Below the pieces are notes generated by a model. It had not been told where the DNA came from. It ran no database searches and worked only from the letters and a program-made list of their open reading frames with translations. A DNA stretch of 64,000 nucleotides, taken from assembly GCF_000426185.1 (NCBI RefSeq), contig NZ_AUEW01000011.1:62001-126000 (forward strand). Direction: 5' to 3'. Position 1 is the first letter of the stretch, and the number at the start of each line of letters is the position of its first letter. Below are positions 1 through 64,000 of the stretch, one piece after another. The stretch comes from Cellulomonas sp. URHD0024 (GTDB lineage Bacteria; Actinomycetota; Actinomycetes; Actinomycetales; Cellulomonadaceae). A program made the position numbers and the translations under genes.

Positions 1-28
1 CGACGTCGAGCGATCTCTGACCGGCCGC

Positions 29-34
29 TACCAT
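29..34 (+). promoter_or_regulatory. candidate -10 element upstream of sucC
   Basis: The hexamer TACCAT fits TANNNT and would place transcription start near base 41, giving a leader of about 58 bases that contains the sucC ribosome binding site. No convincing -35 is visible because the window starts just upstream. Confidence 0.3.
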
Positions 35-98
35 CGACGGGGGCGATTCGGGGCGTACCGAGGCCGTCGAGCGCCGGTGATGAGAGGACCCAGACCAG

Positions 99-1274
99 GT
101 GGACCTGTTCGAGTACCAGGCACGTGACATCTTCGAGAAGCACGGCGTCCCCGTGCTGGGTGGCGTCGTCGCCACGACCGCCGAGGAGGCCCGCGCCGGC
201 GCGGAGCAGCTTCTGGGCGGCCAGCCCGGTGTGGTCGTCGTCAAGGCGCAGGTCAAGGTGGGCGGCCGCGGCAAGGCAGGCGGCGTCAAGCTCGCGCGTT
301 CCGCGGACGAGGCTGCCGAGCAGGCCGACGCGATCCTGGGCATGGACATCAAGGGGCACACGGTCCATCGCGTGATGATCGCCGCGGGCGCCAAGATCGC
401 CACCGAGTTCTACTTCTCGCTCCTGCTGGACCGCGCGGAGCGCCGCTACCTCGCCATGTGCTCGGTCGAGGGCGGCATGGAGATCGAACAGCTCGCCGTC
501 GAGCGTCCCGAGGCGCTGGCCCGCGTGGCCGTCGACCCCCGCACCGGCATCGACCAGGCGAAGGCCGACGAGATCGTCGCGACCGCCGGCTTCGACGCTG
601 CGATCGCCCCGAAGGTCGCGGCCGTGCTGCAGACGCTGTGGACGGTCTACAAGTCCGAGGACGCCACGCTCGTCGAGGTGAACCCGCTGGTCCTCACGGA
701 GGACGGCGACGTCGTGGCGCTCGACGGCAAGGTCACGCTCGACGAGAACGCCGGCTTCCGGCACCCCGACCACGAGGCGCTCGAGGACACCGGCGAGACG
801 GACCCGCTCGAGACCCGCGCCAAGGCAGCCGACCTCAACTACGTCAAGCTCGACGGCGAGGTCGGGATCATCGGCAACGGTGCCGGGCTCGTCATGAGCA
901 CCCTGGACGTCGTGGCGTACGCCGGTGAGCGGCACGGCGGGGTCAAGCCGGCCAACTTCCTCGACATAGGCGGCGGCGCGAACGCGCAGATCATGGCGGC
1001 CGGTCTGGACATCATCCTGACGGACCCGCAGGTCAAGTCGGTGTTCGTGAACGTCTTCGGCGGGATCACTGCGTGCGACGAGGTCGCCAAGGGCATCGTC
1101 GCCGCGCTCGAGATCCTCGGCGACGAGGCGTCCAAGCCGCTCGTCGTGCGCCTCGACGGCAACAACGTGATCGAGGGTCGTCGGATCCTCGCCGAGGCCG
1201 GCCACCCGCTGGTCACGCTCGCAGAGACCATGGACGGCGGCGCCGACAAGGCAGCCGAGTTCGCCAACGCCTGA
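99..1274 (+). CDS. sucC: succinyl-CoA synthetase (ADP/GDP-forming), beta subunit
   Basis: Beta subunit of the TCA-cycle enzyme that converts succinyl-CoA to succinate with formation of a nucleoside triphosphate. The 391-residue protein has the usual length. It shows an N-terminal ATP-grasp domain starting [17 protein letters not shown], a glycine-rich [10 protein letters not shown] stretch near residue 52, and a C-terminal CoA-ligase domain with [12 protein letters not shown] near residue 262 and DIGGGAN soon after. The GTG start is chosen because a GAGAGG ribosome binding site lies 11 bases upstream and the family N-terminus begins there. sucD follows after 33 bases, so the two subunits are one operon. 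Confidence 0.97.
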
Positions 1275-1307
1275 CGCGCCTGAACTAGAGAGAAGCTGAC
1301 ACACACC

Positions 1308-2183
1308 ATGGCGATCTTCCTGACCGAGGCATCCAAGGTCATCGTCCAGGGCATGACGGGTGCCGAGGGCCAGAAGCACACCACCCGCATGCTCGCGTCC
1401 GGCACGTCCGTCGTCGGCGGCGTCAACCCGCGCAAGGCCGGCACGTCCGTCACCTTGGGTGACGTGGAGGTGCCCGTCTTCGGCACCGTCGCGGAGGCCG
1501 TCGCGACGACCGGCGCCGACGTCTCCGTGATCTTCGTGCCGCCCGCTCACACCAAGGCCGCGGTCGTCGAGGCGATCGAGGCCGGCGTGCCGCTCGTCGT
1601 CATCATCACCGAGGGCGTCCCTGTCGCCGACACCGCCGAGTTCTTCGCGCTGGCCCAGGAGAACGGCGTGCGACTCATCGGCCCCAACTGCCCGGGTCTG
1701 ATCAGCCCCGGAAAGTCGAACGTCGGCATCATCCCCGCGGACATCACGGGGCCCGGCCGCGTCGGCCTGGTCTCCAAGTCCGGCACGCTCACCTACCAGA
1801 TGATGTACGAGCTGCGGGACTTCGGGTTCTCGACCGCCATCGGCATCGGCGGCGACCCGATCATCGGCACCACGCACATCGACGCGCTCGCCGCGTTCGA
1901 GGCGGACCCCGAGACCGAGGTCATCGTGATGATCGGTGAGATCGGTGGCGACGCCGAGGAGCGGGCCGCCGCCTACATCAAGGAGCACGTGACCAAGCCG
2001 GTCGTCGGCTACGTCGCGGGCTTCACCGCCCCCGAGGGCAAGACGATGGGGCACGCCGGCGCCATCGTGAGCGGCTCGTCCGGCACCGCGCAGGCGAAGA
2101 AGGAGGCCCTCGAGGCGGCCGGCGTCAAGGTCGGCAAGACGCCGTCCGAGACCGCTGCGCTCGCGCGCGAGCTGCTCGCCTGA
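1308..2183 (+). CDS. sucD: succinyl-CoA synthetase, alpha subunit
   Basis: Alpha subunit partner of sucC; it carries the phosphohistidine and the CoA-binding Rossmann domain. The 291-residue protein has [11 protein letters not shown] at residues 15-25 (CoA-binding fold) and [13 protein letters not shown] near the C-terminus, whose histidine (about residue 249) is the phosphorylated one in this family. An AGAGAGAAG-type purine stretch sits 10-15 bases ahead of the ATG. A strong hairpin directly after the stop marks the end of the sucCD transcript. Confidence 0.97.
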
Positions 2184-2190
2184 GCTTTCC

Positions 2191-2234
2191 GACGAGGAGG
2201 CGTCGACCCGGTCGGGTCGGCGCCTCTTCTCGTC
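2191..2234 (+). terminator. hairpin terminator after sucD
   Basis: Arms 2197-2210 and 2213-2226 pair over 14 bases (one T-G wobble), with a further GACGAG/CTCGTC outer pairing. The 3' side is T/C-rich rather than a pure T-run, as is common in GC-rich actinobacteria. Confidence 0.7.
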
Positions 2235-2289
2235 CGACGCGCCGGGCGAGGTACGCCCGAGCGGTGCGAACGGCAGCGACCATGGCACG

Positions 2290-3621
2290 GTGACTGTCAC
2301 CCGCAGCGTCCTCGACCGCACCCGCCCGCGGTCCTCGCGCACGCGGGGGCGGCGCCGACCGGACGGGACCGAGCAGTTCTTCACCAGTGCGCTCGACGGG
2401 GCGCCGCGCTGGGTCGCCGGGGTCCTCGCGGCCCTGCAGGCGGCGCTGCTGTCGTTCCTCGTGCTGGTGCTGCCGGCGGTCGCGGCGTACGTCGCCACGT
2501 CTGCCGACCCGTCCAACGACGGCGTCGGCTGGTACAGGTCGGTCGGGGTCGGGACGTCGATCTGGCTGCTCGGGCACGGCGTGCCCGTGGTCGTGGGGTC
2601 CGTGTCGATCACGATCGTGCCGCTCGGTGTGACGCTCCTCGCGCTGTTCACCTGCTACGCCTCGGCTCGTCGCTCGGGCCTGGCCACCTGGCCGGGCTTC
2701 GGTGCGGGTGTGGCTGCGTACGTGCTGGTGGCCGTCGGCGCTGCACTGCTCGTGCACGTCCACGGTCTGGGGCTGGTGCGCGCTGTCGTCGGGGGAGTGG
2801 TCGTGTCCGGCCTCGGCCTCGGATCCGGTCTGCTGGCCCGACCCGAGGCGCCGGCCTGGCGCGAGCTGACCCGACCCCTGTGGACCCGCGTCCCGCACCC
2901 GGTCCGGACCGGCTCCACCGGCGGTCTGTTCGCGCTCGCCCTGCTGGTCGTCGTGGCGGCGGCCGTCGCCACGCTCTGGGTCGTCGCCGGGCGGGCCACC
3001 ATCAGCGACGTCGTGCGCGGGCTCGGCATCGACGGGATCGGCGGCATCGTGCTGGCGTTCGCCGAGCTGGCCTTCGTGCCGAATCTCGTCGTCTGGGCCA
3101 CGGCGTGGCTCACCGGCGACGGGTTCTCCGTCGGGTCCGGCACGCTCTTCGCGCCGGACGCGGTGGTCGGTGGGCCGTTGCCGGCCGTCCCGCTGCTCGG
3201 CGCGCTCCCGACGCCCGACGTCGCAGGTCCGGCCACCAGCATCGTGCCCATCGTCCTCGTCGGCATCGGGGCGCTGACGGGCCTGTACGTGCACAACCGG
3301 TTGCGGGCCACGCGCTGGTGGCACGTGCTCGCGGCCTCCGGGACGGCTGCCCTCGTCCTCGGTGCGCTGCTGAGCATCCTCGTCGCGCTCGCGAGCGGCA
3401 GCGTCGGCCCGGGGCGCCTGGAACACGTCGGCGCGAACGCGCTCCTCGTCGGGCTCCTGGGGAGCGCCATGGTTCTGCTCGGTGCCGTGGTGGTCGCGGT
3501 GCCCGGCGACCCTCTCGTTCGTCACCAGGTCCGTCGGCTCGTCGCCCGGGCGTCACGGTCGGGGACTCACGACGCGCAGGAGCACGCGCGTGAGCACGAG
3601 GACGAGCACGCCCTCGACTGA
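2290..3621 (+). CDS. DUF6350 family multi-pass membrane protein
   Basis: Integral membrane protein of 443 residues with roughly ten hydrophobic segments between residues 35 and 400, and charged termini (Arg-rich N-terminus, Asp/Glu/His-rich C-terminus). It matches the DUF6350 family, which sits between sucCD and purN/purH in many actinobacteria; the molecular role is not established. The GTG start follows the sucD terminator by about 55 bases and lacks a clear ribosome binding site; a GACCAT hexamer six bases upstream would allow leaderless expression. The TGA stop is the first unit of the TGAGGC tandem repeat that separates it from the convergent gene. Confidence 0.85.
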   Translation: MTVTRSVLDRTRPRSSRTRGRRRPDGTEQFFTSALDGAPRWVAGVLAALQAALLSFLVLVLPAVAAYVATSADPSNDGVGWYRSVGVGTSIWLLGHGVPVVVGSVSITIVPLGVTLLALFTCYASARRSGLATWPGFGAGVAAYVLVAVGAALLVHVHGLGLVRAVVGGVVVSGLGLGSGLLARPEAPAWRELTRPLWTRVPHPVRTGSTGGLFALALLVVVAAAVATLWVVAGRATISDVVRGLGIDGIGGIVLAFAELAFVPNLVVWATAWLTGDGFSVGSGTLFAPDAVVGGPLPAVPLLGALPTPDVAGPATSIVPIVLVGIGALTGLYVHNRLRATRWWHVLAASGTAALVLGALLSILVALASGSVGPGRLEHVGANALLVGLLGSAMVLLGAVVVAVPGDPLVRHQVRRLVARASRSGTHDAQEHAREHEDEHALD

Positions 3622-3672
3622 GGCTGAGGCTGAGGCTGAGGCTGAGGCTGAGGCTCAGGCTCAGGCTCAGGA
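3619..3672. repeat. hexanucleotide tandem repeat spanning two convergent stop codons
   Basis: Nine 6-base units: six TGAGGC, then two TCAGGC, then TCAGGA. The first unit supplies the TGA stop of the plus-strand DUF6350 gene; the last supplies the TGA (TCA on plus) stop of the minus-strand gene ending at 3667. A short CAGGCTCA (3662-3669) can pair with TGAGCCTG (3681-3688), but this is not a convincing terminator. Confidence 0.95.
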
Positions 3673-4230
3673 ACGCTTTTTGAGCCTGTCGCGCAGCTCG
3701 TTGAACGAGTTCTTCTCGTACTCGGCCTGACACGCCGTCTTCGCCGTCACGGTGAGCGCACCGTCACGACACGCCTGCCGGTCCAGCTCGGCGCGCAGGG
3801 CGAGCAGCGGAAACGCCGTCGCCATCGACCACAGCGACGCGATCACGAGGCCCGCGACGAGCATCGCCGGCAGGCCCCCGCGGACGTGCGCCCGACCGGC
3901 GACGACGAGCGCCCAGAGCCCGACGCCGATCGCCGCCAGCCCCACGACGGAGGCAACGAGGGAGTACGGCAGCCGCATGACGCTGACCAGCACGGAGGTG
4001 AGCACAGCCAGCGCGAAGTACCGGGCGAGGCGGCTTGCGCGCGCGGCACCCGCGGGATCGGTCGGCACAGGTGCGGGTACGGGTCGGGGCAGCGGGCCCG
4101 GCGCGTTCTGCTGCCATGCAGGCGGGTACTGCGGGTGCGGCTGCTGCTGCAGGTCCTGCCCGGGCGGGTCCGTCTGGTCGCCCGCGGGCTGGTGGGGGCG
4201 GTCCTCGGGGGGCCCGTACGGATTGCTCAC
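3667..4230 (-). CDS. small proline-rich-head membrane protein, function unknown
   Basis: Protein of 187 residues: the first 60 or so are Pro/Gln-rich and hydrophilic (SNPYGPPEDRPHQP start), followed by three hydrophobic segments around residues 70-135 and a charged C-terminal tail ending DRLKKRS with two cysteines before it. This head-plus-three-helices layout is common in actinobacterial membrane proteins of unknown role; I do not recognise a specific family. The GTG start is chosen because coding character begins there; upstream codons are unrelated. GAGAAT lies six bases before the start, so it may be leaderless. It is divergent from the purN leader and convergent with the DUF6350 gene. 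Confidence 0.7.
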   Translation of the reverse strand: MSNPYGPPEDRPHQPAGDQTDPPGQDLQQQPHPQYPPAWQQNAPGPLPRPVPAPVPTDPAGAARASRLARYFALAVLTSVLVSVMRLPYSLVASVVGLAAIGVGLWALVVAGRAHVRGGLPAMLVAGLVIASLWSMATAFPLLALRAELDRQACRDGALTVTAKTACQAEYEKNSFNELRDRLKKRS

Positions 4231-4314
4231 GCCTGCATTCTCGCCCACGAACACAAGCACGCGGACCGGGCTCCACGGCCGCGGCGGTCGCCGGGACGCT
4301 CCGGCTCGCACCGG

Positions 4315-4320
4315 TAGGGT
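4315..4320 (+). promoter_or_regulatory. -10 element TAGGGT ahead of purN leader ORF
   Basis: TAGGGT is followed by exactly six bases and then GTG at 4327, so transcription would start at or next to that GTG. There is no -10-like sequence closer to purN itself. Confidence 0.5.
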
Positions 4321-4326
4321 CGGCCC

Positions 4327-4395
4327 GTGAGTCAGCCCCAGCCTTGCGCGCACCCCGGTCCCGGTCGGCTCGTCGAGGCGGCGGTCGCGCAGTGA
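4327..4395 (+). CDS. 22-codon leaderless upstream ORF overlapping purN
   Basis: Reads from GTG 4327 to TGA 4393-4395 and encodes 22 residues beginning SQPQPCAHPGPG after the start. The stop overlaps the purN GTG (bases 4392-4394) in a GTGA arrangement typical of translational coupling. purN has no Shine-Dalgarno sequence of its own in the 15 bases before its start, so ribosomes finishing this ORF could re-initiate on purN. Proline- and glycine-rich codons could allow a stalling response, but that is conjecture. The peptide resembles nothing I know. Chance is possible because short ORFs are common; the -10 placement and exact overlap are what favour it. Confidence 0.45.
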   Translation: MSQPQPCAHPGPGRLVEAAVAQ

Positions 4396-5039
4396 GCACC
4401 CTGGGTCAGCGTCCTTCCCCGTCCACCCGCGGCTCCGGTCGGCTCGTCGTGATGGTGTCCGGCACGGGTTCCAACCTCGCGGCCCTGATCGCCGCGCACG
4501 AGGACCCCGCCTACGGTGCACGGGTCGTGGCGGTCGTCGCGGACCGGCGGGGCATCCGCGCCCTGGACATCGCGGCCGAGGCGGGCATCCCGACCGCGGT
4601 CGTCTCGGTCGAGGACTTCGACGACCGGCGCCTGTGGGACGCGGCGATCGCCGAGACGGTAGCCGTGTTCAAGCCCGACCTCGTCGTGCTCGCCGGGTTC
4701 ATGAAGCTCCTCGGCGCCACGTTCCTGGAGCGGTTCGGTGGGCGGATCATCAACACGCACCCGGCCCTGCTGCCGGCCTTCCCCGGCGCGCACGGCGTGC
4801 GGGACGCGCTGCGGTACGGCGCCAAGGTGACGGGCTGCACCGTGATGGTGGTCGACGAGGGCATCGACACGGGTCCGATCCTCGCGCAGGCGGCCGTCAC
4901 CGTGGAGCCGGACGACGACGAGGCGACGCTGCACGAGCGGATCAAGGTCGTCGAACGGTCGCTCCTGGTGGAGTGGGTGGGCCGCATCGCGCGCGACGGT
5001 CTGCGGGTCGAGGGCCGCCACGCCGAGGCGGGCCGCTAG
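4392..5039 (+). CDS. purN: phosphoribosylglycinamide formyltransferase (GAR transformylase)
   Basis: Third step of de novo purine synthesis: transfers formyl from 10-formyl-THF to GAR. The 215-residue protein has the formyltransferase fold with [11 protein letters not shown] near residue 21, the catalytic [11 protein letters not shown] (Asn and His) around residue 118, and [12 protein letters not shown] (catalytic Asp) around residue 153. GTG 4392 is the only start that keeps the first beta strand (RLVVMVSG) with a short head; the open frame runs further upstream but without family similarity. It is followed by a ZTP riboswitch and purH, so transcription is probably separate from or modulated before purH. 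Confidence 0.95.
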
Positions 5040-5042
5040 ACT
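5037..5042 (+). promoter_or_regulatory. candidate -10 for the purH riboswitch transcript
   Basis: TAGACT overlaps the purN TAG stop. Its distance to the conserved GACTGG of the riboswitch (19 bases) nearly equals that of TACTCT to GACTGG in the glyA leader (18 bases), supporting it as a promoter. Confidence 0.4.
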
Positions 5043-5050
5043 CGACCCCG

Positions 5051-5127
5051 GTCGTGACTGGCGCAGGTGGGTTCAACCACCGGGAAGCGGCCGCATCGCC
5101 CCCGCCACGCACCGCCCGCCTGGGTGC
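5051..5127 (+). promoter_or_regulatory. ZTP (pfl) riboswitch in purH leader
   Basis: Contains the conserved parts of the ZTP/ZMP-sensing pfl RNA in order: GTGACTGGCG at 5054-5063, a GGTGG...CCACC hairpin (5067-5080), CGGGAAGCG after it, and CCGCCTGGG at 5116-5124. This class senses the purine intermediate ZMP/ZTP and raises expression of one-carbon and purine genes; purH consumes ZMP directly. The aptamer ends just before the purH ribosome binding site, with no T-run, so control of translation initiation is likelier than termination. Confidence 0.9.
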
Positions 5128-5166
5128 ATGGGTCCGCTGTTCCGACCCATCTCTCCGGGAGCTGCC

Positions 5167-6744
5167 GTGTCTTCGACCCTTCGGCCTGTGCGCCGTGCCC
5201 TCGTCTCCGTCTACGACAAGACGGGCCTGACCGCCCTGGCCGGCGCGCTGCACGCCGCGGGCGTCGAGATCGTCTCCACCGGTTCCACCGCCGCGACGAT
5301 CGCCGCAACGGGTGTGCCCGTCACCCGCGTCGAGGACCTCACCGGATTTCCCGAGTGCCTCGACGGCCGGGTCAAGACGCTGCACCCGCGCGTGCACGCC
5401 GGCGTGCTGGCGGACACGCGGCTCCCCGAGCACCTGCACCAGCTCGAGGAGCTGGGCATCGCGCCGTTCGAGCTGGTCGTCGTGAACCTGTACCCGTTCA
5501 CCGCGACCGTCGCCTCCGGCGCTTCTCCCGACGAGTGCGTCGAGCAGATCGACATCGGCGGCCCGTCCATGGTGCGTGCCGCCGCGAAGAACCACCCCAG
5601 CGTGGCCGTCGTGGTCGATCCTGCTCGTTACGACGAGGTCGTCGCAGCCGTGGACGCGGGTGGGTTCACGCTGGAGGCCCGCCGACTGCTCGCCGCCGAC
5701 GCGTTCGCGCACACCGCCGCCTACGACACCGCGGTGGCGTCCTGGTTCGCCGGCTCCTACGCGCCCGACGACGACAGCGGCTTCCCGACGTTCGCGGGGT
5801 CGACGTACGAGCGTGGCGAGGTGCTGCGCTACGGCGAGAACCCGCACCAGCAGGCCGCTCTGTACCTCACGCCCGACGGCGCGGCCGGACGCGGGCTCGC
5901 CGGCGGCGAGCAGCTCCACGGCAAGGCGATGAGCTACAACAACTACGTCGACGCCGACGCCGCCTGGCGTGCCGCGCACGACCACGACGCGCCGACCGTC
6001 GCGATCATCAAGCACGCCAACCCGTGCGGCATCGCGGTCGGCGCCGACGTCGCCGACGCCCACGCGAAGGCGCACGCCTGCGACCCGGTGTCCGCGTTCG
6101 GGGGCGTCATCGCGACCAACCGCACGCTCACCGCAGCGGCGGCCGAGCAGATCGCACCGGTGTTCACCGAGGTCGTCGTCGCCCCGGACTTCGAGCCCGA
6201 GGCGGTCGAGATCCTCAGCCGGAAGAAGAACATCCGCCTGCTGAAGGTCACCGGCCTGGACGCCCAGCGCATCGAGCAGCGTTCGGTCACCGGTGGCCTG
6301 CTGGTGCAGCAGCTCGACCGGATCGACGCCGCGGGCGACGACCCGGCGACCTGGACGCTCGCCGCGGGGTCAGCGGCCGACGAGGCGACGCTCACGGACC
6401 TCGTCTTCGCGTGGCGGGCCGTCCGGGCCGTGAAGTCGAACGCCATCCTGCTCGCGAACGACGGCGCGTCGGTCGGGGTCGGTATGGGACAGGTCAACCG
6501 GGTCGACTCGTGCGCGCTCGCCGTGACCCGGGCGAACACCGGTGACGTCCAGCGGGCCCGCGGGGCGGTCGCAGCCTCCGACGCGTTCTTCCCGTTCGCC
6601 GACGGCGCCCAGGTGCTCATCGACGCCGGCGTGCGGGCGATCGTCCAGCCGGGAGGCTCCGTGCGCGACGAGGAGGTCGTCGCAGCGGCGCAGGCCGCAG
6701 GCGTGACGCTCTACCTCACGGGTACCCGGCACTTCGCGCACTGA
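5167..6744 (+). CDS. purH: bifunctional AICAR formyltransferase / IMP cyclohydrolase
   Basis: Performs the last two steps of IMP synthesis: formylation of AICAR (ZMP) with 10-formyl-THF and ring closure. The 525-residue protein has an MGS-like cyclohydrolase domain at the N-terminus ([13 protein letters not shown], residues 8-20; STGSTAATI) and the formyltransferase domain with [14 protein letters not shown] and [13 protein letters not shown] (Lys-His catalytic pair). GTG 5167 is chosen because a CCGGGAG ribosome binding site lies just upstream; the earlier in-frame ATG at 5128 lies at the 3' edge of the riboswitch and would add a non-homologous head. Confidence 0.96.
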
Positions 6745-6747
6745 CGC

Positions 6748-8001
6748 CTAGCGTGCCGCGTCCCGCAGGGGGACGGAGGGGTCGCGCACGCGCGCCCGGT
6801 CGAGAGAGGGCAGCCCGGCGGCGGTGAACAGCCGCCGGGCAGCCCCGACGTCGTGCGGGCGGTCGACGGTGAAGATCGCGCTGGCCTGGTCGGTCCCGGG
6901 CCGGAACCACAGTGCACCCCAGCCGTCCGAGCCTGCGGGGTCACCGCGCACGACGACCTCGTCGTCGACATGGCGCACACCGAACAGCGCGAGCTCGTGG
7001 CCCAGCTGCGTCGAGAAGACGTAGGGCGCCGGGTCGACGACGGCCTCGCCCGAACCGAGCAGGTCCGCGACCAGATCGGTCGGCCCGCGCAGGGCGCCGT
7101 CCCAGTGACCGCCCGGCACCCAGCCGTGCCGCGGCGATCTGCGCAGGGCGACGTCCCCGACCGCGCGGACGCTCCTGGGCGCGCCGATGACCACGTGGTG
7201 CTCGTCGACACGCAGCGACCCGTCCGGCTCCTGGGGGAGCGCCGCGCCGAGCCAGGCGGTGGTGGGTCGGGCGCCGATCGCGGCGAGCACGACGTCCGCC
7301 TGGACCAGGGTGCCGTCGGCCAGAGCGACGCCGTTGCCGCCTAGCTCGACGACGTGCGCACCCCGGCGCAGGCGCACGCCGGCCGACGCGTACCAGGGTG
7401 CGGTCAGGGCCCCGACCACCGGCCCGAGTGCCGCACCGAGCGGGTCCCCGGTCGCTTCCAGGACGGTCACGTCGACGCCTGCGGCCGAGGCGACGGTGGC
7501 GACCTCCGCGCCGATCCACCCTGCCCCGATGATGACGAGCCGGGCGCCGGGCACGAGTGCTGCACGCAGCACCGCCGCGTCCGCCGCGGTGTGCAGGGTC
7601 AGCGCCGCCTCCCAGCCGGGTGGGCGGACGGCGTGAGCGCCGGTCGCCACGACGACGACGTCGGCCGTGCGGACCCCGTCGCCGGTGTGCACGTCCACCC
7701 CGGAACGGGTGAGGGTGAGGCCGTGCGCGGGGGTCCCCAGCCGGACCTCGTCGGCGAGCGCGGGCAGGTCGGCGCCGATCTCGTCGCGCAACCAGGTGGG
7801 CTCGGGCCGGTCCAGGAGGTGCTTGGACAGGGGCGGCCGGTCGTAGGGTGCCAGCGGTTCGGCGCCCAGCACCTCGATCCGTCCGTCGAACCCCCGTTCC
7901 CGCAGCTCGGCGACCGTGCGGGTGGCCGCGAGCCCAGCTCCGACGACCAGCAACGTGCGCACGACGCGCGCGAGGCGGGTCGTGGATTCCTGGTCGCTCA
8001 C
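6748..8001 (-). CDS. FAD-dependent ferredoxin/rubredoxin reductase-like oxidoreductase
   Basis: Class-I pyridine nucleotide-disulphide fold reductase of 417 residues that likely transfers electrons from NAD(P)H to a ferredoxin or rubredoxin, perhaps for a P450 or dioxygenase; no such partner is next to it. It shows the FAD motif VVGAGLAATRTVAELRERG (residues 14-32), the PYDRPPLSKHLL signature of the group, an NAD(P) motif IIGAGWIGAEVA, the second FAD motif RAVGDVA near residue 285, and a reductase C-terminal domain. GTG 8001 is preferred because TACCGT lies exactly six bases upstream; an ATG 11 codons further up lacks support. It converges with purH across only a few bases. Confidence 0.85.
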   Translation of the reverse strand: MSDQESTTRLARVVRTLLVVGAGLAATRTVAELRERGFDGRIEVLGAEPLAPYDRPPLSKHLLDRPEPTWLRDEIGADLPALADEVRLGTPAHGLTLTRSGVDVHTGDGVRTADVVVVATGAHAVRPPGWEAALTLHTAADAAVLRAALVPGARLVIIGAGWIGAEVATVASAAGVDVTVLEATGDPLGAALGPVVGALTAPWYASAGVRLRRGAHVVELGGNGVALADGTLVQADVVLAAIGARPTTAWLGAALPQEPDGSLRVDEHHVVIGAPRSVRAVGDVALRRSPRHGWVPGGHWDGALRGPTDLVADLLGSGEAVVDPAPYVFSTQLGHELALFGVRHVDDEVVVRGDPAGSDGWGALWFRPGTDQASAIFTVDRPHDVGAARRLFTAAGLPSLDRARVRDPSVPLRDAAR

Positions 8002-8007
8002 CCGGCA

Positions 8008-8013
8008 ACGGTA
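8008..8013 (-). promoter_or_regulatory. leaderless -10 TACCGT for the FAD reductase
   Basis: Minus-strand TACCGT followed by TGCCGG and then the GTG at 8001. The divergent DUF3017 gene starts 36 bases away, so the two share this short control region. Confidence 0.5.
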
Positions 8014-8036
8014 GTCTCCGGACGGGAGGCACATCG

Positions 8037-8555
8037 ATGGTGCACGAGCGGACGAGCAGTGCTGCTGGGCTTCGCCCTGCGGGTCCGCAGCGTGCCACGA
8101 CCCCGAAGCCGGAGCCGGTGGCCGAGCTGGCACCTCAGGCCGAGCCGGTGACCGAGCTCGCACCTGCGCCCGAGCCGGTGACCGAGCTCGCACCTGCGCC
8201 CGAGCCGGTGACCGAGCCGCCCATGAGCACCGGGCCGATCCCGGTCGAGGAGGCGCCCCTGGACCCGCGCGCCATAGCCCGTGCGTCGTTGGCAGCCGGG
8301 CGCAACGCCTCGCTGTGGTGGGTGAGCGCGGGGATCGGCGCGGCGATCCTGGTGTCGCTCGTCGTGGGTACGCAGGCAGGCGCGTTCGTGCTCGCCGGGG
8401 TCGTCGCCGCCTGCGGCGTCGTGCGGCTGGTGGTGTCCGCCCCCGGCCCGGTGGCACTGTCCGTCCGTGCCCGGTCGATCGACGTCACGGTGCTGTTCAC
8501 CCTCGCCGTCGGTCTCGCGTTCTTCGCCGCGTTGCTGCCCGACGGTTGGTTCTGA
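8037..8555 (+). CDS. DUF3017 family membrane protein with repeat-containing head
   Basis: The 172-residue protein has a cytosolic Pro/Glu/Ala-rich head (residues 1-85) and three hydrophobic segments (about 95-165) of the DUF3017 type. The head contains the ten-residue unit EPVTELAPAP repeated about 3.5 times. Function of DUF3017 is not known. The ATG has a GGGAGG ribosome binding site eight bases upstream. It is divergent from the FAD reductase and ends at a strong hairpin shared with the convergent aquaporin gene. In many relatives DUF3017 lies by folD and mdh; here it is a few genes away from both. Confidence 0.75.
   Translation: MVHERTSSAAGLRPAGPQRATTPKPEPVAELAPQAEPVTELAPAPEPVTELAPAPEPVTEPPMSTGPIPVEEAPLDPRAIARASLAAGRNASLWWVSAGIGAAILVSLVVGTQAGAFVLAGVVAACGVVRLVVSAPGPVALSVRARSIDVTVLFTLAVGLAFFAALLPDGWF
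8111..8218 (+). repeat. 30-base in-frame tandem repeat in the DUF3017 gene
   Basis: About 3.6 copies of a 30-base unit. Copies at 8141-8170 and 8171-8200 are identical, the first copy (8111-8140) has a few changes, the last is partial. Each encodes EPVTELAPAP or a variant. Identical adjacent copies suggest recent slippage and possible copy-number variation. Confidence 0.95.
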
Positions 8556-8586
8556 GCGCCGACCGGGCGCACGTTCGGTGGAACCA

Positions 8587-8620
8587 CGAGAGCCCGGGAC
8601 CTCACGGTCCCGGGCTCTCG
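8587..8620. terminator. bidirectional hairpin between DUF3017 and aquaporin genes
   Basis: Perfect 15-base arms (8587-8601 and 8606-8620) with a four-base loop. Located between two convergent genes, so it can serve both. Confidence 0.9.
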
Positions 8621-8636
8621 TCGTGGAACGAGCAGG

Positions 8637-9701
8637 TCAGCGCTCGGTGACGACCAGCGTGTCCTCGGTGGTGACGAACTCGTCGTCCTCCTCGAGCAGG
8701 TTGTCCTCGGGCGGCTCGGCGGCGAATGCGCGGTAGACGAGGCCCGCCAAGGCAGCGCCGAACAGTGGCGCGACCCAGAAGACCCAGAGCTGCTTCAGCG
8801 CCCAGCCGTCGGAGAAGATCACCGCGGCCGTGGAGCGGGCCGGGTTGAGCGAGGCGTTCGTGACGGGCATCGCGAAGAGGATCAGGACGGTCAGCGCCAG
8901 ACCGATGGCGAACGGTGCGTACGCCTTGTTCGCGCGACGGTCCGTCACGCCGAGGATCACGCCGACGAAGACCGCGGTGACGATGATCTCGACGATCAGC
9001 GCCGTCGTCAGACCGAACTCGGACGACTGCTGTCCCTGGGTCGCGGTCTGGACGGTCGAGTACAGCGGCGAGTGCGTGCCGAAGCCGTTGGCGACGCTGG
9101 AGAAGAACCCGCGCGCGTCTGTCTTCTGGAGCAGCTCCGGCAGGGTCTTCGGGATGGTGATGAAGACGACGGCCGCCGCGACGGCGCCGCCGACCAGCTG
9201 CGCCAGCCAGTACGGGAGCACGTCGCGCCACGCCGTCCGGCCGCCGATCGCGGCACCGAGGGTCACGGCCGGGTTGAAGTGACCGCCGGAGACGTGTCCG
9301 ACCGCGGCTGCACCGGCGAGCACGGCGACGCCGAACGCCAGGGCGATTCCGAGGGCCCCGCTGTTGTTGATCGCCGCGTAGAGCGCGACACCCAAGCCCG
9401 CCGCGACGAGGAAGAACGTGCCGAACAGCTCGGCGCCGAGGCGGGCGACAAGGCCGGGACCCGTGGAGACGACCGTGCCCGCGGGCACGTAGTACGCGTC
9501 GTAGGCCTCCTCCTCGTAGGTCTCCGTGGTCGGGTCGGCCGCCGGGGCCTGCGCGCCGGGCGTCTCCGTGGGTGCCTCGACGGCGGGCTCCGCCGGGATC
9601 TCGGCGTCGGTGGCGGCTGCGGGTGCCGTCGTGGCGTCCTGCGGTGCGTCGGGCTCGGGCTCAGGCAGGGCCGTGGCCTTGTCTGCGTTGTCCTGTGACA
9701 T
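8637..9701 (-). CDS. aquaporin / MIP family channel with acidic N-terminal extension
   Basis: Channel for water or small neutral solutes. The 354-residue protein is longer than usual (AqpZ is about 230): an Ala/Pro/Glu-rich, probably disordered head of some 75 residues precedes the six-helix domain, and an acidic tail follows it. Both NPA boxes are intact, SGGHFNPAVT and NASLNPARS, and the long loop between helices 3 and 5 (about 50 residues) is also enlarged. The ATG at 9701 has AGGAA about seven bases upstream. No glycerol kinase or other pathway gene is adjacent, so substrate choice cannot be inferred. Confidence 0.88.
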   Translation of the reverse strand: MSQDNADKATALPEPEPDAPQDATTAPAAATDAEIPAEPAVEAPTETPGAQAPAADPTTETYEEEAYDAYYVPAGTVVSTGPGLVARLGAELFGTFFLVAAGLGVALYAAINNSGALGIALAFGVAVLAGAAAVGHVSGGHFNPAVTLGAAIGGRTAWRDVLPYWLAQLVGGAVAAAVVFITIPKTLPELLQKTDARGFFSSVANGFGTHSPLYSTVQTATQGQQSSEFGLTTALIVEIIVTAVFVGVILGVTDRRANKAYAPFAIGLALTVLILFAMPVTNASLNPARSTAAVIFSDGWALKQLWVFWVAPLFGAALAGLVYRAFAAEPPEDNLLEEDDEFVTTEDTLVVTER

Positions 9702-9910
9702 GTCGTTCCTGTCGTGAGAATCCGGAGATGTTGGGCAGGTGCGCGGAGCGTGCCACGCCCGGCTGTGCGAGCGTGCGGCCGACGCCTGGCCCCGTCGGGG
9801 GCCAGCATGCCAGTCGGGGCCCGCGTAGGTCACGGTGCGCGCCGATGCGGACTATGCGCAGAACCTCCCCATCCGCGACGGAGCCCTGACGCAAGTCTCT
9901 CGATGTCGAG

Positions 9911-9916
9911 TAATCT
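9911..9916 (+). promoter_or_regulatory. candidate -10 for icd
   Basis: TAATCT, with CTGACG about 19 bases upstream as a possible weak -35. It lies in the 299-base gap between the divergent aquaporin and icd genes, which otherwise holds no ORF I can support. Confidence 0.35.
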
Positions 9917-10000
9917 TGGCCGCGGACCCGCGCCGGCACCGTGCTCTTTCGAAGATCCCCCGTGCCGTGCCCCCACCCGTCCCAGCACAGGAGATCCCGC

Positions 10001-11218
10001 ATGGCGAAGATCAAGGTTGTCGGCCCGGTCGTCGAGCTCGACGGCGACGAGATGACGCGCATCATCTGGCAGTTCATCAAGGACCGCCTGATCCACCCGT
10101 ACCTCGACGTCGACCTGCGCTACTACGACCTGTCGATCCAGAACCGCGACGCCACCGACGACCAGGTGACCGTCGACGCCGCCCACGCCATCAAGGAGCA
10201 CGGCGTCGGCGTGAAGTGCGCGACGATCACTCCGGACGAGGCGCGCGTCGAGGAGTTCGGGCTGAAGAAGATGTGGGTCTCGCCCAACGGCACGATCCGC
10301 AACATCCTCGGCGGCGTCGTCTTCCGCGAGCCCATCATCATCAGCAACATCCCGCGCCTGGTGCCCGGCTGGAACAAGCCGATCATCATCGGCCGTCACG
10401 CGTTCGGCGACCAGTACCGCGCCACCAACTTCAAGGTGCCCGGCGCCGGCACGCTGACCATGACGTACACGCCCGCGGACGGCTCCGAGCCGATCACGCA
10501 GCAGGTCGTCACCTACCCCGACGGCGGCGGTGTCGCCATGGGCATGTACAACTTCAACGACTCGATCCGTGACTTCGCGCGCGCCTCGTTCGCGTACGGC
10601 CTGCAGCGGAACTACCCGGTCTACCTGTCGACGAAGAACACGATCCTCAAGGCGTACGACGGCTCGTTCAAGGACATCTTCCAGGAGGTGTTCGACCAGG
10701 AGTTCGCCGCCGCGTTCGCTGAAAAGGGCCTCACCTACGAGCACCGCCTCATCGACGACATGGTCGCCGCGGCCATGAAGTGGGAGGGCGGCTACGTCTG
10801 GGCCTGCAAGAACTACGACGGTGACGTGCAGTCGGACACGGTCGCGCAGGGCTTCGGCTCGCTCGGCCTCATGACGTCCGTGCTGATGACCCCCGACGGC
10901 AAGACCGTCGAGGCCGAGGCGGCGCACGGAACGGTGACCCGCCACTACCGCCAGCACCAGGCCGGCAAGCCGACGTCGACGAACCCGATCGCGTCGATCT
11001 ACGCCTGGACCGGCGGCCTCAAGCACCGTGGCCTCCTGGACGGCACGCCCGAGGTCACGCAGTTCGCCGAGACGCTCGAGCAGGTCGTCATCGAGACGGT
11101 CGAGTCCGGCGCCATGACCAAGGACCTCGCGGCCCTCGTCGGCCCGGACCAGAGCTGGCAGACCACCGAGGAGTTCCTGGCCACGCTCGACGCCAACCTG
11201 GCGGCCAAGCTCGCCTGA
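10001..11218 (+). CDS. icd: NADP-dependent isocitrate dehydrogenase (eukaryote-type homodimer)
   Basis: Oxidative decarboxylation of isocitrate to 2-oxoglutarate in the TCA cycle. The 405-residue protein is of the homodimeric type related to eukaryotic cytosolic enzymes: [14 protein letters not shown] at the N-terminus, [12 protein letters not shown] with the substrate serine, a metal-binding [12 protein letters not shown], and [14 protein letters not shown] (NADP contacts) followed by [15 protein letters not shown]. The true start is ATG 10001, with AGGAGA eight bases upstream; the open frame extends upstream without similarity. It stands ahead of mdh, another TCA gene, separated by a hairpin. 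Confidence 0.96.
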
Positions 11219-11231
11219 CCACCTGGACGAC

Positions 11232-11268
11232 CGACGGCGTCCACCTGCACGCAGGGTGGGCGCCGTCG
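11232..11268 (+). terminator. hairpin after icd
   Basis: CGACGGCG at 11232 pairs with CGCCGTCG ending at 11268; the stem continues through CCACC/GGTGG with a wobble and one bulge. No T-run follows. Confidence 0.6.
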
Positions 11269-11281
11269 CTCGTGCGCGGGG

Positions 11282-12313
<1,032 letters not shown>

Positions 12314-12328
12314 CGGGCCCGAGCCGAC

Positions 12329-12757
12329 GTGTGGGCGCAGGACGTCGCCGTTCCGCGTCGTGGCACGAGCCTGCCGGCGTTCCTGGGCTGGGTCCTGCTC
12401 GGCGTCTGCGTCGGCGCGGGCTTCGGGTTCCCCGCGGCGATCGGGTTGGTGGCCGGGGTTGCTGCCCTGCTGCTCGGCGGGGTACTCGTGGCGCGGCAGG
12501 GGTTGGTGCCCGCTCAGTGGGGGATCCTGACGGGTCTGAGCGCGCTGCCGTTCTCGATCGCCTGGAAGAACCGGAACTGGCCCGACGCGTCCTGCGCCCC
12601 CTCGCTGCCCGTGTCCCGGTGCAGCACGTCGATGTCGCCGGTGCCGTTCGTGGTCGTCGGCGTCGTGCTCGTCGTGCTGGGCGTGGTCCTCTTCGTGCGC
12701 ATGCGACGAGCACCCCGGCTCATCGAGCCGCCGACCAGGACGCGTCGGACGAGGTGA
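12329..12757 (+). CDS. small membrane protein of unknown function
   Basis: The 142-residue protein has hydrophobic segments around 14-33, 36-50 and 106-125, with a short extracytoplasmic-looking stretch between (KNRNWPDASCAPSLPVSRC) holding two cysteines, and an Arg-rich C-terminus. I do not recognise a family. The GTG start follows the mdh stop by 15 bases and has no strong ribosome binding site, so it may be coupled to mdh. Gene reality is supported by codon character and spacing only. Confidence 0.55.
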   Translation: MWAQDVAVPRRGTSLPAFLGWVLLGVCVGAGFGFPAAIGLVAGVAALLLGGVLVARQGLVPAQWGILTGLSALPFSIAWKNRNWPDASCAPSLPVSRCSTSMSPVPFVVVGVVLVVLGVVLFVRMRRAPRLIEPPTRTRRTR

Positions 12758-12800
12758 CGCCTGACGCTCGGCCGGTGCCTCCCCGGACGGACGATGCTGG

Positions 12801-13436
12801 TCAGCTGTGCGACAGCCCGTCGAGCACCGACCGCACGACAGCGGCGAGTGCCGCCGGGTTGTCGTGCTGGACGAAGTGGCCGCTGGCCGGCAGGACCGCG
12901 AGCTCGACGCCGAGGTGGGCGTGCAGGGCCGCTGCCGCGGTGTGACGCAGGGGGGGCGAGTCCTGACCGACGGTGACCACGGTGCGGCCGTTGCCGTCGA
13001 CCAGAGGGGACGGCTCGAAGCGTCGGAACATGGCCAGATCGCGTGCGACGGCGTCGGGATCGCCGGGCGCCATCGTCGGATCCCAGGACGAGCCGTACAG
13101 CGCACTGCCGAAGCCCGGGACGCCCCCGGAGGTCCAGCCCGCCACGACGTGGTCCAGCAGTCCGGGCGCCAGAGATCCGACCGCCGGTTCATGGAGCACC
13201 GCGCCCGCGAGGTGCGAGGATGCACAGGCGAGCGCCAGTCCGAGCGTCGCACCACCGCTCACGCCCACGACGACTGCACCGCGTGCGGCCGGTGCCAGCG
13301 CGGCGAGCTCGACCGCGAGATCGCCGCTGGAGGGGCGGTCGGGAACGACCAGCTCGACGTCGGGGAGCAGGGGTCGCAGGAGGTCCCAGACGCGGGCTGT
13401 GGTGGCGGCGCCGTGCACCAGGAGAACGCGGGTCAT
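12801..13436 (-). CDS. alpha/beta hydrolase
   Basis: Soluble hydrolase of 211 residues with the alpha/beta fold: LLVHGAATTARVW near the start (oxyanion region), the nucleophile elbow GVSGGA near residue 74, and a late His in LPASGHFVQHDNP. A candidate acid residue lies in between (VTVGQDSPP). Substrate is unknown; the size fits small esterases and lactonases. TACGCT seven bases before the ATG suggests leaderless expression. It converges with the small membrane protein gene and is divergent from the BMP importer. Confidence 0.8.
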   Translation of the reverse strand: MTRVLLVHGAATTARVWDLLRPLLPDVELVVPDRPSSGDLAVELAALAPAARGAVVVGVSGGATLGLALACASSHLAGAVLHEPAVGSLAPGLLDHVVAGWTSGGVPGFGSALYGSSWDPTMAPGDPDAVARDLAMFRRFEPSPLVDGNGRTVVTVGQDSPPLRHTAAAALHAHLGVELAVLPASGHFVQHDNPAALAAVVRSVLDGLSHS

Positions 13437-13443
13437 GGCGCGA

Positions 13444-13449
13444 AGCGTA
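13444..13449 (-). promoter_or_regulatory. leaderless -10 TACGCT for the hydrolase
   Basis: Minus-strand TACGCT, seven bases, then ATG at 13436. Confidence 0.45.
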
Positions 13450-13530
13450 AGCGGTGTTCTCGCACCAAATCGTGCTCAGGCGGACACGAGAGCGTTACGT
13501 GTCCCGTCCCCTCCGGAAACATCGCGCTCC

Positions 13531-13536
13531 TAGCCT
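13531..13536 (+). promoter_or_regulatory. -10 element TAGCCT ahead of BMP importer leader ORF
   Basis: TAGCCT, six bases, then ATG 13543. The importer's own ATG is 66 bases further down, so the transcript would begin at the leader ORF. Confidence 0.5.
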
Positions 13537-13542
13537 CCAGGC

Positions 13543-13605
13543 ATGGATACACCCACGGATACATTGCTGGATCCGGCCCGTCCGGGCCGTAGGTCGCAGC
13601 CATGA
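13543..13605 (+). CDS. 20-codon leaderless upstream ORF overlapping the importer ATPase
   Basis: ATG 13543 to TGA 13603-13605; 20 residues starting MDTPTDTLLDPARPGRR. Its stop overlaps the ATG of the ATPase gene (13602) as ATGA. The ATPase start lacks a good Shine-Dalgarno sequence. A hairpin CGGCCCG/CGGGCCG (13574-13589) lies inside the ORF just before the ATPase start and would be opened by ribosomes translating the leader. This is the same layout as the purN leader ORF. It could be chance; comparison with relatives would decide. Confidence 0.45.
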   Translation: MDTPTDTLLDPARPGRRSQP

Positions 13606-15152
13606 CCTCGGATGCCGTCGCCCGCGCGGAGTCCCGCGTCGGGAAGCCCACGGCACTCCTCGAGGTGCGCAGCCTCACCAAGCGCTTCGGCGAGGTGCTG
13701 GCGAACTCGGACGTGGACCTCACGGTCATGCCCGGCACCGTGCACGGCCTCATCGGCGAGAACGGGGCCGGCAAGAGCACGCTCCTGAAGATGATCTACG
13801 GCGTCTACACCCCGGACGAGGGGCGGATGTTCGTGGACGGCAACCTGGTCGCCCCCGGGAACCCCGCCGACGCCCGCGGCCTCGGCATCGGCATGGTGTT
13901 CCAGGACCTGAGGCTCGTCCCCGCGCTCACCGTGGCCGAGAACATCGCCCTCGCCCTCCCCGACGGCCCGACCCTCAAGCTCAGGGCGCTGTCCGCCAAG
14001 ATCGAGGCGGCGTCCAAGGAGTTCGGCCTCGCCGTGGACCCGACCGCCAAGGTGCGGCACCTGTCGATCGGGGAGCGGCAGCGCGCCGAGATCCTCAAGG
14101 TCCTGATGACCGGGGCGCGGCTCGTGATCCTCGACGAGCCCACCAGCGTGCTCGCACCGCAGGAGGTCGAGGCGCTGCTCACGGTCGTGGCCTCGCTCCG
14201 CGACCAGGGGCTCGGCATCGTCCTCGTGACGCACAAGCTCAACGAGGTCCGGGCGATCGCCGACCAGGTGACGGTCCTGCGCGGTGGCCAGGCGGTCCTC
14301 ACGTCCGCCGACCCGAACGACTTCTCCGACGAGGAGCTCGTCGAGGCGATGGTCGGTCGGCGCGTTCCGCCGTTGTCGCGTGTGCGTCAGCCCGTCCCGG
14401 CGAGCGAGCGCGCGGTCCTGGAGCTGCAGGGCGCCACCGCGCTCGGCGACCGCGGGTACGTCGCGCTGAAGGGGGTGGACCTCGAGGTGCACCCGGGCGA
14501 GCTCGTCGGCGTGGCGGGCGTCGCGGGCAGCGGCCAGAAGGAGCTGTGCGAGGTCGCGCTCGGGCTCCGACCGGTCTCCGCAGGGTCGGTGAGGGTCGGC
14601 GACTCGCCGGCGTCGGGGCTCGGTCCGAGCGAAGCGATCGCCGCCGGGGCCGTTGCGATCCCGGAGGACCCGGTCGCGGACGCCGTGGTGCCTGGGCTCT
14701 CGGTGCTCGAGCACATGGTGCTGGACGGTCGCGAGGTCCCACGCCGCGGCTTCGGTATCGACTGGCAGGCCGTCGACGCCCGGACCACGGCGCTCGACGA
14801 GCGGGTCGGTCTTCGCATGGCGCCCAAGAAGCGGACGCTCGCGTCCCTCTCCGGAGGCAACATCCAGCGGGTGCTCCTGACGCGAGAGCTCGGCCAGGAC
14901 GCCACGCTCGTCGTCGCCGCCTACCCGAGCCGCGGGCTCGACGTCGCGAACACGCGCCGCACGCAGGAGGTGCTGCTCGAGCACCGTGCCCGCGGCGCGG
15001 CCGTCCTGATGGTGTCCGAGGACCTGGACGAGCTCATCTCTGTGGCCGACCGGATCGCCGTCATGCACGACGGTCACCTGGTCGGCGTCATCGAGACCGC
15101 CGGTGCGGACCGGATGTCGATCGGCCGACTGATGCTCGGAGGCGTCGCATGA
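13602..15152 (+). CDS. BMP-type ABC importer, double ATP-binding protein
   Basis: The 516-residue ATPase has two ABC domains in one chain, as in sugar and nucleoside importers of the NupA/YufO type. Domain 1: Walker A GENGAGKST (near residue 52), signature LSIGERQRAEILK, Walker B LVILDEPTS. Domain 2 (from about residue 265): the degenerate Walker A GVAGSGQKEL and signature SGGNIQRVLLTREL, with AAYPSRGLDVA at the Walker B position, all usual for the second half in this family. It overlaps the next gene by ATGA. Partners are two permeases and a BMP lipoprotein downstream. Confidence 0.92.
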   Translation: MTSDAVARAESRVGKPTALLEVRSLTKRFGEVLANSDVDLTVMPGTVHGLIGENGAGKSTLLKMIYGVYTPDEGRMFVDGNLVAPGNPADARGLGIGMVFQDLRLVPALTVAENIALALPDGPTLKLRALSAKIEAASKEFGLAVDPTAKVRHLSIGERQRAEILKVLMTGARLVILDEPTSVLAPQEVEALLTVVASLRDQGLGIVLVTHKLNEVRAIADQVTVLRGGQAVLTSADPNDFSDEELVEAMVGRRVPPLSRVRQPVPASERAVLELQGATALGDRGYVALKGVDLEVHPGELVGVAGVAGSGQKELCEVALGLRPVSAGSVRVGDSPASGLGPSEAIAAGAVAIPEDPVADAVVPGLSVLEHMVLDGREVPRRGFGIDWQAVDARTTALDERVGLRMAPKKRTLASLSGGNIQRVLLTRELGQDATLVVAAYPSRGLDVANTRRTQEVLLEHRARGAAVLMVSEDLDELISVADRIAVMHDGHLVGVIETAGADRMSIGRLMLGGVA

Positions 15153-16342
15153 CCCAGGAGGCGCAGGGAACGAGCGGCACCGGCACGGAGACGGGCGCCG
15201 GGACGATCCCGGAGCCGGACACCGAGGTCAGCACCGTGTCTGCCGACGAGACCGCGGCCGTGGCCGCTGCGATCGTCGCGACGGCACTGCCCGCCGAGGT
15301 CCCGACCGACCGAGGGCCCAAGATCAGCGCGGGATGGTCCACCGGCCTGCGGTGGTTCGTCGCGCTGCTCGCCGGGCTGATCCTGTTCGGCGCCTTCGTG
15401 CTCGCCAACGGTGCGGACCCGATCCAGGTCTACGCGGACATCTGGACCTCGACCCTCACCCAGTCGGGCCAGTTCCAGCAGATCATCCTGCGGGCCGCGC
15501 CGATCGCCCTCGCGGGCCTCGCGGTCGTCGTCCCCGCCCGGGCGGGTCTCGTGAACGTGGGCGGCGAGGGGCAGCTGATCATCGGTGGGATCGGCGCGGC
15601 CGCGGCCGCCCTGTGGCTGACGCCGCTGATGTCGCCGTGGGTCGTGGTGATCGCGATGATGCTCTTCGCGATGGTCGCCGGGGCGCTCTGGGCGGGGATC
15701 GCGGCAGCCATGCGGCTCGTGGTGAAGGTCAACGAGGCCGTCACGACGATGCTCCTGAACTACGTGGCCCTCTACACGATGCTGTTCCTGATCCTGGGCC
15801 CGTGGAAGGACCCGAAGGCGCTCGGGCAGTCGACGAGCGTCGAGCTGAACGACGCCGCCAAGCTCCCGGTGATCGCAGGAACCCAGATCCACATCGGCGT
15901 GATCATCGCGGTCGTCGCGGCCTTCGCCGTCTGGTTCGCCCTCACGCGCACCACCTGGGGCTTCCGCCTGTCGGTGGTCGGTGGCAACGGGGAGGCCGCC
16001 CGACGGGCCGGCATGCCCGTGGTCACCCTGATCCTCACCGCGCTGCTCCTCGGCGGCGCGCTGGCCGGGCTGGCGGGCTTCGTGCAGTTCGCGGGCATGG
16101 AGTACAAGCTGCGGCCGACCTTCGGCCTGACGATCGGCTACGTGGCGTTCCTCGCCAGCTGGCTGTCGCGGCACAAACCCTTGCCGCTGCTCCTCGCCTC
16201 GGTCGTCCTCGCCGCCATCGCGGTGTCCGGGAACAGCCTGCAGATCAACTCCGGTCTGCCGGCAGCGAGCGTGAACATCCTCATGGGCCTCCTGCTCGTC
16301 GCCGTCCTCGGCTGGACGAGCCCGCGAAAGGCGACATCATGA
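15149..16342 (+). CDS. BMP-type ABC importer, permease 1
   Basis: Inner-membrane permease of 397 residues. The first 65 are a hydrophilic Thr/Glu/Ala-rich head, then about nine or ten transmembrane helices with the family region PARAGLVNVGGEGQLIIGG and VKVNEAVTTMLLNYVA. It belongs to the YufP/NupB-like branch of the BPD_transp_2 family. ATG 15149 overlaps the ATPase stop, and its own stop overlaps the second permease start, so the three genes are translationally coupled. The long head is atypical of the family. Confidence 0.9.
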   Translation: MTQEAQGTSGTGTETGAGTIPEPDTEVSTVSADETAAVAAAIVATALPAEVPTDRGPKISAGWSTGLRWFVALLAGLILFGAFVLANGADPIQVYADIWTSTLTQSGQFQQIILRAAPIALAGLAVVVPARAGLVNVGGEGQLIIGGIGAAAAALWLTPLMSPWVVVIAMMLFAMVAGALWAGIAAAMRLVVKVNEAVTTMLLNYVALYTMLFLILGPWKDPKALGQSTSVELNDAAKLPVIAGTQIHIGVIIAVVAAFAVWFALTRTTWGFRLSVVGGNGEAARRAGMPVVTLILTALLLGGALAGLAGFVQFAGMEYKLRPTFGLTIGYVAFLASWLSRHKPLPLLLASVVLAAIAVSGNSLQINSGLPAASVNILMGLLLVAVLGWTSPRKATS

Positions 16343-17250
16343 TCATCGATCTCCTCGCCGGAGCCGTCCGCGGCGGCACGTCCATCATGTACGCGGGCCT
16401 GGGGGAGACCATCTCCGAGCGTGCCGGCATCATCAACCTCGGCACCGAGGGGTCGATGCTTCTCGGCGCGCTGGGCGGCTACGCGGTCACGGCGCACACC
16501 GGGAACCCGTGGCTCGGGGTGCTCGGCGGCGCGATGGCCGGTGCGCTGCTCAGCCTCGTGCACGCGGTCCTCGTCGTGAGCCGCGGAGCCAACCAGTTCG
16601 CCAGCGGCTTGACGCTCTACTTCCTCGCGCTGGGCGTCACCGCGCTCTTCGGCGTCGACTACGTCAGCCGGCAGATCAACTCGTTCACGCCGTACGCGGT
16701 ACCGGGGCTGTCGGACATTCCGGGCCTCGGGCCGATCCTGTTCGACCACGACCCTCTCGTCTACATCGCGTTCGTCGCGGCACCGATCATCTGGTGGGTG
16801 CTGTTCCGCACACGGGTCGGCCTGCTGGTCCGGACCGCCGGCGAACGCTCCGAGGCCCTCGGCGTCAACGGCTACTCGATCAAGGCCGTCCGGTACTGGT
16901 CGACCGTCGCCGGTGGGGCGCTCGCCGGGATCGGCGGGGCGCACATCTCCATCGCCTACGCCAACAGCTGGTTCGAGAACATGATCGCCGGCCGGGGGTT
17001 CATCGCCGTCGCCCTCGTGATCTTCGCGATGTGGAACCCGCTGCGCATCATGGCCGGCGCCTACCTGTTCGGTATCGCGCTCTCCCTGGCCTCGGTGCTC
17101 CAGACGGCCGGCTACGCGGTGAACCAGTTCGCGCTGGCCGCGGTCCCGTTCGTCCTGACCCTCGTCGTCCTCGCTGTCCTGGGCAAGCGCACGATGCTCG
17201 CCGCCCCGGACGAGCTCTCCAAGGTCTTCGACAACAGTCGAACCGCCTGA
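16339..17250 (+). CDS. BMP-type ABC importer, permease 2
   Basis: Second permease, 303 residues, about nine transmembrane helices, YufQ/NupC-like. It carries the family region LGETISERAGIINLGTEG at residues 21-38 and RTAGERSEALGVNGYS near residue 165. It overlaps permease 1 by four bases (ATGA). The lipoprotein gene follows after 35 bases with its own ribosome binding site. Confidence 0.9.
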   Translation: MIIDLLAGAVRGGTSIMYAGLGETISERAGIINLGTEGSMLLGALGGYAVTAHTGNPWLGVLGGAMAGALLSLVHAVLVVSRGANQFASGLTLYFLALGVTALFGVDYVSRQINSFTPYAVPGLSDIPGLGPILFDHDPLVYIAFVAAPIIWWVLFRTRVGLLVRTAGERSEALGVNGYSIKAVRYWSTVAGGALAGIGGAHISIAYANSWFENMIAGRGFIAVALVIFAMWNPLRIMAGAYLFGIALSLASVLQTAGYAVNQFALAAVPFVLTLVVLAVLGKRTMLAAPDELSKVFDNSRTA

Positions 17251-17285
17251 CCCCCTCATCAGTCCCCTCGACCGGAAGGTTCACC

Positions 17286-18446
17286 ATGCGGATCCGACGT
17301 ACAGCAGGCGCCCTGATCGCCGCGGCGGTGGTGGCGATCCTCGCCGCCTGCAGCCCCGCGGTCTCCGACGACGACCCCGGCAGCTCGTCGGCAGCCACGT
17401 CCTCCGACGCGGCACCGGGCAAGGACGCGACGACGGTCGGCGTCATCGCGGTCGGTCCGAAGGACGACTTCGGGTACAACCAGGCCGTGTACCAGGGTGT
17501 CGAGGCGCTCCGGAAGAACTTCCCGAAGATCAAGGTCCTCGACGCCTACAACATCCCCGAGGACGACACGGCCGCGACGACGATGGAGAGCATGATCGCG
17601 CAGGGCGCGACGATCATCTTCGCGACGAGCTACGGGCACCTCGATGCGGCCAAGCAGGTCGCTGCGGAGCACCCTGACGTCGTCGTCGTCCACCAGGGCG
17701 GTCTGCTCGACGACCCGGCGCCGGCCAACATGGGTTCGTACTTCGGCAGCGTCTACGAGCCGGTGTACCTGGCCGGCATCGCGGCGGGCGCCGCCACGAA
17801 GACCGGCAAGCTCGGCTACGTCTACGCCATCCCGATCCCGCAGACGCTGGCCAACATCAACGCCTTCACGCTGGGCGCACAGTCGGTGCGACCCGACGTC
17901 GAGGTCACGGCCGTCTCGACGACCAGCTGGTGCGACCCGGCCACGCAGGCCGACCGCGTGCAGTCGCTGCTCGGCTCCGGCGTCGACGTGGTCACGCAGC
18001 ACCAGGACTGCACCAAGACGATCATCGAGGCCACCGAGGCCGCCGGCGCCTACACGGTCGGCTACCACGCGGACGCGTCGTCGCTGGCGCCGAAGGGCTG
18101 GCTGACGGGTTCCGAGTGGAACTGGGGCCCGCTCTACTCGGACATCGTCAAGACCGCGGTCGCCGGTGACTTCACAGGCAGCGACTACAACGCGAACTAC
18201 CGCGCGAACATGGCCAGCGGCAAGAACCCGTTCGTCGCCTCGAAGTTCGGACCGAGCGTCACGGACGCGACCAAGGCCCTGATCGCCGACGCCGCCAAGA
18301 AGATCGAGGGCGGCGGCAGCCCGTTCACCGGCCCGATCACCGCGCAGGACGGCACGGTCAAGGTGGAAGCCGGCGTCACCCCGCCGATCGAGACCATCGA
18401 GCAGATGGACTACTTCGTCAAGGGCGTCACCGGCACCATCTCCTGA
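17286..18446 (+). CDS. BMP family substrate-binding lipoprotein
   Basis: The 386-residue protein starts with a lipoprotein signal peptide ([17 protein letters not shown], then ILAACS with the lipobox Cys at about residue 22) and a Ser/Asp linker, then a Bmp/PnrA-like periplasmic-binding fold ([36 protein letters not shown]). Family members bind nucleosides, but this branch lacks the classical DxxFN nucleoside signature, having DDFGYN instead, so another ligand is possible. GGAAGG lies six bases before the ATG. Strong hairpin after the stop. Neighbouring hydrolases hint at a urea-like or amide ligand. Confidence 0.9.
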
Positions 18447-18452
18447 CCACCG

Positions 18453-18490
18453 CCCCGGGGTCGGCCTCGTCGAGGTCGGCCCCGGGGTTT
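18453..18490 (+). terminator. hairpin between lipoprotein and hydrolase genes
   Basis: Arms 18453-18469 and 18471-18487 can pair over up to 17 bases (two wobbles, inner pairs must open for a loop), followed by TTT. It lies inside what looks like one operon, so it may be a partial terminator that keeps lipoprotein mRNA high relative to the hydrolases. Confidence 0.75.
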
Positions 18491-18511
18491 CTCCCAGACC
18501 CGAGGGGAACC

Positions 18512-19105
18512 ATGAGCCCGTACGTCAACGCCACGACGCCGTACCCGTGGCCCTACGACGGCGACCTCGGCGGCGCGCAGACGGCGCTGCTGGTCGTCCT
18601 GACAGCGGACGCCGGTGCCGCCTCCCAGGACATCGCCGCGCAGCTCGAGTCCCTGGCCCACGCGGTCCGTGCGGCCGGCGGGACCGTGATCGTCGTGCGC
18701 ACCACCGCGCCGCCGCCCGGCGGCTCCCGCCTGCGCGAGCCGGTCACGGCGTCCCAGGATCTGCCCGGCCTGCTGGTCCCGGACATCGACATGGTGGCGG
18801 GCGGAGTCGACGGCTACTACGCCAGCGACCTGGACATCGTGCTCCGCACAGGGCGGTATCGCCGGCTGATCCTGGCCGGCGTCGGCCTCGAGACCTGCGT
18901 CCACTCGACCATGCGCGACGCCAACGACCGCGGCTACGAGTGCCTGCTGGTCGTCGACGCCTGCGTGCCGATCGACCCCTCCCTGACCGGTGCCTCGGTG
19001 TCCAGCATCGAGATGTCCGGCGGCATCTTCGGTGCGGTCGGCCTGACCGCCGAGGTCGTCGCCGCCCTGATCCCTGTTCCTGCGCTCACCCCTGGAGACC
19101 TGTGA
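18512..19105 (+). CDS. catalytically degenerate isochorismatase-like (cysteine hydrolase fold) protein
   Basis: A 197-residue paralogue of the next gene: both share a YPWPYDG head, a YASDLD/YATDLD segment and the [13 protein letters not shown] helix. The cysteine is kept (GLETCVHS, C129), but the catalytic Asp of the strand (D41 in the partner) aligns with L30, and the catalytic Lys (K147 in the partner) aligns with a Val/Ala/Gly stretch near residue 96; the protein has no lysine at all. About 45 residues of the substrate-loop region are also missing. Likely a non-catalytic subunit or partner of the active hydrolase. GAGGGGA precedes the ATG; the stop overlaps the next start (TGATG). Confidence 0.85.
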
Positions 19106-19830
19106 TGACGACCGACCAGCTCACCACCGCCACGGACGTCGCCTTCGGGCCGGTCGAGGCGGAGCCGTACCCGTGGCCGTACGACGGCAGCTTCTCCCCG
19201 TCGACGACGGCGATCATCAACATCGACTGGCAACAGGACTTCTGCGGTCCGGGTGGCTACGTCGACGCCATGGGCTACGACCTCAACCTCACACGCGCCG
19301 GTCTGGCGCCCACCGCGGCGATGCTCGAGGTGGCCCGCGAGCTGGGCTTCCACGTCATCCACACGCGTGAGGGCCACCGCCCGGACCTGTCCGACCTGCC
19401 CGCGAACAAGCTCTGGCGGTCGCGACGGATCAACGCGGGCATCGGCGACTCGGGCCCGTGCGGTCGCATCCTCACGCGCGGCGAGCCCGGCTGGGAGATC
19501 GTCCCGGAGGTCGCACCGCTGCCCGGCGAGGTCATCATCGACAAGCCCGGCAAGGGCTCGTTCTACGCCACGGACCTGGACCTGATCCTGCGCTCCAAGG
19601 GGGTCACGCACATCATCCTGACCGGCATCACCACGGACGTCTGCGTGCACACGACCATGCGCGACGCCAACGACCGCGGCTACGAGTGCCTGCTGCTGTC
19701 CGACTGCACGGGCGCGACCGACTACGGCAACTACCTGGCCGCACTCAACATGGTCAAGATGCAGGGCGGGGTCTTCGGCGCCGTGGCGGACTCCGCCGCG
19801 CTGCTGGCGTCCTGGGAGAACCCGCTCTGA
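19105..19830 (+). CDS. cysteine hydrolase, biuret amidohydrolase (BiuH)-like
   Basis: The 241-residue isochorismatase-fold amidohydrolase has the full Asp-Lys-Cys triad: D41 ([10 protein letters not shown]), K147 ([10 protein letters not shown]) and C180 (TTDVCVHTT). Long stretches ([59 protein letters not shown]) agree with what I remember of characterised biuret hydrolases, so biuret or a close ureide is the best guess; ureidoacrylate or N-carbamoyl amides are alternatives. It is coupled by a one-base overlap to its degenerate paralogue and sits downstream of the BMP importer, suggesting import and hydrolysis of a small nitrogen-rich amide for nitrogen supply. Confidence 0.85.
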
Positions 19831-19833
19831 CCG

Positions 19834-20697
19834 CTACTTGAAGACGATGGTGCGGTGGCCGTCGAGCAGGACGCGGTGCTCGGCGTGCCAGCGCACGGCC
19901 CGCGCCAGTGCGCGCCGCTCGACGTCCTGACCGAGCGCGACCAGGTCCTCGACTGCCCTCGAGTGGTCGACGCGCTCGACGTCCTGCTCGATGATCGGGC
20001 CCTCGTCGAGCTCGCCGGTCACGTAGTGCGCCGTCGCGCCGATCAGCTTGACCCCGCGGTCGTGGGCCTGGGCGTAGGGGCGCGCGCCCTTGAACGAGGG
20101 CAGGAACGAGTGGTGGATGTTGATCACGCGGCCCTGCAGCGCCCGGCAGAGGTCGTCGGACAGGATCTGCATGTACCGCGCCAGGACGACGAGCTCGACG
20201 TCGAGCTCCTGGACGAGCTCGAGGAGCCGTCCTTCCGCCTGCGCCTTCGTCGCCGAGGTGACCGGCACGTGGTGGAACGGGATCCCGTAGAAGCTCGCCA
20301 GCGGCTCGAGGGCCGTGTGGTTCGAGACGACGGCGACCAGGTCGATGGGCAGGTTCTCCGACCGCTGCCGGAACGCCAGGTCGTTGAGGCAGTGCGCCGC
20401 CGTGGAGCCCATGACGAGCGTCCGGACGGGGCGACCGACGACGTCGAGCGTCCACTGCATGTCGAAGGCGCCACCCAGGGACGTGAGGGCGGACGTCAGG
20501 ACGTCGCGCGGCGTCGACGCGGTGACCTGCACGCGCATGAAGAACAGGCCCGACAGCGGGTCGCCGAACTGCTGCGACTCGGTGATGTTCCCGCCGTGCT
20601 CGGCCAGCAGCCCGGCGACGGCGTGCACGATGCCGGGGCGGTCGGGGCAGGACAGAGACAGCACCCAGTGGGTCGGTTCGATGGTGGCGGAGGACAC
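19834..20697 (-). CDS. purU: formyltetrahydrofolate deformylase
   Basis: Hydrolyses 10-formyl-THF to formate and THF, balancing one-carbon pools. The 287-residue protein has an N-terminal ACT domain (LSLSCPDRPGIVHAVAGLL, residues 12-30) and a C-terminal formyltransferase-type domain with INIHHSFLPSFKGARPY (His and neighbouring residues) and ATAHYVTGELDEGPIIEQD. GTG 20697 begins the ACT domain with a short lead; TACTCT lies eight bases upstream. It ends four bases from the hydrolase stop (convergent) and is divergent from the GNAT gene. Confidence 0.94.
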   Translation of the reverse strand: MSSATIEPTHWVLSLSCPDRPGIVHAVAGLLAEHGGNITESQQFGDPLSGLFFMRVQVTASTPRDVLTSALTSLGGAFDMQWTLDVVGRPVRTLVMGSTAAHCLNDLAFRQRSENLPIDLVAVVSNHTALEPLASFYGIPFHHVPVTSATKAQAEGRLLELVQELDVELVVLARYMQILSDDLCRALQGRVINIHHSFLPSFKGARPYAQAHDRGVKLIGATAHYVTGELDEGPIIEQDVERVDHSRAVEDLVALGQDVERRALARAVRWHAEHRVLLDGHRTIVFK

Positions 20698-20745
20698 GAG
20701 TTCCGAGAGTAGTGGTCGCGGCGATCGGCTGACACGATGGGCGCC

Positions 20746-21243
20746 ATGACGACCGCCGACCTCGACATCCGTTCGGTGACCCTCGACGACGCCGGGGAGC
20801 TCCTGACGCTCCGTCGGGCCGCATTCGTGACCGAGGCTCAGCAGTACGGGGACCCGCACATCCCGCCGCTGACGCAGACCCTCGACGAGCTGCGCGAGGA
20901 CCTGGAGGCGGACGGCGTCATCACTCTCGGCGGCTGGCACGGGCACCGGCTCGTCGGGTCGATCCGCGTGCTGATCGAGGGCTCGAAGGCCACGCTCGGC
21001 CGGTTCGCGGTCGCCCCCGACCTGCAGGGCCAGGGGTTCGGCACGCAGATGCTCATGGCGATCCTCCCGTTCCTGCCTGACGGCATCGAGGAGGTCTGGG
21101 TGTTCACGGGCCGGGACTCGGTGCAGAACATCGCCCTCTACGCCAAGCACGGCTACGAGCACCAGCACGACCAGACCGCCGGCGACCTGACGTACGCGTA
21201 CCTGCGCAAGATCCTGGGCGACGCGGAGCACGCCGAAAGCTGA
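20746..21243 (+). CDS. GNAT family N-acetyltransferase
   Basis: The 165-residue protein has the GNAT fold with the acetyl-CoA loop LQGQGFGTQML (consensus Q/RxxGxG/A) after the FAVAPD strand, and YAKHGYEHQHD near the end. Substrate unknown. Two in-frame ATGs occur, 20737 and 20746; neither has a ribosome binding site. I choose 20746 because CACGAT lies seven bases before it. The gene shares a 48-base divergent control region with purU and ends at a long hairpin ahead of the glyA riboswitch. Confidence 0.8.
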   Translation: MTTADLDIRSVTLDDAGELLTLRRAAFVTEAQQYGDPHIPPLTQTLDELREDLEADGVITLGGWHGHRLVGSIRVLIEGSKATLGRFAVAPDLQGQGFGTQMLMAILPFLPDGIEEVWVFTGRDSVQNIALYAKHGYEHQHDQTAGDLTYAYLRKILGDAEHAES

Positions 21244-21256
21244 GCCGGCCGGGAAT

Positions 21257-21293
21257 CAGAGGATTGGCCGACGATTCGTCGGCACATCCTCTG
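21257..21293 (+). terminator. long hairpin after the GNAT gene
   Basis: CAGAGGAT (21257-21264) pairs with ATCCTCTG (21286-21293) and GCCGACG with CGTCGGC inside, with a 2x2 internal loop and a three-base loop. Confidence 0.75.
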
Positions 21294-21343
21294 AATCCTG
21301 TGGTCGCGATCCGGGCGGTGGGACGGGACGCCTTCGCACTTGC

Positions 21344-21349
21344 TACTCT
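21344..21349 (+). promoter_or_regulatory. candidate -10 for the glyA riboswitch transcript
   Basis: TACTCT, placed 18 bases before GACTGG of the aptamer, which would start transcription at the 5' edge of the riboswitch. Confidence 0.5.
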
Positions 21350-21352
21350 GTG

Positions 21353-21433
21353 CGGCGTCGCGACTGGCGAAACGGGTGGGTCACCACCGGGGAGCGACGC
21401 AGCAGCAGCAGACCATGGGTCGGACGCCTGGGC
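21353..21433 (+). promoter_or_regulatory. ZTP (pfl) riboswitch in glyA leader
   Basis: Same ordered elements as the purH leader: GCGACTGGCG at 21359-21368, the GGTGG...CCACC hairpin, CGGGGAGCG after it, and CGCCTGGGC near 21425-21433. Downstream CCGGT...ACCGG (21437-21452) may be part of the expression platform. No T-run follows, and the glyA ribosome binding site is about 60 bases on. It should couple glyA and folD expression to ZMP/ZTP. Confidence 0.92.
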
Positions 21434-21504
21434 CCCCGGTCACCCCACCGGTCCGACTACCGAGTGCGCGGTGACACCGTGCGCGCTGACTGCCAGGGAG
21501 TGCC

Positions 21505-22788
21505 ATGAGCAACACCCCGATCCTCGATCAGAACATCTCCGAGCTCGACCCCGAGATCGCCGCCGTCCTCGACGGTGAGCTGGCACGCCAGCAGGGCACC
21601 CTCGAGATGATCGCGTCCGAGAACTTCGTCCCACGTGCGGTTCTGCAGGCGCAGGGCTCCGTGCTGACCAACAAGTACGCCGAGGGCTACCCCGGCCGCC
21701 GCTACTACGGCGGCTGCGAGCAGGTCGACATCGCCGAGAGCATCGCGATCGACCGCGCCACGTCGCTGTTCGGCGCGGAGCACGCCAACGTCCAGCCGCA
21801 CTCGGGCGCGACCGCCAACGCGGCCGTGCTGCACGCCCTGATCAACGCGGGCGACAAGATCCTCGGCCTCGAGCTGGCCCACGGCGGCCACCTCACGCAC
21901 GGCATGAAGATCAACTTCTCCGGCAAGCTCTACCAGGTCGGCGCGTACGGCGTGGACCCGGACACCTTCCTCGTCGACATGGACGTGGTGCGGGCCAAGG
22001 CGCTCGAGCAGCGCCCCGACGTGATCATCGGTGGCTGGTCCGCCTACCCGCGTCACCTCGACTTCGCGGCCTTCCGGTCCATCGCCGACGAGGTCGGCGC
22101 CAAGCTCTGGGTCGACATGGCGCACTTCGCCGGCCTGGTCGCCGCGGGCCTGCACCCGAGCCCCGTCCCGCACTCCGACGTGGTCTCCAGCACGGTGCAC
22201 AAGACGATCGGCGGCCCCCGCTCGGGCTTCATCCTGAGCAAGGAGGAGTACGCCAAGAAGATCGACTCGGCCGTCTTCCCGGGCCAGCAGGGTGGCCCGC
22301 TCATGCACGTGATCGCCGCCAAGGCCGTCGCGTTCAAGGTCGCCGGCACCGAGGAGTTCAAGGACCGCCAGCAGCGCACGCTCGACGGTGCGCGCCTGAT
22401 CGCCGAGCGGCTGTCCGCGCCGGACGTCACCAAGGCCGGCGTCTCGGTGCTCACGGGCGGCACGGACGTGCACCTCGTCCTCGTCGACCTGCGGCACTCG
22501 GACCTCGACGGCCAGCAGGCGGAGGACCTCCTGCACTCGGCCGGCATCACCGTCAACCGCAACGCGGTGCCCTTCGACCCGCGCCCCCCGCGCGTCACGT
22601 CGGGCCTGCGCATCGGCACGCCCGCCCTCGCGTCGCGCGGCTTCGGCGACGCGGAGTTCACGGAGGTGGCGGACATCATCGCGACCGCCCTGATCAACGG
22701 CGCCTCGACGGACCTCGATGCGCTGAAGGCCCGGGTGCTCAAGCTCACCGACGGCTTCCCGCTCTACGACGGACTGCAGCAGTACTGA
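21505..22788 (+). CDS. glyA: serine hydroxymethyltransferase
   Basis: PLP enzyme that converts serine and THF to glycine and 5,10-methylene-THF, the main source of one-carbon units. The 427-residue protein has MIASENFVP at residues 33-41, the [11 protein letters not shown] substrate segment, and the PLP-lysine motif [13 protein letters not shown] (Lys near residue 233). GGGAG lies five bases before the ATG. Its stop overlaps the folD start (TGATG), so both genes are translated together under the riboswitch. Confidence 0.97.
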
Positions 22789-23672
22789 TGACGGCCGAGC
22801 TTCTCGACGGCACGGCCACTGCAGCGCATATCAAGGCGGAGCTGACCGAGCGGGTGGCCGCCCTGGCTGCCCGCGGGGTCACGCCCGGCCTCGGCACGCT
22901 CCTGGTCGGCGACGACCCGGGTTCGCGGTGGTACGTGGCCGGCAAGCACAAGGACTGCGCCGAGGTCGGCATCGCCTCGATCCGGGAGGACCTGCCCGAC
23001 ACGGCGACCCAGGACGAGATCGAGGCGGCGGTTCGACGGCTGAACGAGGACCCGGCCTGCACCGGGTTCATCGTGCAGCTGCCCTTGCCCAAGGGCATCG
23101 ACACCAACCGGGTGCTCGAGCTGGTCGACCCCGACAAGGACGCCGACGGCCTGCACCCGACCAACCTCGGGCGCCTGGTCCTGCGGGTCAACGAGCCGGT
23201 CACCTCGCCGCTTCCGTGCACTCCGCGCGGCATCATCGAGCTGATCCTGCGGCACGGGATCGACCTGCACGGCGCGGACGTCGTCGTCGTCGGCCGGGGC
23301 GTGACGGTCGGGCGCTCGATCGGGCTGCTGCTCACGCGGCGGGAGATCAACGCGACCGTCACGCTCACGCACACGGGCACCGACGACCTGGCCGAGCACA
23401 CCCGGAACGCGGACGTGATCGTGGCGGCGGCCGGTGTTCCGGGGATCATCACGGCGGACATCGTCAAGCCGGGTGCGGTCGTCGTCGACGTCGGCGTCTC
23501 GCGGGCCGTGGACCCGGAGACCGGCAAGAGCCGTGTCGTCGGCGACGTGGACCCCGGCGTGCTCGAGATCGCCTCCTGGGTCTCACCGAACCCGGGTGGC
23601 GTGGGGCCGATGACGCGGGCGATGCTGTTGAGCAACGTCGTCGACACCGCCGAACGGCTGCTCGGAGCCTGA
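22788..23672 (+). CDS. folD: methylenetetrahydrofolate dehydrogenase / methenyltetrahydrofolate cyclohydrolase
   Basis: Converts the glyA product 5,10-methylene-THF to 10-formyl-THF, the cofactor needed by PurN and PurH in this window. The 294-residue protein has the catalytic YVAGKHKDC (Tyr and Lys), [13 protein letters not shown], and the NADP fold [14 protein letters not shown]. It overlaps glyA by one base. A perfect hairpin follows. Confidence 0.96.
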
Positions 23673-23678
23673 ACGACC

Positions 23679-23712
23679 CAGAAGCGCCCCGGGGAGACCC
23701 GGGGCGCTTCTG
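23679..23712 (+). terminator. terminator after folD
   Basis: Perfect 15-base arms (23679-23693 and 23698-23712) with a four-base loop. It ends the riboswitch-glyA-folD unit. Confidence 0.9.
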
Positions 23713-23735
23713 TCATGTCTCGAAGGGATCCGCTC

Positions 23736-24215
23736 ATGGGAATCGTCCGTCCGCACCTCTGGTTCGACGACCAGGCCGAGGAGGCTGCACGGTTCTACGC
23801 CGACGTGATCCCGCGTACGACGATCGACTCGGTCGTCACCGCACCGCCGGGGACGCCCGGGATCTCCGAGGGAGCGGCCTTCATCATCGAGCTGACCATC
23901 GACGGCCTCCGGGCGACGTTCCTCAACGGCGGCCCGGTGCTCAAGCTCGACGACGCGTTCTCGTTCGTCCTCGACTGCCAGGACCAGAGCGAGGTCGACC
24001 ACTACTGGGACGCCTTGACCGCCGACGGCGGTTCGCCGGGGCAGTGCGGTTGGCTCGTCGACAAGTTCGGCGTCTCATGGCAGGTCGTGCCCGCCCAGCT
24101 GGACCACGTCATGTCGGGCCCGGACACCGAGGGGGTGGCGCGGGCGATGGCAGCGATGCTCCAGATGACGAAGCTGGACGTGGCGGCGCTCGAGGCGGCC
24201 TACCGCGGGGACTGA
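23736..24215 (+). CDS. VOC superfamily (PhnB/glyoxalase-like) protein
   Basis: The 159-residue protein has the repeated beta-alpha-beta folds of the PhnB-like group: RPHLWFDDQAEEAARFYADV at the start, GSPGQCGWLVDKFGVSWQVVP in the second half. Members are often annotated as 3-demethylubiquinone methyltransferases, but enzyme activity is generally unproven. ATG 23736 is chosen over the ATG at 23715 because GAAGGG lies eight bases upstream and the earlier ATG abuts the folD terminator. Confidence 0.82.
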   Translation: MGIVRPHLWFDDQAEEAARFYADVIPRTTIDSVVTAPPGTPGISEGAAFIIELTIDGLRATFLNGGPVLKLDDAFSFVLDCQDQSEVDHYWDALTADGGSPGQCGWLVDKFGVSWQVVPAQLDHVMSGPDTEGVARAMAAMLQMTKLDVAALEAAYRGD

Positions 24216-24257
24216 ACGGGCGTCGGTGGGCGAGCGCGTGCGAGGAGCGCCGACGGC

Positions 24258-25088
24258 GTGGGGTTGGATGGTCCGGTGCTGACCATCGCCTCTGTGAACG
24301 TCAACGGGATCCGCGCGGCCTACAAGCGGGGGATGGGGGCTTGGCTGGAGGCGCGCAAGCCTGACGTGGTGCTCCTGCAGGAGGTCCGGGCGTCCGACGA
24401 GATCCTCGCCGACCACCTCCCGTCCGGGGAGTGGCACCTGGCGCACGAGGCGAGCGAGACTGCGGGCCGGGCCGGTGTCGCGATCGCGTCGAGGCTGCCG
24501 ATGACTGCGGTGCGGATCGGCCTGAAGACCGGCGTGACCAGCGACTCCGGGCGGTGGGTCGAGGCCGACCTGGCGCTGCCCGCGCACGAGGGAGCGCCCG
24601 CGCGCAGCATCACGGTGGTGTCGACGTACCTGCACTCGGCCACGGCCGGGCAGCCGTCGATGGACGAGAAGTACGCGTTCCTCGACCACGTCACGTCCCG
24701 GCTGGCCGACCTCGCCGAGGGCGGCGGGTACGCGGTCGTCGCCGGGGACGTCAACATCGCGCACCGCGAGGTGGACCTGAAGAACTGGAAGGGGAACCTC
24801 AAGCACGCGGGCTTCCTGCCGCGTGAGCGTGCCTACCTGGACCGCTGGTTCGACGACCTCGGCTGGCACGACCTCGGTCGAGAGCTCGGCGGCGAGGGTC
24901 CAGGGCCGTACACGTGGTGGTCGTGGCGCGGGCAGGCGTTCGACAACGACTCCGGTTGGCGCATCGACTACCAGCTGGCGACCTCGGACCTCGCGGACGC
25001 CGCCGTCAGCGCGACCGTGGACCGGGCCGCGACCTACGCCGAGCGGTTCAGCGACCACGCGCCCGTGGTCGTGCAGTACGACGTCTGA
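24258..25088 (+). CDS. xthA: exodeoxyribonuclease III (AP endonuclease family)
   Basis: DNA repair nuclease acting at abasic sites and 3' ends. The 276-residue protein has the EEP fold: TIASVNVNGIRAAYKRG, VVLLQEVRASDE (metal Glu), AGDVNIAHREVDLKNWK, and SDHAPVVVQYDV at the C-terminus (catalytic Asp-His). GTG 24258 has GAGGAG about ten bases upstream; a second in-frame GTG at 24276 is a less likely start. Confidence 0.93.
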   Translation: MGLDGPVLTIASVNVNGIRAAYKRGMGAWLEARKPDVVLLQEVRASDEILADHLPSGEWHLAHEASETAGRAGVAIASRLPMTAVRIGLKTGVTSDSGRWVEADLALPAHEGAPARSITVVSTYLHSATAGQPSMDEKYAFLDHVTSRLADLAEGGGYAVVAGDVNIAHREVDLKNWKGNLKHAGFLPRERAYLDRWFDDLGWHDLGRELGGEGPGPYTWWSWRGQAFDNDSGWRIDYQLATSDLADAAVSATVDRAATYAERFSDHAPVVVQYDV

Positions 25089-25174
25089 GCGGAGCCCGCT
25101 CCTGGTCCGGCGGACTCCGTGCGGACGAGTCGGTCCGCTCCGTGCGGAGGACGCGGTCGACCGGCGGCCGTGGC

Positions 25175-25180
25175 TACCGT
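25175..25180 (+). promoter_or_regulatory. leaderless -10 TACCGT for the histidine kinase
   Basis: TACCGT, six bases, then ATG 25187. Confidence 0.5.
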
Positions 25181-25186
25181 GGTCGG

Positions 25187-26389
25187 ATGACCGAACCCGT
25201 GCCCGGAGGCGCCTGGGGCGCAGGGCCTCCGTGGGCCGGCCGCCACTGGTCGGGCGGACGCCCGCGCTCGGCCTGGCTGGTGGTCCCGGTCGCGGCGCTC
25301 GCGACCGTGACGCTCCTGGGCTGCGTCTTCGCGTCGTTGTGGAAGACCTACGAGCGGTCCTTCGACGTCGGTGCTGCCCTGCTGCTGGTTCTGGCGCCCG
25401 CGTCGATCCTGCTCGTGGTCCGACGGGGAGCGTGGGCCGTCGTCGGGGGTGTGCTCGCGGTCCTCGGCCCGGTCGCCTATCTCGCCCTCGGCTACCCGCG
25501 CGGTCCGGCGGTGGTGCCGCTCGGCTTCGTCATCGTCGCCGCCGGAGCGACGCGGCAGCGTGCGCTGTCGCTCGGCGTGGGGCTCGCGGGCGTGCTCGGG
25601 GTGGTCGCGGTCGCCGTCGCGACGGGGGAGCCGAGCGCGGTGTACGCGGCGTTCACGGTGGTGGGGCTGGCGGTCGCGATGGTCCTGGGCGAGGGGGCGC
25701 GCGGGCGGCGCGAGCGGATGCGCGCGCTGACCGTGGCGCGCGAGTCACGGGAGGAGGCCGCGGTGGCCGCCGAGCGGCTCAGGATCGCGCGCGAGCTGCA
25801 CGACGTGCTCGCCCACTCGTTGTCCGCGATCACCGTGCAGGCCGGCGTAGGACTGCACCTGATGGATCGGGAGCCGGAGCAGGCGCGCAAGGCGCTCGGC
25901 GCCATCCGGGACACCAGCAGGGACGCCCTGGACGAGGTGCGTGAGGTCCTCGGGGTGCTGCGGGCGCAGGGAGAGGCACCCCGGGAACCGGCCGCCGTGC
26001 GTGACCTCGACGGGTTGCTCGACCTCGTCCGGATGGCGCGGGACGACGGGTTGACCGTGGACGACGACGGGCTGGCGGAGGCCGTGGACGCGGTGCGCGG
26101 AGTCGTCCCCGAGGCGGCCGGGGTCGCGGTCCACCGCGCGCTGCAGGAGGCGCTGACCAACGTCCGGCGCCACTCACCGGCGACATCGGTGCAGGTCAGG
26201 CTCCTGGTGGAGGGCGGATCGCTCGGCCTGTCCGTGCGTGACGACGGTGAGGTACAAGAGCCGGTGCTGGAAGGGTACGGACTGCGAGGGATGCGCGAGC
26301 GGGTCGAGGGGCTGGGTGGTTCGCTGGTCGTCGAGCACACCGACGGGTTCCGGGTCAGCGTCGAGATCCCGTGGGCGGCCGCGCGATGA
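25187..26389 (+). CDS. two-component sensor histidine kinase (DesK/NarX type)
   Basis: Membrane sensor of 400 residues: about six hydrophobic segments in residues 30-165 with no large extracellular domain, a short coil, then a HisKA_3 dimerisation domain with the phospho-acceptor His in RIARELHDVLAHSLSAI (near residue 204) and a C-terminal HATPase domain (EALTNVRRHSPATSV, GYGLRGMRERV). This kind usually senses membrane or envelope state. It overlaps the response regulator by ATGA. The downstream SHOCT and MFS genes may be targets, by position only. Confidence 0.92.
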   Translation: MTEPVPGGAWGAGPPWAGRHWSGGRPRSAWLVVPVAALATVTLLGCVFASLWKTYERSFDVGAALLLVLAPASILLVVRRGAWAVVGGVLAVLGPVAYLALGYPRGPAVVPLGFVIVAAGATRQRALSLGVGLAGVLGVVAVAVATGEPSAVYAAFTVVGLAVAMVLGEGARGRRERMRALTVARESREEAAVAAERLRIARELHDVLAHSLSAITVQAGVGLHLMDREPEQARKALGAIRDTSRDALDEVREVLGVLRAQGEAPREPAAVRDLDGLLDLVRMARDDGLTVDDDGLAEAVDAVRGVVPEAAGVAVHRALQEALTNVRRHSPATSVQVRLLVEGGSLGLSVRDDGEVQEPVLEGYGLRGMRERVEGLGGSLVVEHTDGFRVSVEIPWAAAR

Positions 26390-27048
26390 TCCGGGTGCTC
26401 CTGGCCGACGACCAGGCTCTCGTGCGCGGGGGGTTCCGTGCCCTCATCGACGCGGAGGCGGACCTGACCGTCGTCGGCGAGGCGTCGACCGGTGACGAGG
26501 CGGTGCGGCTGGCGACGGAGCTGCTGCCTGACGTCGTCCTCATGGACATCCGCATGCCCGGGAGCGACGGCCTGACCGCGACCCGGCGGATCGTCGAGGA
26601 CCCAGGAGCGAGTGGCGTCCGGGTGGTCGTCGTGACCACGTTCGAGCTCGACGAGTACGTCGCCGAGGCGATCCGCGCCGGCGCGTCCGGCTTCCTGGTC
26701 AAGGACACCGAGCCGGCGGACCTGCTGCGCGCGGTGCGCGTCGTCGCCGCCGGTGACGCGTTGCTCTCGCCGACGGTCACGCGAAGGCTCCTCGCCACGG
26801 TCGCGCGCGCGACCCGCGACGCCGTCGACGTCCCAGGCCTGGGCGACCTCACGCCACGCGAGCGGGAGGTCCTCGCGCTCGTCGCCGAAGGACTGTCCAA
26901 CGACGAGATCGGCGCCCGGATGTTCCTGTCCCCGCTGACCGTCAAGACGCACGTGCTGCGCGCGATGGCCAAGGTCGGCGCGCGGGACCGGGCGCAGCTC
27001 GTCGTCGTCGCCTACGAGTCCGGGGTGGTGCGGCCCGGCTGGGCGTAG
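26386..27048 (+). CDS. LuxR/NarL-type response regulator
   Basis: The 220-residue regulator partners the preceding kinase. Receiver domain: LLADDQALVRGGFRAL, phospho-acceptor Asp in VVLMDIRMPGSDG (near residue 54), switch Thr/Lys (TTFELDE, LVKD). The C-terminal GerE helix-turn-helix reads LTPREREVLALVAEGLSNDE and then VKTHVLRAMAKV. ATG 26386 overlaps the kinase stop; a GTG 15 bases upstream lies inside the kinase gene and adds non-family residues. Confidence 0.93.
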   Translation: MIRVLLADDQALVRGGFRALIDAEADLTVVGEASTGDEAVRLATELLPDVVLMDIRMPGSDGLTATRRIVEDPGASGVRVVVVTTFELDEYVAEAIRAGASGFLVKDTEPADLLRAVRVVAAGDALLSPTVTRRLLATVARATRDAVDVPGLGDLTPREREVLALVAEGLSNDEIGARMFLSPLTVKTHVLRAMAKVGARDRAQLVVVAYESGVVRPGWA

Positions 27049-27165
27049 GCGGTGTGTACGGAGTACGTCGGACGCTCCGGCCGGACGACGACGGCGGAGG
27101 GTGCGGCAAGCGACTGTGGTGGTGCGGTCGACGGACGGCCGCCCCGACACGACCCGGAGGTCCTC

Positions 27166-27471
27166 ATGTTCAGCTCGCTCGCCGCGGTGGCGGCACACCC
27201 CGTCGGCTGGGGATGGGGCTGGGGTCCCGGCCCGTGGTTCCTGTTCATCCCGTTCTTCTGGCTGGGCGTCATCGCCCTGTGCATCGTCTTCGGCGGGCGT
27301 CGGCGTCGCGCGTACTGGGCGGAGAACGGCGGCTGGGGTCCGCAGGGTCGCGGCACGCAGAGCGCCCGGGCGGTGCTCGCCGAGCGGTACGCCCGCGGCG
27401 AGCTCGACGAGGCCGAGTACCGCGCGCGGCTCGAGGTGCTGCTCGCCACGGCCCCGCAGCCGAGGGACTAG
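27166..27471 (+). CDS. small membrane protein with SHOCT domain
   Basis: The 101-residue protein has a Trp/Gly/Pro-rich start (GWGWGWGPGPW), one hydrophobic segment (residues 25-44), an Arg cluster, and a C-terminal SHOCT motif (AVLAERYARGELDEAEYRARLEVL). SHOCT domains are short, usually terminal helices often linked to oligomerisation; the role here is unknown. GGAGG lies five bases before the ATG. It follows the response regulator by 117 bases, so it may have its own promoter under that regulator. Confidence 0.8.
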   Translation: MFSSLAAVAAHPVGWGWGWGPGPWFLFIPFFWLGVIALCIVFGGRRRRAYWAENGGWGPQGRGTQSARAVLAERYARGELDEAEYRARLEVLLATAPQPRD

Positions 27472-27481
27472 TGCACGGCAG

Positions 27482-27561
27482 CCTCCCGACGGACCGTCGC
27501 CCGGACGCCGTGTCAGGGGTTCCGCACGGCGTCCGTCGCGACGGCGGGCGCCGTCGGGAGG
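27482..27561. terminator. nested inverted repeats between SHOCT and MFS genes
   Basis: Outer arms CCTCCCGACGG (27482-27492) and CCGTCGGGAGG (27551-27561) enclose inner arms GGACGCCGTG (27503-27512) and CACGGCGTCC (27525-27534). It separates convergent genes and extends into the last codons of the MFS gene; probably a bidirectional terminator. Confidence 0.65.
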
Positions 27562-28778
27562 TCTCGCATGCGCAGAAGCGGCGAGATCAGCACCGGCAGC
27601 GCCGACACGGCGGTGACTGCGACCGCGATCCAGAGCGTTGCCTGGACACCCAGGTGGGTGCCGAGCCAGCCGCCCAGCAGTCCGCCGATCGGCATGGTGC
27701 CCCACACGATGAACCGGACGGACGCGTTCATCCGCCCGAGCAGGGCGGGCGGGCAGACCCGCTGGCGGAAGCTGACCTGGGCGACGTTGTAGAGCACGAC
27801 CGTGAACGAGAACGTCGCTCCGCCGACGATCAGCACGAGGGCCGGGGGGAACGGGAGCACCCACGCGAGCGGTGTCAGCGCCGTCGCGGGAACCGCGGCG
27901 AGCATCGAGAGCGGGACGAGTCGTGCCTCGCCGACGCGCTCGGCGAGCCGGCCTGCGCCCACGGCACCGACGAGCCCGCCGATCGCGGAGGCCGAGACGA
28001 CCGTGCCCCAGGCTCCGGTACCGAGGTCGAGCACCCGCAGCGCGTAGATGACCAGCACCGCGTTCGACATCGCGTTCGCGAAGTTTGCCAGGCCGGTCGT
28101 CGCGACGATCCGGCGCAGGATCGGCTGGTGCACGACGAACGAGAGCCCCTCCCCGATCTCCGTGCGTAGCGGACGGTGGGTCGACGGGTGTGGCGGAGCC
28201 TCGACGTGCCGGATGCGCCAGACGGCGAACGACGAGGCCAGGTAGGTCAGGACGTTCACCCCGATCAGGGCCGGCGCCGTGATGACCTTGAGCAGCAGCC
28301 CGCCGACCGCCGGGGCCGCGACCGCCGCGACCGACTGGGTCGCCTGCAGCTTCGAGTTGCCTTCGACGATGTGCTCCAGCCCGACCAGCCCTGGCACGTA
28401 GCTCTGGTGTGCGACGTCGAAGAACACCGACGCGACGCTGATCACCAGCCCGGCGACGATGAGCATCGGCACGGATGCGTGCCCGGAGACGGCGGCGGAG
28501 ACGACGACGGCGAGCACGCCGGCGCGCACCAGGTCGGAGGTGACCAGGACGCGGCGCTTGCGCATCCTGTCCACCCAGGCGCCCGCCGGCAGGCCGATGA
28601 CGAGGAACGCCGCAGTCTCGGCGGCGGTCAGCATGCCCATCTGCCACTCGTTCGCGGCCAGCTCCTGGACCGCGTAGACCGGGAGCGCCAACCCGGTCAG
28701 CTGGGCGCCGAACTGCCCGAGGGCGTCGCCGGTCCACAGGCGACGGAACTCGGCGTGGTGCACGAGGGACTCGCTCAC
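27513..28778 (-). CDS. MFS transporter (MFS_3 / enterobactin-exporter-like)
   Basis: Membrane exporter of 421 residues with twelve predicted helices and the typical AEFRRLWTGDALGQFGAQLT start, loop 2-3 motif VDRMRKRRVLV, and QVSFRQRVCPPALLGRMNAS in the middle. This branch often exports drugs or siderophores, but the substrate is not evident. GTG 28778 is preferred: GATCCT lies six bases before it and TTGACT 17 bases before that, so the message is probably leaderless. A divergent ArsR-type regulator and an operator-like repeat over the -35 suggest repression released by an inducer. Confidence 0.87.
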   Translation of the reverse strand: MSESLVHHAEFRRLWTGDALGQFGAQLTGLALPVYAVQELAANEWQMGMLTAAETAAFLVIGLPAGAWVDRMRKRRVLVTSDLVRAGVLAVVVSAAVSGHASVPMLIVAGLVISVASVFFDVAHQSYVPGLVGLEHIVEGNSKLQATQSVAAVAAPAVGGLLLKVITAPALIGVNVLTYLASSFAVWRIRHVEAPPHPSTHRPLRTEIGEGLSFVVHQPILRRIVATTGLANFANAMSNAVLVIYALRVLDLGTGAWGTVVSASAIGGLVGAVGAGRLAERVGEARLVPLSMLAAVPATALTPLAWVLPFPPALVLIVGGATFSFTVVLYNVAQVSFRQRVCPPALLGRMNASVRFIVWGTMPIGGLLGGWLGTHLGVQATLWIAVAVTAVSALPVLISPLLRMRDLPTAPAVATDAVRNP

Positions 28779-28784
28779 GGCCAC

Positions 28785-28818
28785 AGGATCGACAACTGAT
28801 TCGGAAAAGTCAATCGGT
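28785..28818. promoter_or_regulatory. MFS promoter with overlapping ArsR operator candidate
   Basis: On the minus strand TTGACT (28808-28813) and GATCCT (28785-28790) are spaced by 17 bases. An imperfect palindrome ACTGATT (28795-28801) ... AATCGGT (28812-28818), six of seven positions symmetrical, covers the -35 and lies between the two divergent genes. Confidence 0.5.
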
Positions 28819-28834
28819 GTGGGACGATCGCCTC

Positions 28835-29356
28835 GTGAGCGAGAAGGAGGTCGACGCGGACGCGCGGGCGCTTGCCAGCACGCTGCGGCTCCGGATCCTG
28901 CGGCTGTGTCTCGACGAACCGCTGACCAACCGCGAGATCGCTTCATGCCTCGACCGCAACCCTGCGACGATCCTGCATCACGTCCGCACCCTGGCCGACC
29001 GCGGCTTCCTGACCGCCCAACCGGTCCGACGCGGAGCCCGCGGGTCCCGCGAGGTGCCCTATCTCGCCACGGGAAAGTCGTGGCGGACGCCCGGACCGTC
29101 GTCCTCGTCCCGCATCCTCGTCGACACGTTCCTCGAGGAGGTCGCGCTCGTCGACCCGGCCGAGGTGATCGCTATCCGGCTCGGCCTACGGCTCGACGCC
29201 GCCGGGTACGCCGAGCTGGCCGAACGGGTCGGCGCGGTGTTCGAGGACTTCGCGAGCCGACCCCCGACACCCGGCGGGATGCCCTACTCGCTGTTCTTCG
29301 CGCTGCACGAGGACGCCACCCGCAAGGCGTCCCCGGGCAGCGCGGCAGCCGGCTAG
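28835..29356 (+). CDS. ArsR-like winged-helix transcriptional regulator
   Basis: The 173-residue protein has a winged helix-turn-helix at its N-terminus (ASTLRLRILRLCLDEPLTNR, then ATILHHVRTLADRGFL) and a C-terminal helical region with no metal-type cysteine pair, so a metal sensor is unlikely. It probably controls the divergent MFS exporter. GTG 28835 has GACGAT six bases upstream; GTG 28817 is an alternative adding six residues. Its TAG stop shares the palindrome CTAG with the TAG stop of the convergent permease gene. Confidence 0.82.
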   Translation: MSEKEVDADARALASTLRLRILRLCLDEPLTNREIASCLDRNPATILHHVRTLADRGFLTAQPVRRGARGSREVPYLATGKSWRTPGPSSSSRILVDTFLEEVALVDPAEVIAIRLGLRLDAAGYAELAERVGAVFEDFASRPPTPGGMPYSLFFALHEDATRKASPGSAAAG

Positions 29357-30603
29357 TACCGGATGGCGTCGATCACCTTGACGCGTACCGCGACGCTCGC
29401 CGGGATGACCCCTGCCAGAGCCCCGACCGCCGTCGCGCAGAGCATGCCGATCACCGCGGCGGAGACCGGGAACGGCGGCATGTCCTGGATCCCGCCGCCG
29501 AACAGCGTGTCGACCGGGATGTTCTTGATGATCGCGACCGCCAGCGTGACGCCGACCAGGCCTGCGACGAACGTCGCGACCACCGACTCGAGCAGCACGC
29601 CGAAGAACACGCGACCGGACGTGGCGCCGAACGAGCGCCGGATGCCGATCTCGCGGATCCGGTAGCGAACGGTGACGAGGGCGATGTTGACCAGCCCGAG
29701 CCCGCCGAGCAGGAGGGCGAGCCCGCCGATCCCGATGCCGGCGTAGGTGGTCGCACGACCGAGCCCGCCGTCGCCGTGGTTGTTGCCCTGGACGTCCACC
29801 TGCCAACCGGGCGTGGCGGCCTGCATGTCCTGCGCGATCTGACGCTTCAGCGCGTGCACCTGGTCGGCAGGCACCCACAGGTACACGGTCGGCACCTGCA
29901 TGGCCATGTTGGCGGCCGCCGTCCCCGCGGCGGGCGCGGCGCCGCCTGACCTGATGCCGGAGCCGTCGTCGCCGATCCACCGGTGGTACTGGTCGTAGAG
30001 CACCATCACGGCCGGGTCGGCCCCGGGCCAGTCGTCGTTCAGCACGCCGATGATCGAGGCCGTCACCGGCGCCTGGTCGCCGACCTCGACGGTGGGGTGG
30101 GTGGACAGGTCGGGCAGCCCGAGCGCTGTGAGGAAGGCCTTGTTGACGACGAGCGTCGGCGCGTACGCGGACTCGTCGACCTCCGCGAACCAGCGCCCTT
30201 CGGCGGGCACGATGCGGTCGATCGTGCCCAGGTCCACGTCCACCGTCCGGACCTGGACCGACCGCTTGCCGTCGGGCAGCCGCACCGGTGCCTGGATCCA
30301 CTCGTCGCGGCTCGCGTAGGTGATCGAGTAGCGGTCGAGCAGGTTCGTGAACGCGTCGTCCCACGTGGTGGGTGTCGCAGCGGACTGGTCCATCGGGTAG
30401 GCGCTGACCATCAGCGTGACCTGGCGTCCGCTCTGCTTGTCGTTCTGCTCCTGGGTGGCCTGCTTGAGCATCGCGATGACGGCGGTCACGCTCGTGATCG
30501 CGGTCACCGCGCACGCGACCCCGATCAGCGCGAGCAGGACCCGCAGCTTGTGGATCCGCAGCTCGTCCCACGCCTCGACGATCGCCCCGACGATGCCCGT
30601 CAC
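29353..30603 (-). CDS. MacB-like ABC transporter permease (FtsX family)
   Basis: The 416-residue permease has one N-terminal helix (residues 18-45), a large extracytoplasmic domain (about 60-270) and three C-terminal helices, the MacB/FtsX layout. The C-terminal region holds RYRIREIGIRRSFGATSGRVF, the conserved coupling segment. It works with the ATPase and adaptor encoded upstream; start and stop codons of all three overlap. Such systems export peptides, lipids or macrolides or act as mechanotransmission devices; none is indicated here. Confidence 0.9.
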   Translation of the reverse strand: MTGIVGAIVEAWDELRIHKLRVLLALIGVACAVTAITSVTAVIAMLKQATQEQNDKQSGRQVTLMVSAYPMDQSAATPTTWDDAFTNLLDRYSITYASRDEWIQAPVRLPDGKRSVQVRTVDVDLGTIDRIVPAEGRWFAEVDESAYAPTLVVNKAFLTALGLPDLSTHPTVEVGDQAPVTASIIGVLNDDWPGADPAVMVLYDQYHRWIGDDGSGIRSGGAAPAAGTAAANMAMQVPTVYLWVPADQVHALKRQIAQDMQAATPGWQVDVQGNNHGDGGLGRATTYAGIGIGGLALLLGGLGLVNIALVTVRYRIREIGIRRSFGATSGRVFFGVLLESVVATFVAGLVGVTLAVAIIKNIPVDTLFGGGIQDMPPFPVSAAVIGMLCATAVGALAGVIPASVAVRVKVIDAIRY

Positions 30604-31403
30604 GCGAGGAGCCCGTTCTCGGGAAGGCGCGGGCCGGGCTCGAGCAGGCGCCGCTCCGTCGCACCCGACCGGTCCGCGACGAGCGTCGGCACGTCGCCCA
30701 CCCAGTCGGTCTGCGCGTCCAGCTGGATCGGCACGAGGACGCCGTCGGCCAGCCGGTACTGCCGCTCGGCCCGCGCCGCGACGGCGAGGTCGTGCGTGAT
30801 GGTCACGAGTGCCGCTCCGGTCTGCGACGCGATCTCGTCGAGCAGGTCCATCACGGCACCGCCGGTCTCCACGTCGAGCGCCCCGGTGGGTTCGTCGGCG
30901 AGGATCACACGCGGTCCGCGCACGAGGGCGCGGGCGATGGCGACGCGCTGCTGCTCGCCACCGGAGAGCTTGTCCGGCATGGTGTCGACGCGGTCACCCA
31001 GGCCGACGCGCTCGAGCATCTGCTGCGCGAGCCTGGTGCGGTTCCAGAACTGCTTCCCCCGCGCGTAGAGCAGGGGAGCGGTGACGTTCTCGAGCGCCGT
31101 CCGGCCGGGCAGGAGGTTGAACTGCTGGAAGACGAACCCGAAGTCCCGCCCGCGGCGTCGGGTGCGCGTGCCGTTGGAGAGGCGTCCGATCGGCACACCC
31201 TCGAGCAGGTACTCGCCCGTCGTGGGTGCGTCGAGCAGACCGAGGATGTTGAGCAGGGTCGACTTGCCCGTGCCGGAGCGTCCGACGACGGCCACGTGCT
31301 CGCCCGCACCGACCGACACGGTGACCCCGCGCAGGATGTGCAGCATCCGGTCGTCGGGCAGCCGTACCGAGCGGGTGACGTCCGTGAGCTCGAGGAGGCT
31401 CAT
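30600..31403 (-). CDS. MacB-like ABC transporter ATP-binding protein
   Basis: The 267-residue ATPase has Walker A GRSGTGKST (near residue 40), Q-loop VFQQFNLLPGRTALENV, signature LSGGEQQRVAIARAL and Walker B VILADEPTGALD. These are the LolD/MacB group features. A 40-residue C-terminal tail after the fold is unusual. GAGG sits next to the ATG, and the start overlaps the adaptor stop by four bases. Confidence 0.92.
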   Translation of the reverse strand: MSLLELTDVTRSVRLPDDRMLHILRGVTVSVGAGEHVAVVGRSGTGKSTLLNILGLLDAPTTGEYLLEGVPIGRLSNGTRTRRRGRDFGFVFQQFNLLPGRTALENVTAPLLYARGKQFWNRTRLAQQMLERVGLGDRVDTMPDKLSGGEQQRVAIARALVRGPRVILADEPTGALDVETGGAVMDLLDEIASQTGAALVTITHDLAVAARAERQYRLADGVLVPIQLDAQTDWVGDVPTLVADRSGATERRLLEPGPRLPENGLLA

Positions 31404-32434
31404 CCGCCGCACACCTTCGGGTCGTAGTTCACGGCACAGTCGACCGGCAGGCCCTGACCACCGGGCACCGGGATGAACTCGAGGATCGAGTCGCCCTTGG
31501 CGAGCCCGGCCGTGACCTGGACGACCTTGCCGTCGGTGAGGCCGAGCGACACGGCCTTCTTCGTGTTCGTGCCGTCGGCGCCGACGAGCCACACGTTGCC
31601 CGTCTGGACGGTCCCCTGCACCGCAGAGATGGGCACGACGACGGCGCCCTGCACCGACCCGTTCGTGACCTCGACGCTGGCGCCCAGTCCGGCGAACGCG
31701 GTCACGCCCGCGGGGACGGCACACGAGACGGTTCCGCTCGAGGGCGGCGTCCCGACGGAGCCGTCCCCAGGATCCGGTGCCGTGCCCTCGGCCTGCGGAG
31801 CGGCGCCGACGCGCAGGCCCGTGCAGTCGAAGGGTGCCGGTCCGCCGTTGAGCGCCACGGACGCCTGGGTCGGTGCCCCGACCAGCCGGTACTGCTGGTC
31901 GGGCGTCAGCGTGCCGGTCACCGAGAGGGTTCCGGGCGCGACCGTCGCCACCTGGTCACCCACCGCGACCTCCTGGTCCTTGAGGGTCGGCAGCGACAGT
32001 GTCCCGGCGACGCCCGACTGCACGACGACCGTCTCGACCTTGGGCCTGACCTCGGTCGTCGTCGTCTCTCCCGTCTCAGGGTTCGTCGTCACCCGCGGCT
32101 CCTGAGGGGTCTCCTTGCGGATCTCCAGGATCGGTGTGCCGACCGCGACGACGGCGCCGTCCGTGGCGAGCAGCTTGCTGACCTTCCCGGCGAGCGTCGC
32201 CTTGACGAGGACGGCAGGGTCGGCGACCACGGTCGCCTGGATCGTCACCGCGTTGGTGACGTCCCCGGTCGCCACCTGGACGGTGGGCTCCACCGAGACG
32301 CCTGTCGGCTTGAGGGAGGTGTCCACGGTGCCGATGTCCGCGCCGGTGAACGCGATCTTCACCAGGGCGATCGCGATGACCGCCCAGACGAGCAGTCGGA
32401 TGGTCGGAAAGACGATCCTGCGGGTGACCCCCAC
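31400..32434 (-). CDS. membrane-fusion (HlyD/MacA-like) adaptor protein
   Basis: The 344-residue protein has one N-terminal membrane anchor (residues 8-30) and beta-rich lipoyl-type halves: KATLAGKVSKLLATDGAVV and later LPTLKDQEVAVGDQVATVAPG, then a beta-barrel region (VVVPISAVQGTVQTGNVWL). It is the adaptor partner of the MacB-like ATPase and permease; in a monoderm it would lie outside the membrane. GTG 32434 has AGGAG seven bases upstream; a TTG at 32440 is also possible but lies too close to that site. Confidence 0.85.
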   Translation of the reverse strand: MGVTRRIVFPTIRLLVWAVIAIALVKIAFTGADIGTVDTSLKPTGVSVEPTVQVATGDVTNAVTIQATVVADPAVLVKATLAGKVSKLLATDGAVVAVGTPILEIRKETPQEPRVTTNPETGETTTTEVRPKVETVVVQSGVAGTLSLPTLKDQEVAVGDQVATVAPGTLSVTGTLTPDQQYRLVGAPTQASVALNGGPAPFDCTGLRVGAAPQAEGTAPDPGDGSVGTPPSSGTVSCAVPAGVTAFAGLGASVEVTNGSVQGAVVVPISAVQGTVQTGNVWLVGADGTNTKKAVSLGLTDGKVVQVTAGLAKGDSILEFIPVPGGQGLPVDCAVNYDPKVCGG

Positions 32435-32653
32435 GGTCAAGCTCCTCGCGTCGATTAGGTGCTGCGGGCGCGCCGGAGCTTCCCCCGGGGTGGTGCTGGC
32501 GTCAGTGCTGGAATGCGGACGACTGCACGGACCGTACTGCCCGCGCAGGTGGCGGTGGATCCGTCCGCGGGATGATTCCTCGACCGGGCAACCACGCTTC
32601 GAGCACTACTGTGCAGTACGCAGTAGCGCGATCGGGTCGAACGGCGTGCCGCC
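32435..32653. other. intergenic region between efflux operon and galK
   Basis: 219 bases without a supported ORF. It should carry the efflux promoter; a TAATCG near 32452 on the minus strand is a poor -10. CTACTG...CAGTAG (about 32606-32627) can form a six-base hairpin at the galK 3' end. Confidence 0.4.
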
Positions 32654-33874
32654 TCAGGCGGCGGGCGCCTGCGCAGTGGCGACGAGGAACGCGGGAGGGT
32701 GGAGCCCGGCGTCGGCGAAGGCCTCCGCCACGGCCTGCGCGACCTGCTCGACGGCGTCCGTGCGCACGAGCGCGATCGCCGATCCTCCGAAGCCGCCCCC
32801 CGTCATCCGGGCACCGATCGCGCCCGACGCCATCGCCGAGCCGACCACCACGTCGAGCTCGCGGCAGGACACCTCGTAGTCGTCGCGGAGCGAGGCGTGC
32901 GACGCGTTCATCAGCGGGCCGACCGCGTCCACCACACCCGCGTCGAGCAGGGCGACGAACCAGGTCACACGGTCGATCTCCGTGACCACGTGCCGGACGC
33001 GGCGCACCTGCTCCTCGCCGTCGAGCTTGTCGAGCGCCCACTCCAGGCCCCGGGGATCGACGGTGATCTCGCGGAGCGTCTCGACGCCCAGGCGGGCGGC
33101 CGCGGCCTCGCACGACGCCCGACGGGCTGCGTACTGGCCGTCCACGAGCGCGTGCTCGGCGCGCGTGTCGACGACGAGGAGCGTGAGGTCGTGCGCGGCC
33201 AGGTCGAACGGCACCTGCCGCACCGACCCGTCGAGGCAGTCGAGCAGCAAGGCGTGTCCCGGGCGTGCGCGCAGGGCGGCCGCCTGGTCCATGCCGCCGG
33301 TCGGGGCGCCGGCGATCTCGTTCTCGGCGCGCACGCAGATCGTCGCGAGCTGCGTGCGGCCCGCGTCGTCCCCGGGACGTGCCAGGCCGAGGCCGAACAC
33401 GGCGTCGAGCGCGACCGCGACCGATGCCTCGAGCGCCGCCGACGACGACAGCCCGGCGCCGTAAGGAACGCACGAGTCGACCGCGACGTCGAAGCCGCCG
33501 ACCGCCAGCCCCGCCTCGCGCATCGCCCAGGCGACGCCGACGACGTAACCCGCCCAGCCGTCCACCGTGCCGGGAGCGACCGCCCCGAGCGCGACCTCGC
33601 GCACACCGTCGGGCTCCTGGGCGGACACGAGCCGGACGAGGTCGTCGTCGCGACGCCGCAGGGCGACGTACGTGCGGTGGGGGAGCGCGATCGGCAGGCA
33701 CAGGCCGCCGTTGTAGTCGGTGTGCTCGCCGATCAGGTTGACCCGGCCGGGAGCCGACCAGGTGCCGTCGGGGGCGCCGTCGGCGAAGCGCGCCTCGAAG
33801 AGGCTCCGGACCCGCGCGCTGCCCTGCTCGGGCGTCCAGGCCTCGATCCAACGCACCGCAGCAGCTGCGCTCAC
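32654..33874 (-). CDS. galK: galactokinase
   Basis: Phosphorylates galactose to galactose-1-phosphate, first step of the Leloir pathway. The 406-residue GHMP kinase has the galactokinase signature GRVNLIGEHTDYNGG near residue 45, the ATP loop GAGLSSSAALEASVAVAL near residue 130, and GARMTGGGFGGSAIAL near the C-terminus. The GTG start overlaps the galT stop, so galT and galK are coupled. Confidence 0.96.
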   Translation of the reverse strand: MSAAAAVRWIEAWTPEQGSARVRSLFEARFADGAPDGTWSAPGRVNLIGEHTDYNGGLCLPIALPHRTYVALRRRDDDLVRLVSAQEPDGVREVALGAVAPGTVDGWAGYVVGVAWAMREAGLAVGGFDVAVDSCVPYGAGLSSSAALEASVAVALDAVFGLGLARPGDDAGRTQLATICVRAENEIAGAPTGGMDQAAALRARPGHALLLDCLDGSVRQVPFDLAAHDLTLLVVDTRAEHALVDGQYAARRASCEAAAARLGVETLREITVDPRGLEWALDKLDGEEQVRRVRHVVTEIDRVTWFVALLDAGVVDAVGPLMNASHASLRDDYEVSCRELDVVVGSAMASGAIGARMTGGGFGGSAIALVRTDAVEQVAQAVAEAFADAGLHPPAFLVATAQAPAA

Positions 33875-35064
33875 GCGAGCTCCTGCAGCCGGGCCGCGAT
33901 CCGCTCGGGCGTCGTGTCGCTGATCCAGGCCCCGACCCCCGACTCCACGCCGGCCAGGTACTTCAGCCTGCCGGGTGCGCGCAGGACCGAGAAGATCTCC
34001 AGGTGCAGGCGTGAGACGTCGCGGCCGTCACCGACGGGCGCCTGGTGCCAGCCCGAGATGTACGGCAGCGCGATCGCCTCGCCCTGCGGGCCGACGAAGT
34101 ACCGGTCGAGACGCTGCAGCAGTGCGAGGTAGGTGCCGGCGAGGTCCTCGCGCTCGTCGTCGCTGAGCGACGGGAGGTCCGGCACGTCCCGGCGCGGGAC
34201 CAGGTGCACCTCGACGGGCCAGCGCGCAGCGAACGGCACGTAGGCCACCCAGTGCTCCGACTCGATCACGATGCGCTCGGCGTGCTCGAGCTCGGCGTCC
34301 AGCACGTCACGCCCGAGCAGGCGTCCGGTGCGCGATGTGTAGGCACGGGCCTCGGCCAGCTTCGCCTGCGTCCGCGGGGTGACGTACGGGAAGGCGTAGA
34401 TCTGCCCGTGCGGGTGGTGCAGCGTGACGCCGATCTCCTTGCCGCGGTTCTCGAAGACGAACACCTCCTCGATGCCCGGCAGCGCGCTGAGCGCCTCGGT
34501 CCGCTGCGCCCAGGCCTCGATGATCGTGCGCATGCGGTGCGGGCCCACCGTGCTCAGGGACGCCGTCGGGTCCGACGAGAAGCAGATGACCTCGCAGCGC
34601 CCGGCGGCCGGCCGCACGGTCCACAGCGGCTCGTGCGAGCGGAGGGTCGGCGTGTCCGGGACGTCCGGCACGGCGAGCAGCGACGGGAACCGGTTCTCGA
34701 AGACGACCACGTCGTAGTCCTCCGCCGGGACCTCGCCGTCCTGGTAGACGGCACCCGGCTGGGCCGGTGCGAGCGGGTTCGCGTCCGCCGGCGGCAGGAA
34801 CGTGCGGTCCATCCGGTGCGCGGCCATCGGGATCCACTCACCGGTCAGAGGATCTCGCCGCAGCTCGGGGCTGGTGAGGCGGTGGACGACCCCGTCGGGC
34901 CCGGTGATCGGGGCGAAGCGGTCCGGCAGCGGCCGCGGGTCGTCGAGGCGACGGGTCCTGCTGCCGGAGACGTAGGGCTCGCTGTCGTCGAAGTAGAGCA
35001 GCTCGCGGCCGTCGGCCAGGTGGGTCCTCGTCAGACGGACAGGCGGTCGCATGGGCCCGCTCAC
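33871..35064 (-). CDS. galT: galactose-1-phosphate uridylyltransferase
   Basis: Second Leloir enzyme: exchanges UMP between UDP-glucose and galactose-1-phosphate. The 397-residue protein has VVVFENRFPSL, the active-site HHPHGQIYAFPY (His-Pro-His) near residue 185, and WPVEVHLVPRR and SRLHLEIF in the second half. GTG 35064 has GGAGGA seven bases upstream and overlaps the regulator stop (GTGA); an ATG four codons later is less likely. galE is not in the window. Confidence 0.95.
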   Translation of the reverse strand: MSGPMRPPVRLTRTHLADGRELLYFDDSEPYVSGSRTRRLDDPRPLPDRFAPITGPDGVVHRLTSPELRRDPLTGEWIPMAAHRMDRTFLPPADANPLAPAQPGAVYQDGEVPAEDYDVVVFENRFPSLLAVPDVPDTPTLRSHEPLWTVRPAAGRCEVICFSSDPTASLSTVGPHRMRTIIEAWAQRTEALSALPGIEEVFVFENRGKEIGVTLHHPHGQIYAFPYVTPRTQAKLAEARAYTSRTGRLLGRDVLDAELEHAERIVIESEHWVAYVPFAARWPVEVHLVPRRDVPDLPSLSDDEREDLAGTYLALLQRLDRYFVGPQGEAIALPYISGWHQAPVGDGRDVSRLHLEIFSVLRAPGRLKYLAGVESGVGAWISDTTPERIAARLQELA

Positions 35065-35876
35065 GACTGTTCCTCCGGGGCTGTGGAGCTGGGCTGCCCC
35101 ACCGTGACGAGGCGGAGCTGGGTGGCTCCGCCGGTCAGCTGTCGACGCGCGTCCGAGGGGAGGGAGTCGTCGCTGATCACGGTGTCCACGTCGTCGAGAG
35201 GCACGATGCGGGCGAGGCCGACCACGCCCCACTTGCTGTGGTCGGCAAGGACGGTGGTGACCGCCGCGCACGACATGAGCGCGCGGTCCGTGGCGGCCTC
35301 CGCCAGGTTGGGGGTGGTCAGGCCCGAGGCGTCGAATCCGTGCACGCCGAGGTACGTGCGGTCGACGCGCAGGCTCGCCAGTGTCGAGTCGGCGACCGGG
35401 CCGACGAGGGCGTCGGACGGCGTGCGCACACCACCCGTGAGGATGACCTGGACACCGGGGGCGCTGTGCAGCACGTCGGCGATCCGCAGACTGTTGGTGA
35501 CAACCGTGAGCGGGCGCAGCGTGGGGTCCTGCGCGATGAGCTCCGCCACCAGGTAGGTCGTCGTGCCGGCGGACATCGCGATGGCCTGCCCGGGCTCGAT
35601 CGTGCCGAGGGCGGCCTGTGCGATGACCGTCTTCTCGGCGCTGGCCCAGGCACGCTTGGCGTCGAAGCCGGGCTCGTCAGTGGGCCGTCCGGGCGCGTCG
35701 GACGCGACAGCACCGCCGTGCACGCGGCGCAGGAGGCCGGCCCGGGCGAGCTCGGCGATGTCGCGGCGGACCGTCATGTCCGAGACGTCGAGGCTCTCCA
35801 CCAGCTCCGCTACGCGGGCGGCTCCGTGTGCGCGGACGGCGGAAAGGATGCGCTCCTGGCGCTGAGAGGCGAGCAT
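35061..35876 (-). CDS. DeoR/GlpR family transcriptional regulator of the gal operon
   Basis: The 271-residue repressor has an N-terminal DeoR helix-turn-helix (QRQERILSAVRAHGAARVAE, then DMTVRRDIAELARAGLLRR) and a C-terminal sugar-phosphate sensor domain (SAGTTTYLVAELI, VVTNSLRIADVL, LTGGVRTPSDALVGPVA). It heads the deoR-galT-galK operon, so it probably autoregulates and responds to a galactose metabolite. No ribosome binding site; GATGAT lies six bases before the ATG, with TTGGGT 17 bases further upstream, consistent with a leaderless message. Confidence 0.9.
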   Translation of the reverse strand: MLASQRQERILSAVRAHGAARVAELVESLDVSDMTVRRDIAELARAGLLRRVHGGAVASDAPGRPTDEPGFDAKRAWASAEKTVIAQAALGTIEPGQAIAMSAGTTTYLVAELIAQDPTLRPLTVVTNSLRIADVLHSAPGVQVILTGGVRTPSDALVGPVADSTLASLRVDRTYLGVHGFDASGLTTPNLAEAATDRALMSCAAVTTVLADHSKWGVVGLARIVPLDDVDTVISDDSLPSDARRQLTGGATQLRLVTVGQPSSTAPEEQS

Positions 35877-35955
35877 TTGAACATCATCACACGAGATCGA
35901 ACAGCACCCAACGTGCCAACGAGCGCTGCGTCGTCAGATCGGCGGGTGATTTTCC

Positions 35956-37086
35956 TCACCGGCCTGCCGGCGAGAGCCCCAGTGACCGCCCTGCCAGGCC
36001 ACGACGCCGTGCTGCGAGAGACCGCGCCACGCCGCGCAACACCTCGGCAGCCGGCGAGTCCGGTTCCGACAGCACCACCGGGTAGCCGCCGTCGCCGGCT
36101 TCTCTCAGACGCGGGTCCAGGGGAACCTGCCCGAGAAGGGGAACCTCGCTCCCTGTGAGGTTCGAGAGGTTGTCGGCCACCCGCTGGCCGCCGCCCGACC
36201 CGAACAGCTCGAGCCGCGACCCGTCCGGCTGCGCGAGCCAGGACATGTTCTCCACCACGCCGACCACGTTCTGCCGCGTCTGCACCGCGATCGAACCGGC
36301 GCGCTCCGCAACCTCCGCCGCAGCGACCTGCGGCGTCGTGACCACCACGAGCTCGGAGCTGGGCAGCAGCTGGGCCACGGAGATCGCGATGTCGCCGGTG
36401 CCGGGCGGCAGGTCGAGCAGCAGCACGTCCAGGTCACCCCAGAACACGTCCGCGAGGAACTGCTGCAGCGCGCGGTGGAGCATGGGACCCCGCCAGACGA
36501 CCGGCTGCCCCGGCGGCACGAACATCCCGATGGACACGACGAGCACGCCGAACGCCTCCGGCGGCAGCAGCATGTCGTCGACCCGGGTCGGCTGGCGCGT
36601 CACGCCGAGCATGCGGGGGATCGAGAAGCCGTAGATGTCCGCGTCCACGATGCCGACACGCAGGCCGTCTGCCGCCATCGCGACGGCGAGGTTGGCCGTG
36701 ACGGAGGACTTGCCCACGCCGCCCTTGCCCGACGCGATCGCGAACACCTTGGTCAGCGACTGCGGCTGAGCGAACGGGATGACCGGCTCGGCGCCGGGAC
36801 CGCGCAGGAGCGTGCGCAGGTCCGCGCGCTGCTCCGCAGACATGACGCCGAACACCACGTCGACGGTGGCGACGCCGTCCACCGCCGCGGCCGCCGCAGT
36901 CACGTCCCTGGTCAGCGTGTCCTTGAGGGGGCAGCCGGGGGTCGTCAGGTCGATCCCGATCCGGGCGTGGCTGCCGGTCAGGTCGATCGAGCGGACCATG
37001 CCCAGGTCGGTGATCGGTCGTTTGATCTCCGGGTCGAGCACGCCTGCCAGGGCGGCACGGATCGCGTCGGTCAACAGGTCGGACAT
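35956..37086 (-). CDS. mrp: Mrp/ApbC family P-loop ATPase (iron-sulphur carrier type)
   Basis: The 376-residue protein has an N-terminal MIP18/DUF59 domain (residues 1-90; VLDPEIKRPITDLGMV) and an Mrp ATPase domain with the deviant Walker A SGKGGVGKSSVTANLA (near residue 118), VDADIYGFSIPRML, and LDLPPGTGDIAISVAQ. The CxxC that binds the cluster in many Mrp proteins is absent: the region after VGVVENMSWL reads AQPDGSRLELFGSGGG. Some actinobacterial relatives also lack it as far as I recall. TACGAT six bases before the ATG indicates a leaderless start. Confidence 0.92.
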   Translation of the reverse strand: MSDLLTDAIRAALAGVLDPEIKRPITDLGMVRSIDLTGSHARIGIDLTTPGCPLKDTLTRDVTAAAAAVDGVATVDVVFGVMSAEQRADLRTLLRGPGAEPVIPFAQPQSLTKVFAIASGKGGVGKSSVTANLAVAMAADGLRVGIVDADIYGFSIPRMLGVTRQPTRVDDMLLPPEAFGVLVVSIGMFVPPGQPVVWRGPMLHRALQQFLADVFWGDLDVLLLDLPPGTGDIAISVAQLLPSSELVVVTTPQVAAAEVAERAGSIAVQTRQNVVGVVENMSWLAQPDGSRLELFGSGGGQRVADNLSNLTGSEVPLLGQVPLDPRLREAGDGGYPVVLSEPDSPAAEVLRGVARSLAARRRGLAGRSLGLSPAGR

Positions 37087-37092
37087 GCCCCC

Positions 37093-37098
37093 ATCGTA
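37093..37098 (-). promoter_or_regulatory. leaderless -10 TACGAT for mrp
   Basis: Minus-strand TACGAT, six bases, then ATG 37086, in the 28-base gap after the DUF1003 gene. Confidence 0.5.
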
Positions 37099-37114
37099 GG
37101 TGGGCCCGCGCCGC

Positions 37115-37675
37115 TCATCCGCCGTCGCTCGGACGCTGCGTCCGACGCGACTTCTTCGAGTCCTTGGACCTCGGCTCCGCGTCTGGATCCGCGCCGACGT
37201 CGCGGTCGGCGAGCATGTCCTCGAGCAGTGCCCGCAGCTCCGAGCGGACGAAGTCGCGGGTGGCGACCTCGGACAGCGCGATGCGCAGAGCCGCCATCTC
37301 GCGGGCCAGGAACTCCGTGTCGGCGAGGTTGCGCTCGGAGCGCTGGCGGTCCTGCTCGGCCTGGACCCGGTCGCGGTCGGTCTGCCGGTTCTGCGCGAGC
37401 AGGATGAGCGGCGCGGCGTACGACGCCTGGAGCGACAGGACCAGGGTGAGGGCCGTGAACCCGTTGGCGGCCTGGTCGAAACGCAGGTGCTCCGGCGCGT
37501 AGACGTTCCACCCGATCCAGAGGATGCAGAACAGGGTCAGGTAGATGATGAACCGCGGCGTGCCCAGGAACCGGGCGATGCTCTCCGAGATCTTGCCGGA
37601 GGCGTCCTCGTCGATCTGCGGGCGGCGGATCAGGACGCGTCGGGTCTCCCGTGGGGTGTCCAGGCGGTCAGCCAC
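37115..37675 (-). CDS. DUF1003 family membrane protein
   Basis: The 186-residue protein has two transmembrane helices (about residues 42-62 and 74-95: FIIYLTLFCILWIGWN and LTLVLSLQASYAAPLILL) followed by a charged coiled-coil-like region (QNRQTDRDRVQAEQDRQRSE) typical of DUF1003, and a Lys/Arg tail. Function is unknown; the family is often next to Mg-transporter-like genes, as here. The GTG start lies inside the last codons of the upstream CBS-domain gene (8-base overlap), so the two proteins are co-translated and may act together. Confidence 0.88.
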   Translation of the reverse strand: MADRLDTPRETRRVLIRRPQIDEDASGKISESIARFLGTPRFIIYLTLFCILWIGWNVYAPEHLRFDQAANGFTALTLVLSLQASYAAPLILLAQNRQTDRDRVQAEQDRQRSERNLADTEFLAREMAALRIALSEVATRDFVRSELRALLEDMLADRDVGADPDAEPRSKDSKKSRRTQRPSDGG

Positions 37676-38942
37676 GGCTCACCCCCAGCTGGTCCTCGTC
37701 GTCGGTCTCGCGCCAGTCCTCGGGCAGCAGGTGGTCGAGCACGTCGTCCACCGAGACGACGCCGAGCAGACGCTTCTCGGCGTCGACGACCGGCAGGGCC
37801 AGCAGGTTGTACGTGGCGAGCTGCCGCGTGACGGCGAGCAGCGGGGCGCCGACCGGCAGCGCCTCGATGTCGGTGTCGATGATCGACCCGATGGCCTCGT
37901 GCGGCGGTTCGCGCAGCAGCCGCTGCAGGTGCACGACGCCGATGAAGCGACCCGTCGGCGTCTCCAGCGGCGGCCGCGCGACGAACACCATCGAGGCCAG
38001 CGCGGGCGTCAGGTCCTGGCGACGCACGTGTGCGAGGGCCGCGGCGATCGGTGTCTCCGGGCCCAGGATCACCGGTTCGGTGGTCATCAGGCCACCGGCC
38101 GTGTTGTCCTCGTAGGCGAGCAGCCGTCGGACGTCGCGAGCCTCCTCGGGCTCCATCAGCTCCAGCAGCTCGGCCTGCTGGTCGTCGGGCAGCTCCCCGA
38201 GCAGGTCGGCCGCGTCGTCGGGCTGCATGGCCTCCAGGACGTCGGCTGCGCGCGTGCGTGCCAGGCCCTGCAGGATGCCGACCTGGTCGTCCTCGGGCAG
38301 CTCCTCGAGCACGTCGGCGAGCCGCTCGTTGTCCAGCGCGCTGGCCACCTCGAGCCGTCGCGTCAGGCCGAGGTCGTGCAGCACGTCGGCGAGGTCGGCC
38401 GGCTTGAGGTCCTCGTACTGCGCGAGCATCAGCTCCGCACCCTGCGCCGCACTCGGCTGCGCGAGCCCCACGACCTCGTCGACGGAGACGAGCACGGTCT
38501 CGCCGCGCCGGCGCAGAAGGCCGGAACGGCCCACGGGGCGACGGCGGACGAACACCTTGGAGACCACCCAGTCGCCGTTGCGCTGCAGCTCGATGGCGAC
38601 GTCCTCGATGCTCGCGACACCCGTTCCGTCGACGAACTCGACGGTGCGGTCCAACAGCTCACCGACGACGAGGGTCTCGAACGCGCGCTGCTCGAAGCGA
38701 CGCATGTTGACCAGGCCGGTCGAGATCACCTGCCCGGAGTCGATCGACGTGACGCGCGTGAGAGGCAGGAACACGCGGCGACGACTGCCGACCTCGACGA
38801 CCAGCCCGACGGCCCGGGGCGCGCCTTTGAGGCGCACCAGCACGACGACGTCGCGCACCCGTCCCACCTGGTCTCCGAGGGGGTCGAACACGCTCGTCCC
38901 GGCAAGGCGCGCGACGAAGACCCTGGTCCCGACGCTGCTCAC
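37668..38942 (-). CDS. MgtE N-domain / CBS-pair protein without membrane part
   Basis: The 424-residue soluble protein has two PRC-barrel-like stretches at the N-terminus (VFDPLGDQVGRVRDVVVLV and LVVGELLDRTVEFVDGTGV), an MgtE_N helical repeat domain (residues 200-285, LKPADLADVLHDLGLTRRLE and similar), and two CBS motifs to the C-terminus. It thus resembles the cytosolic Mg-sensing part of MgtE, but the five-helix channel is missing. The overlapping DUF1003 gene encodes two helices and could supply a membrane partner. GTG 38942 has TAGGCT seven bases upstream. Confidence 0.85.
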   Translation of the reverse strand: MSSVGTRVFVARLAGTSVFDPLGDQVGRVRDVVVLVRLKGAPRAVGLVVEVGSRRRVFLPLTRVTSIDSGQVISTGLVNMRRFEQRAFETLVVGELLDRTVEFVDGTGVASIEDVAIELQRNGDWVVSKVFVRRRPVGRSGLLRRRGETVLVSVDEVVGLAQPSAAQGAELMLAQYEDLKPADLADVLHDLGLTRRLEVASALDNERLADVLEELPEDDQVGILQGLARTRAADVLEAMQPDDAADLLGELPDDQQAELLELMEPEEARDVRRLLAYEDNTAGGLMTTEPVILGPETPIAAALAHVRRQDLTPALASMVFVARPPLETPTGRFIGVVHLQRLLREPPHEAIGSIIDTDIEALPVGAPLLAVTRQLATYNLLALPVVDAEKRLLGVVSVDDVLDHLLPEDWRETDDEDQLGVSRG

Positions 38943-38949
38943 GCCGGTC

Positions 38950-38955
38950 AGCCTA
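38950..38955 (-). promoter_or_regulatory. leaderless -10 TAGGCT for the MgtE_N/CBS gene
   Basis: Minus-strand TAGGCT, seven bases, then GTG 38942. It would drive this gene and the overlapping DUF1003 gene. Confidence 0.5.
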
Positions 38956-39051
38956 GACCGGAGCCACGGCATAGACCTGACACCGACGCCCGGTGTTCCA
39001 CGGACCGTCACCGGGTGGTCGCTCGAACTGCGGTGGGGAGAGGATGGCGGT

Positions 39052-39702
39052 ATGTCGTTCTCCGGCTCGAACCGTCCCCCGGGCGTCCCGACGCAGCCAC
39101 AGGGTGAGACCGTCGCCGCCTACGACACGTACCTGCAGGCGCAGCGAGCCGTCGCGCACCTCGCGGACAAGGACTTCCCGGTGCAGCTCGTCACGATCGT
39201 CGGCACCGACCTGCGGATGGTCGAGCGCGTCACGGGACGGCTGTCCTACCCGCGCGCCGCCCTCGGGGGGTTCCTCACCGGTGCGTGGCTCGGGCTGTTC
39301 GTCGGGCTCCTGCTCACGCTGTTCTCCACCGAGGGGTCCGGCACCCCGATCTTCTCGGCGATCGTCATCGGCGGCGGGTTCGGCATGCTCTTCTCGGTCG
39401 TGACGTACTCGCTGACGCGCCGCCGCCGCGACTTCACGTCGACCAGCCAGATCGTCGCGTCGTCGTACGCGTTGCTGTGCCGGGGGGAGCAGGCGAACAG
39501 GGCACGCAACCTGCTGCGCGAGATCGGCGGCGTGCAGGGCGGCTGGTTCGGGCAACCCGCCGCCACCCCCGCCGTCACCACCACAGCACCGTCGGGTCCA
39601 CCGGGTGCGTTCCCGCCTGCGGGGCCACCGCCCCCTGTCGACGACGCGCCGCGGACCTCGCCGCCGACCGCACCACCGACTCCGCCGAGCGAACGGCCCT
39701 AG
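39052..39702 (+). CDS. general-stress-protein-like membrane protein with proline-rich tail
   Basis: The 216-residue protein starts with a GSP17M/YflT-like domain (VAAYDTYLQAQRAVAHLADKD, then VQLVTIVGTDLRMVERV), then two hydrophobic segments (residues 68-90 and 95-118) and a Pro/Thr/Ala-rich tail (residues 165-216). Function unknown. GGGGAGAGG lies nine bases before the ATG. The last 128 bases overlap, antisense, a small minus-strand gene. Confidence 0.8.
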   Translation: MSFSGSNRPPGVPTQPQGETVAAYDTYLQAQRAVAHLADKDFPVQLVTIVGTDLRMVERVTGRLSYPRAALGGFLTGAWLGLFVGLLLTLFSTEGSGTPIFSAIVIGGGFGMLFSVVTYSLTRRRRDFTSTSQIVASSYALLCRGEQANRARNLLREIGGVQGGWFGQPAATPAVTTTAPSGPPGAFPPAGPPPPVDDAPRTSPPTAPPTPPSERP

Positions 39703-39841
39703 CCGCGGCCCGGTGGCGGATGCGCGCGGCCCGACGCTCTGCGTACGTCAGCGGCGGCTCGGTCGTCGGCGCATCAGGCAGGGCGCTGCGGATCTCGCCG
39801 TGCGCGATCCTCGAGAACAGCAGAGCAGAGAGTCCTTCCAT
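39575..39841 (-). CDS. small basic protein, antisense-overlapping, unknown function
   Basis: 88 residues starting MEGLSALLFSRIAHGEIRS, then PPLTYAERRAARIRHRAAAR and an Arg/Ala/Ser helix rich in basic residues. A GGGAGG ribosome binding site lies six bases before the ATG, the best argument that it is real. It lies 74 bases downstream of the aminopeptidase P gene on the same strand, and its 3' half overlaps the tail of the convergent stress-type gene. I do not recognise a family; nucleic-acid binding is possible from charge alone. Confidence 0.5.
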   Translation of the reverse strand: MEGLSALLFSRIAHGEIRSALPDAPTTEPPLTYAERRAARIRHRAAARAVRSAESVVRSAARSAARRRQGAVAPQAGTHPVDPTVLWW

Positions 39842-39915
39842 CACGTGCCTCCCGGTGCGAGCGGGACGCGGATCGTCCCTGCGCCGGTGTGACGCGCGAT
39901 GGTCGGGCCGTTCGA

Positions 39916-41439
39916 CTACTCGGAGCGAAGTCCGGCCATCCAGGCCTCGACGGCGGAGGGGTCCCTCGGCAGGGCCGCCGAGAGGTTCTCGTTGCCGTCC
40001 GCCGTGACGAGCACGTCGTCCTCGATGCGCACCCCGATCCCGCGGTACTCCTGCGGCACGAGCAGGTCGTCGGACTTGAAGTAGAGGCCCGGCTCGATGG
40101 TGAACACCATGCCCGACTCGAGAACGCCGTCCAGGTACAGCTCCGCCCGGGCCTGTGCGCAGTCGTGCACGTCGAGGCCGAGGTGGTGGCTCGTCCCGTG
40201 CACCATCCAGCGACGGTGGTGCTGGTTCTCCGGCAGGAGCGAGTCCTCCGCGGACACCGGGAGCAGCCCCCACTCGAAGAGCCGCTCGGCGATCACCTTC
40301 ATCGCCGCGGCGTGCACGTCCCGGAACCTGGCACCAGGCACCGCGGCCGCGAACCCGGCGTCGGCGGCGTCGAGCACAGCCTGGTAGACCCGTCGCTGCA
40401 CCTCCGTGAACGTGCCGTCGATAGGCAGCGTCCGCGTGATGTCGGCGGTGTACAGGGAGTCGATCTCGACGCCCGCGTCGATCAGGACCAGCTCGCCCTC
40501 GCGCACCCGGCCGTCGTTGTCCGTCCAGTGCAGCGTCGTCGCGTGCTCGCCGGCGGCGGCGATCGTCTCGTAGCCGACCGCGTTGCCCTCCTCGCGCGCG
40601 TGCCCGAGGAACGTCCCCTCGATCACGCGTTCACCGCGCGGGTGCGCTGTCGCGGCCGGCAGGCTGCGCACGACCTTCTCGAAGCCGTCGATCGTCGTCG
40701 CGACGGCGAGGCGCAGCTGCTCGATCTCGTACGCGTCCTTCACCAGCCGCAGCTCCGAGAGCGCCTCGGCGAGCACCTCGTCCCGGACGCCTGCCTGCTC
40801 GGCCGCTCGGATCTCCTCGACGACCGCCTCGATCGCCTCGTCGACCTCGGGCACCACCCGCAGCTGGACGCCGTCCTCGCCGACGTCCTTGGCGAGCGCG
40901 TCGCGCAGGTCGTCGATGTGGGCCGTCCGCACGCCGGTGAGCGTCTCGATGTCCTCGAGCGTCGGGCGGGCGCCCACCCAGAACTCGCCGTAGCGGCTGT
41001 CGGAGAAGAACTCCTCGGTGTCCCTGCCCGCCAGCGGACGGATGTACAGGACCGCCTGGTGCCCGCTGCCGTCGTCGCCCGATCCGTCCGCGACGGGATG
41101 CAGGACGAGCACCGCGTCCGGCTCCTGCTCGACGCCGAGACCCGTGAGGTGTGCGAAGGCGGAGTGCGGGCGGAACCGGTAGTCGGTGTCGTTGGAGCGG
41201 ACCTTGAACGTGCCCGCCGGGATCACCAGACGCTCGCCGGGGAAACGGCCGGAGATCTCGGAGCGACGGCTCGCCGTGGCGTCCGCGGCCGGGCCGCGCG
41301 TCACGCTCGACGCGGGGCGTTCTCCCCAGCCCGAGGTGATGAACCGGAGGAACTCCGCCGACGACGGTCGCTGGGACCGGTTCGTGCCGCGATCCGCCAG
41401 GGGCTGCTCGGACGTGCTCTCCTCGCTCATGGACTCCAT
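39916..41439 (-). CDS. pepP: aminopeptidase P family Xaa-Pro peptidase
   Basis: Removes N-terminal residues before proline. The 507-residue protein has an N-terminal creatinase-like domain (FPGERLVIPAGTFKVRSNDT) and a C-terminal pita-bread metallopeptidase domain with all metal ligands: VLIDAGVEIDSLYTADITR (two Asp), HGTSHHLGLDVHD (His), FTIEPGLYF (Glu), RIEDDVLVT (Glu). Two starts are possible, ATG 41439 and ATG 41430; both lack a clear ribosome binding site. The small basic gene follows it. It is divergent from the PHP gene. Confidence 0.93.
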   Translation of the reverse strand: MESMSEESTSEQPLADRGTNRSQRPSSAEFLRFITSGWGERPASSVTRGPAADATASRRSEISGRFPGERLVIPAGTFKVRSNDTDYRFRPHSAFAHLTGLGVEQEPDAVLVLHPVADGSGDDGSGHQAVLYIRPLAGRDTEEFFSDSRYGEFWVGARPTLEDIETLTGVRTAHIDDLRDALAKDVGEDGVQLRVVPEVDEAIEAVVEEIRAAEQAGVRDEVLAEALSELRLVKDAYEIEQLRLAVATTIDGFEKVVRSLPAATAHPRGERVIEGTFLGHAREEGNAVGYETIAAAGEHATTLHWTDNDGRVREGELVLIDAGVEIDSLYTADITRTLPIDGTFTEVQRRVYQAVLDAADAGFAAAVPGARFRDVHAAAMKVIAERLFEWGLLPVSAEDSLLPENQHHRRWMVHGTSHHLGLDVHDCAQARAELYLDGVLESGMVFTIEPGLYFKSDDLLVPQEYRGIGVRIEDDVLVTADGNENLSAALPRDPSAVEAWMAGLRSE

Positions 41440-41460
41440 CTTCGCACCGGGGCCCACCGC

Positions 41461-41466
41461 TACCGT
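41461..41466 (+). promoter_or_regulatory. leaderless -10 TACCGT for the PHP gene
   Basis: TACCGT, six bases, then GTG 41473. Confidence 0.5.
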
Positions 41467-41472
41467 GGGGTC

Positions 41473-42315
41473 GTGCGCATCGACCTTCACACCCACTCCA
41501 CCGCGTCCGACGGCACGGAGGCGCCCGGGGAGGTGCTCGCGGCCGCTGCCGCCGCAGGCCTCGACGTCGTCGCACTGACCGACCACGACACCACCGTCGG
41601 GTGGGACGAGGCGTCCGAATCGGCGCGTCGGCACGGGATCGACCTCGTGCTCGGCACCGAGGTGTCGGCGCGCGCCCACGGCATCAGCATCCACCTGCTG
41701 TCCTACCTGCAGGACCCTTCGCACAGCGCCCTGACGGCCGAGCTCGACAAGACCCGGGACGCGCGTGTCGGTCGAGCACGCGCGATGGTCGAGCTGCTCG
41801 CCCAGGACTACCCGATCACGTGGGACGACGTCGTCGCGCAGTCCCACGACGCAGTCGTCCTCGGCCGCCCCCACATCGCAGACGCCCTCGTCGCGCGCGG
41901 GATCGTGCCTGACAGGAACGCCGCCTTCGCCCGCCTCCTGCGTGCGGACGGTCCGTACCACGTGCCGCACTACGCCCCCGCCGGGGTCGACGCCGTGCGG
42001 GCGATCCGGGCGTCGGGCGGTGTGCCCGTCTTCGCGCACCCGGGCGCCGACGCGCGTGGGGAGGTGGTGCCCGACGCCGTCTTCGACGCCCTTGCCGACG
42101 CCGGTCTGGCCGGGCTCGAGGTCGCCCACCGGGACCACAGCCCCGCGCAGCGTGCCCGCCTGACGGCGATCGCCCAGCGTCTCGGCCTGTTGGTGACCGG
42201 GTCGAGCGACTATCACGGGTCCGGCAAGTCCAACCGGCTCGGGGAGAACCTGACCGACCCTGAGGTGCTCGCGGCGATCGAGGACCAGGGCACGACGAAG
42301 GTCGTACGGTCGTAG
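41473..42315 (+). CDS. PHP domain phosphoesterase
   Basis: The 280-residue protein is a PHP metal-dependent hydrolase: IDLHTHSTASDG at residues 3-14 (first metal His pair), VVALTDHDT, GTEVSA, VFAHPGA, and a late SSDYHGS. The group includes 3',5'-nucleotide phosphatases/RNase AM-type enzymes (YciV), which is the likeliest role. The open frame runs far upstream without similarity; GTG 41473 is supported by the TACCGT hexamer. MarC follows after five bases, suggesting an operon. Confidence 0.88.
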   Translation: MRIDLHTHSTASDGTEAPGEVLAAAAAAGLDVVALTDHDTTVGWDEASESARRHGIDLVLGTEVSARAHGISIHLLSYLQDPSHSALTAELDKTRDARVGRARAMVELLAQDYPITWDDVVAQSHDAVVLGRPHIADALVARGIVPDRNAAFARLLRADGPYHVPHYAPAGVDAVRAIRASGGVPVFAHPGADARGEVVPDAVFDALADAGLAGLEVAHRDHSPAQRARLTAIAQRLGLLVTGSSDYHGSGKSNRLGENLTDPEVLAAIEDQGTTKVVRS

Positions 42316-42320
42316 AGCCC

Positions 42321-42944
42321 ATGGACACAGTCATCGACTGGCAGCTGTTCGGCTCGGTCTTCATCACGCTCTTCGTGATCATGGACCCACCTGGCACCGT
42401 GCCGATCTTCCTCGGGCTGACCGCCGCGATGACCCGCCAGCAGCGCAACCGGGCCGCCCGGCAGGCCGTGCTGGTCGCGCTCGGCGTGATCGTCGCGTTC
42501 GCGCTGTTCGGTCAGAAGCTCCTCGACTACCTCCAGATCACGCTGCCCGCCCTGCAGGCATCGGGAGGTCTGCTCCTGCTGCTCGTCTCCATGGAGCTGC
42601 TGACCGGGAAGATGGAGCAGCCGCAGCCCGCGGGCGACGGCCGCGTCAACGTGGCACTGGTCCCGCTCGGGACGCCGTTGCTGGCCGGCCCCGGGGCGAT
42701 CGTCGCGGCGATGGTCTTCGTGCAGCAGTCCGACCAGACCGCTGCCGACTGGGTGGCGATCGCACTCGGCGTCTTCGCCGTGCACGTGTGCCTCTACCTG
42801 GCCATGCGGTTCGCCAACGTGATCCACCGGGTGCTCGGCGACGGCGGCACCATCCTGGTGACCCGGATCGCCGGCCTCCTGCTCGCGGCCATCGCGGTCC
42901 AGCTCATCGCGAACGCCGTGGAGGCGTTCATCAAGGCTGCGTAG
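42321..42944 (+). CDS. MarC family integral membrane protein
   Basis: The 207-residue protein has six hydrophobic segments arranged as two halves and the family segment FVIMDPPGTVPIFLGLT near residue 19; the second half has VPLGTPLLAGPGAI. MarC proteins were once linked to multiple antibiotic resistance, but that role is not established. The start lies five bases after the PHP stop, so translation is coupled. Confidence 0.9.
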   Translation: MDTVIDWQLFGSVFITLFVIMDPPGTVPIFLGLTAAMTRQQRNRAARQAVLVALGVIVAFALFGQKLLDYLQITLPALQASGGLLLLLVSMELLTGKMEQPQPAGDGRVNVALVPLGTPLLAGPGAIVAAMVFVQQSDQTAADWVAIALGVFAVHVCLYLAMRFANVIHRVLGDGGTILVTRIAGLLLAAIAVQLIANAVEAFIKAA

Positions 42945-42977
42945 CGGCGGCGACGGCGCCCTCCCGTGCACCGGGCG

Positions 42978-43026
42978 ACGACGAACGGGCACGCACTCCG
43001 CTGTGGAGCACGTGCCCGTTGGTCGT
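42978..43026. terminator. bidirectional hairpin between marC-like and helicase genes
   Basis: Arms 42978-42993 and 43011-43026 pair with one mismatch; an inner CTCC/GGAG stem lies between. It is between convergent genes. Confidence 0.8.
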
Positions 43027-43036
43027 GGTGCTGGTG

Positions 43037-44827
43037 TCAGGCGTCCGTGGACGGAGCCGGTGCCGAGCTCTCCGTGCCCGCGCTGGCGCCGCTGCGCGTG
43101 CGACGGCGGTTCCTGCTGCGACGGGCACCCGCGGCCGGGCCGGTGCCGGGCTCGCCGCTGACGTTCGCCGTCGAACCGGTCGTGCTGTCAGCCGACGACG
43201 CGTCGGTCGTCGCGCCACCCTCGCCGCCCTGGCCACGGCCGCGGCCACCGCGGCGACGCCGCGAGCCGCCCTCGCGGGGCTCGCCGTCGGCGGACTCGGG
43301 ACGCGGTGTGCTCGTGCGCGGCGTGGACGAGCCGGCCCGCGAGCCACCGTTGCCAGGAGCGCTGCTGCCGGAACCGCCCGACCGGTGGTCGTGGCCGGAC
43401 GGACGCGTGCCGCCGCCCCGCTTGCCGGTCTCGCCGAGGTCCTCGAGCTTCTCGGCGCCGAGCCCCTCGCGGGTCTGCTGCGACTTGGGCAGGCGGCCCT
43501 TGGTGCCGGCGGGGATGTCGAGGTCGGCGAACAGGTGCGCCGAGCTGGAGTACGTCTCGACGGGCTCGGGGATGCCGAGGCCGAGCGCCTTGTCGATGAG
43601 GCCCCAGCGGGGGATGTCGTCCCAGTCGACGAACGTGACGGCGGTCCCCTTGGCGCCCGCGCGGCCGGTGCGGCCCGTGCGGTGCAGGTACGTCTTCTCG
43701 TCCTCGGGGCACTGGTAGTTGATGACGTGCGTGACGGCCTCGACGTCGATGCCGCGGGCGGCCACGTCGGTGGCGACGAGGACGTCGACCTTGCCGTGCC
43801 GGAACGCGCGCAGGGCCTGCTCGCGGGCACCCTGGCCGAGGTCGCCGTGCAGCGCGCCGGCGGCGAAGCCGCGCTCGATCAGGTCGTCGGCCACCTTGGC
43901 GGCCGTCCGCTTGGTGCGGGCGAAGACGATGGTCAGGCCGCGGCCGTTCGCCTGCAGGATCCGGCTCAGGAGCTCGACCTTGTCCAGCGCGTGCGCACGG
44001 TAGACGACCTGCTTGATGTTCTTGACCGTCTGGCCGTCGTCGTCGGGGTCGGCGGCCCGGATGTGGGTCGGCTGGGTCATGTACCGGCGGGCCATCGCGA
44101 CGACCGCGCCCGGCATGGTCGCCGAGAAGAGCATCGTGTGACGGCTGGCCGGGGTGGCGCTCAGGAGGGTCTCGACGTCGGGCAGGAAGCCGAGGTCCAG
44201 CATCTCGTCGGCCTCGTCGAGCACGACAGCCTTGACGCGGGACAGGTCGAGGTGGCGCTGCTTGAGCAGGTCGATCATGCGGCCGGGCGTCCCGACGACC
44301 ACGTCGACGCCGCTGTTGAGCGCGGCGATCTGCGGCTCGTACGCGCGCCCGCCGTAGACCTGGAGCACGCGCACGGCACGGCGGGAGCTCATCGTGGCGA
44401 GGTCGCCGGCCACCTGCACCGCGAGCTCGCGGGTGGGGACGACGACGAGCGCCTGCGGCTTGCCAGGCTCGGGCAGCTGGTCGTAGCCCTCCTCGCCGGG
44501 GGCGACGACGCGGTGCAGCATCGGCACGCCGAAGCCGAGCGTCTTGCCGGTCCCGGTCTTCGCCTGGCCGATGATGTCGTGGCCGGACAGTGCCACGGGC
44601 AGGGTCATCGCCTGGATGGGGAAGGGGTGGGTGATCCCGGCGTCGGCCAGCGCCTGCACGATCTCGGGGCGCACGTCGAAGTCCGCGAACGAGGCCTCGA
44701 CGGCCTGCACGGAGGACCAGGTGTTCTTGAGCGGGCGGGACATGGGCGCCGCCAGGGCAGACACCTGGTCTGCGATCTGGTCGGGCATGTCGTCGGGCGC
44801 GGTCGGGCTGATGTCGGTCGTCGTCAC
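43037..44827 (-). CDS. DEAD-box ATP-dependent RNA helicase
   Basis: RNA helicase of 596 residues, probably for ribosome assembly or RNA turnover in the cold or under stress. Motifs in order: Q motif (FPIQAMTLPVAL), I AKTGTGKT, Ia PTRELAVQVA, Ib TPGRMIDLL, II VVLDEADEML, III FSATMP, V DVAARGIDVEAVTHV, VI HRTGRTGRAG. A C-terminal Gly/Arg/Ser-rich tail of about 150 residues, low in complexity, likely binds RNA. GTG 44827 is chosen because GAAGAG lies eight bases upstream; the frame stays open to a GTG at 44923, so a 32-residue longer form is possible. Confidence 0.93.
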   Translation of the reverse strand: MTTTDISPTAPDDMPDQIADQVSALAAPMSRPLKNTWSSVQAVEASFADFDVRPEIVQALADAGITHPFPIQAMTLPVALSGHDIIGQAKTGTGKTLGFGVPMLHRVVAPGEEGYDQLPEPGKPQALVVVPTRELAVQVAGDLATMSSRRAVRVLQVYGGRAYEPQIAALNSGVDVVVGTPGRMIDLLKQRHLDLSRVKAVVLDEADEMLDLGFLPDVETLLSATPASRHTMLFSATMPGAVVAMARRYMTQPTHIRAADPDDDGQTVKNIKQVVYRAHALDKVELLSRILQANGRGLTIVFARTKRTAAKVADDLIERGFAAGALHGDLGQGAREQALRAFRHGKVDVLVATDVAARGIDVEAVTHVINYQCPEDEKTYLHRTGRTGRAGAKGTAVTFVDWDDIPRWGLIDKALGLGIPEPVETYSSSAHLFADLDIPAGTKGRLPKSQQTREGLGAEKLEDLGETGKRGGGTRPSGHDHRSGGSGSSAPGNGGSRAGSSTPRTSTPRPESADGEPREGGSRRRRGGRGRGQGGEGGATTDASSADSTTGSTANVSGEPGTGPAAGARRSRNRRRTRSGASAGTESSAPAPSTDA

Positions 44828-45141
44828 CAAAGGCTCTTCACTGCGAAGGGTGGTGGTCCGCGCGCTGTCCGAGGCCGACGAGAAGTTCGTCGGAGCGTCC
44901 CGGGCGACAGCGGAGTTCACCACGCGATGTGGCCGGCAGCCGATCGTGAAAGGCGACTCGCGAGCGTCGTCCGGACGGGTCCGGGGCTGAGCGAGGTGGG
45001 TCGGTTCTCTTGTGCAAACTCTTGCGTACGAGACGACCGGGCAACCGAATTACCGGTCCAGTCTATCTGACCGACCCGTCGACTCGTCCCGGACCCGCCG
45101 ACGCCCCTTCCGACCGTCCAGGACCGGACTACGATCCTCGG
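44828..45141. other. divergent control region between helicase and ferritin-like genes
   Basis: 314 bases. It holds the plus-strand TACGAT -10 at 45130-45135 and a minus-strand TAGACT (45060-45065), which would give the helicase a long leader of about 220 bases, as is frequent for DEAD-box helicase mRNAs. Apart from the possible helicase N-terminal extension to 44923, I see no gene. Confidence 0.4.
45130..45135 (+). promoter_or_regulatory. leaderless -10 TACGAT for the ferritin-like gene
   Basis: TACGAT, six bases, then ATG 45142. Confidence 0.5.
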
Positions 45142-45879
45142 ATGACGACGATCCCCTCGCGACCCGAGACCGCTGGACGACCCGCCGGTCACACCGAGGA
45201 GAGCAGCGCCCTGGAGCTCGCCGACGCGGTCGAGCTGCTCGGACTCGTCGCCCAGCTCGAGCACGTCGCGTTCGGCCGGCTCGCCGCGGACGCGGCGCTC
45301 GCGCCGACCATCGAGCAACGGCTCGAGCTGAGCCGGTTCGCTGCCGGCGCCGTCGTTCGGCGCGACCGGATCCTGGCCCGGATCACCGAGATCGGCGGCG
45401 ACCCGGTCGAGGCCGTGCGGGAGTACGACCATGTCCTCGACGACTTCGACGCCCGCACCCAGCCCAGCACGTGGTGGGAGCGGCTGCTCAAGGCCTACGT
45501 CGGGTATGGCGTCGCCGACGACTTCTGCAGGATGGCCGCGGAGGGTCTCGACGAGGGGTCGCGGGCGATCGTCCTCGAGGTCCTCGACGACGCGTCGCAC
45601 GCCGAGCTGGCCGTGGCCGAGCTCGATGCGGCCGGGTCCGCGGACGGTGTGCTGACCGCGCGCCTCGCACTGTGGGGCCGCCGCCTGGTCGGAGAGGCGC
45701 TCGGCGTGGTGCAGCGGTTGCTCGTGCAGCGCCCCGCGCTCGTCCGGCTCGTCGCGCTCGGTTCCGCGCGGACACCGGTCGACGGTTCGGCGCCCGCCAA
45801 CGGCGCGCCGACCAAGCTCTTCGGGGAGCTCACCGCGGCGCACACCCGCCGGATGGCCCGCCTCGGCCTCACCGCCTGA
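45142..45879 (+). CDS. ferritin-like fold (MiaE-like) protein
   Basis: The 245-residue helical protein resembles the ferritin-like family related to the tRNA hydroxylase MiaE that is found next to DEAD-box helicase, DUF3107 and TetR genes in actinobacteria. Helices at 25-55 (LVAQLEHVAFGRLAAD), 57-85, 100-130 and 135-165 carry some Glu/His/Asp residues (E41, H43; DDASHAELAVAELD) that could bind a di-iron centre, but I cannot confirm a complete site. Function unproven. Confidence 0.75.
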   Translation: MTTIPSRPETAGRPAGHTEESSALELADAVELLGLVAQLEHVAFGRLAADAALAPTIEQRLELSRFAAGAVVRRDRILARITEIGGDPVEAVREYDHVLDDFDARTQPSTWWERLLKAYVGYGVADDFCRMAAEGLDEGSRAIVLEVLDDASHAELAVAELDAAGSADGVLTARLALWGRRLVGEALGVVQRLLVQRPALVRLVALGSARTPVDGSAPANGAPTKLFGELTAAHTRRMARLGLTA

Positions 45880-45904
45880 CCGGCGCCTGACCGTCCTCAG
45901 ACGA

Positions 45905-45934
45905 CGAGCCCCGGACGTGACCGTCCGGGGCTCG
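45905..45934. terminator. bidirectional hairpin between ferritin-like and DUF3107 genes
   Basis: Perfect 13-base arms (45905-45917, 45922-45934), four-base loop, between convergent genes. Confidence 0.9.
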
Positions 45935-45948
45935 CTGCTGTCGCGTCG

Positions 45949-46179
45949 TCAGATGTTGCCGAAACCGACCCGGCCCTTGGTCTCCGAACCGATCTCGATG
46001 TAGCCGAGGCTCGCGACCGGCACGATCACGCGGCGACCGCGCACGTCGGTGAGCTCGAGGGTCGGGCGACCACTGAGAGCGGCTGCGACGACGGCGCCGA
46101 TCTCGTCGGGCGTCTGGTCCGACTCCAGGCTGATCTCGCGGGGCGAGTTCTGCACGCCGATGGTGATCTCCACCGTCAT
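45949..46179 (-). CDS. DUF3107 family small protein
   Basis: The 76-residue protein (MTVEITIGVQNSPREISLES...GYIEIGSETKGRVGFG) is a DUF3107 member, a short beta-rich family restricted to actinobacteria and of unknown function, usually placed by a TetR regulator and a DEAD-box helicase as here. ATG 46179 is chosen because AAGGA lies about nine bases upstream; earlier in-frame codons do not match the family. Confidence 0.87.
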   Translation of the reverse strand: MTVEITIGVQNSPREISLESDQTPDEIGAVVAAALSGRPTLELTDVRGRRVIVPVASLGYIEIGSETKGRVGFGNI

Positions 46180-46257
46180 CTCTACCGTCCTTCTCGAACT
46201 GTCGGTACTCAAGCTGTCGCTGCCGACCGGCGGTCCGCCGGGGCACATCGTCCGATC

Positions 46258-46926
46258 CTAGGCGTCCTCGTAGACGAAGTCGGGCCGGATGAGCGCGGAC
46301 ACCCCACCCCAGGCGAGCTGCGTCACCAGCTCGACCGTGCGCTCGGGCGCCACGTCGTCCGGCTTGCGCAGCCGGTGCGTCGCCGCCCCTTGCGCCATGG
46401 CGATCAGCGAGATGGCCAAGAGGCCGGCATCCTCCAGCGACAAGGCCGTGACCTCGGACAGCACCGTCGTGATCCGGAGCGCAGCCTGCGACGAGGCGTG
46501 CTCGACGCGTGCGCGGACATCGGCGTCGTGCGTGACGTCGGACTCGAAGAGCAGGACGGACGCCTCACCCGCGCTCTCCACGAACATGACGTAGGCCTGC
46601 ACGATCGCCGCGATGACGTCGCGCCCGTCACCTCGTCGGACCGGTCCTTGCTCGATGCCGGCCACGGCGGCGTCGACTGCGACGAGCAGGTCGGTGCCGC
46701 GCAGGTCGACGACGGCGAGGTACAGGTCGAGCTTGGAGGGGAAGTGCCGGTAGAGCACCGGCTTGCTCACCTCGGCGCGCTCGGCGATGTCGTCCATGGA
46801 GACGTGGTGGTAGCCCTCTGTGGAGAAGAGCTCCTGGGCGATGCGGAGCACTTGCGCCCGGCGCTCGTCTCGGGCCATCCGCGGGCTGCGCGGACGAGGG
46901 GTGGAGTCGTCTTTCCCGGCCGTCAT
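46258..46926 (-). CDS. TetR family transcriptional regulator
   Basis: The 222-residue regulator has a TetR helix-turn-helix at residues 30-70 (AQELFSTEGYHHVSMDDIAE, then VSKPVLYRHFPSKLDLY) and a helical ligand domain (GRDVIAAIVQAYVMFVESAG). TACCAT lies six bases before the ATG. The divergent DUF3152 gene starts 47 bases away; DUF3107 lies downstream. Its targets are not evident. Confidence 0.9.
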   Translation of the reverse strand: MTAGKDDSTPRPRSPRMARDERRAQVLRIAQELFSTEGYHHVSMDDIAERAEVSKPVLYRHFPSKLDLYLAVVDLRGTDLLVAVDAAVAGIEQGPVRRGDGRDVIAAIVQAYVMFVESAGEASVLLFESDVTHDADVRARVEHASSQAALRITTVLSEVTALSLEDAGLLAISLIAMAQGAATHRLRKPDDVAPERTVELVTQLAWGGVSALIRPDFVYEDA

Positions 46927-46932
46927 CCCGTG

Positions 46933-46938
46933 ATGGTA
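46933..46938 (-). promoter_or_regulatory. leaderless -10 TACCAT for the TetR gene
   Basis: Minus-strand TACCAT, six bases, then ATG 46926; TTGACA lies 11 bases upstream of it, too close to act as its -35. Confidence 0.45.
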
Positions 46939-46973
46939 GCGACGTGTTGTGTCAACGATGCGACGATGGTGGT

Positions 46974-47945
46974 GTGACGATCCCCGGCGAAGGCCGGAAA
47001 GGCGACGAAGCACCGCTCGCGCACCGCCGTGCGCAGAGGCGTGTGCGCCGCAGTCGAGCCCGAACCCGTCGTCGCGGTCCTCTTGTCCTGGCGATGGTCG
47101 TCGGATTCGTCGCGGGTGCGGGAACCGCGTTCGTGGCCGCCGGGGACCCGCGCACGGAGAGCCTGTTCGGGGTGTCGACGAGTGCCACGGCCGACGCTTC
47201 CGACGGCCTCGACGCAGTTGCGCCCTTCGCCCAGGACGACCCGCTCGCGGAGCTCGACCGGATGGGCTTGCAGGGCCGTACCGCCGGCCGGTCGTCCGGT
47301 GAGCCGGACCCTGTCGTCGCTCCGTCGTCGGCCCCCCCGATCGTGGACGGGGTACCGAGCGTCGCCGCCCTGCCGCCGGGCCTGACCGCCGCCGACGTCT
47401 CCGCCGGGCTGCTGTCGGCGAACGTGCCCGAGGTCGCGGGCGGGTCGTTCGTCGTCGTCCCCGGAAGCGAGCCGGGACCGGGGATCGGCGCGGTCCGGAC
47501 CGTCCGGGTGGAGGTCGAGCAGGGTCTGGCCGTGGACGGTGCAGCGTTCGCTGCGACCGTCATGTCGACGCTCAACGACCCGCGCAGCTGGGGCGGCGAC
47601 GGGTCGATGTCGTTCGCGCGCACCGACGGCGAGGCGGAGATCCGCGTGCTGCTCGCCTCACCCAAGACCGTCGACGCGCTGTGCGCCCCGCTGCGGACCG
47701 GCGGGGAGGTCTCCTGCGGGCGGGCCGGGCACGCCGCTCTGAACCTGCGACGGTGGGTCGAGGCGACGCCGGAGTTCGCGTCCGACAAGACCATGTACCG
47801 GCAGTACCTGGTGAACCACGAGGTCGGACACCTGCTCGGGCACCAGCACGCCAGGTGCGGCGGGGCCGGCAAGGTCGCGCCCGTCATGCAGCAGCAGAGC
47901 TATCAGGTGGCCCCCTGCCTGCCGAACGCGTGGCCGTTCCCGTAG
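46974..47945 (+). CDS. DUF3152 membrane-anchored metallopeptidase-like protein
   Basis: The 323-residue protein has a basic N-terminus (RRVRRSRARTRRR), one membrane anchor (LVLAMVVGFVAGAGTAFVAAG, about residues 38-58) and an extracytoplasmic region ending in a zinc-type motif HEVGHLLGHQH (H282 to H292), as in metzincin-like peptidases, followed by Cys residues likely in disulphides. Catalysis in this family is unproven. GTG 46974 is the likeliest start; GACGAT lies six bases upstream. Confidence 0.85.
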   Translation: MTIPGEGRKGDEAPLAHRRAQRRVRRSRARTRRRGPLVLAMVVGFVAGAGTAFVAAGDPRTESLFGVSTSATADASDGLDAVAPFAQDDPLAELDRMGLQGRTAGRSSGEPDPVVAPSSAPPIVDGVPSVAALPPGLTAADVSAGLLSANVPEVAGGSFVVVPGSEPGPGIGAVRTVRVEVEQGLAVDGAAFAATVMSTLNDPRSWGGDGSMSFARTDGEAEIRVLLASPKTVDALCAPLRTGGEVSCGRAGHAALNLRRWVEATPEFASDKTMYRQYLVNHEVGHLLGHQHARCGGAGKVAPVMQQQSYQVAPCLPNAWPFP

Positions 47946-48013
47946 GACGCTGATCCGCTGTCCTGCGCGGGTCGCGCTCGAGCCTGTCGGTGGCTCGTGA
48001 TGGACTCGTCTGC

Positions 48014-51000
48014 GTGACCACCGCGACGCCCGCCCTGCGCCTCGTGCGTCCGGCGTTGGCCGACGTCCCCGCCTCCGGGCCGGGCTCGCTGGTCCACCTC
48101 GACGCGGAGCAGGCTGCTGCTGTTGCAGCCGTGGCCCGCGGCACCGACCGGGCGTTGCTCGTGCTGGGCGCGCCGGGGACGGGCAAGACGACGGTCGCGC
48201 TGGAGTCGGTGGTCGCAGCGGTCGATGCCGGGACCGACCCGCACGACGTGCTGGTCATCGCGTCGAGCCGGCGATCGGCGGCAGACCTGCGGGACCGCCT
48301 CTCGGCCCGGCTGCGGGCGACCTCGGGCAGGCCGCTGGTGCAGACCGCCGCTGCGGCGGCGTTCTCCGTGCTGCGGGCACGTGCCGCGCTTCTCGGTGAA
48401 CCCCCGCCGACGCTGGTCTCGGGGGCCGAGCAGGACCTGATGCTGGGCGAGCTGCTGGCCGGGCACGCGGCCGGCGACGGCGTTCCGATCGCCTGGCCGG
48501 CCGAGGTGCGGCCCGACGTCCTGCGGCTGCGCCCGTTCCGCGACGAGCTGCGCGACCTGCTCATGCGCGCGGCCGAGCGTGGCGTACGCCCCGCGGACCT
48601 CGCCGACCTCGGTCGCGTGCACAGCAGACCTGCCTGGGTCAGCGCCGCCCACCTGTACGAGGAGTACCTGGACATCGTCGAGCTGCGCACCGGCACGCCG
48701 GACCTCGGCGCGCGCCTCGACCCCGCGATCGTCGTCGACGAGGCGGCGCAGGCGCTGGTGACCTGGGAGGACGAGGTCGCCGGGGCCGTCCGCCCGCGCT
48801 GGAGCCTGGTCGTCGTGGACGACCACCAGGAGAGCACGTCCGCCACGGCCCGGTTCGTGCGCGCCCTGGCCGACGACGGCGCGCGCGTCGTCCTGCTCGC
48901 CGATCCCGATGCTGCCGTGCAGACGTTCCGTGGCGCCGCGCCGTCGCTGGTCGGGCGTGCGGTCGTCACCGGCACCGGTCCGGGCGAGCTCGGTGCCCGC
49001 ACCTCGACACTGTCGACCGTGTGGCGCCACGACGCCGCGATGCGCCAGGTGGTGGAGCGGATCACGGAGCGGATCGGGACGGTCGGCGTGGTCCGGCACC
49101 GGCTGGCTACCGCCGTCGGGCAGGCCGGCACGGGGGCGCGCGTCGCACTCCTGCCGAGCACCGCCCAGGAGGCCGCGTACGTCGCCCACGCGTTGCGGAC
49201 GGCGCACATCGAGCGCGGTGTGCCCTGGGGTGACATGGCCGTGATCGCACCGACGGGTGCACAGGTCACGGCACTTCGCCGCTCGCTGGCAGGCGCTGCG
49301 GTCCCCGTGAGCGTCCTCGGCAGCGACGTGCCCCTGCGCGACGAGCCCGCCGTGGCGCCCCTCCTCGACGCGATGCGGGCGTGCACGGGTGTCGTGCCGC
49401 TGGACGCCGGTGCAGCGACGCGTCTCGCGTGCTCGCCGCTCGGGGGCCTGGACGCGGTCGGGTTGCGACGCGTCCGTCGGGCGCTTCGCGCGCACGAGCT
49501 TGCCGGCGGGGGAGGTCGGGCCAGCGACGTGCTGCTGGTGGAGGCATTGGGCGGGCAGGCCTCCGACGAGCTGCCGCTCGCCGCGCGACCCGTCGTCCGC
49601 CTGGCCCGTGTGCTCGCCGCCGGACGTGCTGCGGCCGAGCGTCCCGACGCCGACGCGCAGACCGTGCTGTGGGCCCTCTGGGACGCGGCCGGCCAGGCGG
49701 AGGCCTGGCGACGGTCGGCGCTGGCGGGCGGCTCCGCAGGCGAGCGGGCGGACCGGGACCTGGACGCGGTCCTGGCGGTGTTCCGGGCCGCCGAGACGTT
49801 CGTGGACCGGATGCCGCGCTCGACGCCCGCCGCGTTCGTCGACTGGCTCCAGGCGCAGGACCTGCCGTCCGACTCGCTCGCCGCACGCGCTCGACGCGCG
49901 TCGGTCCAGGTGCTCACCCCCGCCGGTGCGGCCGGTCGGGAGTGGGAGGTCGTGGTGGTTGCCGGGGTGCAGGACGGAACGTGGCCGGACCTGCGCTTGC
50001 GGGACTCGCTGCTCGGCGCGCAGGCGCTGGTGGATGTGGTCGCGGGGCGAGCGAGCGCGTCCTCCGACCCTGCGCGGCAGGCGTCCGAGGCGCGGCGGGC
50101 CGTGCTCGCCGACGAGCTGCGGACCTTCGCGGTGGCGTGCTCCCGGGCGCGCACGTCGCTGCTCGTGACGGCCGTCGAGGACGTCGACCAGCAGCCGTCG
50201 TTGTTCGTCGAGCTGGTGGAGCCGAACGACGAGGACGCCGATCCCCGTCGGACGAGCGCGCCCGCGCCCCTGGACCTGCGTGGCCTGGTCGCCCAGCTGC
50301 GGGCGCACCTCGAGCAGTCGGCTGTCGACGGGGCGGAGCCGGAGCCCGCAGCGGCGCCGACCCTGGCCCGGCTTGCCGCGGCGGGCGTCTCGGGCGCCGA
50401 CCCGGGGGAGTGGCTGGGGCTCGCGGCTCCGTCGAGCGACATCCCGCTCTGGGCGCCCGGCGAGCGTGTGCCGATCTCGCCCTCGAAGGTCGAGACCGCG
50501 CAGCGATGCGCCCTGCGCTGGGCGCTCGAGACGGCCGGGGGTACCGCGTCCGCGAGCGGTGGCCAGAACCTCGGCACGCTGCTGCACGCGATCGCGCAGG
50601 AGTGGCCACAAGGGACCGAGGCCGAGCTCTCTGCGGCACTGGACCGTCGCTGGGGCGAGCTCGGGCTCGGCACGGGCTGGCCGGCGATCGCGACGCGGCG
50701 GCGTGCGGACGCGATGGTGCACCGGCTCGCCGGCTACCTGCGCTCCGCGGGCGAGCCGCTCCTGGTGGAGGGTGCCTTCCTGCTCGAGACCGACCGCGCC
50801 ACCCTGCGGGGCAGTGTCGACCGGATCGAGCAGGCGGACGACGGCACGGTGCGCGTGGTGGACCTCAAGACCGGTGCCAGCCCGCCGAGCGTGGCCAAGG
50901 CGGCGGAGAATCCTCAGCTCGGCGCCTACCAGCTCGCCGTGGACGCAGGGGCGTTCGGGGACCTGCCGCCCGGCGTGACCAGCGGTGGGGCCCAGCTGGT

Positions 51001-51214
51001 CTACCTGGGGACGGGCGCGGCAGCCGCAACCCGGGTACAGCCCGCTCTGGGCCCGGAGACCGACGAGCCCAGCTGGGCTCGCGTGATGGTCGACCAGGTC
51101 GCCGATCGGATGGCGGCGTCGACGTTCGAGGCGACGGCGAACGACCTCTGCGACCGGTGCCCGGTCCGGCGCTCGTGCCCGGCGCGTGGCGAGGGCGGAC
51201 AGGTGGTCGCATGA
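48014..51214 (+). CDS. adnA: AdnA-like UvrD-type helicase with Fe-S RecB nuclease domain
   Basis: First subunit (1066 residues) of the actinobacterial AdnAB double-strand-break resection motor-nuclease. N-terminal SF1 motor: Walker A GAPGTGKTT near residue 54; motif II is degenerate, VVDDHQES near residue 268, in place of DExQD. C-terminal nuclease: VVDLKTGASPP near residue 949, framed by AQRCALRW and CDRCPVRRSC, four cysteines spaced as in the AddB-type 4Fe-4S nuclease. The weak motor fits AdnA, as AdnB is described as the main motor. The start is uncertain: GTG 48014 or GTG 47990. The stop overlaps the next start (ATGA). Confidence 0.87.
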   Translation: MTTATPALRLVRPALADVPASGPGSLVHLDAEQAAAVAAVARGTDRALLVLGAPGTGKTTVALESVVAAVDAGTDPHDVLVIASSRRSAADLRDRLSARLRATSGRPLVQTAAAAAFSVLRARAALLGEPPPTLVSGAEQDLMLGELLAGHAAGDGVPIAWPAEVRPDVLRLRPFRDELRDLLMRAAERGVRPADLADLGRVHSRPAWVSAAHLYEEYLDIVELRTGTPDLGARLDPAIVVDEAAQALVTWEDEVAGAVRPRWSLVVVDDHQESTSATARFVRALADDGARVVLLADPDAAVQTFRGAAPSLVGRAVVTGTGPGELGARTSTLSTVWRHDAAMRQVVERITERIGTVGVVRHRLATAVGQAGTGARVALLPSTAQEAAYVAHALRTAHIERGVPWGDMAVIAPTGAQVTALRRSLAGAAVPVSVLGSDVPLRDEPAVAPLLDAMRACTGVVPLDAGAATRLACSPLGGLDAVGLRRVRRALRAHELAGGGGRASDVLLVEALGGQASDELPLAARPVVRLARVLAAGRAAAERPDADAQTVLWALWDAAGQAEAWRRSALAGGSAGERADRDLDAVLAVFRAAETFVDRMPRSTPAAFVDWLQAQDLPSDSLAARARRASVQVLTPAGAAGREWEVVVVAGVQDGTWPDLRLRDSLLGAQALVDVVAGRASASSDPARQASEARRAVLADELRTFAVACSRARTSLLVTAVEDVDQQPSLFVELVEPNDEDADPRRTSAPAPLDLRGLVAQLRAHLEQSAVDGAEPEPAAAPTLARLAAAGVSGADPGEWLGLAAPSSDIPLWAPGERVPISPSKVETAQRCALRWALETAGGTASASGGQNLGTLLHAIAQEWPQGTEAELSAALDRRWGELGLGTGWPAIATRRRADAMVHRLAGYLRSAGEPLLVEGAFLLETDRATLRGSVDRIEQADDGTVRVVDLKTGASPPSVAKAAENPQLGAYQLAVDAGAFGDLPPGVTSGGAQLVYLGTGAAAATRVQPALGPETDEPSWARVMVDQVADRMAASTFEATANDLCDRCPVRRSCPARGEGGQVVA

Positions 51215-54200
51215 CCCTCCCGACGACGGACCTGCTGCTCGGGCCCCACACGACACCCACCTTGTCGGCCGCCCGGATCGCGGAGCTCGTGGACCAGCCT
51301 GCGCCGACCGACGAACAGCGTCGGATCATCGAGGCGCCGCTCGCGCCGTCGCTCGTCGTCGCCGGTGCGGGATCGGGAAAGACCGAGACGATGGCGGCCC
51401 GCGTGGTGTGGCTGCTGGCCAACGGCGTGGTGCAGCCAGACCAGGTCCTCGGGCTGACGTTCACCCGCAAGGCCGCCGGTGAGCTCGCCGAACGGGTGCG
51501 CAAGCGGCTCCGGACACTGTCCCGGGCGGCGGCCGCCCAAGGGGTCGCGCTCGCGGAGACCGCAGGCGGCGACGCACTCTCGGGACTCGCGCGGCCGACG
51601 ATCTCCACCTACAACTCCTACGCCGCCTCGCTCGTCACGGACCATGCGCTTCGGTTGGGCCTCGACCCGTCCGCCCGCCTGCTCGGCGAGGCCGCGCAGT
51701 GGCAGCTGGCGAGCGACGTGGTCGAGGCGTGGAGCGGGGATCTCGACACCGACGCGGCGACCTCCACCGTGATCGAGGCCGTGCTGACCCTCTCGGGCGC
51801 CCTCGACGAGCACCTTCTCGACCCGGCCGCGGCGCGCGGCGGCATCGAGGACATCGTCGACGGTCTGCTCGCGACGCCGTCGGGGACGCCGCCGCGTGAG
51901 CCCTACGCGGAGATCAAGAAGCTGGTCCGGTCGCTCGGGGAACGCGTCCGCGTGCTGGAGCTCGTCGCGGAGTACCGGCAGCGCAAGCGCGCCGCGGACG
52001 CCATCGACTTCGGCGACCAGGTGGCGCTCGCCGCGCGGTTGGCTCTCGACGTCCCGGAGGTGGGTGTCGCAGAGCGCACGCGGTTCCGCGTCGTGCTGCT
52101 CGACGAGTACCAGGACACCTCCTACGCGCAGCTGACGCTGCTCGGCGCCCTGTTCGGCGAGGGGCATCCCGTGACCGCGGTCGGCGACCCGCACCAGTCG
52201 ATCTACGGCTGGCGGGGTGCCAGCGCGGGTGGCCTCGAAGGGTTCCCGACCCAGTTCCCGCAGGTCCACGCGGACGGCTCCCGGAACCCGGCTGACGTGC
52301 ACCAGCTGTCGACGTCGTGGCGCAACGACTCACGGATCCTCGCCGCTGCCAACCACGTCGCGGGTCCGTTGCGCGCAGCGAGCACCCGTGTCGAGGTTCC
52401 GGTCCTCGCCGCCCGCCCCGGCGCGGGCGAGGGTCGCGTCCACGGGTTCGTGGCAGCGACGGTCGAGGACGAGGCGACGGCTGTGGCCTCGTTCGTCGCC
52501 GAGCGGTGGCGACCGGCGGTCGACGGGTCGGCGCGGGTGAGCGCCGCGGTGCTGTGCCGCAAGCGCTCGCAGTTCGAGCCGCTGCGGCGTGCCCTGCGGG
52601 CCCGAGGTCTGCCGGTCGAGGTCGTCGGACTCGGCGGACTGCTGTCCGCGCCCGAGGTGGTGGACCTCGTCGCCGTGCTGCAGGCCGCGCACGACCCGTC
52701 GCGTGGCGACGCGCTCATGCGCCTGCTCACGGGCGCGCGCACCGCACTGGGCGCCGCCGATCTGCACGCACTGGCGGCATGGGCGGGCGAGCTTGCGGCC
52801 CGGCACACGGGCACGTCGCGGGTTCCGACCGATCGCGTCGAGGCCATCCCGGGCGCGCGCGCAGCCGCTCCGGGCGACGCGTGCGACGTCGGCGTCGCGC
52901 CGTTGGTGGAGGCCGATGCTGTCGACGAGCGCAGCATCGTCGACGCGCTCGACGCGATCGGGGAGCTTCCGGCAGCCGGGTGGACCAGTCGCAGCGGGCG
53001 GACCTTGAGCGCAACCGGACGGGCGCGGCTCCTCGACCTCGCCGCGCTGCTCCGGGTCGTCCGGTCGCACACCTACCTGTCGGTGCCCGAGCTCGTCGGG
53101 GAGGCGGAGCGCCTCCTCGGCCTGGACATCGAGGTCGCTGCCCGTGCCGGCACGACGCCCGGCCGGGCGAGAGCCCAGCTGGATGCGTTCCGCGACGTCG
53201 CTGGCGAGTTCGCACGGTCCGCGGACCATCCGAACCTCGGCGGCTTCCTGGCCTGGCTGGAGGCGGCCGAGGCGAAGGAGCACGGGCTCGACATGCCGGT
53301 CGCCGAGCCCGACCCGGATGCCGTGCAGCTGATCACGGTGCACGCGGCCAAGGGGCTCGAGTGGGACCTGGTCGCGGTGGCCGGACTGGTGGACGGCGGC
53401 CTGCCCGCGACCGCGACGCAGGGCAAGGAAGGACCGAAGGACTCGGCGTGGCTGACCGGGTTGGGCTCGTTGCCGTACCCGCTGCGCGGCGACCGACACG
53501 ACCTGCCGGAGTTCGCCTACGGGGGAGCCGCGGACCCGAAGGACCTGGAGGAGCGCCGCAAGGACTTCGTGTTCCGCGCGGGCGACCACCAGGTGGCCGA
53601 GGAGCGCCGACTGGCGTACGTCGCGCTGACGCGGGCCCGCACCCACCTGTTCCTGACGGCCGCGTGGTGGGGGGACGGGTCGCGCGCACGCAAGGTGTCG
53701 ACGTTCCTGCACGAGCTGGCAGAGGCTGGGCTGGTCGAGCTCGACGCGTGGGAGCCTGCGCCGGCTGACGGCGAGGAGAACCCTCGCGCCGCCCTCGTCC
53801 TGGCGGCCTCCTGGCCGGCGGACCCGTTCGGGACCGACGGTGCGTCGACGCGACGTGCGCACGTCGAGAGCGCCGCGCACCGGGTGCGGGCAGCGATCCA
53901 CAGGACGGCGGAGCAGGGGGCGGTCGGCGGTGCGGAAGCCCATCCCTGGGAGCTTCTCGCGACCCGGCTGCTGGCCGAGCAGGAACGCGTCCGCACGCCC
54001 TCGGCAGTGGTGGAGCTGCCGGCGCACCTGTCCGCCTCGGCGCTGGTCCGGCTGGAGAACGACCCGGCGGAGTTCGCGCGACATCTGCGCAGGCCGGTGC
54101 CGGCCGAGCCGTCGCCGCAGGCCCGTCGCGGCACCCGGTTCCACGCCTGGGTGGAGAGCTGGTACGGCTCGGCAGCCCTGGTCGATGTCGATGCGCTGCC

Positions 54201-54801
54201 CGGTGCCGACGACGACACGGCCGCCACGGACCTGGACGAGGAAGCGCTGCGCGAGGCGTTCCAGTCGACCGAGTGGGCGGACCGGTCGCCGATCGCCATC
54301 GAGGTGGATGTCGAGACGCCGGTGGACGGTTACGTGCTGCGGTCTCGGATCGATGCCGTGTTCACCGACCCTGCCCGTCGCGACGGAGTGGTGGTCGTCG
54401 ACTGGAAGACCGGCGCACCTCCCACGGACGCGGCGAGCCGAGCGGCGCGCGAGGTGCAGCTCGCCGTATACCGGCTGGCGTGGTCGCGCTGGACCGGCGT
54501 TCCGCTCGATCGCGTCCGGGCGGCGTTCTGCTACGTCGGTTCGGCGACGACGGTCTACCCGGAGCGGCTGCTCGACGAGGTCGAGATCACGGCGCTCCTG
54601 CGTGCGGCGACCGCCCGCGAGGCGATGCCCGAACCGCGTCCCGTCCGCCCGGCGGGGGCGGGCACGAACCGGGCTGGGAGCCGGGACAACTCGCCTGCTC
54701 GGACGCGGTCCGGCTGGGCGGGACAGAAGGCTCGGCGCGCACCGGACCAGATGACGCTCGATCTCGACGGGCTCGCGGACGAGGCGCCGGCAGAGCGCTG
54801 A
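51211..54801 (+). CDS. adnB: AdnB-like UvrD-type helicase-nuclease
   Basis: Second subunit (1196 residues) of the AdnAB complex. Full SF1 motor: Walker A AGAGSGKTE near residue 51, TFTRKAAGELAERV, motif II LLDEYQDTS near residue 297, VGDPHQSIYGWRGA, VHAAKGLEWDLV and EERRLAYVALTRART. C-terminal RecB-type nuclease: TRFHAWVESWY near residue 972 and VVVDWKTGAPP near residue 1061. Unlike its partner it lacks the Fe-S cysteines. ATG 51211 overlaps the adnA stop. The stop codon lies in a 14-base tandem repeat. Confidence 0.9.
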   Translation: MTLPTTDLLLGPHTTPTLSAARIAELVDQPAPTDEQRRIIEAPLAPSLVVAGAGSGKTETMAARVVWLLANGVVQPDQVLGLTFTRKAAGELAERVRKRLRTLSRAAAAQGVALAETAGGDALSGLARPTISTYNSYAASLVTDHALRLGLDPSARLLGEAAQWQLASDVVEAWSGDLDTDAATSTVIEAVLTLSGALDEHLLDPAAARGGIEDIVDGLLATPSGTPPREPYAEIKKLVRSLGERVRVLELVAEYRQRKRAADAIDFGDQVALAARLALDVPEVGVAERTRFRVVLLDEYQDTSYAQLTLLGALFGEGHPVTAVGDPHQSIYGWRGASAGGLEGFPTQFPQVHADGSRNPADVHQLSTSWRNDSRILAAANHVAGPLRAASTRVEVPVLAARPGAGEGRVHGFVAATVEDEATAVASFVAERWRPAVDGSARVSAAVLCRKRSQFEPLRRALRARGLPVEVVGLGGLLSAPEVVDLVAVLQAAHDPSRGDALMRLLTGARTALGAADLHALAAWAGELAARHTGTSRVPTDRVEAIPGARAAAPGDACDVGVAPLVEADAVDERSIVDALDAIGELPAAGWTSRSGRTLSATGRARLLDLAALLRVVRSHTYLSVPELVGEAERLLGLDIEVAARAGTTPGRARAQLDAFRDVAGEFARSADHPNLGGFLAWLEAAEAKEHGLDMPVAEPDPDAVQLITVHAAKGLEWDLVAVAGLVDGGLPATATQGKEGPKDSAWLTGLGSLPYPLRGDRHDLPEFAYGGAADPKDLEERRKDFVFRAGDHQVAEERRLAYVALTRARTHLFLTAAWWGDGSRARKVSTFLHELAEAGLVELDAWEPAPADGEENPRAALVLAASWPADPFGTDGASTRRAHVESAAHRVRAAIHRTAEQGAVGGAEAHPWELLATRLLAEQERVRTPSAVVELPAHLSASALVRLENDPAEFARHLRRPVPAEPSPQARRGTRFHAWVESWYGSAALVDVDALPGADDDTAATDLDEEALREAFQSTEWADRSPIAIEVDVETPVDGYVLRSRIDAVFTDPARRDGVVVVDWKTGAPPTDAASRAAREVQLAVYRLAWSRWTGVPLDRVRAAFCYVGSATTVYPERLLDEVEITALLRAATAREAMPEPRPVRPAGAGTNRAGSRDNSPARTRSGWAGQKARRAPDQMTLDLDGLADEAPAER

Positions 54802-54840
54802 GCCCAGAGCGCTGAGCCCAGAGCGCTGAGCCCAGAGCGC
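54792..54840. repeat. 14-base tandem repeat across the adnB stop codon
   Basis: Three exact copies of AGAGCGCTGAGCCC (54792-54805, 54806-54819, 54820-54833) plus AGAGCGC. The first copy contains the TGA stop of adnB. Confidence 0.95.
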
Positions 54841-54930
54841 ACAGCGTGCGTGAGGCGCCCCGGGGAGTGGCTGCGGGACGAATCCCGCGAGTGACTGCGT
54901 GGCGAGGCCACGAGTGACGAGGCGCGCCCG

Positions 54931-55878
54931 TCACGCCATCTGGCGTTCGGCCTCCGCCTCGTCGAGGGCTCGCGTGTGGTCGTCGAGGTCCACCAGCATC
55001 GCAACGGCGTCGTCGATGATCTCGGCCTCGTTGGTCCGGACGCCGTACAGCAGCCAGCGGGCCAGTGCGAGCTCCCCGGCGAGGAGCGCCCGGTCGACCA
55101 GGTGCGGGTCGAGGAGCTCGGTCCGGCGCAGCTGGTACGCCTCCATGATCGAGTCGGCCGCCTCGGTCGGCGCCGCGACGAGCAGCCAGGCGAGGTCGTC
55201 GGCCGGGTCGGCGACGCATGCGTCGCCCCAGTGCAGGATCCCCGTGATCGTGTCGCCGCCCACGAGGACGCGCTCGGTGCTCAGGTCGCCGTGCACGACG
55301 GTCGGTCGGAACCGCCAGAGCGCGACGTCCTCGAGCCGGGACTCCCACCGGCGCAGGAGCGCAGGCGGCACCTTGCCGGTGCGAGCGGCCTCGTCGACCT
55401 CGGCCTGGCGACGCTGCCGGTACGCGGCCGCGTCGTACACGGGCAGGCCGGCGTTCTCGACGATGCTCGTCGGCAGCTCGTGCAGCGCAGCGAGCGCGCG
55501 ACCGAGCGACGCCGCGAGACCCGGACCGGGCTGCAGGTGCTCGATGTCCAGCGACTGACCGGGGATCTCGAGGTGCACGGTGGCGCGGCCGCCCTCGGGC
55601 AGGTGCGCGAACCCGGCGGGAACCGGGACGGCGAACGGCAGTCGTCCGGCGGTCGCCTCGGGGCCCAGGAGACCGAGCAGGACGGCCTCCGCCTCGAGGG
55701 CTGCCCCGGCCGCGGCGTGCTGGGGCGCGCGAACCACCCAGCGCTGCCGGGTGGAGTCGATGACGACGGCCGTGTCGTAGTCGGTGCCGGGTCGAGGCGG
55801 ACGACGAACGTCGAACGCGTCGAGGCCCGGCACGGCGACGGTTGCCAGTGCGGCCAGGGCGAGGGGTGAGCGGACCAC
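54931..55878 (-). CDS. aminoglycoside/macrolide-phosphotransferase-like kinase
   Basis: The 315-residue protein has the APH fold: VVHGDLSTERVLV near residue 190 (catalytic Asp) and ILHWGDACVADPADDLAWLL (metal Asp). The usual Asn of HGDxxxxN is Arg here, similar to the variation in macrolide kinases, so the substrate cannot be given; housekeeping kinases of this group sit in the same spot next to adnAB and nudC in relatives. TATCCT lies six bases before the GTG, pointing to a leaderless start. It is divergent from nudC. Confidence 0.85.
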   Translation of the reverse strand: MVRSPLALAALATVAVPGLDAFDVRRPPRPGTDYDTAVVIDSTRQRWVVRAPQHAAAGAALEAEAVLLGLLGPEATAGRLPFAVPVPAGFAHLPEGGRATVHLEIPGQSLDIEHLQPGPGLAASLGRALAALHELPTSIVENAGLPVYDAAAYRQRRQAEVDEAARTGKVPPALLRRWESRLEDVALWRFRPTVVHGDLSTERVLVGGDTITGILHWGDACVADPADDLAWLLVAAPTEAADSIMEAYQLRRTELLDPHLVDRALLAGELALARWLLYGVRTNEAEIIDDAVAMLVDLDDHTRALDEAEAERQMA

Positions 55879-55884
55879 GCGCCA

Positions 55885-55890
55885 AGGATA
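55885..55890 (-). promoter_or_regulatory. leaderless -10 TATCCT for the phosphotransferase
   Basis: Minus-strand TATCCT, six bases, then GTG 55878. Confidence 0.55.
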
Positions 55891-55984
55891 GGAGCGGGGC
55901 GCCGTGCATCCCGGGGAGCCGCCCGGCGTGTCCGTGCCTGATTTGCACCGTTGGTACGGCGCCGTCCCGATTGCCGGAGCCGCG

Positions 55985-55990
55985 TAGCGT
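55985..55990 (+). promoter_or_regulatory. leaderless -10 TAGCGT for nudC
   Basis: TAGCGT, six bases, then GTG 55997. It lies about 95 bases from the opposing phosphotransferase -10. Confidence 0.55.
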
Positions 55991-55996
55991 GACGCC

Positions 55997-56959
55997 GTGA
56001 TCGTTTCCGACGACCTCCCGCTGTCCCGCGCCGACATCGACCGCGCCGCGCACCGTCGAACCGAGGCCGACGTCCTCGCGACGGCCCTGCGTACCTCGTC
56101 GACGCGCATCCTGCTGGTCCGAGGCGGTTCGGTCGGCACCACACCCGAGGAGTCGATCGCGTTCCGGTCGGCCGCGGAGGTCGCCCACCTCCCGCACGCG
56201 GACGCAGCCGAGCCGGATGCCGACTGGTTGTTCCTCGGGGAGGACGGCGACGGCGTCACCTATCTCGCGCGGCGCGTCCCCGAGCCTGAGCCGCTGCCGC
56301 TCACCGGTGGACCGTCGGACGTGCTCGTGCACAACCGCGCGGAGGCAGAGCCGGCGGGCTGGACGTCGCTGCGGATGCTCGGCGCGTCGCTCGACGGCTC
56401 GGAGGCCGGCCTGGCGACGACGGCCGTGGCGCTGGATGCGTGGCACGACCGGCACGTCCGGTGCCCGCGGTGCGGCGCCGCGACCCGTGTGCAGCAGGCG
56501 GGGTGGACCCGGGTCTGCGTGGTCGACGGCTCGGAGCACTACCCGCGCACGGACCCCGCGGTGATCATGGCGGTGGTCGACGACGACGACCGCATCCTGC
56601 TCGGTCATGCCGCCGCGTGGGCGCCGGGACGGTGGTCGACGCTCGCCGGGTTCGTCGAGTCGGGGGAGTCGCTCGAGCACGCGGTCCGGCGCGAGGTGCT
56701 CGAGGAGACGGGCGTCGTCGTCGGCGACGTGTCCTACCGCGGCAGCCAGCCGTGGCCGTTCCCTGCGTCGCTCATGCTCGGCTTCCGGGCAGCGGCGCTC
56801 AGCACGGACGTGACCGTCGACGGGGTCGAGCTCGCCGAAGCGCGCTGGTTCTCGCGCGCCGAGCTGGCCTCGGCGGTCGCCGGCGGAGACGTCGTCCCGC
56901 CGGGCCGGGCGTCGATCGCGCGGGCCCTCGTCGAGGAGTGGTTCGGGGGACCGCTCTAG
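55997..56959 (+). CDS. nudC: NAD+ diphosphatase / NAD-RNA decapping Nudix enzyme
   Basis: Hydrolyses NAD(H) and can remove NAD caps from RNA. The 320-residue protein has an N-terminal NudC-type domain, a zinc-ribbon with C156, C159 and C174, the Nudix box GFVESGESLEHAVRREVLEETG, and the NudC hallmark SQPWPFPAS just after it. The fourth zinc ligand, three residues after the third cysteine in E. coli NudC, is D177 here (RVCVVDG). Mycoredoxin converges onto it, the two stops four bases apart in overlap. Confidence 0.93.
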   Translation: MIVSDDLPLSRADIDRAAHRRTEADVLATALRTSSTRILLVRGGSVGTTPEESIAFRSAAEVAHLPHADAAEPDADWLFLGEDGDGVTYLARRVPEPEPLPLTGGPSDVLVHNRAEAEPAGWTSLRMLGASLDGSEAGLATTAVALDAWHDRHVRCPRCGAATRVQQAGWTRVCVVDGSEHYPRTDPAVIMAVVDDDDRILLGHAAAWAPGRWSTLAGFVESGESLEHAVRREVLEETGVVVGDVSYRGSQPWPFPASLMLGFRAAALSTDVTVDGVELAEARWFSRAELASAVAGGDVVPPGRASIARALVEEWFGGPL

Positions 56960-57216
56960 GACAGGCGGGCCTTGACCTGGACCAGCGACGGGTTGGTGGC
57001 CGCCGAGCCGTCGGGAAAGACCACCGTCGGGACGGTCTGGTTCCCGCCGTTGAGCGACTCGACGAGCGCGGCCGCATCGGGGTGGTCCTCGATGTCGATC
57101 TCCGTGTAGCCGATGCCCGCGGAGTCGAGCTGGGTCTTCAGCCGACGGCAGTAGCCGCACCAGGTCGTGGAGTACATGGTGACGGTGCCGGTCGCGGGCA
57201 GGGTCTGCGTGGTCAT
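56956..57216 (-). CDS. mrx1: mycoredoxin-type glutaredoxin
   Basis: The 86-residue thioredoxin-fold protein has the active-site CGYC (MYSTTWCGYCRRL) and the cis-Pro segment NQTVPTVVF, followed by GSAATNPS. It likely reduces mycothiol-mixed disulphides. The position between nudC and uvrD2 is the same as for mycobacterial Mrx1. GAGGA lies five bases before the ATG. Confidence 0.9.
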   Translation of the reverse strand: MTTQTLPATGTVTMYSTTWCGYCRRLKTQLDSAGIGYTEIDIEDHPDAAALVESLNGGNQTVPTVVFPDGSAATNPSLVQVKARLS

Positions 57217-57376
57217 CGGTCCTCAGGCTGGTCGGTGGTCGGTGCTGCAGGCAACAACACGCGGGAGCAGGGTTCGATTCCGCGGCTCCTGGACTGATCG
57301 GCACGACGAGGCAGCCGGTCAAGTCTTCTCCACAGGCCGTGCCGCGCTGTCGGTGCGGGCTGCGAGACTGGGCGCG

Positions 57377-59344
57377 ATGTCCTCCGAACCCCTCCTCGAC
57401 GCGCTCGACCCCGAGCAACGCGTGGTCGCGACGACGCTGCGTGGCCCTGTCCGTGTGCTGGCAGGGGCCGGGACGGGCAAGACGCGGGCGATCACCCACC
57501 GGATCGCCTACGGCATCCAGGTGGGTGCGTACCGTCCCGGCAACGTGCTCGCGGTGACGTTCACGGCCCGCGCCGCGGGCGAGATGCGCACGAGACTGCG
57601 GCTGCTCGGCGCCTCGGGCGTGCAGGCGCGGACGTTCCACGCGGCCGCGCTGCGCCAGCTCGGCTTCTTCTGGCCCAAGGTGGTCGGAGGCGCGCCGCCG
57701 CGGATCCTCGAGAAGAAGCTGCAGGTCGTCGCGCACGCCGCACAGCTGGTCGGCGTCGAGACGGACCGGGAGAGCGTCCGCGACCTGGCCTCGGAGATCG
57801 AGTGGGCCAAGGTCTCGCTCGTCACGGCGGACGACTACGCGAAGGCGGCGGCCGCGACCGACCGCCCGGCACCGGGCGGTATCGACCCGCAGTCGGTCGC
57901 CCGTCTGATGGCGGCGTACGAGACGGCGAAGGACCAGCAGGGCGTCATCGACTTCGAGGACGTGCTGCTCCTGCTCGCCGCGATGCTGGGCGAGCGACGC
58001 GACGTGGCCGACTCGGTGCGCGAGCAGTACAAGTACTTCGTCGTCGACGAGTACCAGGACGTCAGCCCGCTGCAGCAGTACCTGCTCGACCAGTGGTTGG
58101 GCGGTCGCGACGAGCTGTGCGTGGTCGGTGACCCGAGCCAGACGATCTACTCGTTCGCCGGCGCCACGGCGCACCACCTCACAGCGTTCACGGCGTCCTA
58201 CCCCCGGGCCACCACGATCGAGCTGGTCCGTGACTACCGCTCGACGCCTCAGGTCGTGGGCCTGGCCAACCACCTCATGCGCAGAGCCGACGGTCCGGCA
58301 GCGCTCGCTCTGCGTGCGCAACGGCCCGACGGCCCGGACGTCTCGTTCGTCTCCTACGCCGACGACGACGCGGAGGCGGCCGGCGTGACAGCGCGGATCG
58401 CCGCCCTGATCCGTGGGGGGGTGCCTGCCGCGGAGATCGCCGTCCTGTTCCGGACGAACGTGCAGTCGGAGGCCTTCGAGGCTGCGCTCGCGGACCGCGG
58501 CATCGGCTACCAGGTGCGCGGCAACGCCCGGTTCTTCGACCGCGCCGACGTGCGCAAGGCGCTGGTCCTGCTGCGCGGTGGCGCCCGGAGCGCGGACTCC
58601 GAGGTACCCATGCAGGAGTCCGTGCGGGACATCCTGCGCTCGGCAGGCTGGACGGAGAAGGCTCCGGAAGGCCGCGGCGCGAGCCGCGAGCGCTGGGACG
58701 CGCTCCAGGCGCTGGTGTCGCTCGCGGACGCGATCGCAGCAGCACCGCCGACGAGCGCCCCGCCGACGGTGTCGGACCTGGTCACCGAGCTCGACGAACG
58801 CGCCGCGGCGCAGCACGCTCCGGCGGTCGACGGGGTCACCCTCGCGTCGCTGCACGCTGCGAAGGGCCTCGAGTGGGAAGCCGTCTTCCTCGTCGGCCTC
58901 TCCGACGGCCTGCTGCCCACGGTGCAGGCGCAGACCGACGCCGCGATCGCCGAGGAGCGCAGGCTGCTCTACGTCGGCATCACCCGCGCGCGTGAGCACC
59001 TCGAGCTGTCCTACTCGCGCGCCCGTCATCCGAGGTCGCGCGCGTCACGCAACGTGTCGCGCTTCCTCGCCGACCTCTGGCCCGGCGAACGCCGGTCGGC
59101 CACGGTGCGCGCAGCGGCACCGGACGCGCAGATCGTCGAGTCGCTGACCCGGTGGCGCGACGCCCGCGCGGCGGAGCTGCGCCGGCAACCCGGCTCGGTG
59201 CTGACGACGGCGACCATCCGCGCGATCGCCGAGCGTCGCCCGACGACGCTGGAGGAGCTCGGTCAGGTGCGCGGCGTCGGCCCGACGATGCTGGCGGACG
59301 TCGGCGAACAGGTCCTCGAAGCGGCCCGGGCGGCAGTGCGTTGA
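57377..59344 (+). CDS. uvrD2: UvrD2-type SF1 DNA helicase with HRDC domain
   Basis: The 655-residue helicase has Walker A LAGAGTGKTRA near residue 32, motif II YFVVDEYQDVS near residue 220, GDPSQTIYSFAGAT, LHAAKGLEWEAVF and ERRLLYVGITRARE, then a C-terminal HRDC domain (ERRPTTLEELGQVRGVGPTM). Mycobacterial UvrD2 carries a tetracysteine module between motor and HRDC; here that stretch (ERRSATVRAAAPDAQIVES and on) has no cysteine. ATG 57377 begins the family N-terminus; GAGACT lies seven bases upstream. whiB7 follows, as in other actinobacteria. Confidence 0.93.
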   Translation: MSSEPLLDALDPEQRVVATTLRGPVRVLAGAGTGKTRAITHRIAYGIQVGAYRPGNVLAVTFTARAAGEMRTRLRLLGASGVQARTFHAAALRQLGFFWPKVVGGAPPRILEKKLQVVAHAAQLVGVETDRESVRDLASEIEWAKVSLVTADDYAKAAAATDRPAPGGIDPQSVARLMAAYETAKDQQGVIDFEDVLLLLAAMLGERRDVADSVREQYKYFVVDEYQDVSPLQQYLLDQWLGGRDELCVVGDPSQTIYSFAGATAHHLTAFTASYPRATTIELVRDYRSTPQVVGLANHLMRRADGPAALALRAQRPDGPDVSFVSYADDDAEAAGVTARIAALIRGGVPAAEIAVLFRTNVQSEAFEAALADRGIGYQVRGNARFFDRADVRKALVLLRGGARSADSEVPMQESVRDILRSAGWTEKAPEGRGASRERWDALQALVSLADAIAAAPPTSAPPTVSDLVTELDERAAAQHAPAVDGVTLASLHAAKGLEWEAVFLVGLSDGLLPTVQAQTDAAIAEERRLLYVGITRAREHLELSYSRARHPRSRASRNVSRFLADLWPGERRSATVRAAAPDAQIVESLTRWRDARAAELRRQPGSVLTTATIRAIAERRPTTLEELGQVRGVGPTMLADVGEQVLEAARAAVR

Positions 59345-59384
59345 GCCGAATGGCCGATGGCAGAAACTCGTCGAAGAATTCTCG

Positions 59385-59423
59385 TTAAATCGGTTGTCCG
59401 CCCTTGGAAGGCCGTCCTAGGGT
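59385..59423 (+). promoter_or_regulatory. whiB7 promoter with AT-rich WhiB7-binding element
   Basis: TTGTCC (59394-59399) and TAGGGT (59418-59423) are separated by 18 bases; TTAAAT (59385-59390) lies just upstream of the -35, the position where WhiB7 proteins bind DNA through their AT-hook. In this GC-rich genome such an AT patch stands out, and autoregulation is expected. Confidence 0.7.
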
Positions 59424-59490
59424 GACGATGTCCCTGTTGATGGACCGCGCGGAGACGCGTGGGTCCGAGGTGAAGGAGGTGGGTGCCCTG

Positions 59491-59685
59491 ATGAACATCA
59501 CGAAGATCGAGACGACGAACGCCGTGTGCGCGTTCCTTCCGCGATCCCTTGCGCCCATCGCCTTCGGCGACCAGGGGAGCGCTCTGCCTACCGGCGGCGC
59601 TGCCCGTGAACTGACCGGCCGTCACGTGTCGAAGCGGACGTGGACCGATCGTCGTACGTACATCAGCCGGACTTCCATGATCTAG
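59491..59685 (+). CDS. whiB7 leader upstream ORF
   Basis: Upstream ORF of 64 codons (MNITKIETTNAVCAFLPRSL to SRTSMI) in the whiB7 leader. A strong AAGGAGGT-type site lies 11 bases before ATG 59491; longer forms from ATG 59428 or 59404 are possible but the last precedes the likely transcription start. Its TAG stop touches the first of two hairpins ahead of whiB7. In mycobacteria and Streptomyces, ribosome slowing on such an ORF under translation-inhibiting antibiotics prevents termination and induces whiB7; the layout here fits. Confidence 0.7.
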   Translation: MNITKIETTNAVCAFLPRSLAPIAFGDQGSALPTGGAARELTGRHVSKRTWTDRRTYISRTSMI

Positions 59686-59700
59686 GCCCTGAAGAGGGCC
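59685..59700 (+). promoter_or_regulatory. first hairpin of the whiB7 attenuator
   Basis: GGCCCT (59685-59690), GAAG loop, AGGGCC (59695-59700). It begins in the upstream-ORF stop codon, so a ribosome at the stop would cover it. Its GGGCC arm could also pair with GGCC-containing parts of the next hairpin as an antiterminator. Confidence 0.55.
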
Positions 59701-59703
59701 ATA

Positions 59704-59744
59704 GGCCGCGGAGTCCGAACTCGGATCCGCGGCCTTTGTCGTTT
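59704..59744 (+). terminator. intrinsic terminator (attenuator) upstream of whiB7
   Basis: GGCCGCGGA (59704-59712) pairs with TCCGCGGCC (59726-59734), with inner TCCGA/TCGGA and a one-base bulge, followed by TTTGTCGTTT. It lies between the upstream ORF and whiB7, 83 bases before the whiB7 start. Confidence 0.85.
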
Positions 59745-59826
59745 CTCCCGATGAATCGGGTGAGCACGAGGCGGTCGGTCCGGCACCGACGCACAAGCTC
59801 ACCAGCAAGGACATCAGGAGGACATC

Positions 59827-60174
59827 GTGCGGCTCACGACGCTGCTCGACACGGTGAACCAGGGCGGATCCGGTCCTTGGCCCCTCACCGACAGCACGAC
59901 CGACGACCAGCAGCAGTTCGACCGGCTGGTCGCCGACTTCATCCCGTGCCGGTCGCACGACCCGGAGCTCTGGTTCGCCGAGCGGACCGCCCAGGTCGAG
60001 CAGGCCAAGGCTCTCTGCCGGGAGTGCCCGCTGATCGAGGGTTGCCTGGCCGGTGCTCTCGAGCGGGCCGAACCCTGGGGCGTCTGGGGCGGCGAGGTGT
60101 TCATCGGCGGTGTGGTGGTCGCGACCAAGCGTGGTCGTGGACGCCCCCGGAAGGACGCGGCACCCGCAGCCTGA
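59827..60174 (+). CDS. whiB7: WhiB7-family redox/antibiotic-response transcriptional regulator
   Basis: The 115-residue Fe-S protein has the four cluster cysteines C41, C64, C67 and C73 (FIPC, ALCRECPLIEGC), the GVWGGE turn (residues 85-90) that contacts the sigma factor, and an AT-hook TKRGRGRPRK (residues 100-109) that is specific to WhiB7 among WhiB proteins. WhiB7 switches on intrinsic drug-resistance genes when ribosomes are inhibited. AGGAGG lies a few bases before the GTG. The leader carries a complete attenuation system. Confidence 0.95.
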   Translation: MRLTTLLDTVNQGGSGPWPLTDSTTDDQQQFDRLVADFIPCRSHDPELWFAERTAQVEQAKALCRECPLIEGCLAGALERAEPWGVWGGEVFIGGVVVATKRGRGRPRKDAAPAA

Positions 60175-60176
60175 CG

Positions 60177-61121
60177 CTACGGGGCGGCCGGGAGGGCGGT
60201 GCACCCGCAGTCAGGGTGCACCGCCCACGTGCGTTGTCGGGGGATCGCGTCCGGTGCGGCGACCTCGAGCACGGACCCTGGCGGCCACCCGACGGCGCCG
60301 TCGAGGTGTCCGAGGACGGCTGCGGTGCCCAGCCCGGAGGCGACGACCGCCGTGACCGCGGGCTCGTCCGCGGTGGCGCCGCCGCGGAGCTGGTCGAGCA
60401 GGGTCGGCCACCCGGGGTCGGCGGCGGTGCGGTGCAGGTCCAGGCAGCGCAGGCAGGGCCCCTGCCCCGGCACGACGAGCGGGCCGACGACAGTGTCGGC
60501 CTCCCGCACCACGACCGACAGGTGGGGGGTCCCGACGGAGACCAGCACGGGTGCGCGGTGGGGGTCGGCGACATCGGTCTCGACGAGGACGACGACGTCC
60601 GGCGAGCGCACGGCATCCGTCGACACCTGCGGTGCGACGTCGCGCAGCAGTCGGGCCGCGACGGCGGCACGCGCCGACCCGATGTCGGTCCAGCGGTACC
60701 CGGTCGGTCCGACGTCGACGGGTCGGACCGGGTGCTCGTCGTCCAGCAGAACCGTACCGACGCCTGCCGCTGCGAGGCCCACGGCGATCCCGAGGCCCGT
60801 CGGACCGAGGCCGAGGACGGCGACGACCCGCTGGGTGCGCGCATCGACCACGACGTCCCCGTCCGCGCTCGGCCGGAGCAGCGACCAGATCCGTGCGTCG
60901 ACGGCCGCTGGGCAGCCCGGGACCGGCACCTCCGCGTCCTGCGTCAGGTGAGCCTGCGTCAGAAGGTCGGTCAGAGGAGGGTCGACCGCACTCAGGTCGG
61001 GGAGCAGGTCAGCCTGCGACGGCGTCAGGTCGGTGAGTCGCACCGCCCAGCGCGGGTCCGTGCCCACCTGCACCTCCGTCGCGGTCCGGCGCAGCACCCG
61101 GAGCCCTCCACGCAGTCGCAT
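60177..61121 (-). CDS. ThiF/E1-like adenylyltransferase-fold protein
   Basis: The 314-residue protein has a ThiF-type Rossmann domain (VVAVLGLGPTGLGIAVGLAAAG, near residue 100), followed by a CLRC pair (near residue 225) and a C-terminal CGC, which could hold zinc. The first 90 residues form a separate helical/beta head (RWAVRLTDLTPSQADLLPDL), as in proteins that bind peptide leaders, but I see no biosynthetic cluster. A ThiF-like gene at this place by whiB7 and uvrD2 is conserved in actinobacteria. GAGAGT lies six bases before the ATG. It converges with whiB7, two bases between stops. Confidence 0.8.
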   Translation of the reverse strand: MRLRGGLRVLRRTATEVQVGTDPRWAVRLTDLTPSQADLLPDLSAVDPPLTDLLTQAHLTQDAEVPVPGCPAAVDARIWSLLRPSADGDVVVDARTQRVVAVLGLGPTGLGIAVGLAAAGVGTVLLDDEHPVRPVDVGPTGYRWTDIGSARAAVAARLLRDVAPQVSTDAVRSPDVVVLVETDVADPHRAPVLVSVGTPHLSVVVREADTVVGPLVVPGQGPCLRCLDLHRTAADPGWPTLLDQLRGGATADEPAVTAVVASGLGTAAVLGHLDGAVGWPPGSVLEVAAPDAIPRQRTWAVHPDCGCTALPAAP

Positions 61122-61269
61122 CCGGGGACTCTCGCACGACGGTGGTGCGGGCGGCGGCCGTCATCCACAGTCCGCCAGTCAGGGCATCGACCGCCCCGGG
61201 CATGCCGAAGGGCACCGTCCGTCCGGACGATGCCCCGTGGCTCGGTGCTCGGGTGAGTTCTCGGCCGGG

Positions 61270-61428
61270 TCAGGCCTTGCCGAGGATCCGGTTCAGCTTC
61301 GTGCCGCAGACCGGACAGACGGCCTTGGCCATGCGCCGACCCGATTCCGAGATGACGACGTCGCCCTCGGCCTCGCGCTTCTCCTTGCACTTCACGCAGT
61401 AGAACTCGCCTGCATACGTCTCAGCCAT
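61270..61428 (-). CDS. DUF5679-type small zinc-ribbon protein
   Basis: 52 residues with two CxxC knuckles (C11/C14 and C38/C41) around a charged strand: FYCVKCKEKREAEGDVV and KAVCPVCGTKLNRIL. It is a stand-alone zinc ribbon of the kind annotated DUF5679; function unknown, probably protein or nucleic-acid binding. GGGAGG lies five bases before the ATG. It is divergent from the metallopeptidase gene. Confidence 0.88.
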   Translation of the reverse strand: MAETYAGEFYCVKCKEKREAEGDVVISESGRRMAKAVCPVCGTKLNRILGKA

Positions 61429-61602
61429 GGTGGCCTCCCTCGGTGTCGTGCACCGGGCCGGGGATCCGCCGGCCGGCGGCCGGGCGTGGTGAAGCACCGA
61501 CGCCCGCGCGACGATCACAGTAGTGCGCGGATTCCCTGGGATCGGCGAGATCTCGCGGGACGCGCCGTGCGCGTACGGGGGAACAGTGTCGGACCAGCGC
61601 GC

Positions 61603-61608
61603 TAGCGT
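61603..61608 (+). promoter_or_regulatory. leaderless -10 TAGCGT for the M48-like gene
   Basis: TAGCGT, six bases, then GTG 61615. Confidence 0.55.
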
Positions 61609-61614
61609 TTGCGT

Positions 61615-62253
61615 GTGCCGTCCACGCAGGACCTGTCGCAGGTCGAGATCCGCCGGTCGCGCAAACGCGTGCGCACGGTCTCGGCCTGGCGCGAGGGCGA
61701 GCGCACGATCGTTGCCGTTCCCGCACGGTTCACCCGGGCTCAGGAGAACGAGTGGGTCGAGCGGATGCTCGCTCGCCTGGAGGCGCAGGAGCGTCGTCGC
61801 AAGCCGTCGGACGTCGAGCTCGCCGCGCGGGCGCAGGACCTCTCGACGCGGTACCTCGGAGGCCGAGCCACCCCCACGACCGTCCGCTGGGCCACCAACC
61901 AGGGCCGTCGCTGGGGTTCCTGCACGCCGTCGGACGGCACGATCCGGATCTCCGACCGCGTCCGTGGGATGCCACGGTGGGTGCTCGACTACGTCGTCCT
62001 TCACGAGCTGACCCACCTGCTGCACGCCGGCCACGGTCCGGAGTTCTGGGCGGAGCTCGAGTCGTACCCGCGCACGGCACGGGCCAGGGGATTCCTCGAG
62101 GGCTACGCGTACGGCGCGGACCGGCCCGAGGGGCGGCCCGGGGGCGAGGGGCTCGACGATCTCACAGGCGAGGGACCGCAGGCCGCTTCGGCTGATCGCA
62201 CCGACGACCGGGTGGACGACGAGTTCAGCGAGACCCTGTTCGGCGACGGGTAG
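61615..62253 (+). CDS. YgjP-like (DUF45) zinc metallopeptidase
   Basis: The 212-residue protein has the DUF45/M48-type site HELTHLLHAGHGPEFW near residues 129-144 (HExxH plus a downstream His) and the family segment TTVRWATNQGRRWGSCTP. Substrates of this family are mostly unknown. GTG 61615 is chosen from the TAGCGT spacing; a TTG two codons earlier is the first in-frame start-like codon. An acidic, probably disordered tail follows the domain. Confidence 0.9.
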   Translation: MPSTQDLSQVEIRRSRKRVRTVSAWREGERTIVAVPARFTRAQENEWVERMLARLEAQERRRKPSDVELAARAQDLSTRYLGGRATPTTVRWATNQGRRWGSCTPSDGTIRISDRVRGMPRWVLDYVVLHELTHLLHAGHGPEFWAELESYPRTARARGFLEGYAYGADRPEGRPGGEGLDDLTGEGPQAASADRTDDRVDDEFSETLFGDG

Positions 62254-62292
62254 CGACCTCGCCGGCGGACCTGCGACGAGTCGCCGGCAGGT

Positions 62293-63678
62293 TCAGCGCT
62301 GGTCGTCCGGATCTTCGCCCAGGATCTCGGCGAGCGCACGGTCGACCTCGGCTGCGTCGTCGACCGCGGTGGCGCGGCGGCTGGCATAGCCCGACGGGTC
62401 GTCGAGGTCCTCGGTGCCGGGCAGGAGATCGGGGTGGTCCCAGACGGCGTCGCGTGCGGCCGGACCGTTGTCGCGGGCGATCTGCGCCCAGAGCGCGGCC
62501 GCGTCACGCAGCCGGCGCGGTCGAAGCTCGAGTCCCACGAGGTTGGCGAACGTCTGCTCGGCCGGACCACCGGCGGCGCGGCGGCGGCGGATCATCTCGC
62601 GCAGAGCCATCGTGTGCGGCAGGTGGGGGAGCGACGCGTTGGACGCCACCTCGTCGACCCAGCCCTCGACGAGGGCCAGCGCGGTCTCCAGGCGTTCGAG
62701 AGCAGCGACCTGCTCGGGTGTCGTGTGCGGTGCGAAGACCCCACCGGACAGTGCCTGCTGCAGGGCCGCTGTGTCCGTCGGGTCGATGCTGGAGACGGCC
62801 TCCTCGAGCTGGTCGACGTCGATCGTGATGCCGCGGGCGTAGGCCTCGACCGTCGCCAGGAGGTGCGAGCGCAGCCATGGCACGTGCGTGAACAGTCGCG
62901 TGGCGGCGGCTTCTCGGACGGCGAGGAAGAGGCGTACCTCGTCGGCGGGGGCGTCGAGACCCTCGGCGAACGCGTCGACGTTCGCCGCGACGAGCGCCGG
63001 TGCGGGTCGGTCGAGGAGCGGGAGGCCGATGTCGGTGGTGCCGAAGACGCCGTGCGCGAGCGTGCCGGCGGCCTGTCCGACCTGCATGCCGAACACCGCA
63101 GACCCGAGCTGCCGCAGCAGCTGCGCGGGATCCAGTCCGGGTACCTCGTCCTGGACGTCCAGCCCGAGCGGCAGCGAGCCGCCGAGCGCGTTGACCAGGG
63201 CGGTGGACAGCGAGGATGCGACCGGTTCCGTCAGGGTCCGCCAGGTGGGCAGGGTGGCCTCGACCCACTCGGCACGGCTCCAGGCGTGCGGGGCCCCGGT
63301 CGAGGGTGGGAGGTCGGTGGCGGCATCGAGCCACAGCTCCGCGACCGTGAGGGCATCGAGCACCTGCTTGGCCTGCTGGGCGGTGAGCGAGGGGTCACCG
63401 CCGGAGGCCGCCTGCTGACGGGCCAGGTCGTGCGCCATCTGCCAGTTGACGGGCTCGTCGCCCGAGGCGGACAGCAGCGCCTGGACCTGCGCGACGACCT
63501 GCTGGAGCGCGGCCGGGTCGTCGGGCAGTCCGGAGGCCGCGGCCATCGCCGCTGGGTCGAAGCCCTGCTCCTGCAGCTCGCGGATCGCCTCGTCGGCGCC
63601 GTCGCCGAGCATCGCTCGCATCATCTGCTCCCAGGCGGGGACACCCTCACCTGGCACGGCCGAGTTGTCGGGGCTCAC
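62293..63678 (-). CDS. DUF2342 / zinc-dependent-metalloprotease-like protein
   Basis: The 461-residue, largely helical protein matches the DUF2342 family (also called F420 biosynthesis-associated or zinc-dependent metalloprotease). N-terminal VPAWEQMMRAMLGDGADEAI; middle VFGMQVGQAAGTLAHGVFG; late LALVEGWVDEVAS, which stands where relatives have LVEGHxxxVMD, so the metal-binding His is Trp here and peptidase activity is doubtful. AGGAGG lies six bases before GTG 63678. A gene of this family beside a ThiF-like gene is also seen in mycobacteria as I recall. Confidence 0.8.
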   Translation of the reverse strand: MSPDNSAVPGEGVPAWEQMMRAMLGDGADEAIRELQEQGFDPAAMAAASGLPDDPAALQQVVAQVQALLSASGDEPVNWQMAHDLARQQAASGGDPSLTAQQAKQVLDALTVAELWLDAATDLPPSTGAPHAWSRAEWVEATLPTWRTLTEPVASSLSTALVNALGGSLPLGLDVQDEVPGLDPAQLLRQLGSAVFGMQVGQAAGTLAHGVFGTTDIGLPLLDRPAPALVAANVDAFAEGLDAPADEVRLFLAVREAAATRLFTHVPWLRSHLLATVEAYARGITIDVDQLEEAVSSIDPTDTAALQQALSGGVFAPHTTPEQVAALERLETALALVEGWVDEVASNASLPHLPHTMALREMIRRRRAAGGPAEQTFANLVGLELRPRRLRDAAALWAQIARDNGPAARDAVWDHPDLLPGTEDLDDPSGYASRRATAVDDAAEVDRALAEILGEDPDDQR

Positions 63679-63734
63679 GATGTCCTCCTGGAACGACGGC
63701 GTGGAACGACTGCGGGAAACGCCGACCTGCGACG

Positions 63735-64000
63735 ATGGGGCGGCTGCGAACCACGGTAACCACGCAGCGGGGAGAACGGGGCACGGTGGGGGAGCAGGTT
63801 CGCTCAGGGCGCAGCCCTCGGCGCGGTGACGATCCGTCGGCGGCGGAACCGACCGATGTGGTGGTCGTGGTGGGGCGCGGACCGGTCGCCAGGGCGCTCG
63901 CCGCCGCATGGTCGGACGGCTCCGGGGGCGAGGTGCGCACGGTCGACGAGCTGCCGCCGCAGGGTGCCCAGGACGTGCTCGCCGGTGCGGATGTCGTGGT
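63735..64000 (+). CDS. partial gene: Rossmann-fold protein cut by the window edge
   Basis: An open frame from ATG 63735 (or GTG 63786, which has GGGGAG about 12 bases upstream) to the last base with no stop. After a polar head it reads DVVVVVGRGPVARALAAAW, a nucleotide-binding beta-alpha-beta start with a GxGxxxxA pattern, then VRTVDELPPQG. It could be a second ThiF-like protein or another NAD-binding protein; the part seen is too short to say. It is divergent from the DUF2342 gene. Confidence 0.55.
   Translation, partial: MGRLRTTVTTQRGERGTVGEQVRSGRSPRRGDDPSAAEPTDVVVVVGRGPVARALAAAWSDGSGGEVRTVDELPPQGAQDVLAGADVV

Follow-up and report, generated by a model that had tools for sequence, protein, structure and literature searches.

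A catalytically dead BiuH paralogue encoded between a BMP-type importer and biuret hydrolase may take the place of TrtA in Actinomycetota

Organization of the importer and hydrolase genes

The window analyzed here, a 64,000-nucleotide stretch of Cellulomonas sp. URHD0024, carries the genes of an ABC importer followed by two hydrolase-fold genes, all on the forward (+) strand. The importer ATPase (13602..15152) is of the BMP/nucleoside type; its best NCBIfam match, NF047930, scores 413.6 bits against a cut-off of 670, and its name is therefore kept at the family level. The start of the first permease gene (15149..16342, 397 aa) overlaps the ATPase stop by four bases; this permease is named by position, and PF02653 permeases occupy the corresponding position in other loci. 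The second permease gene (16339..17250, 303 aa) overlaps the first by four bases, and the last 277 residues of its product resemble the permease family NF047928 (178.9 bits, below the cut-off of 465). The BMP-type substrate-binding lipoprotein is encoded at 17286..18446 (Pfam PF02608, 137.2 bits, cut-off 24.1) and is followed by a 17-pair hairpin at 18452..18488 (MFE −43.6 kcal/mol for 18447–18511, z −3.9). This hairpin is not among the matches of the terminator scan, and is possibly a processing or attenuation element. The two hydrolase-fold genes come next: 18512..19105 encodes a BiuH-like protein of 197 aa, termed A, with the motif MSGGIFGA at residues 168–175, which its sequence marks as catalytically dead; 19105..19830 encodes the 241-aa biuret hydrolase BiuH, termed B. 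The coordinates and frames given for the lipoprotein, A and B in an earlier note on this DNA are correct, as is the one-base overlap it described, base 19105 being common to the TGA of A and the ATG of B.

The solved structure nearest to the lipoprotein is AtzT of Pseudomonas sp. ADP (PDB 6PI5, E = 1.9e-57), which binds guanine (PMC6834077). The Tyr-Trp ring clamp (Y64/W215) and S115 are kept in the lipoprotein, whereas the hydrogen-bonding Glu165, Asn218 and Asn220 of AtzT are Q186, H239 and D241; given these replacements by Gln, His and Asp, guanine is unlikely to be its ligand. Apart from a Tyr/Phe difference at one site and a single gap, the importer ligand residues are identical across 49 loci with A, the present locus and eight loci with the triuret hydrolase TrtA.

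An intact and a dead member of the BiuH fold

The earlier note credited the second hydrolase gene with a full catalytic triad and a strong resemblance to biuret hydrolase, and both statements are borne out. B scores 416.2 bits against NF050097 (equivalog cut-off 370), its nearest PDB entries are 6xjm and 6azo, and it carries D41, K147 and C180 together with the cross-subunit residues Q220 and V223; the column of a second active-site lysine, Lys145, is Lys in 85 of 85 BiuH proteins, B included. B is thus a member of the family by both sequence and residues, and is predicted to hydrolyze biuret to allophanate and ammonia.

A has an isochorismatase-like fold (Pfam PF00857, E = 8.6e-18), and its NF050097 score of 105.5 bits lies far under the cut-off of 370. 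Its model is of high quality (pLDDT 91.1, pTM 0.88) and has 140 PDB matches at E up to 0.001, the nearest fold being BiuH (6azn). As the earlier note stated, A contains no lysine, retains a cysteine (Cys129) and has Leu30 at the catalytic Asp position; its statement that no residue stands for the catalytic Lys needs correction, as that position aligns to Ala96. The place of Lys145 is taken by Val99. The substrate loop is deleted in A, the columns of BiuH Tyr47 and Tyr53 being gaps in 54 of 55 A proteins. Catalytic loss extends through the family: Asp36 is kept in 2/55 A proteins, Lys142 and Lys145 in 0/55, and Cys175 in 12/55, while all four residues are kept in 85/85 BiuH (counts exclude the cut or masked A of loci L015, L109 and L139, and the BiuH of L109). 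The head shared by A and B, reported as YPWPYDG, is PYPWPYDG in both A and BiuH.

Distribution, fusions and selection

Among 81 Cellulomonas genomes, 12 carry A, and in 11 of these the order is lipoprotein, A, BiuH; in the twelfth (G035) the lipoprotein gene precedes A and the contig ends inside A. Across Actinomycetota A recurs as one clade, and of 396 genomes sampled from the phylum three contain it, each time beside BiuH. In the samples searched for A it is seen only with BiuH. This recurrence in genus and phylum rules out chance as the cause of the arrangement. Four open reading frames in three genomes (L114, L132, L151, L220) are in-frame fusions of A and BiuH; an apparent further fusion, in L109, stems from a run of bases read as N and is set aside.

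The 12 A matches of the genus contain no internal stops. In eight Cellulomonas pairs the omega of A is 0.17–0.36 in seven and 0.63 in the most divergent, and that of B is 0.04–0.15 in seven and 0.34 in the most divergent, giving A/B ratios of 1.8 to 9.3. The idea of the earlier note that a retained pseudoenzyme goes with an active paralogue and with an importer is supported by the recurrence and by purifying selection in these pairs; the reverse outcome it named, a copy confined to one strain under relaxed selection, is contradicted by the phylum-wide occurrence of A and by omega below 0.4 in seven of the eight pairs.

Allophanate hydrolase matches (E up to 1e-60) occur in all 12 A-bearing Cellulomonas genomes, 11 of them over the cut-off, and in 35 of the other 69 genomes of the genus (31 over the cut-off). 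A 1979-aa gene that follows BiuH in Cellulomonas is a pullulanase in L083, and its reading as a urea amidolyase is rejected.

A conserved cross-subunit strip in A

In BiuH, Gln215 and Val218 reach the active site and its tunnel from the adjacent subunit (PMC5806882). The corresponding strip, 214–221, is the conserved part of A: its mean entropy is 0.10 bits, against 2.24 for A's own active-site positions and 1.93 for the rest. Twenty-seven columns are alike in at least 53 of 55 A proteins, and three of them differ from a residue fixed in 85/85 BiuH; these are Asp173 to Glu, Gln215 to Ser and Val218 to Ile, each in 55/55. The three positions match E160, Q202 and I205 of TrtA. In TrtA the cross-subunit Gln position is the key to the choice between biuret and triuret, E160 and I205 are named among the surrounding residues, and none of the single residue swaps made between TrtA and BiuH turned one enzyme into the other (PMC7948467). 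All 21 TrtA-like proteins checked have Glu and Ile, the TrtA state, at these two positions, as do 55/55 A proteins; by the TrtA triad and Gln202 A is no TrtA, with Asp in 2/55, Lys in none, Cys in 12 and Gln in none.

The earlier note left the role of the dead subunit between regulation and ligand binding; judged from conservation, the invariant Ser and Ile suggest that A contributes residues to the active site of its BiuH partner. Glu173 sits in the dead pocket of A itself, outside the pocket of BiuH. Of the three helices named for the BiuH dimer, 95–102 is missing in A (one of eight columns filled), 202–213 is not conserved (entropy 1.88) and 178–186 is conserved (0.45); with the first absent and the second variable, an A:BiuH face could not be identical to the BiuH:BiuH face.

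The hetero-oligomer suggested in the earlier note gains from the in-frame fusions, which favour a complex; an AlphaFold model of the natural fusion L151 (pTM 0.55; 24 alignment rows, three covering the BiuH half, which is poorly modelled) does not show docking.

A and TrtA exclude each other in the sampled genomes

Among 77 named genomes with BiuH, 49 have A and 28 have a TrtA-like protein, with none having both and none neither; those not labelled as metagenome-assembled comprise 14 with A and 18 with TrtA-like proteins. The 80 loci chosen are those most like B of this locus. In a class sample of 394 genomes, which has genomes in common with the named set, 34 have BiuH; of these, seven have A, 24 a TrtA-like protein and three neither, and none was seen with both. 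A constant presence of the degenerate copy beside the active one is not supported: 28/77 named genomes have BiuH without A, and each of these carries a TrtA-like protein. Five further genomes have neither A nor TrtA, with BiuH over the cut-off in three and a BiuH-like protein in two; BiuH thus needs neither of them.

Some of this exclusion may have other sources. The best BiuH tree implies six switches between A and TrtA, all in the opposite direction. A single one of them falls on a branch with good support, and common descent may therefore account for some of the pattern; metagenome bins make up 35 of the 49 A genomes, and the absence of TrtA from them could be incompleteness. No A-linked signature stood out in the BiuH active site when 56 loci without TrtA were compared with 20 TrtA genomes, the latter from Actinomycetota only; the clearest column of the well-conserved BiuH core is Cys114 (54/56 without TrtA, 7/20 with). 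In some A-less loci a 600-aa open reading frame between TrtA and BiuH reads as a membrane protein and matches no family of Pfam or NCBIfam at E 0.001.

Proposed role of A and alternative explanations

That a pseudoenzyme can partner an active paralogue is a familiar concept. We give roughly even chances to a reading in which A pairs with BiuH, lends it active-site residues and replaces TrtA. A would be a non-catalytic BiuH subunit that retains the fold and a portion of the dimer face of BiuH, and would push its SGGI strip (Ser169 and Ile172 in this protein) into the BiuH site where a second BiuH supplies Gln215 and Val218. The altered pocket would let the importer-fed pathway dispense with TrtA: the A:BiuH site would most likely take triuret or another substrate longer than biuret, BiuH:BiuH would take biuret, and allophanate hydrolase would complete the breakdown. 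We infer physical pairing of A and BiuH through this face, an effect of Ser and Ile on specificity, and triuret as the substrate. As the Gln215 to Ala change in BiuH raises the KM for biuret about 26-fold (PMC5806882), the A:BiuH site is probably poor on biuret, which fits a new substrate and also simple inhibition. A further possibility, tentative and one that we lean somewhat against, is that one BiuH makes two enzymes, biuret hydrolase with itself and triuret hydrolase with A, with several switches to and from TrtA; the residues reading the far end of the substrate would come from the neighbouring subunit, and hence the partner would set the enzyme.

A could instead be a regulatory or inhibitory partner that tunes BiuH activity, for example by displacing the Gln215 donor, with no new substrate. 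The fusions, the adjacency and the invariant cross-subunit strip suit this too, and the tested Gln215 variants of BiuH lose most of their catalytic efficiency (PMC5806882); we consider it unlikely, as it leaves both the absence of TrtA from the sampled A genomes and the TrtA-like Glu and Ile unexplained. Decidedly unlikely, in our estimate, is that the exclusion of A and TrtA is an ecological or phylogenetic coincidence and that A retunes BiuH for carboxybiuret, a purine breakdown product or the like. The single switch on a well-supported branch and the guanine bound by AtzT, the nearest solved importer protein, speak for it; the importer ligand residues, the same in TrtA and A loci, and three fixed changes at positions linked to the choice between biuret and triuret speak against it.

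That A folds well alone in the model and is under purifying selection would also be expected of an independent homodimer, a sensor or reservoir of biuret or triuret or a catalyst by another route, making no contact with BiuH; the invariant Ser could then be used in an A:A dimer instead. With A's own pocket unconserved (2.24 bits), A beside BiuH in all three A genomes of the phylum sample, and the fusions, we regard this as very unlikely. Decay of a BiuH duplicate would account for the lost catalytic residues and the higher omega of A than of B in all eight pairs, and is rejected on the single phylum-wide clade, the near-invariant strip and the selection seen in reading frames free of internal stops.

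The residues that the BiuH and TrtA structures tie to substrate choice sit on a dead subunit, and are the only fixed differences between A and live BiuH, which makes this an unusually sharp and cheap test case for how a dead subunit can set substrate choice. If the pairing of A with BiuH is as we propose, genomes scored as lacking triuret hydrolase may hold it in two halves; this matters for the question of which soil organisms break down triuret and biuret, both of them impurities in urea fertiliser.

Comparison with known systems

The open-licence literature searched contained nothing on a noncatalytic isochorismatase paralogue and nothing joining biuret, the BMP family and an ABC transporter; what it listed on isochorismatases and pseudoenzymes concerned microcompartments and YcaC. 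The earlier note knew of no description of the paired architecture; the link of importer and biuH is already in print for nitrifiers, and the dead paralogue is absent from the consulted passages of that report (PMC12625717). There, biuH-trtA-atzF clusters occur with a BmpA-NupABC importer in ammonia oxidisers, and as in the present system a BMP-type importer, BiuH and allophanate hydrolase stand together; those passages differ in describing a putative TrtA (in ammonia-oxidising bacteria and comammox) and naming no dead paralogue. Compared with BiuH of Rhizobium leguminosarum 3841 (PDB 6AZO) and Rhodococcus sp. Mel (PDB 6XJM), A has the same fold, the PYPWPYDG head, the [13 protein letters not shown] helix and the GG-FGA strip, but lacks Lys142, Lys145, almost always Asp36, mostly Cys175, and the 44–58 loop, and carries Ser, Ile and Glu for Gln215, Val218 and Asp173. 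TrtA of Herbaspirillum sp. BH-1 (PDB 6XIX) is active and carries Asp24-Lys129-Cys162 and Gln202, whereas A nearly always lacks the Asp, always lacks the Lys, retains the Cys in some cases, has Ser for Gln202, and forms a separate clade; A nevertheless shares the Glu160 and Ile205 states of TrtA, and stands in its place beside BiuH in the sampled genomes.

The A-BiuH gene pair and its distribution

In the window, the gene for the BMP lipoprotein, the substrate-binding protein of a BMP-type ABC importer (17286-18446, forward strand), lies downstream of an ATPase gene and two permease genes, and is followed on the same strand by those for the isochorismatase-fold protein A (18512-19105) and for B, a biuret hydrolase (BiuH, NCBIfam NF050097; 19105-19830). 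A single base is common to the stop of A and the start of B. B scores 416.2 bits against NF050097 (cut-off 370) and has a complete catalytic triad; the triad positions of A are Leu30, Ala96 and Cys129, the protein has no lysines, and its substrate loop is missing. The coordinates, overlap, residues and family score thus bear out the gene arrangement claimed in an earlier note, with a degenerate A next to an intact B. A hairpin of 17 pairs (18452-18488; z -3.9 for 18447-18511) lies between the BMP gene and A; it is absent from the results of the terminator scan of the window, and may reduce A-BiuH expression relative to the binding protein.

In the genus, 12 of the 81 genomes carry A, and in 11 of them BMP, A and BiuH are consecutive; in the twelfth (G035) BMP is upstream of A and the contig stops within A. 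The A/BiuH junction in the 11 loci is a four-base overlap in seven, the one-base overlap in the window, and a gap of 15-26 bases in three. The family (A in 14 of 221 genomes) adds two genomes to these 12. BiuH exceeds the cut-off in four of the 396 genomes of the order sample, with A adjoining it in all four, and the 396 genomes of the phylum sample include three with A, always next to BiuH. From a BiuH scan of 84,980 named genomes we kept the best 80 of at least 552 loci, those closest to the window BiuH; among these, A adjoins BiuH in Cellulomonas, Demequina, Nocardioides, Microbispora, Acrocarpospora, Actinomadura, Jatrophihabitans, one Frankiaceae bin and several Acidimicrobiia bins. A is widespread, and forms a single clade separate from BiuH and triuret hydrolase (TrtA) (SH-aLRT 99; short tree search, 31 A rows), although its placement relative to TrtA is unsure because of its long branch.

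Loss of catalytic residues and conservation of A

Among 55 A proteins (L015, L109 and L139, cut or masked loci, omitted), Asp36 is retained in two, Lys142 and Lys145 in none and Cys175 in 12 (R. leguminosarum BiuH numbering); all four are present in 85 of 85 BiuH. For seven of eight Cellulomonas pairs omega is 0.17-0.36 for A and 0.04-0.15 for BiuH, and for the eighth, the most divergent, 0.63 and 0.34; the values for A are higher yet low, and therefore indicate weaker but clear purifying selection. A confinement of A to this strain under relaxed selection, which would have undermined the earlier proposal, is not what we see: A occurs in many genera, and its Cellulomonas copies are under purifying selection. 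The structure model of window A is a complete isochorismatase-like domain (pLDDT 91.1, pTM 0.88), with BiuH 6azn as closest PDB match (E 7.2e-16). By these sequence comparisons, A is dead but constrained.

In BiuH, Gln215 from the neighbouring subunit is reported to complete each active site and, in simulation, to gate the main tunnel with Val218 of the same subunit; the Gln215Ala variant has a KM of 2073 uM in place of 79 uM (PMC5806882). The TrtA counterpart, Gln202, is likewise described as supplied by the other subunit, with Glu160 and Ile205 among the residues surrounding it, and its position is called key to triuret versus biuret (PMC7948467). In A, mean entropy is 0.10 bits in the corresponding strip (214-221), 2.24 at its own active-site positions and 1.93 in the remainder. 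Only three of 27 near-invariant columns depart from an invariant BiuH residue: Asp173 to Glu, Gln215 to Ser and Val218 to Ile, each in 55 of 55 A. Glu173 and Ile218 are the TrtA states, found in 21 of 21 TrtA-like proteins checked; Glu173 is part of A's own dead pocket. The constraint on A thus seems to sit at the would-be contact with a partner.

A and BiuH share one open frame in three metagenome-assembled genomes (L114, its start cut off, L132 and L151), and the genome of L151 has a second such frame, L220. L132 and L114 are 56% and 66% identical to L151, so the fusions are not copies of one contig; by name, the three bins belong to a single sampling project. These natural fusions support a probable physical linkage of A and BiuH. 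The model of the L151 fusion (pTM 0.55, BiuH half poor) does not display A-BiuH docking.

Mutual exclusion of A and TrtA

The supposition that the degenerate copy always accompanies the active one fails, with BiuH lacking A in 28 of 77 genomes from the best 80 of at least 552 loci. In these 77 (L081, L082 and L084 omitted) the search for BiuH-family proteins covered the entire genome. A TrtA-like protein (249-283 bits) occurs in 28, in none of which A was found anywhere in the genome. The other 49 lack TrtA: 48 have A next to BiuH, and in the last (L147) BiuH sits at the end of its contig and A is 265 bases short of the end of a different one, a layout that an assembly break between the two would produce. 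The tally in this set is thus 49 with A, 28 with a TrtA-like protein, none with both and none with neither. Record titles mark 35 of the 49, and 10 of the 28, as metagenome bins, for which an absence call is less safe; the split is the same among the non-bin records (14 A, 18 TrtA-like). TrtA-like proteins of Frankia genomes and some others were assigned by score alone, residues not being used.

The class sample (394 genomes, overlapping the 77) has BiuH in 34: A accompanies it in seven and a TrtA-like protein in 24, no genome was seen with both, and three have neither; absence of A is read from the BiuH flanks in 20 of the 24. Two further phylum-sample genomes have a BiuH-like protein, to which the BiuH cut-off was not applied, and neither A nor TrtA. 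Within the genomes sampled, A and TrtA are mutually exclusive. The tree of the 77 BiuH has six switches in the A label, among them those in Frankiaceae, Ferrithrix-like Acidimicrobiia (L156, L160) and Acrocarpospora, and TrtA is opposite in six of six; a sign test is without power because only one change lies on a strongly supported branch.

The three class-sample genomes with BiuH and neither A nor TrtA are G659, G610 and G670 (loci L161, L163, L171), and the two phylum-sample ones with a BiuH-like protein are G1219 and G1239 (L193, L195). Rhodococcus sp. Mel, reported to have a biuret/triuret generalist BiuH and no TrtA (PMC7948467), may belong with this kind. Acrocarpospora catenulata (L142) has a TrtA-like protein and no A, and three other Acrocarpospora (L109, L116, L141) have A and no TrtA, a recent switch. 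Position 114 of BiuH is Cys in 54 of 56 proteins from TrtA-less loci, as against 7 of 20 from actinobacterial genomes that have TrtA. Four Cellulomonas genomes (G010, G003, G077, G078; loci L016-L019) have a TrtA-like protein and lack the BiuH-A pair; none matches allophanate hydrolase at E 1e-60, and their TrtA-like protein may therefore serve another route.

Pathway and importer

Near BiuH, with neighbour families each named via one representative, allophanate hydrolase is found in 56 of the best 80 of at least 552 loci (40 A, 16 TrtA) and a GntR-type regulator in 38 (25 A, 13 TrtA). Allophanate hydrolase matches occur in 12 of 12 A-bearing Cellulomonas genomes (11 above cut-off, one fragment) and in 35 of 69 without A (31 above cut-off); in the window's genome the gene is on a separate contig (C2:237931-239559). 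BMP positions aligned to the ligand site of AtzT, its nearest solved relative, are Tyr, Ser, Tyr/Phe, Gln, Trp, His and Asp, common to the window, 49 A-loci and eight TrtA-loci from three phyla; the one exception is a gap at Tyr in a single A-locus. AtzT, whose reported ligand is guanine (PMC6834077), has Glu, Asn and Asn in place of Gln, His and Asp. Judged by gene content and importer residues, the pathway looks alike in A and TrtA loci.

A hydrophobic transporter-like protein is encoded between TrtA and BiuH at L125 (5367-6989) and by ORFs clustered with it in other TrtA-BiuH loci; it has no Pfam or NCBIfam match at E 0.001, and is possibly the importer of those loci. Seven A-loci (L107, L110, L113, L117, L122, L124, L127) and no TrtA-loci have in common a gene of one sequence cluster; its L110 member, located between BMP and A, encodes a 249-aa alpha/beta hydrolase.

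A putative partner subunit of BiuH

We propose that A would pair with BiuH, as the hetero-oligomer suggested in the earlier note would require, and that its Ser and Ile would replace Gln and Val within the BiuH active site. That A is a partner subunit of this kind seems to us evenly poised between right and wrong. The main rival is that A inhibits or regulates BiuH. Of the three BiuH dimer helices, A conserves just 178-186 (0.45 bits); it lacks 95-102, and its 202-213 is variable, so an A-BiuH pair would not simply repeat the BiuH dimer. If A is a partner subunit, the widened site would accept triuret or a similar longer ureide; we hold the triuret form more tentatively, as possible but on balance doubtful.

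Pseudoenzyme partners are, in general, a known concept; in the open-licence papers searched, neither a dead paralogue of BiuH nor a hetero-oligomeric BiuH was found described. The cluster of importer, biuH, trtA and atzF is itself already known (PMC12625717).
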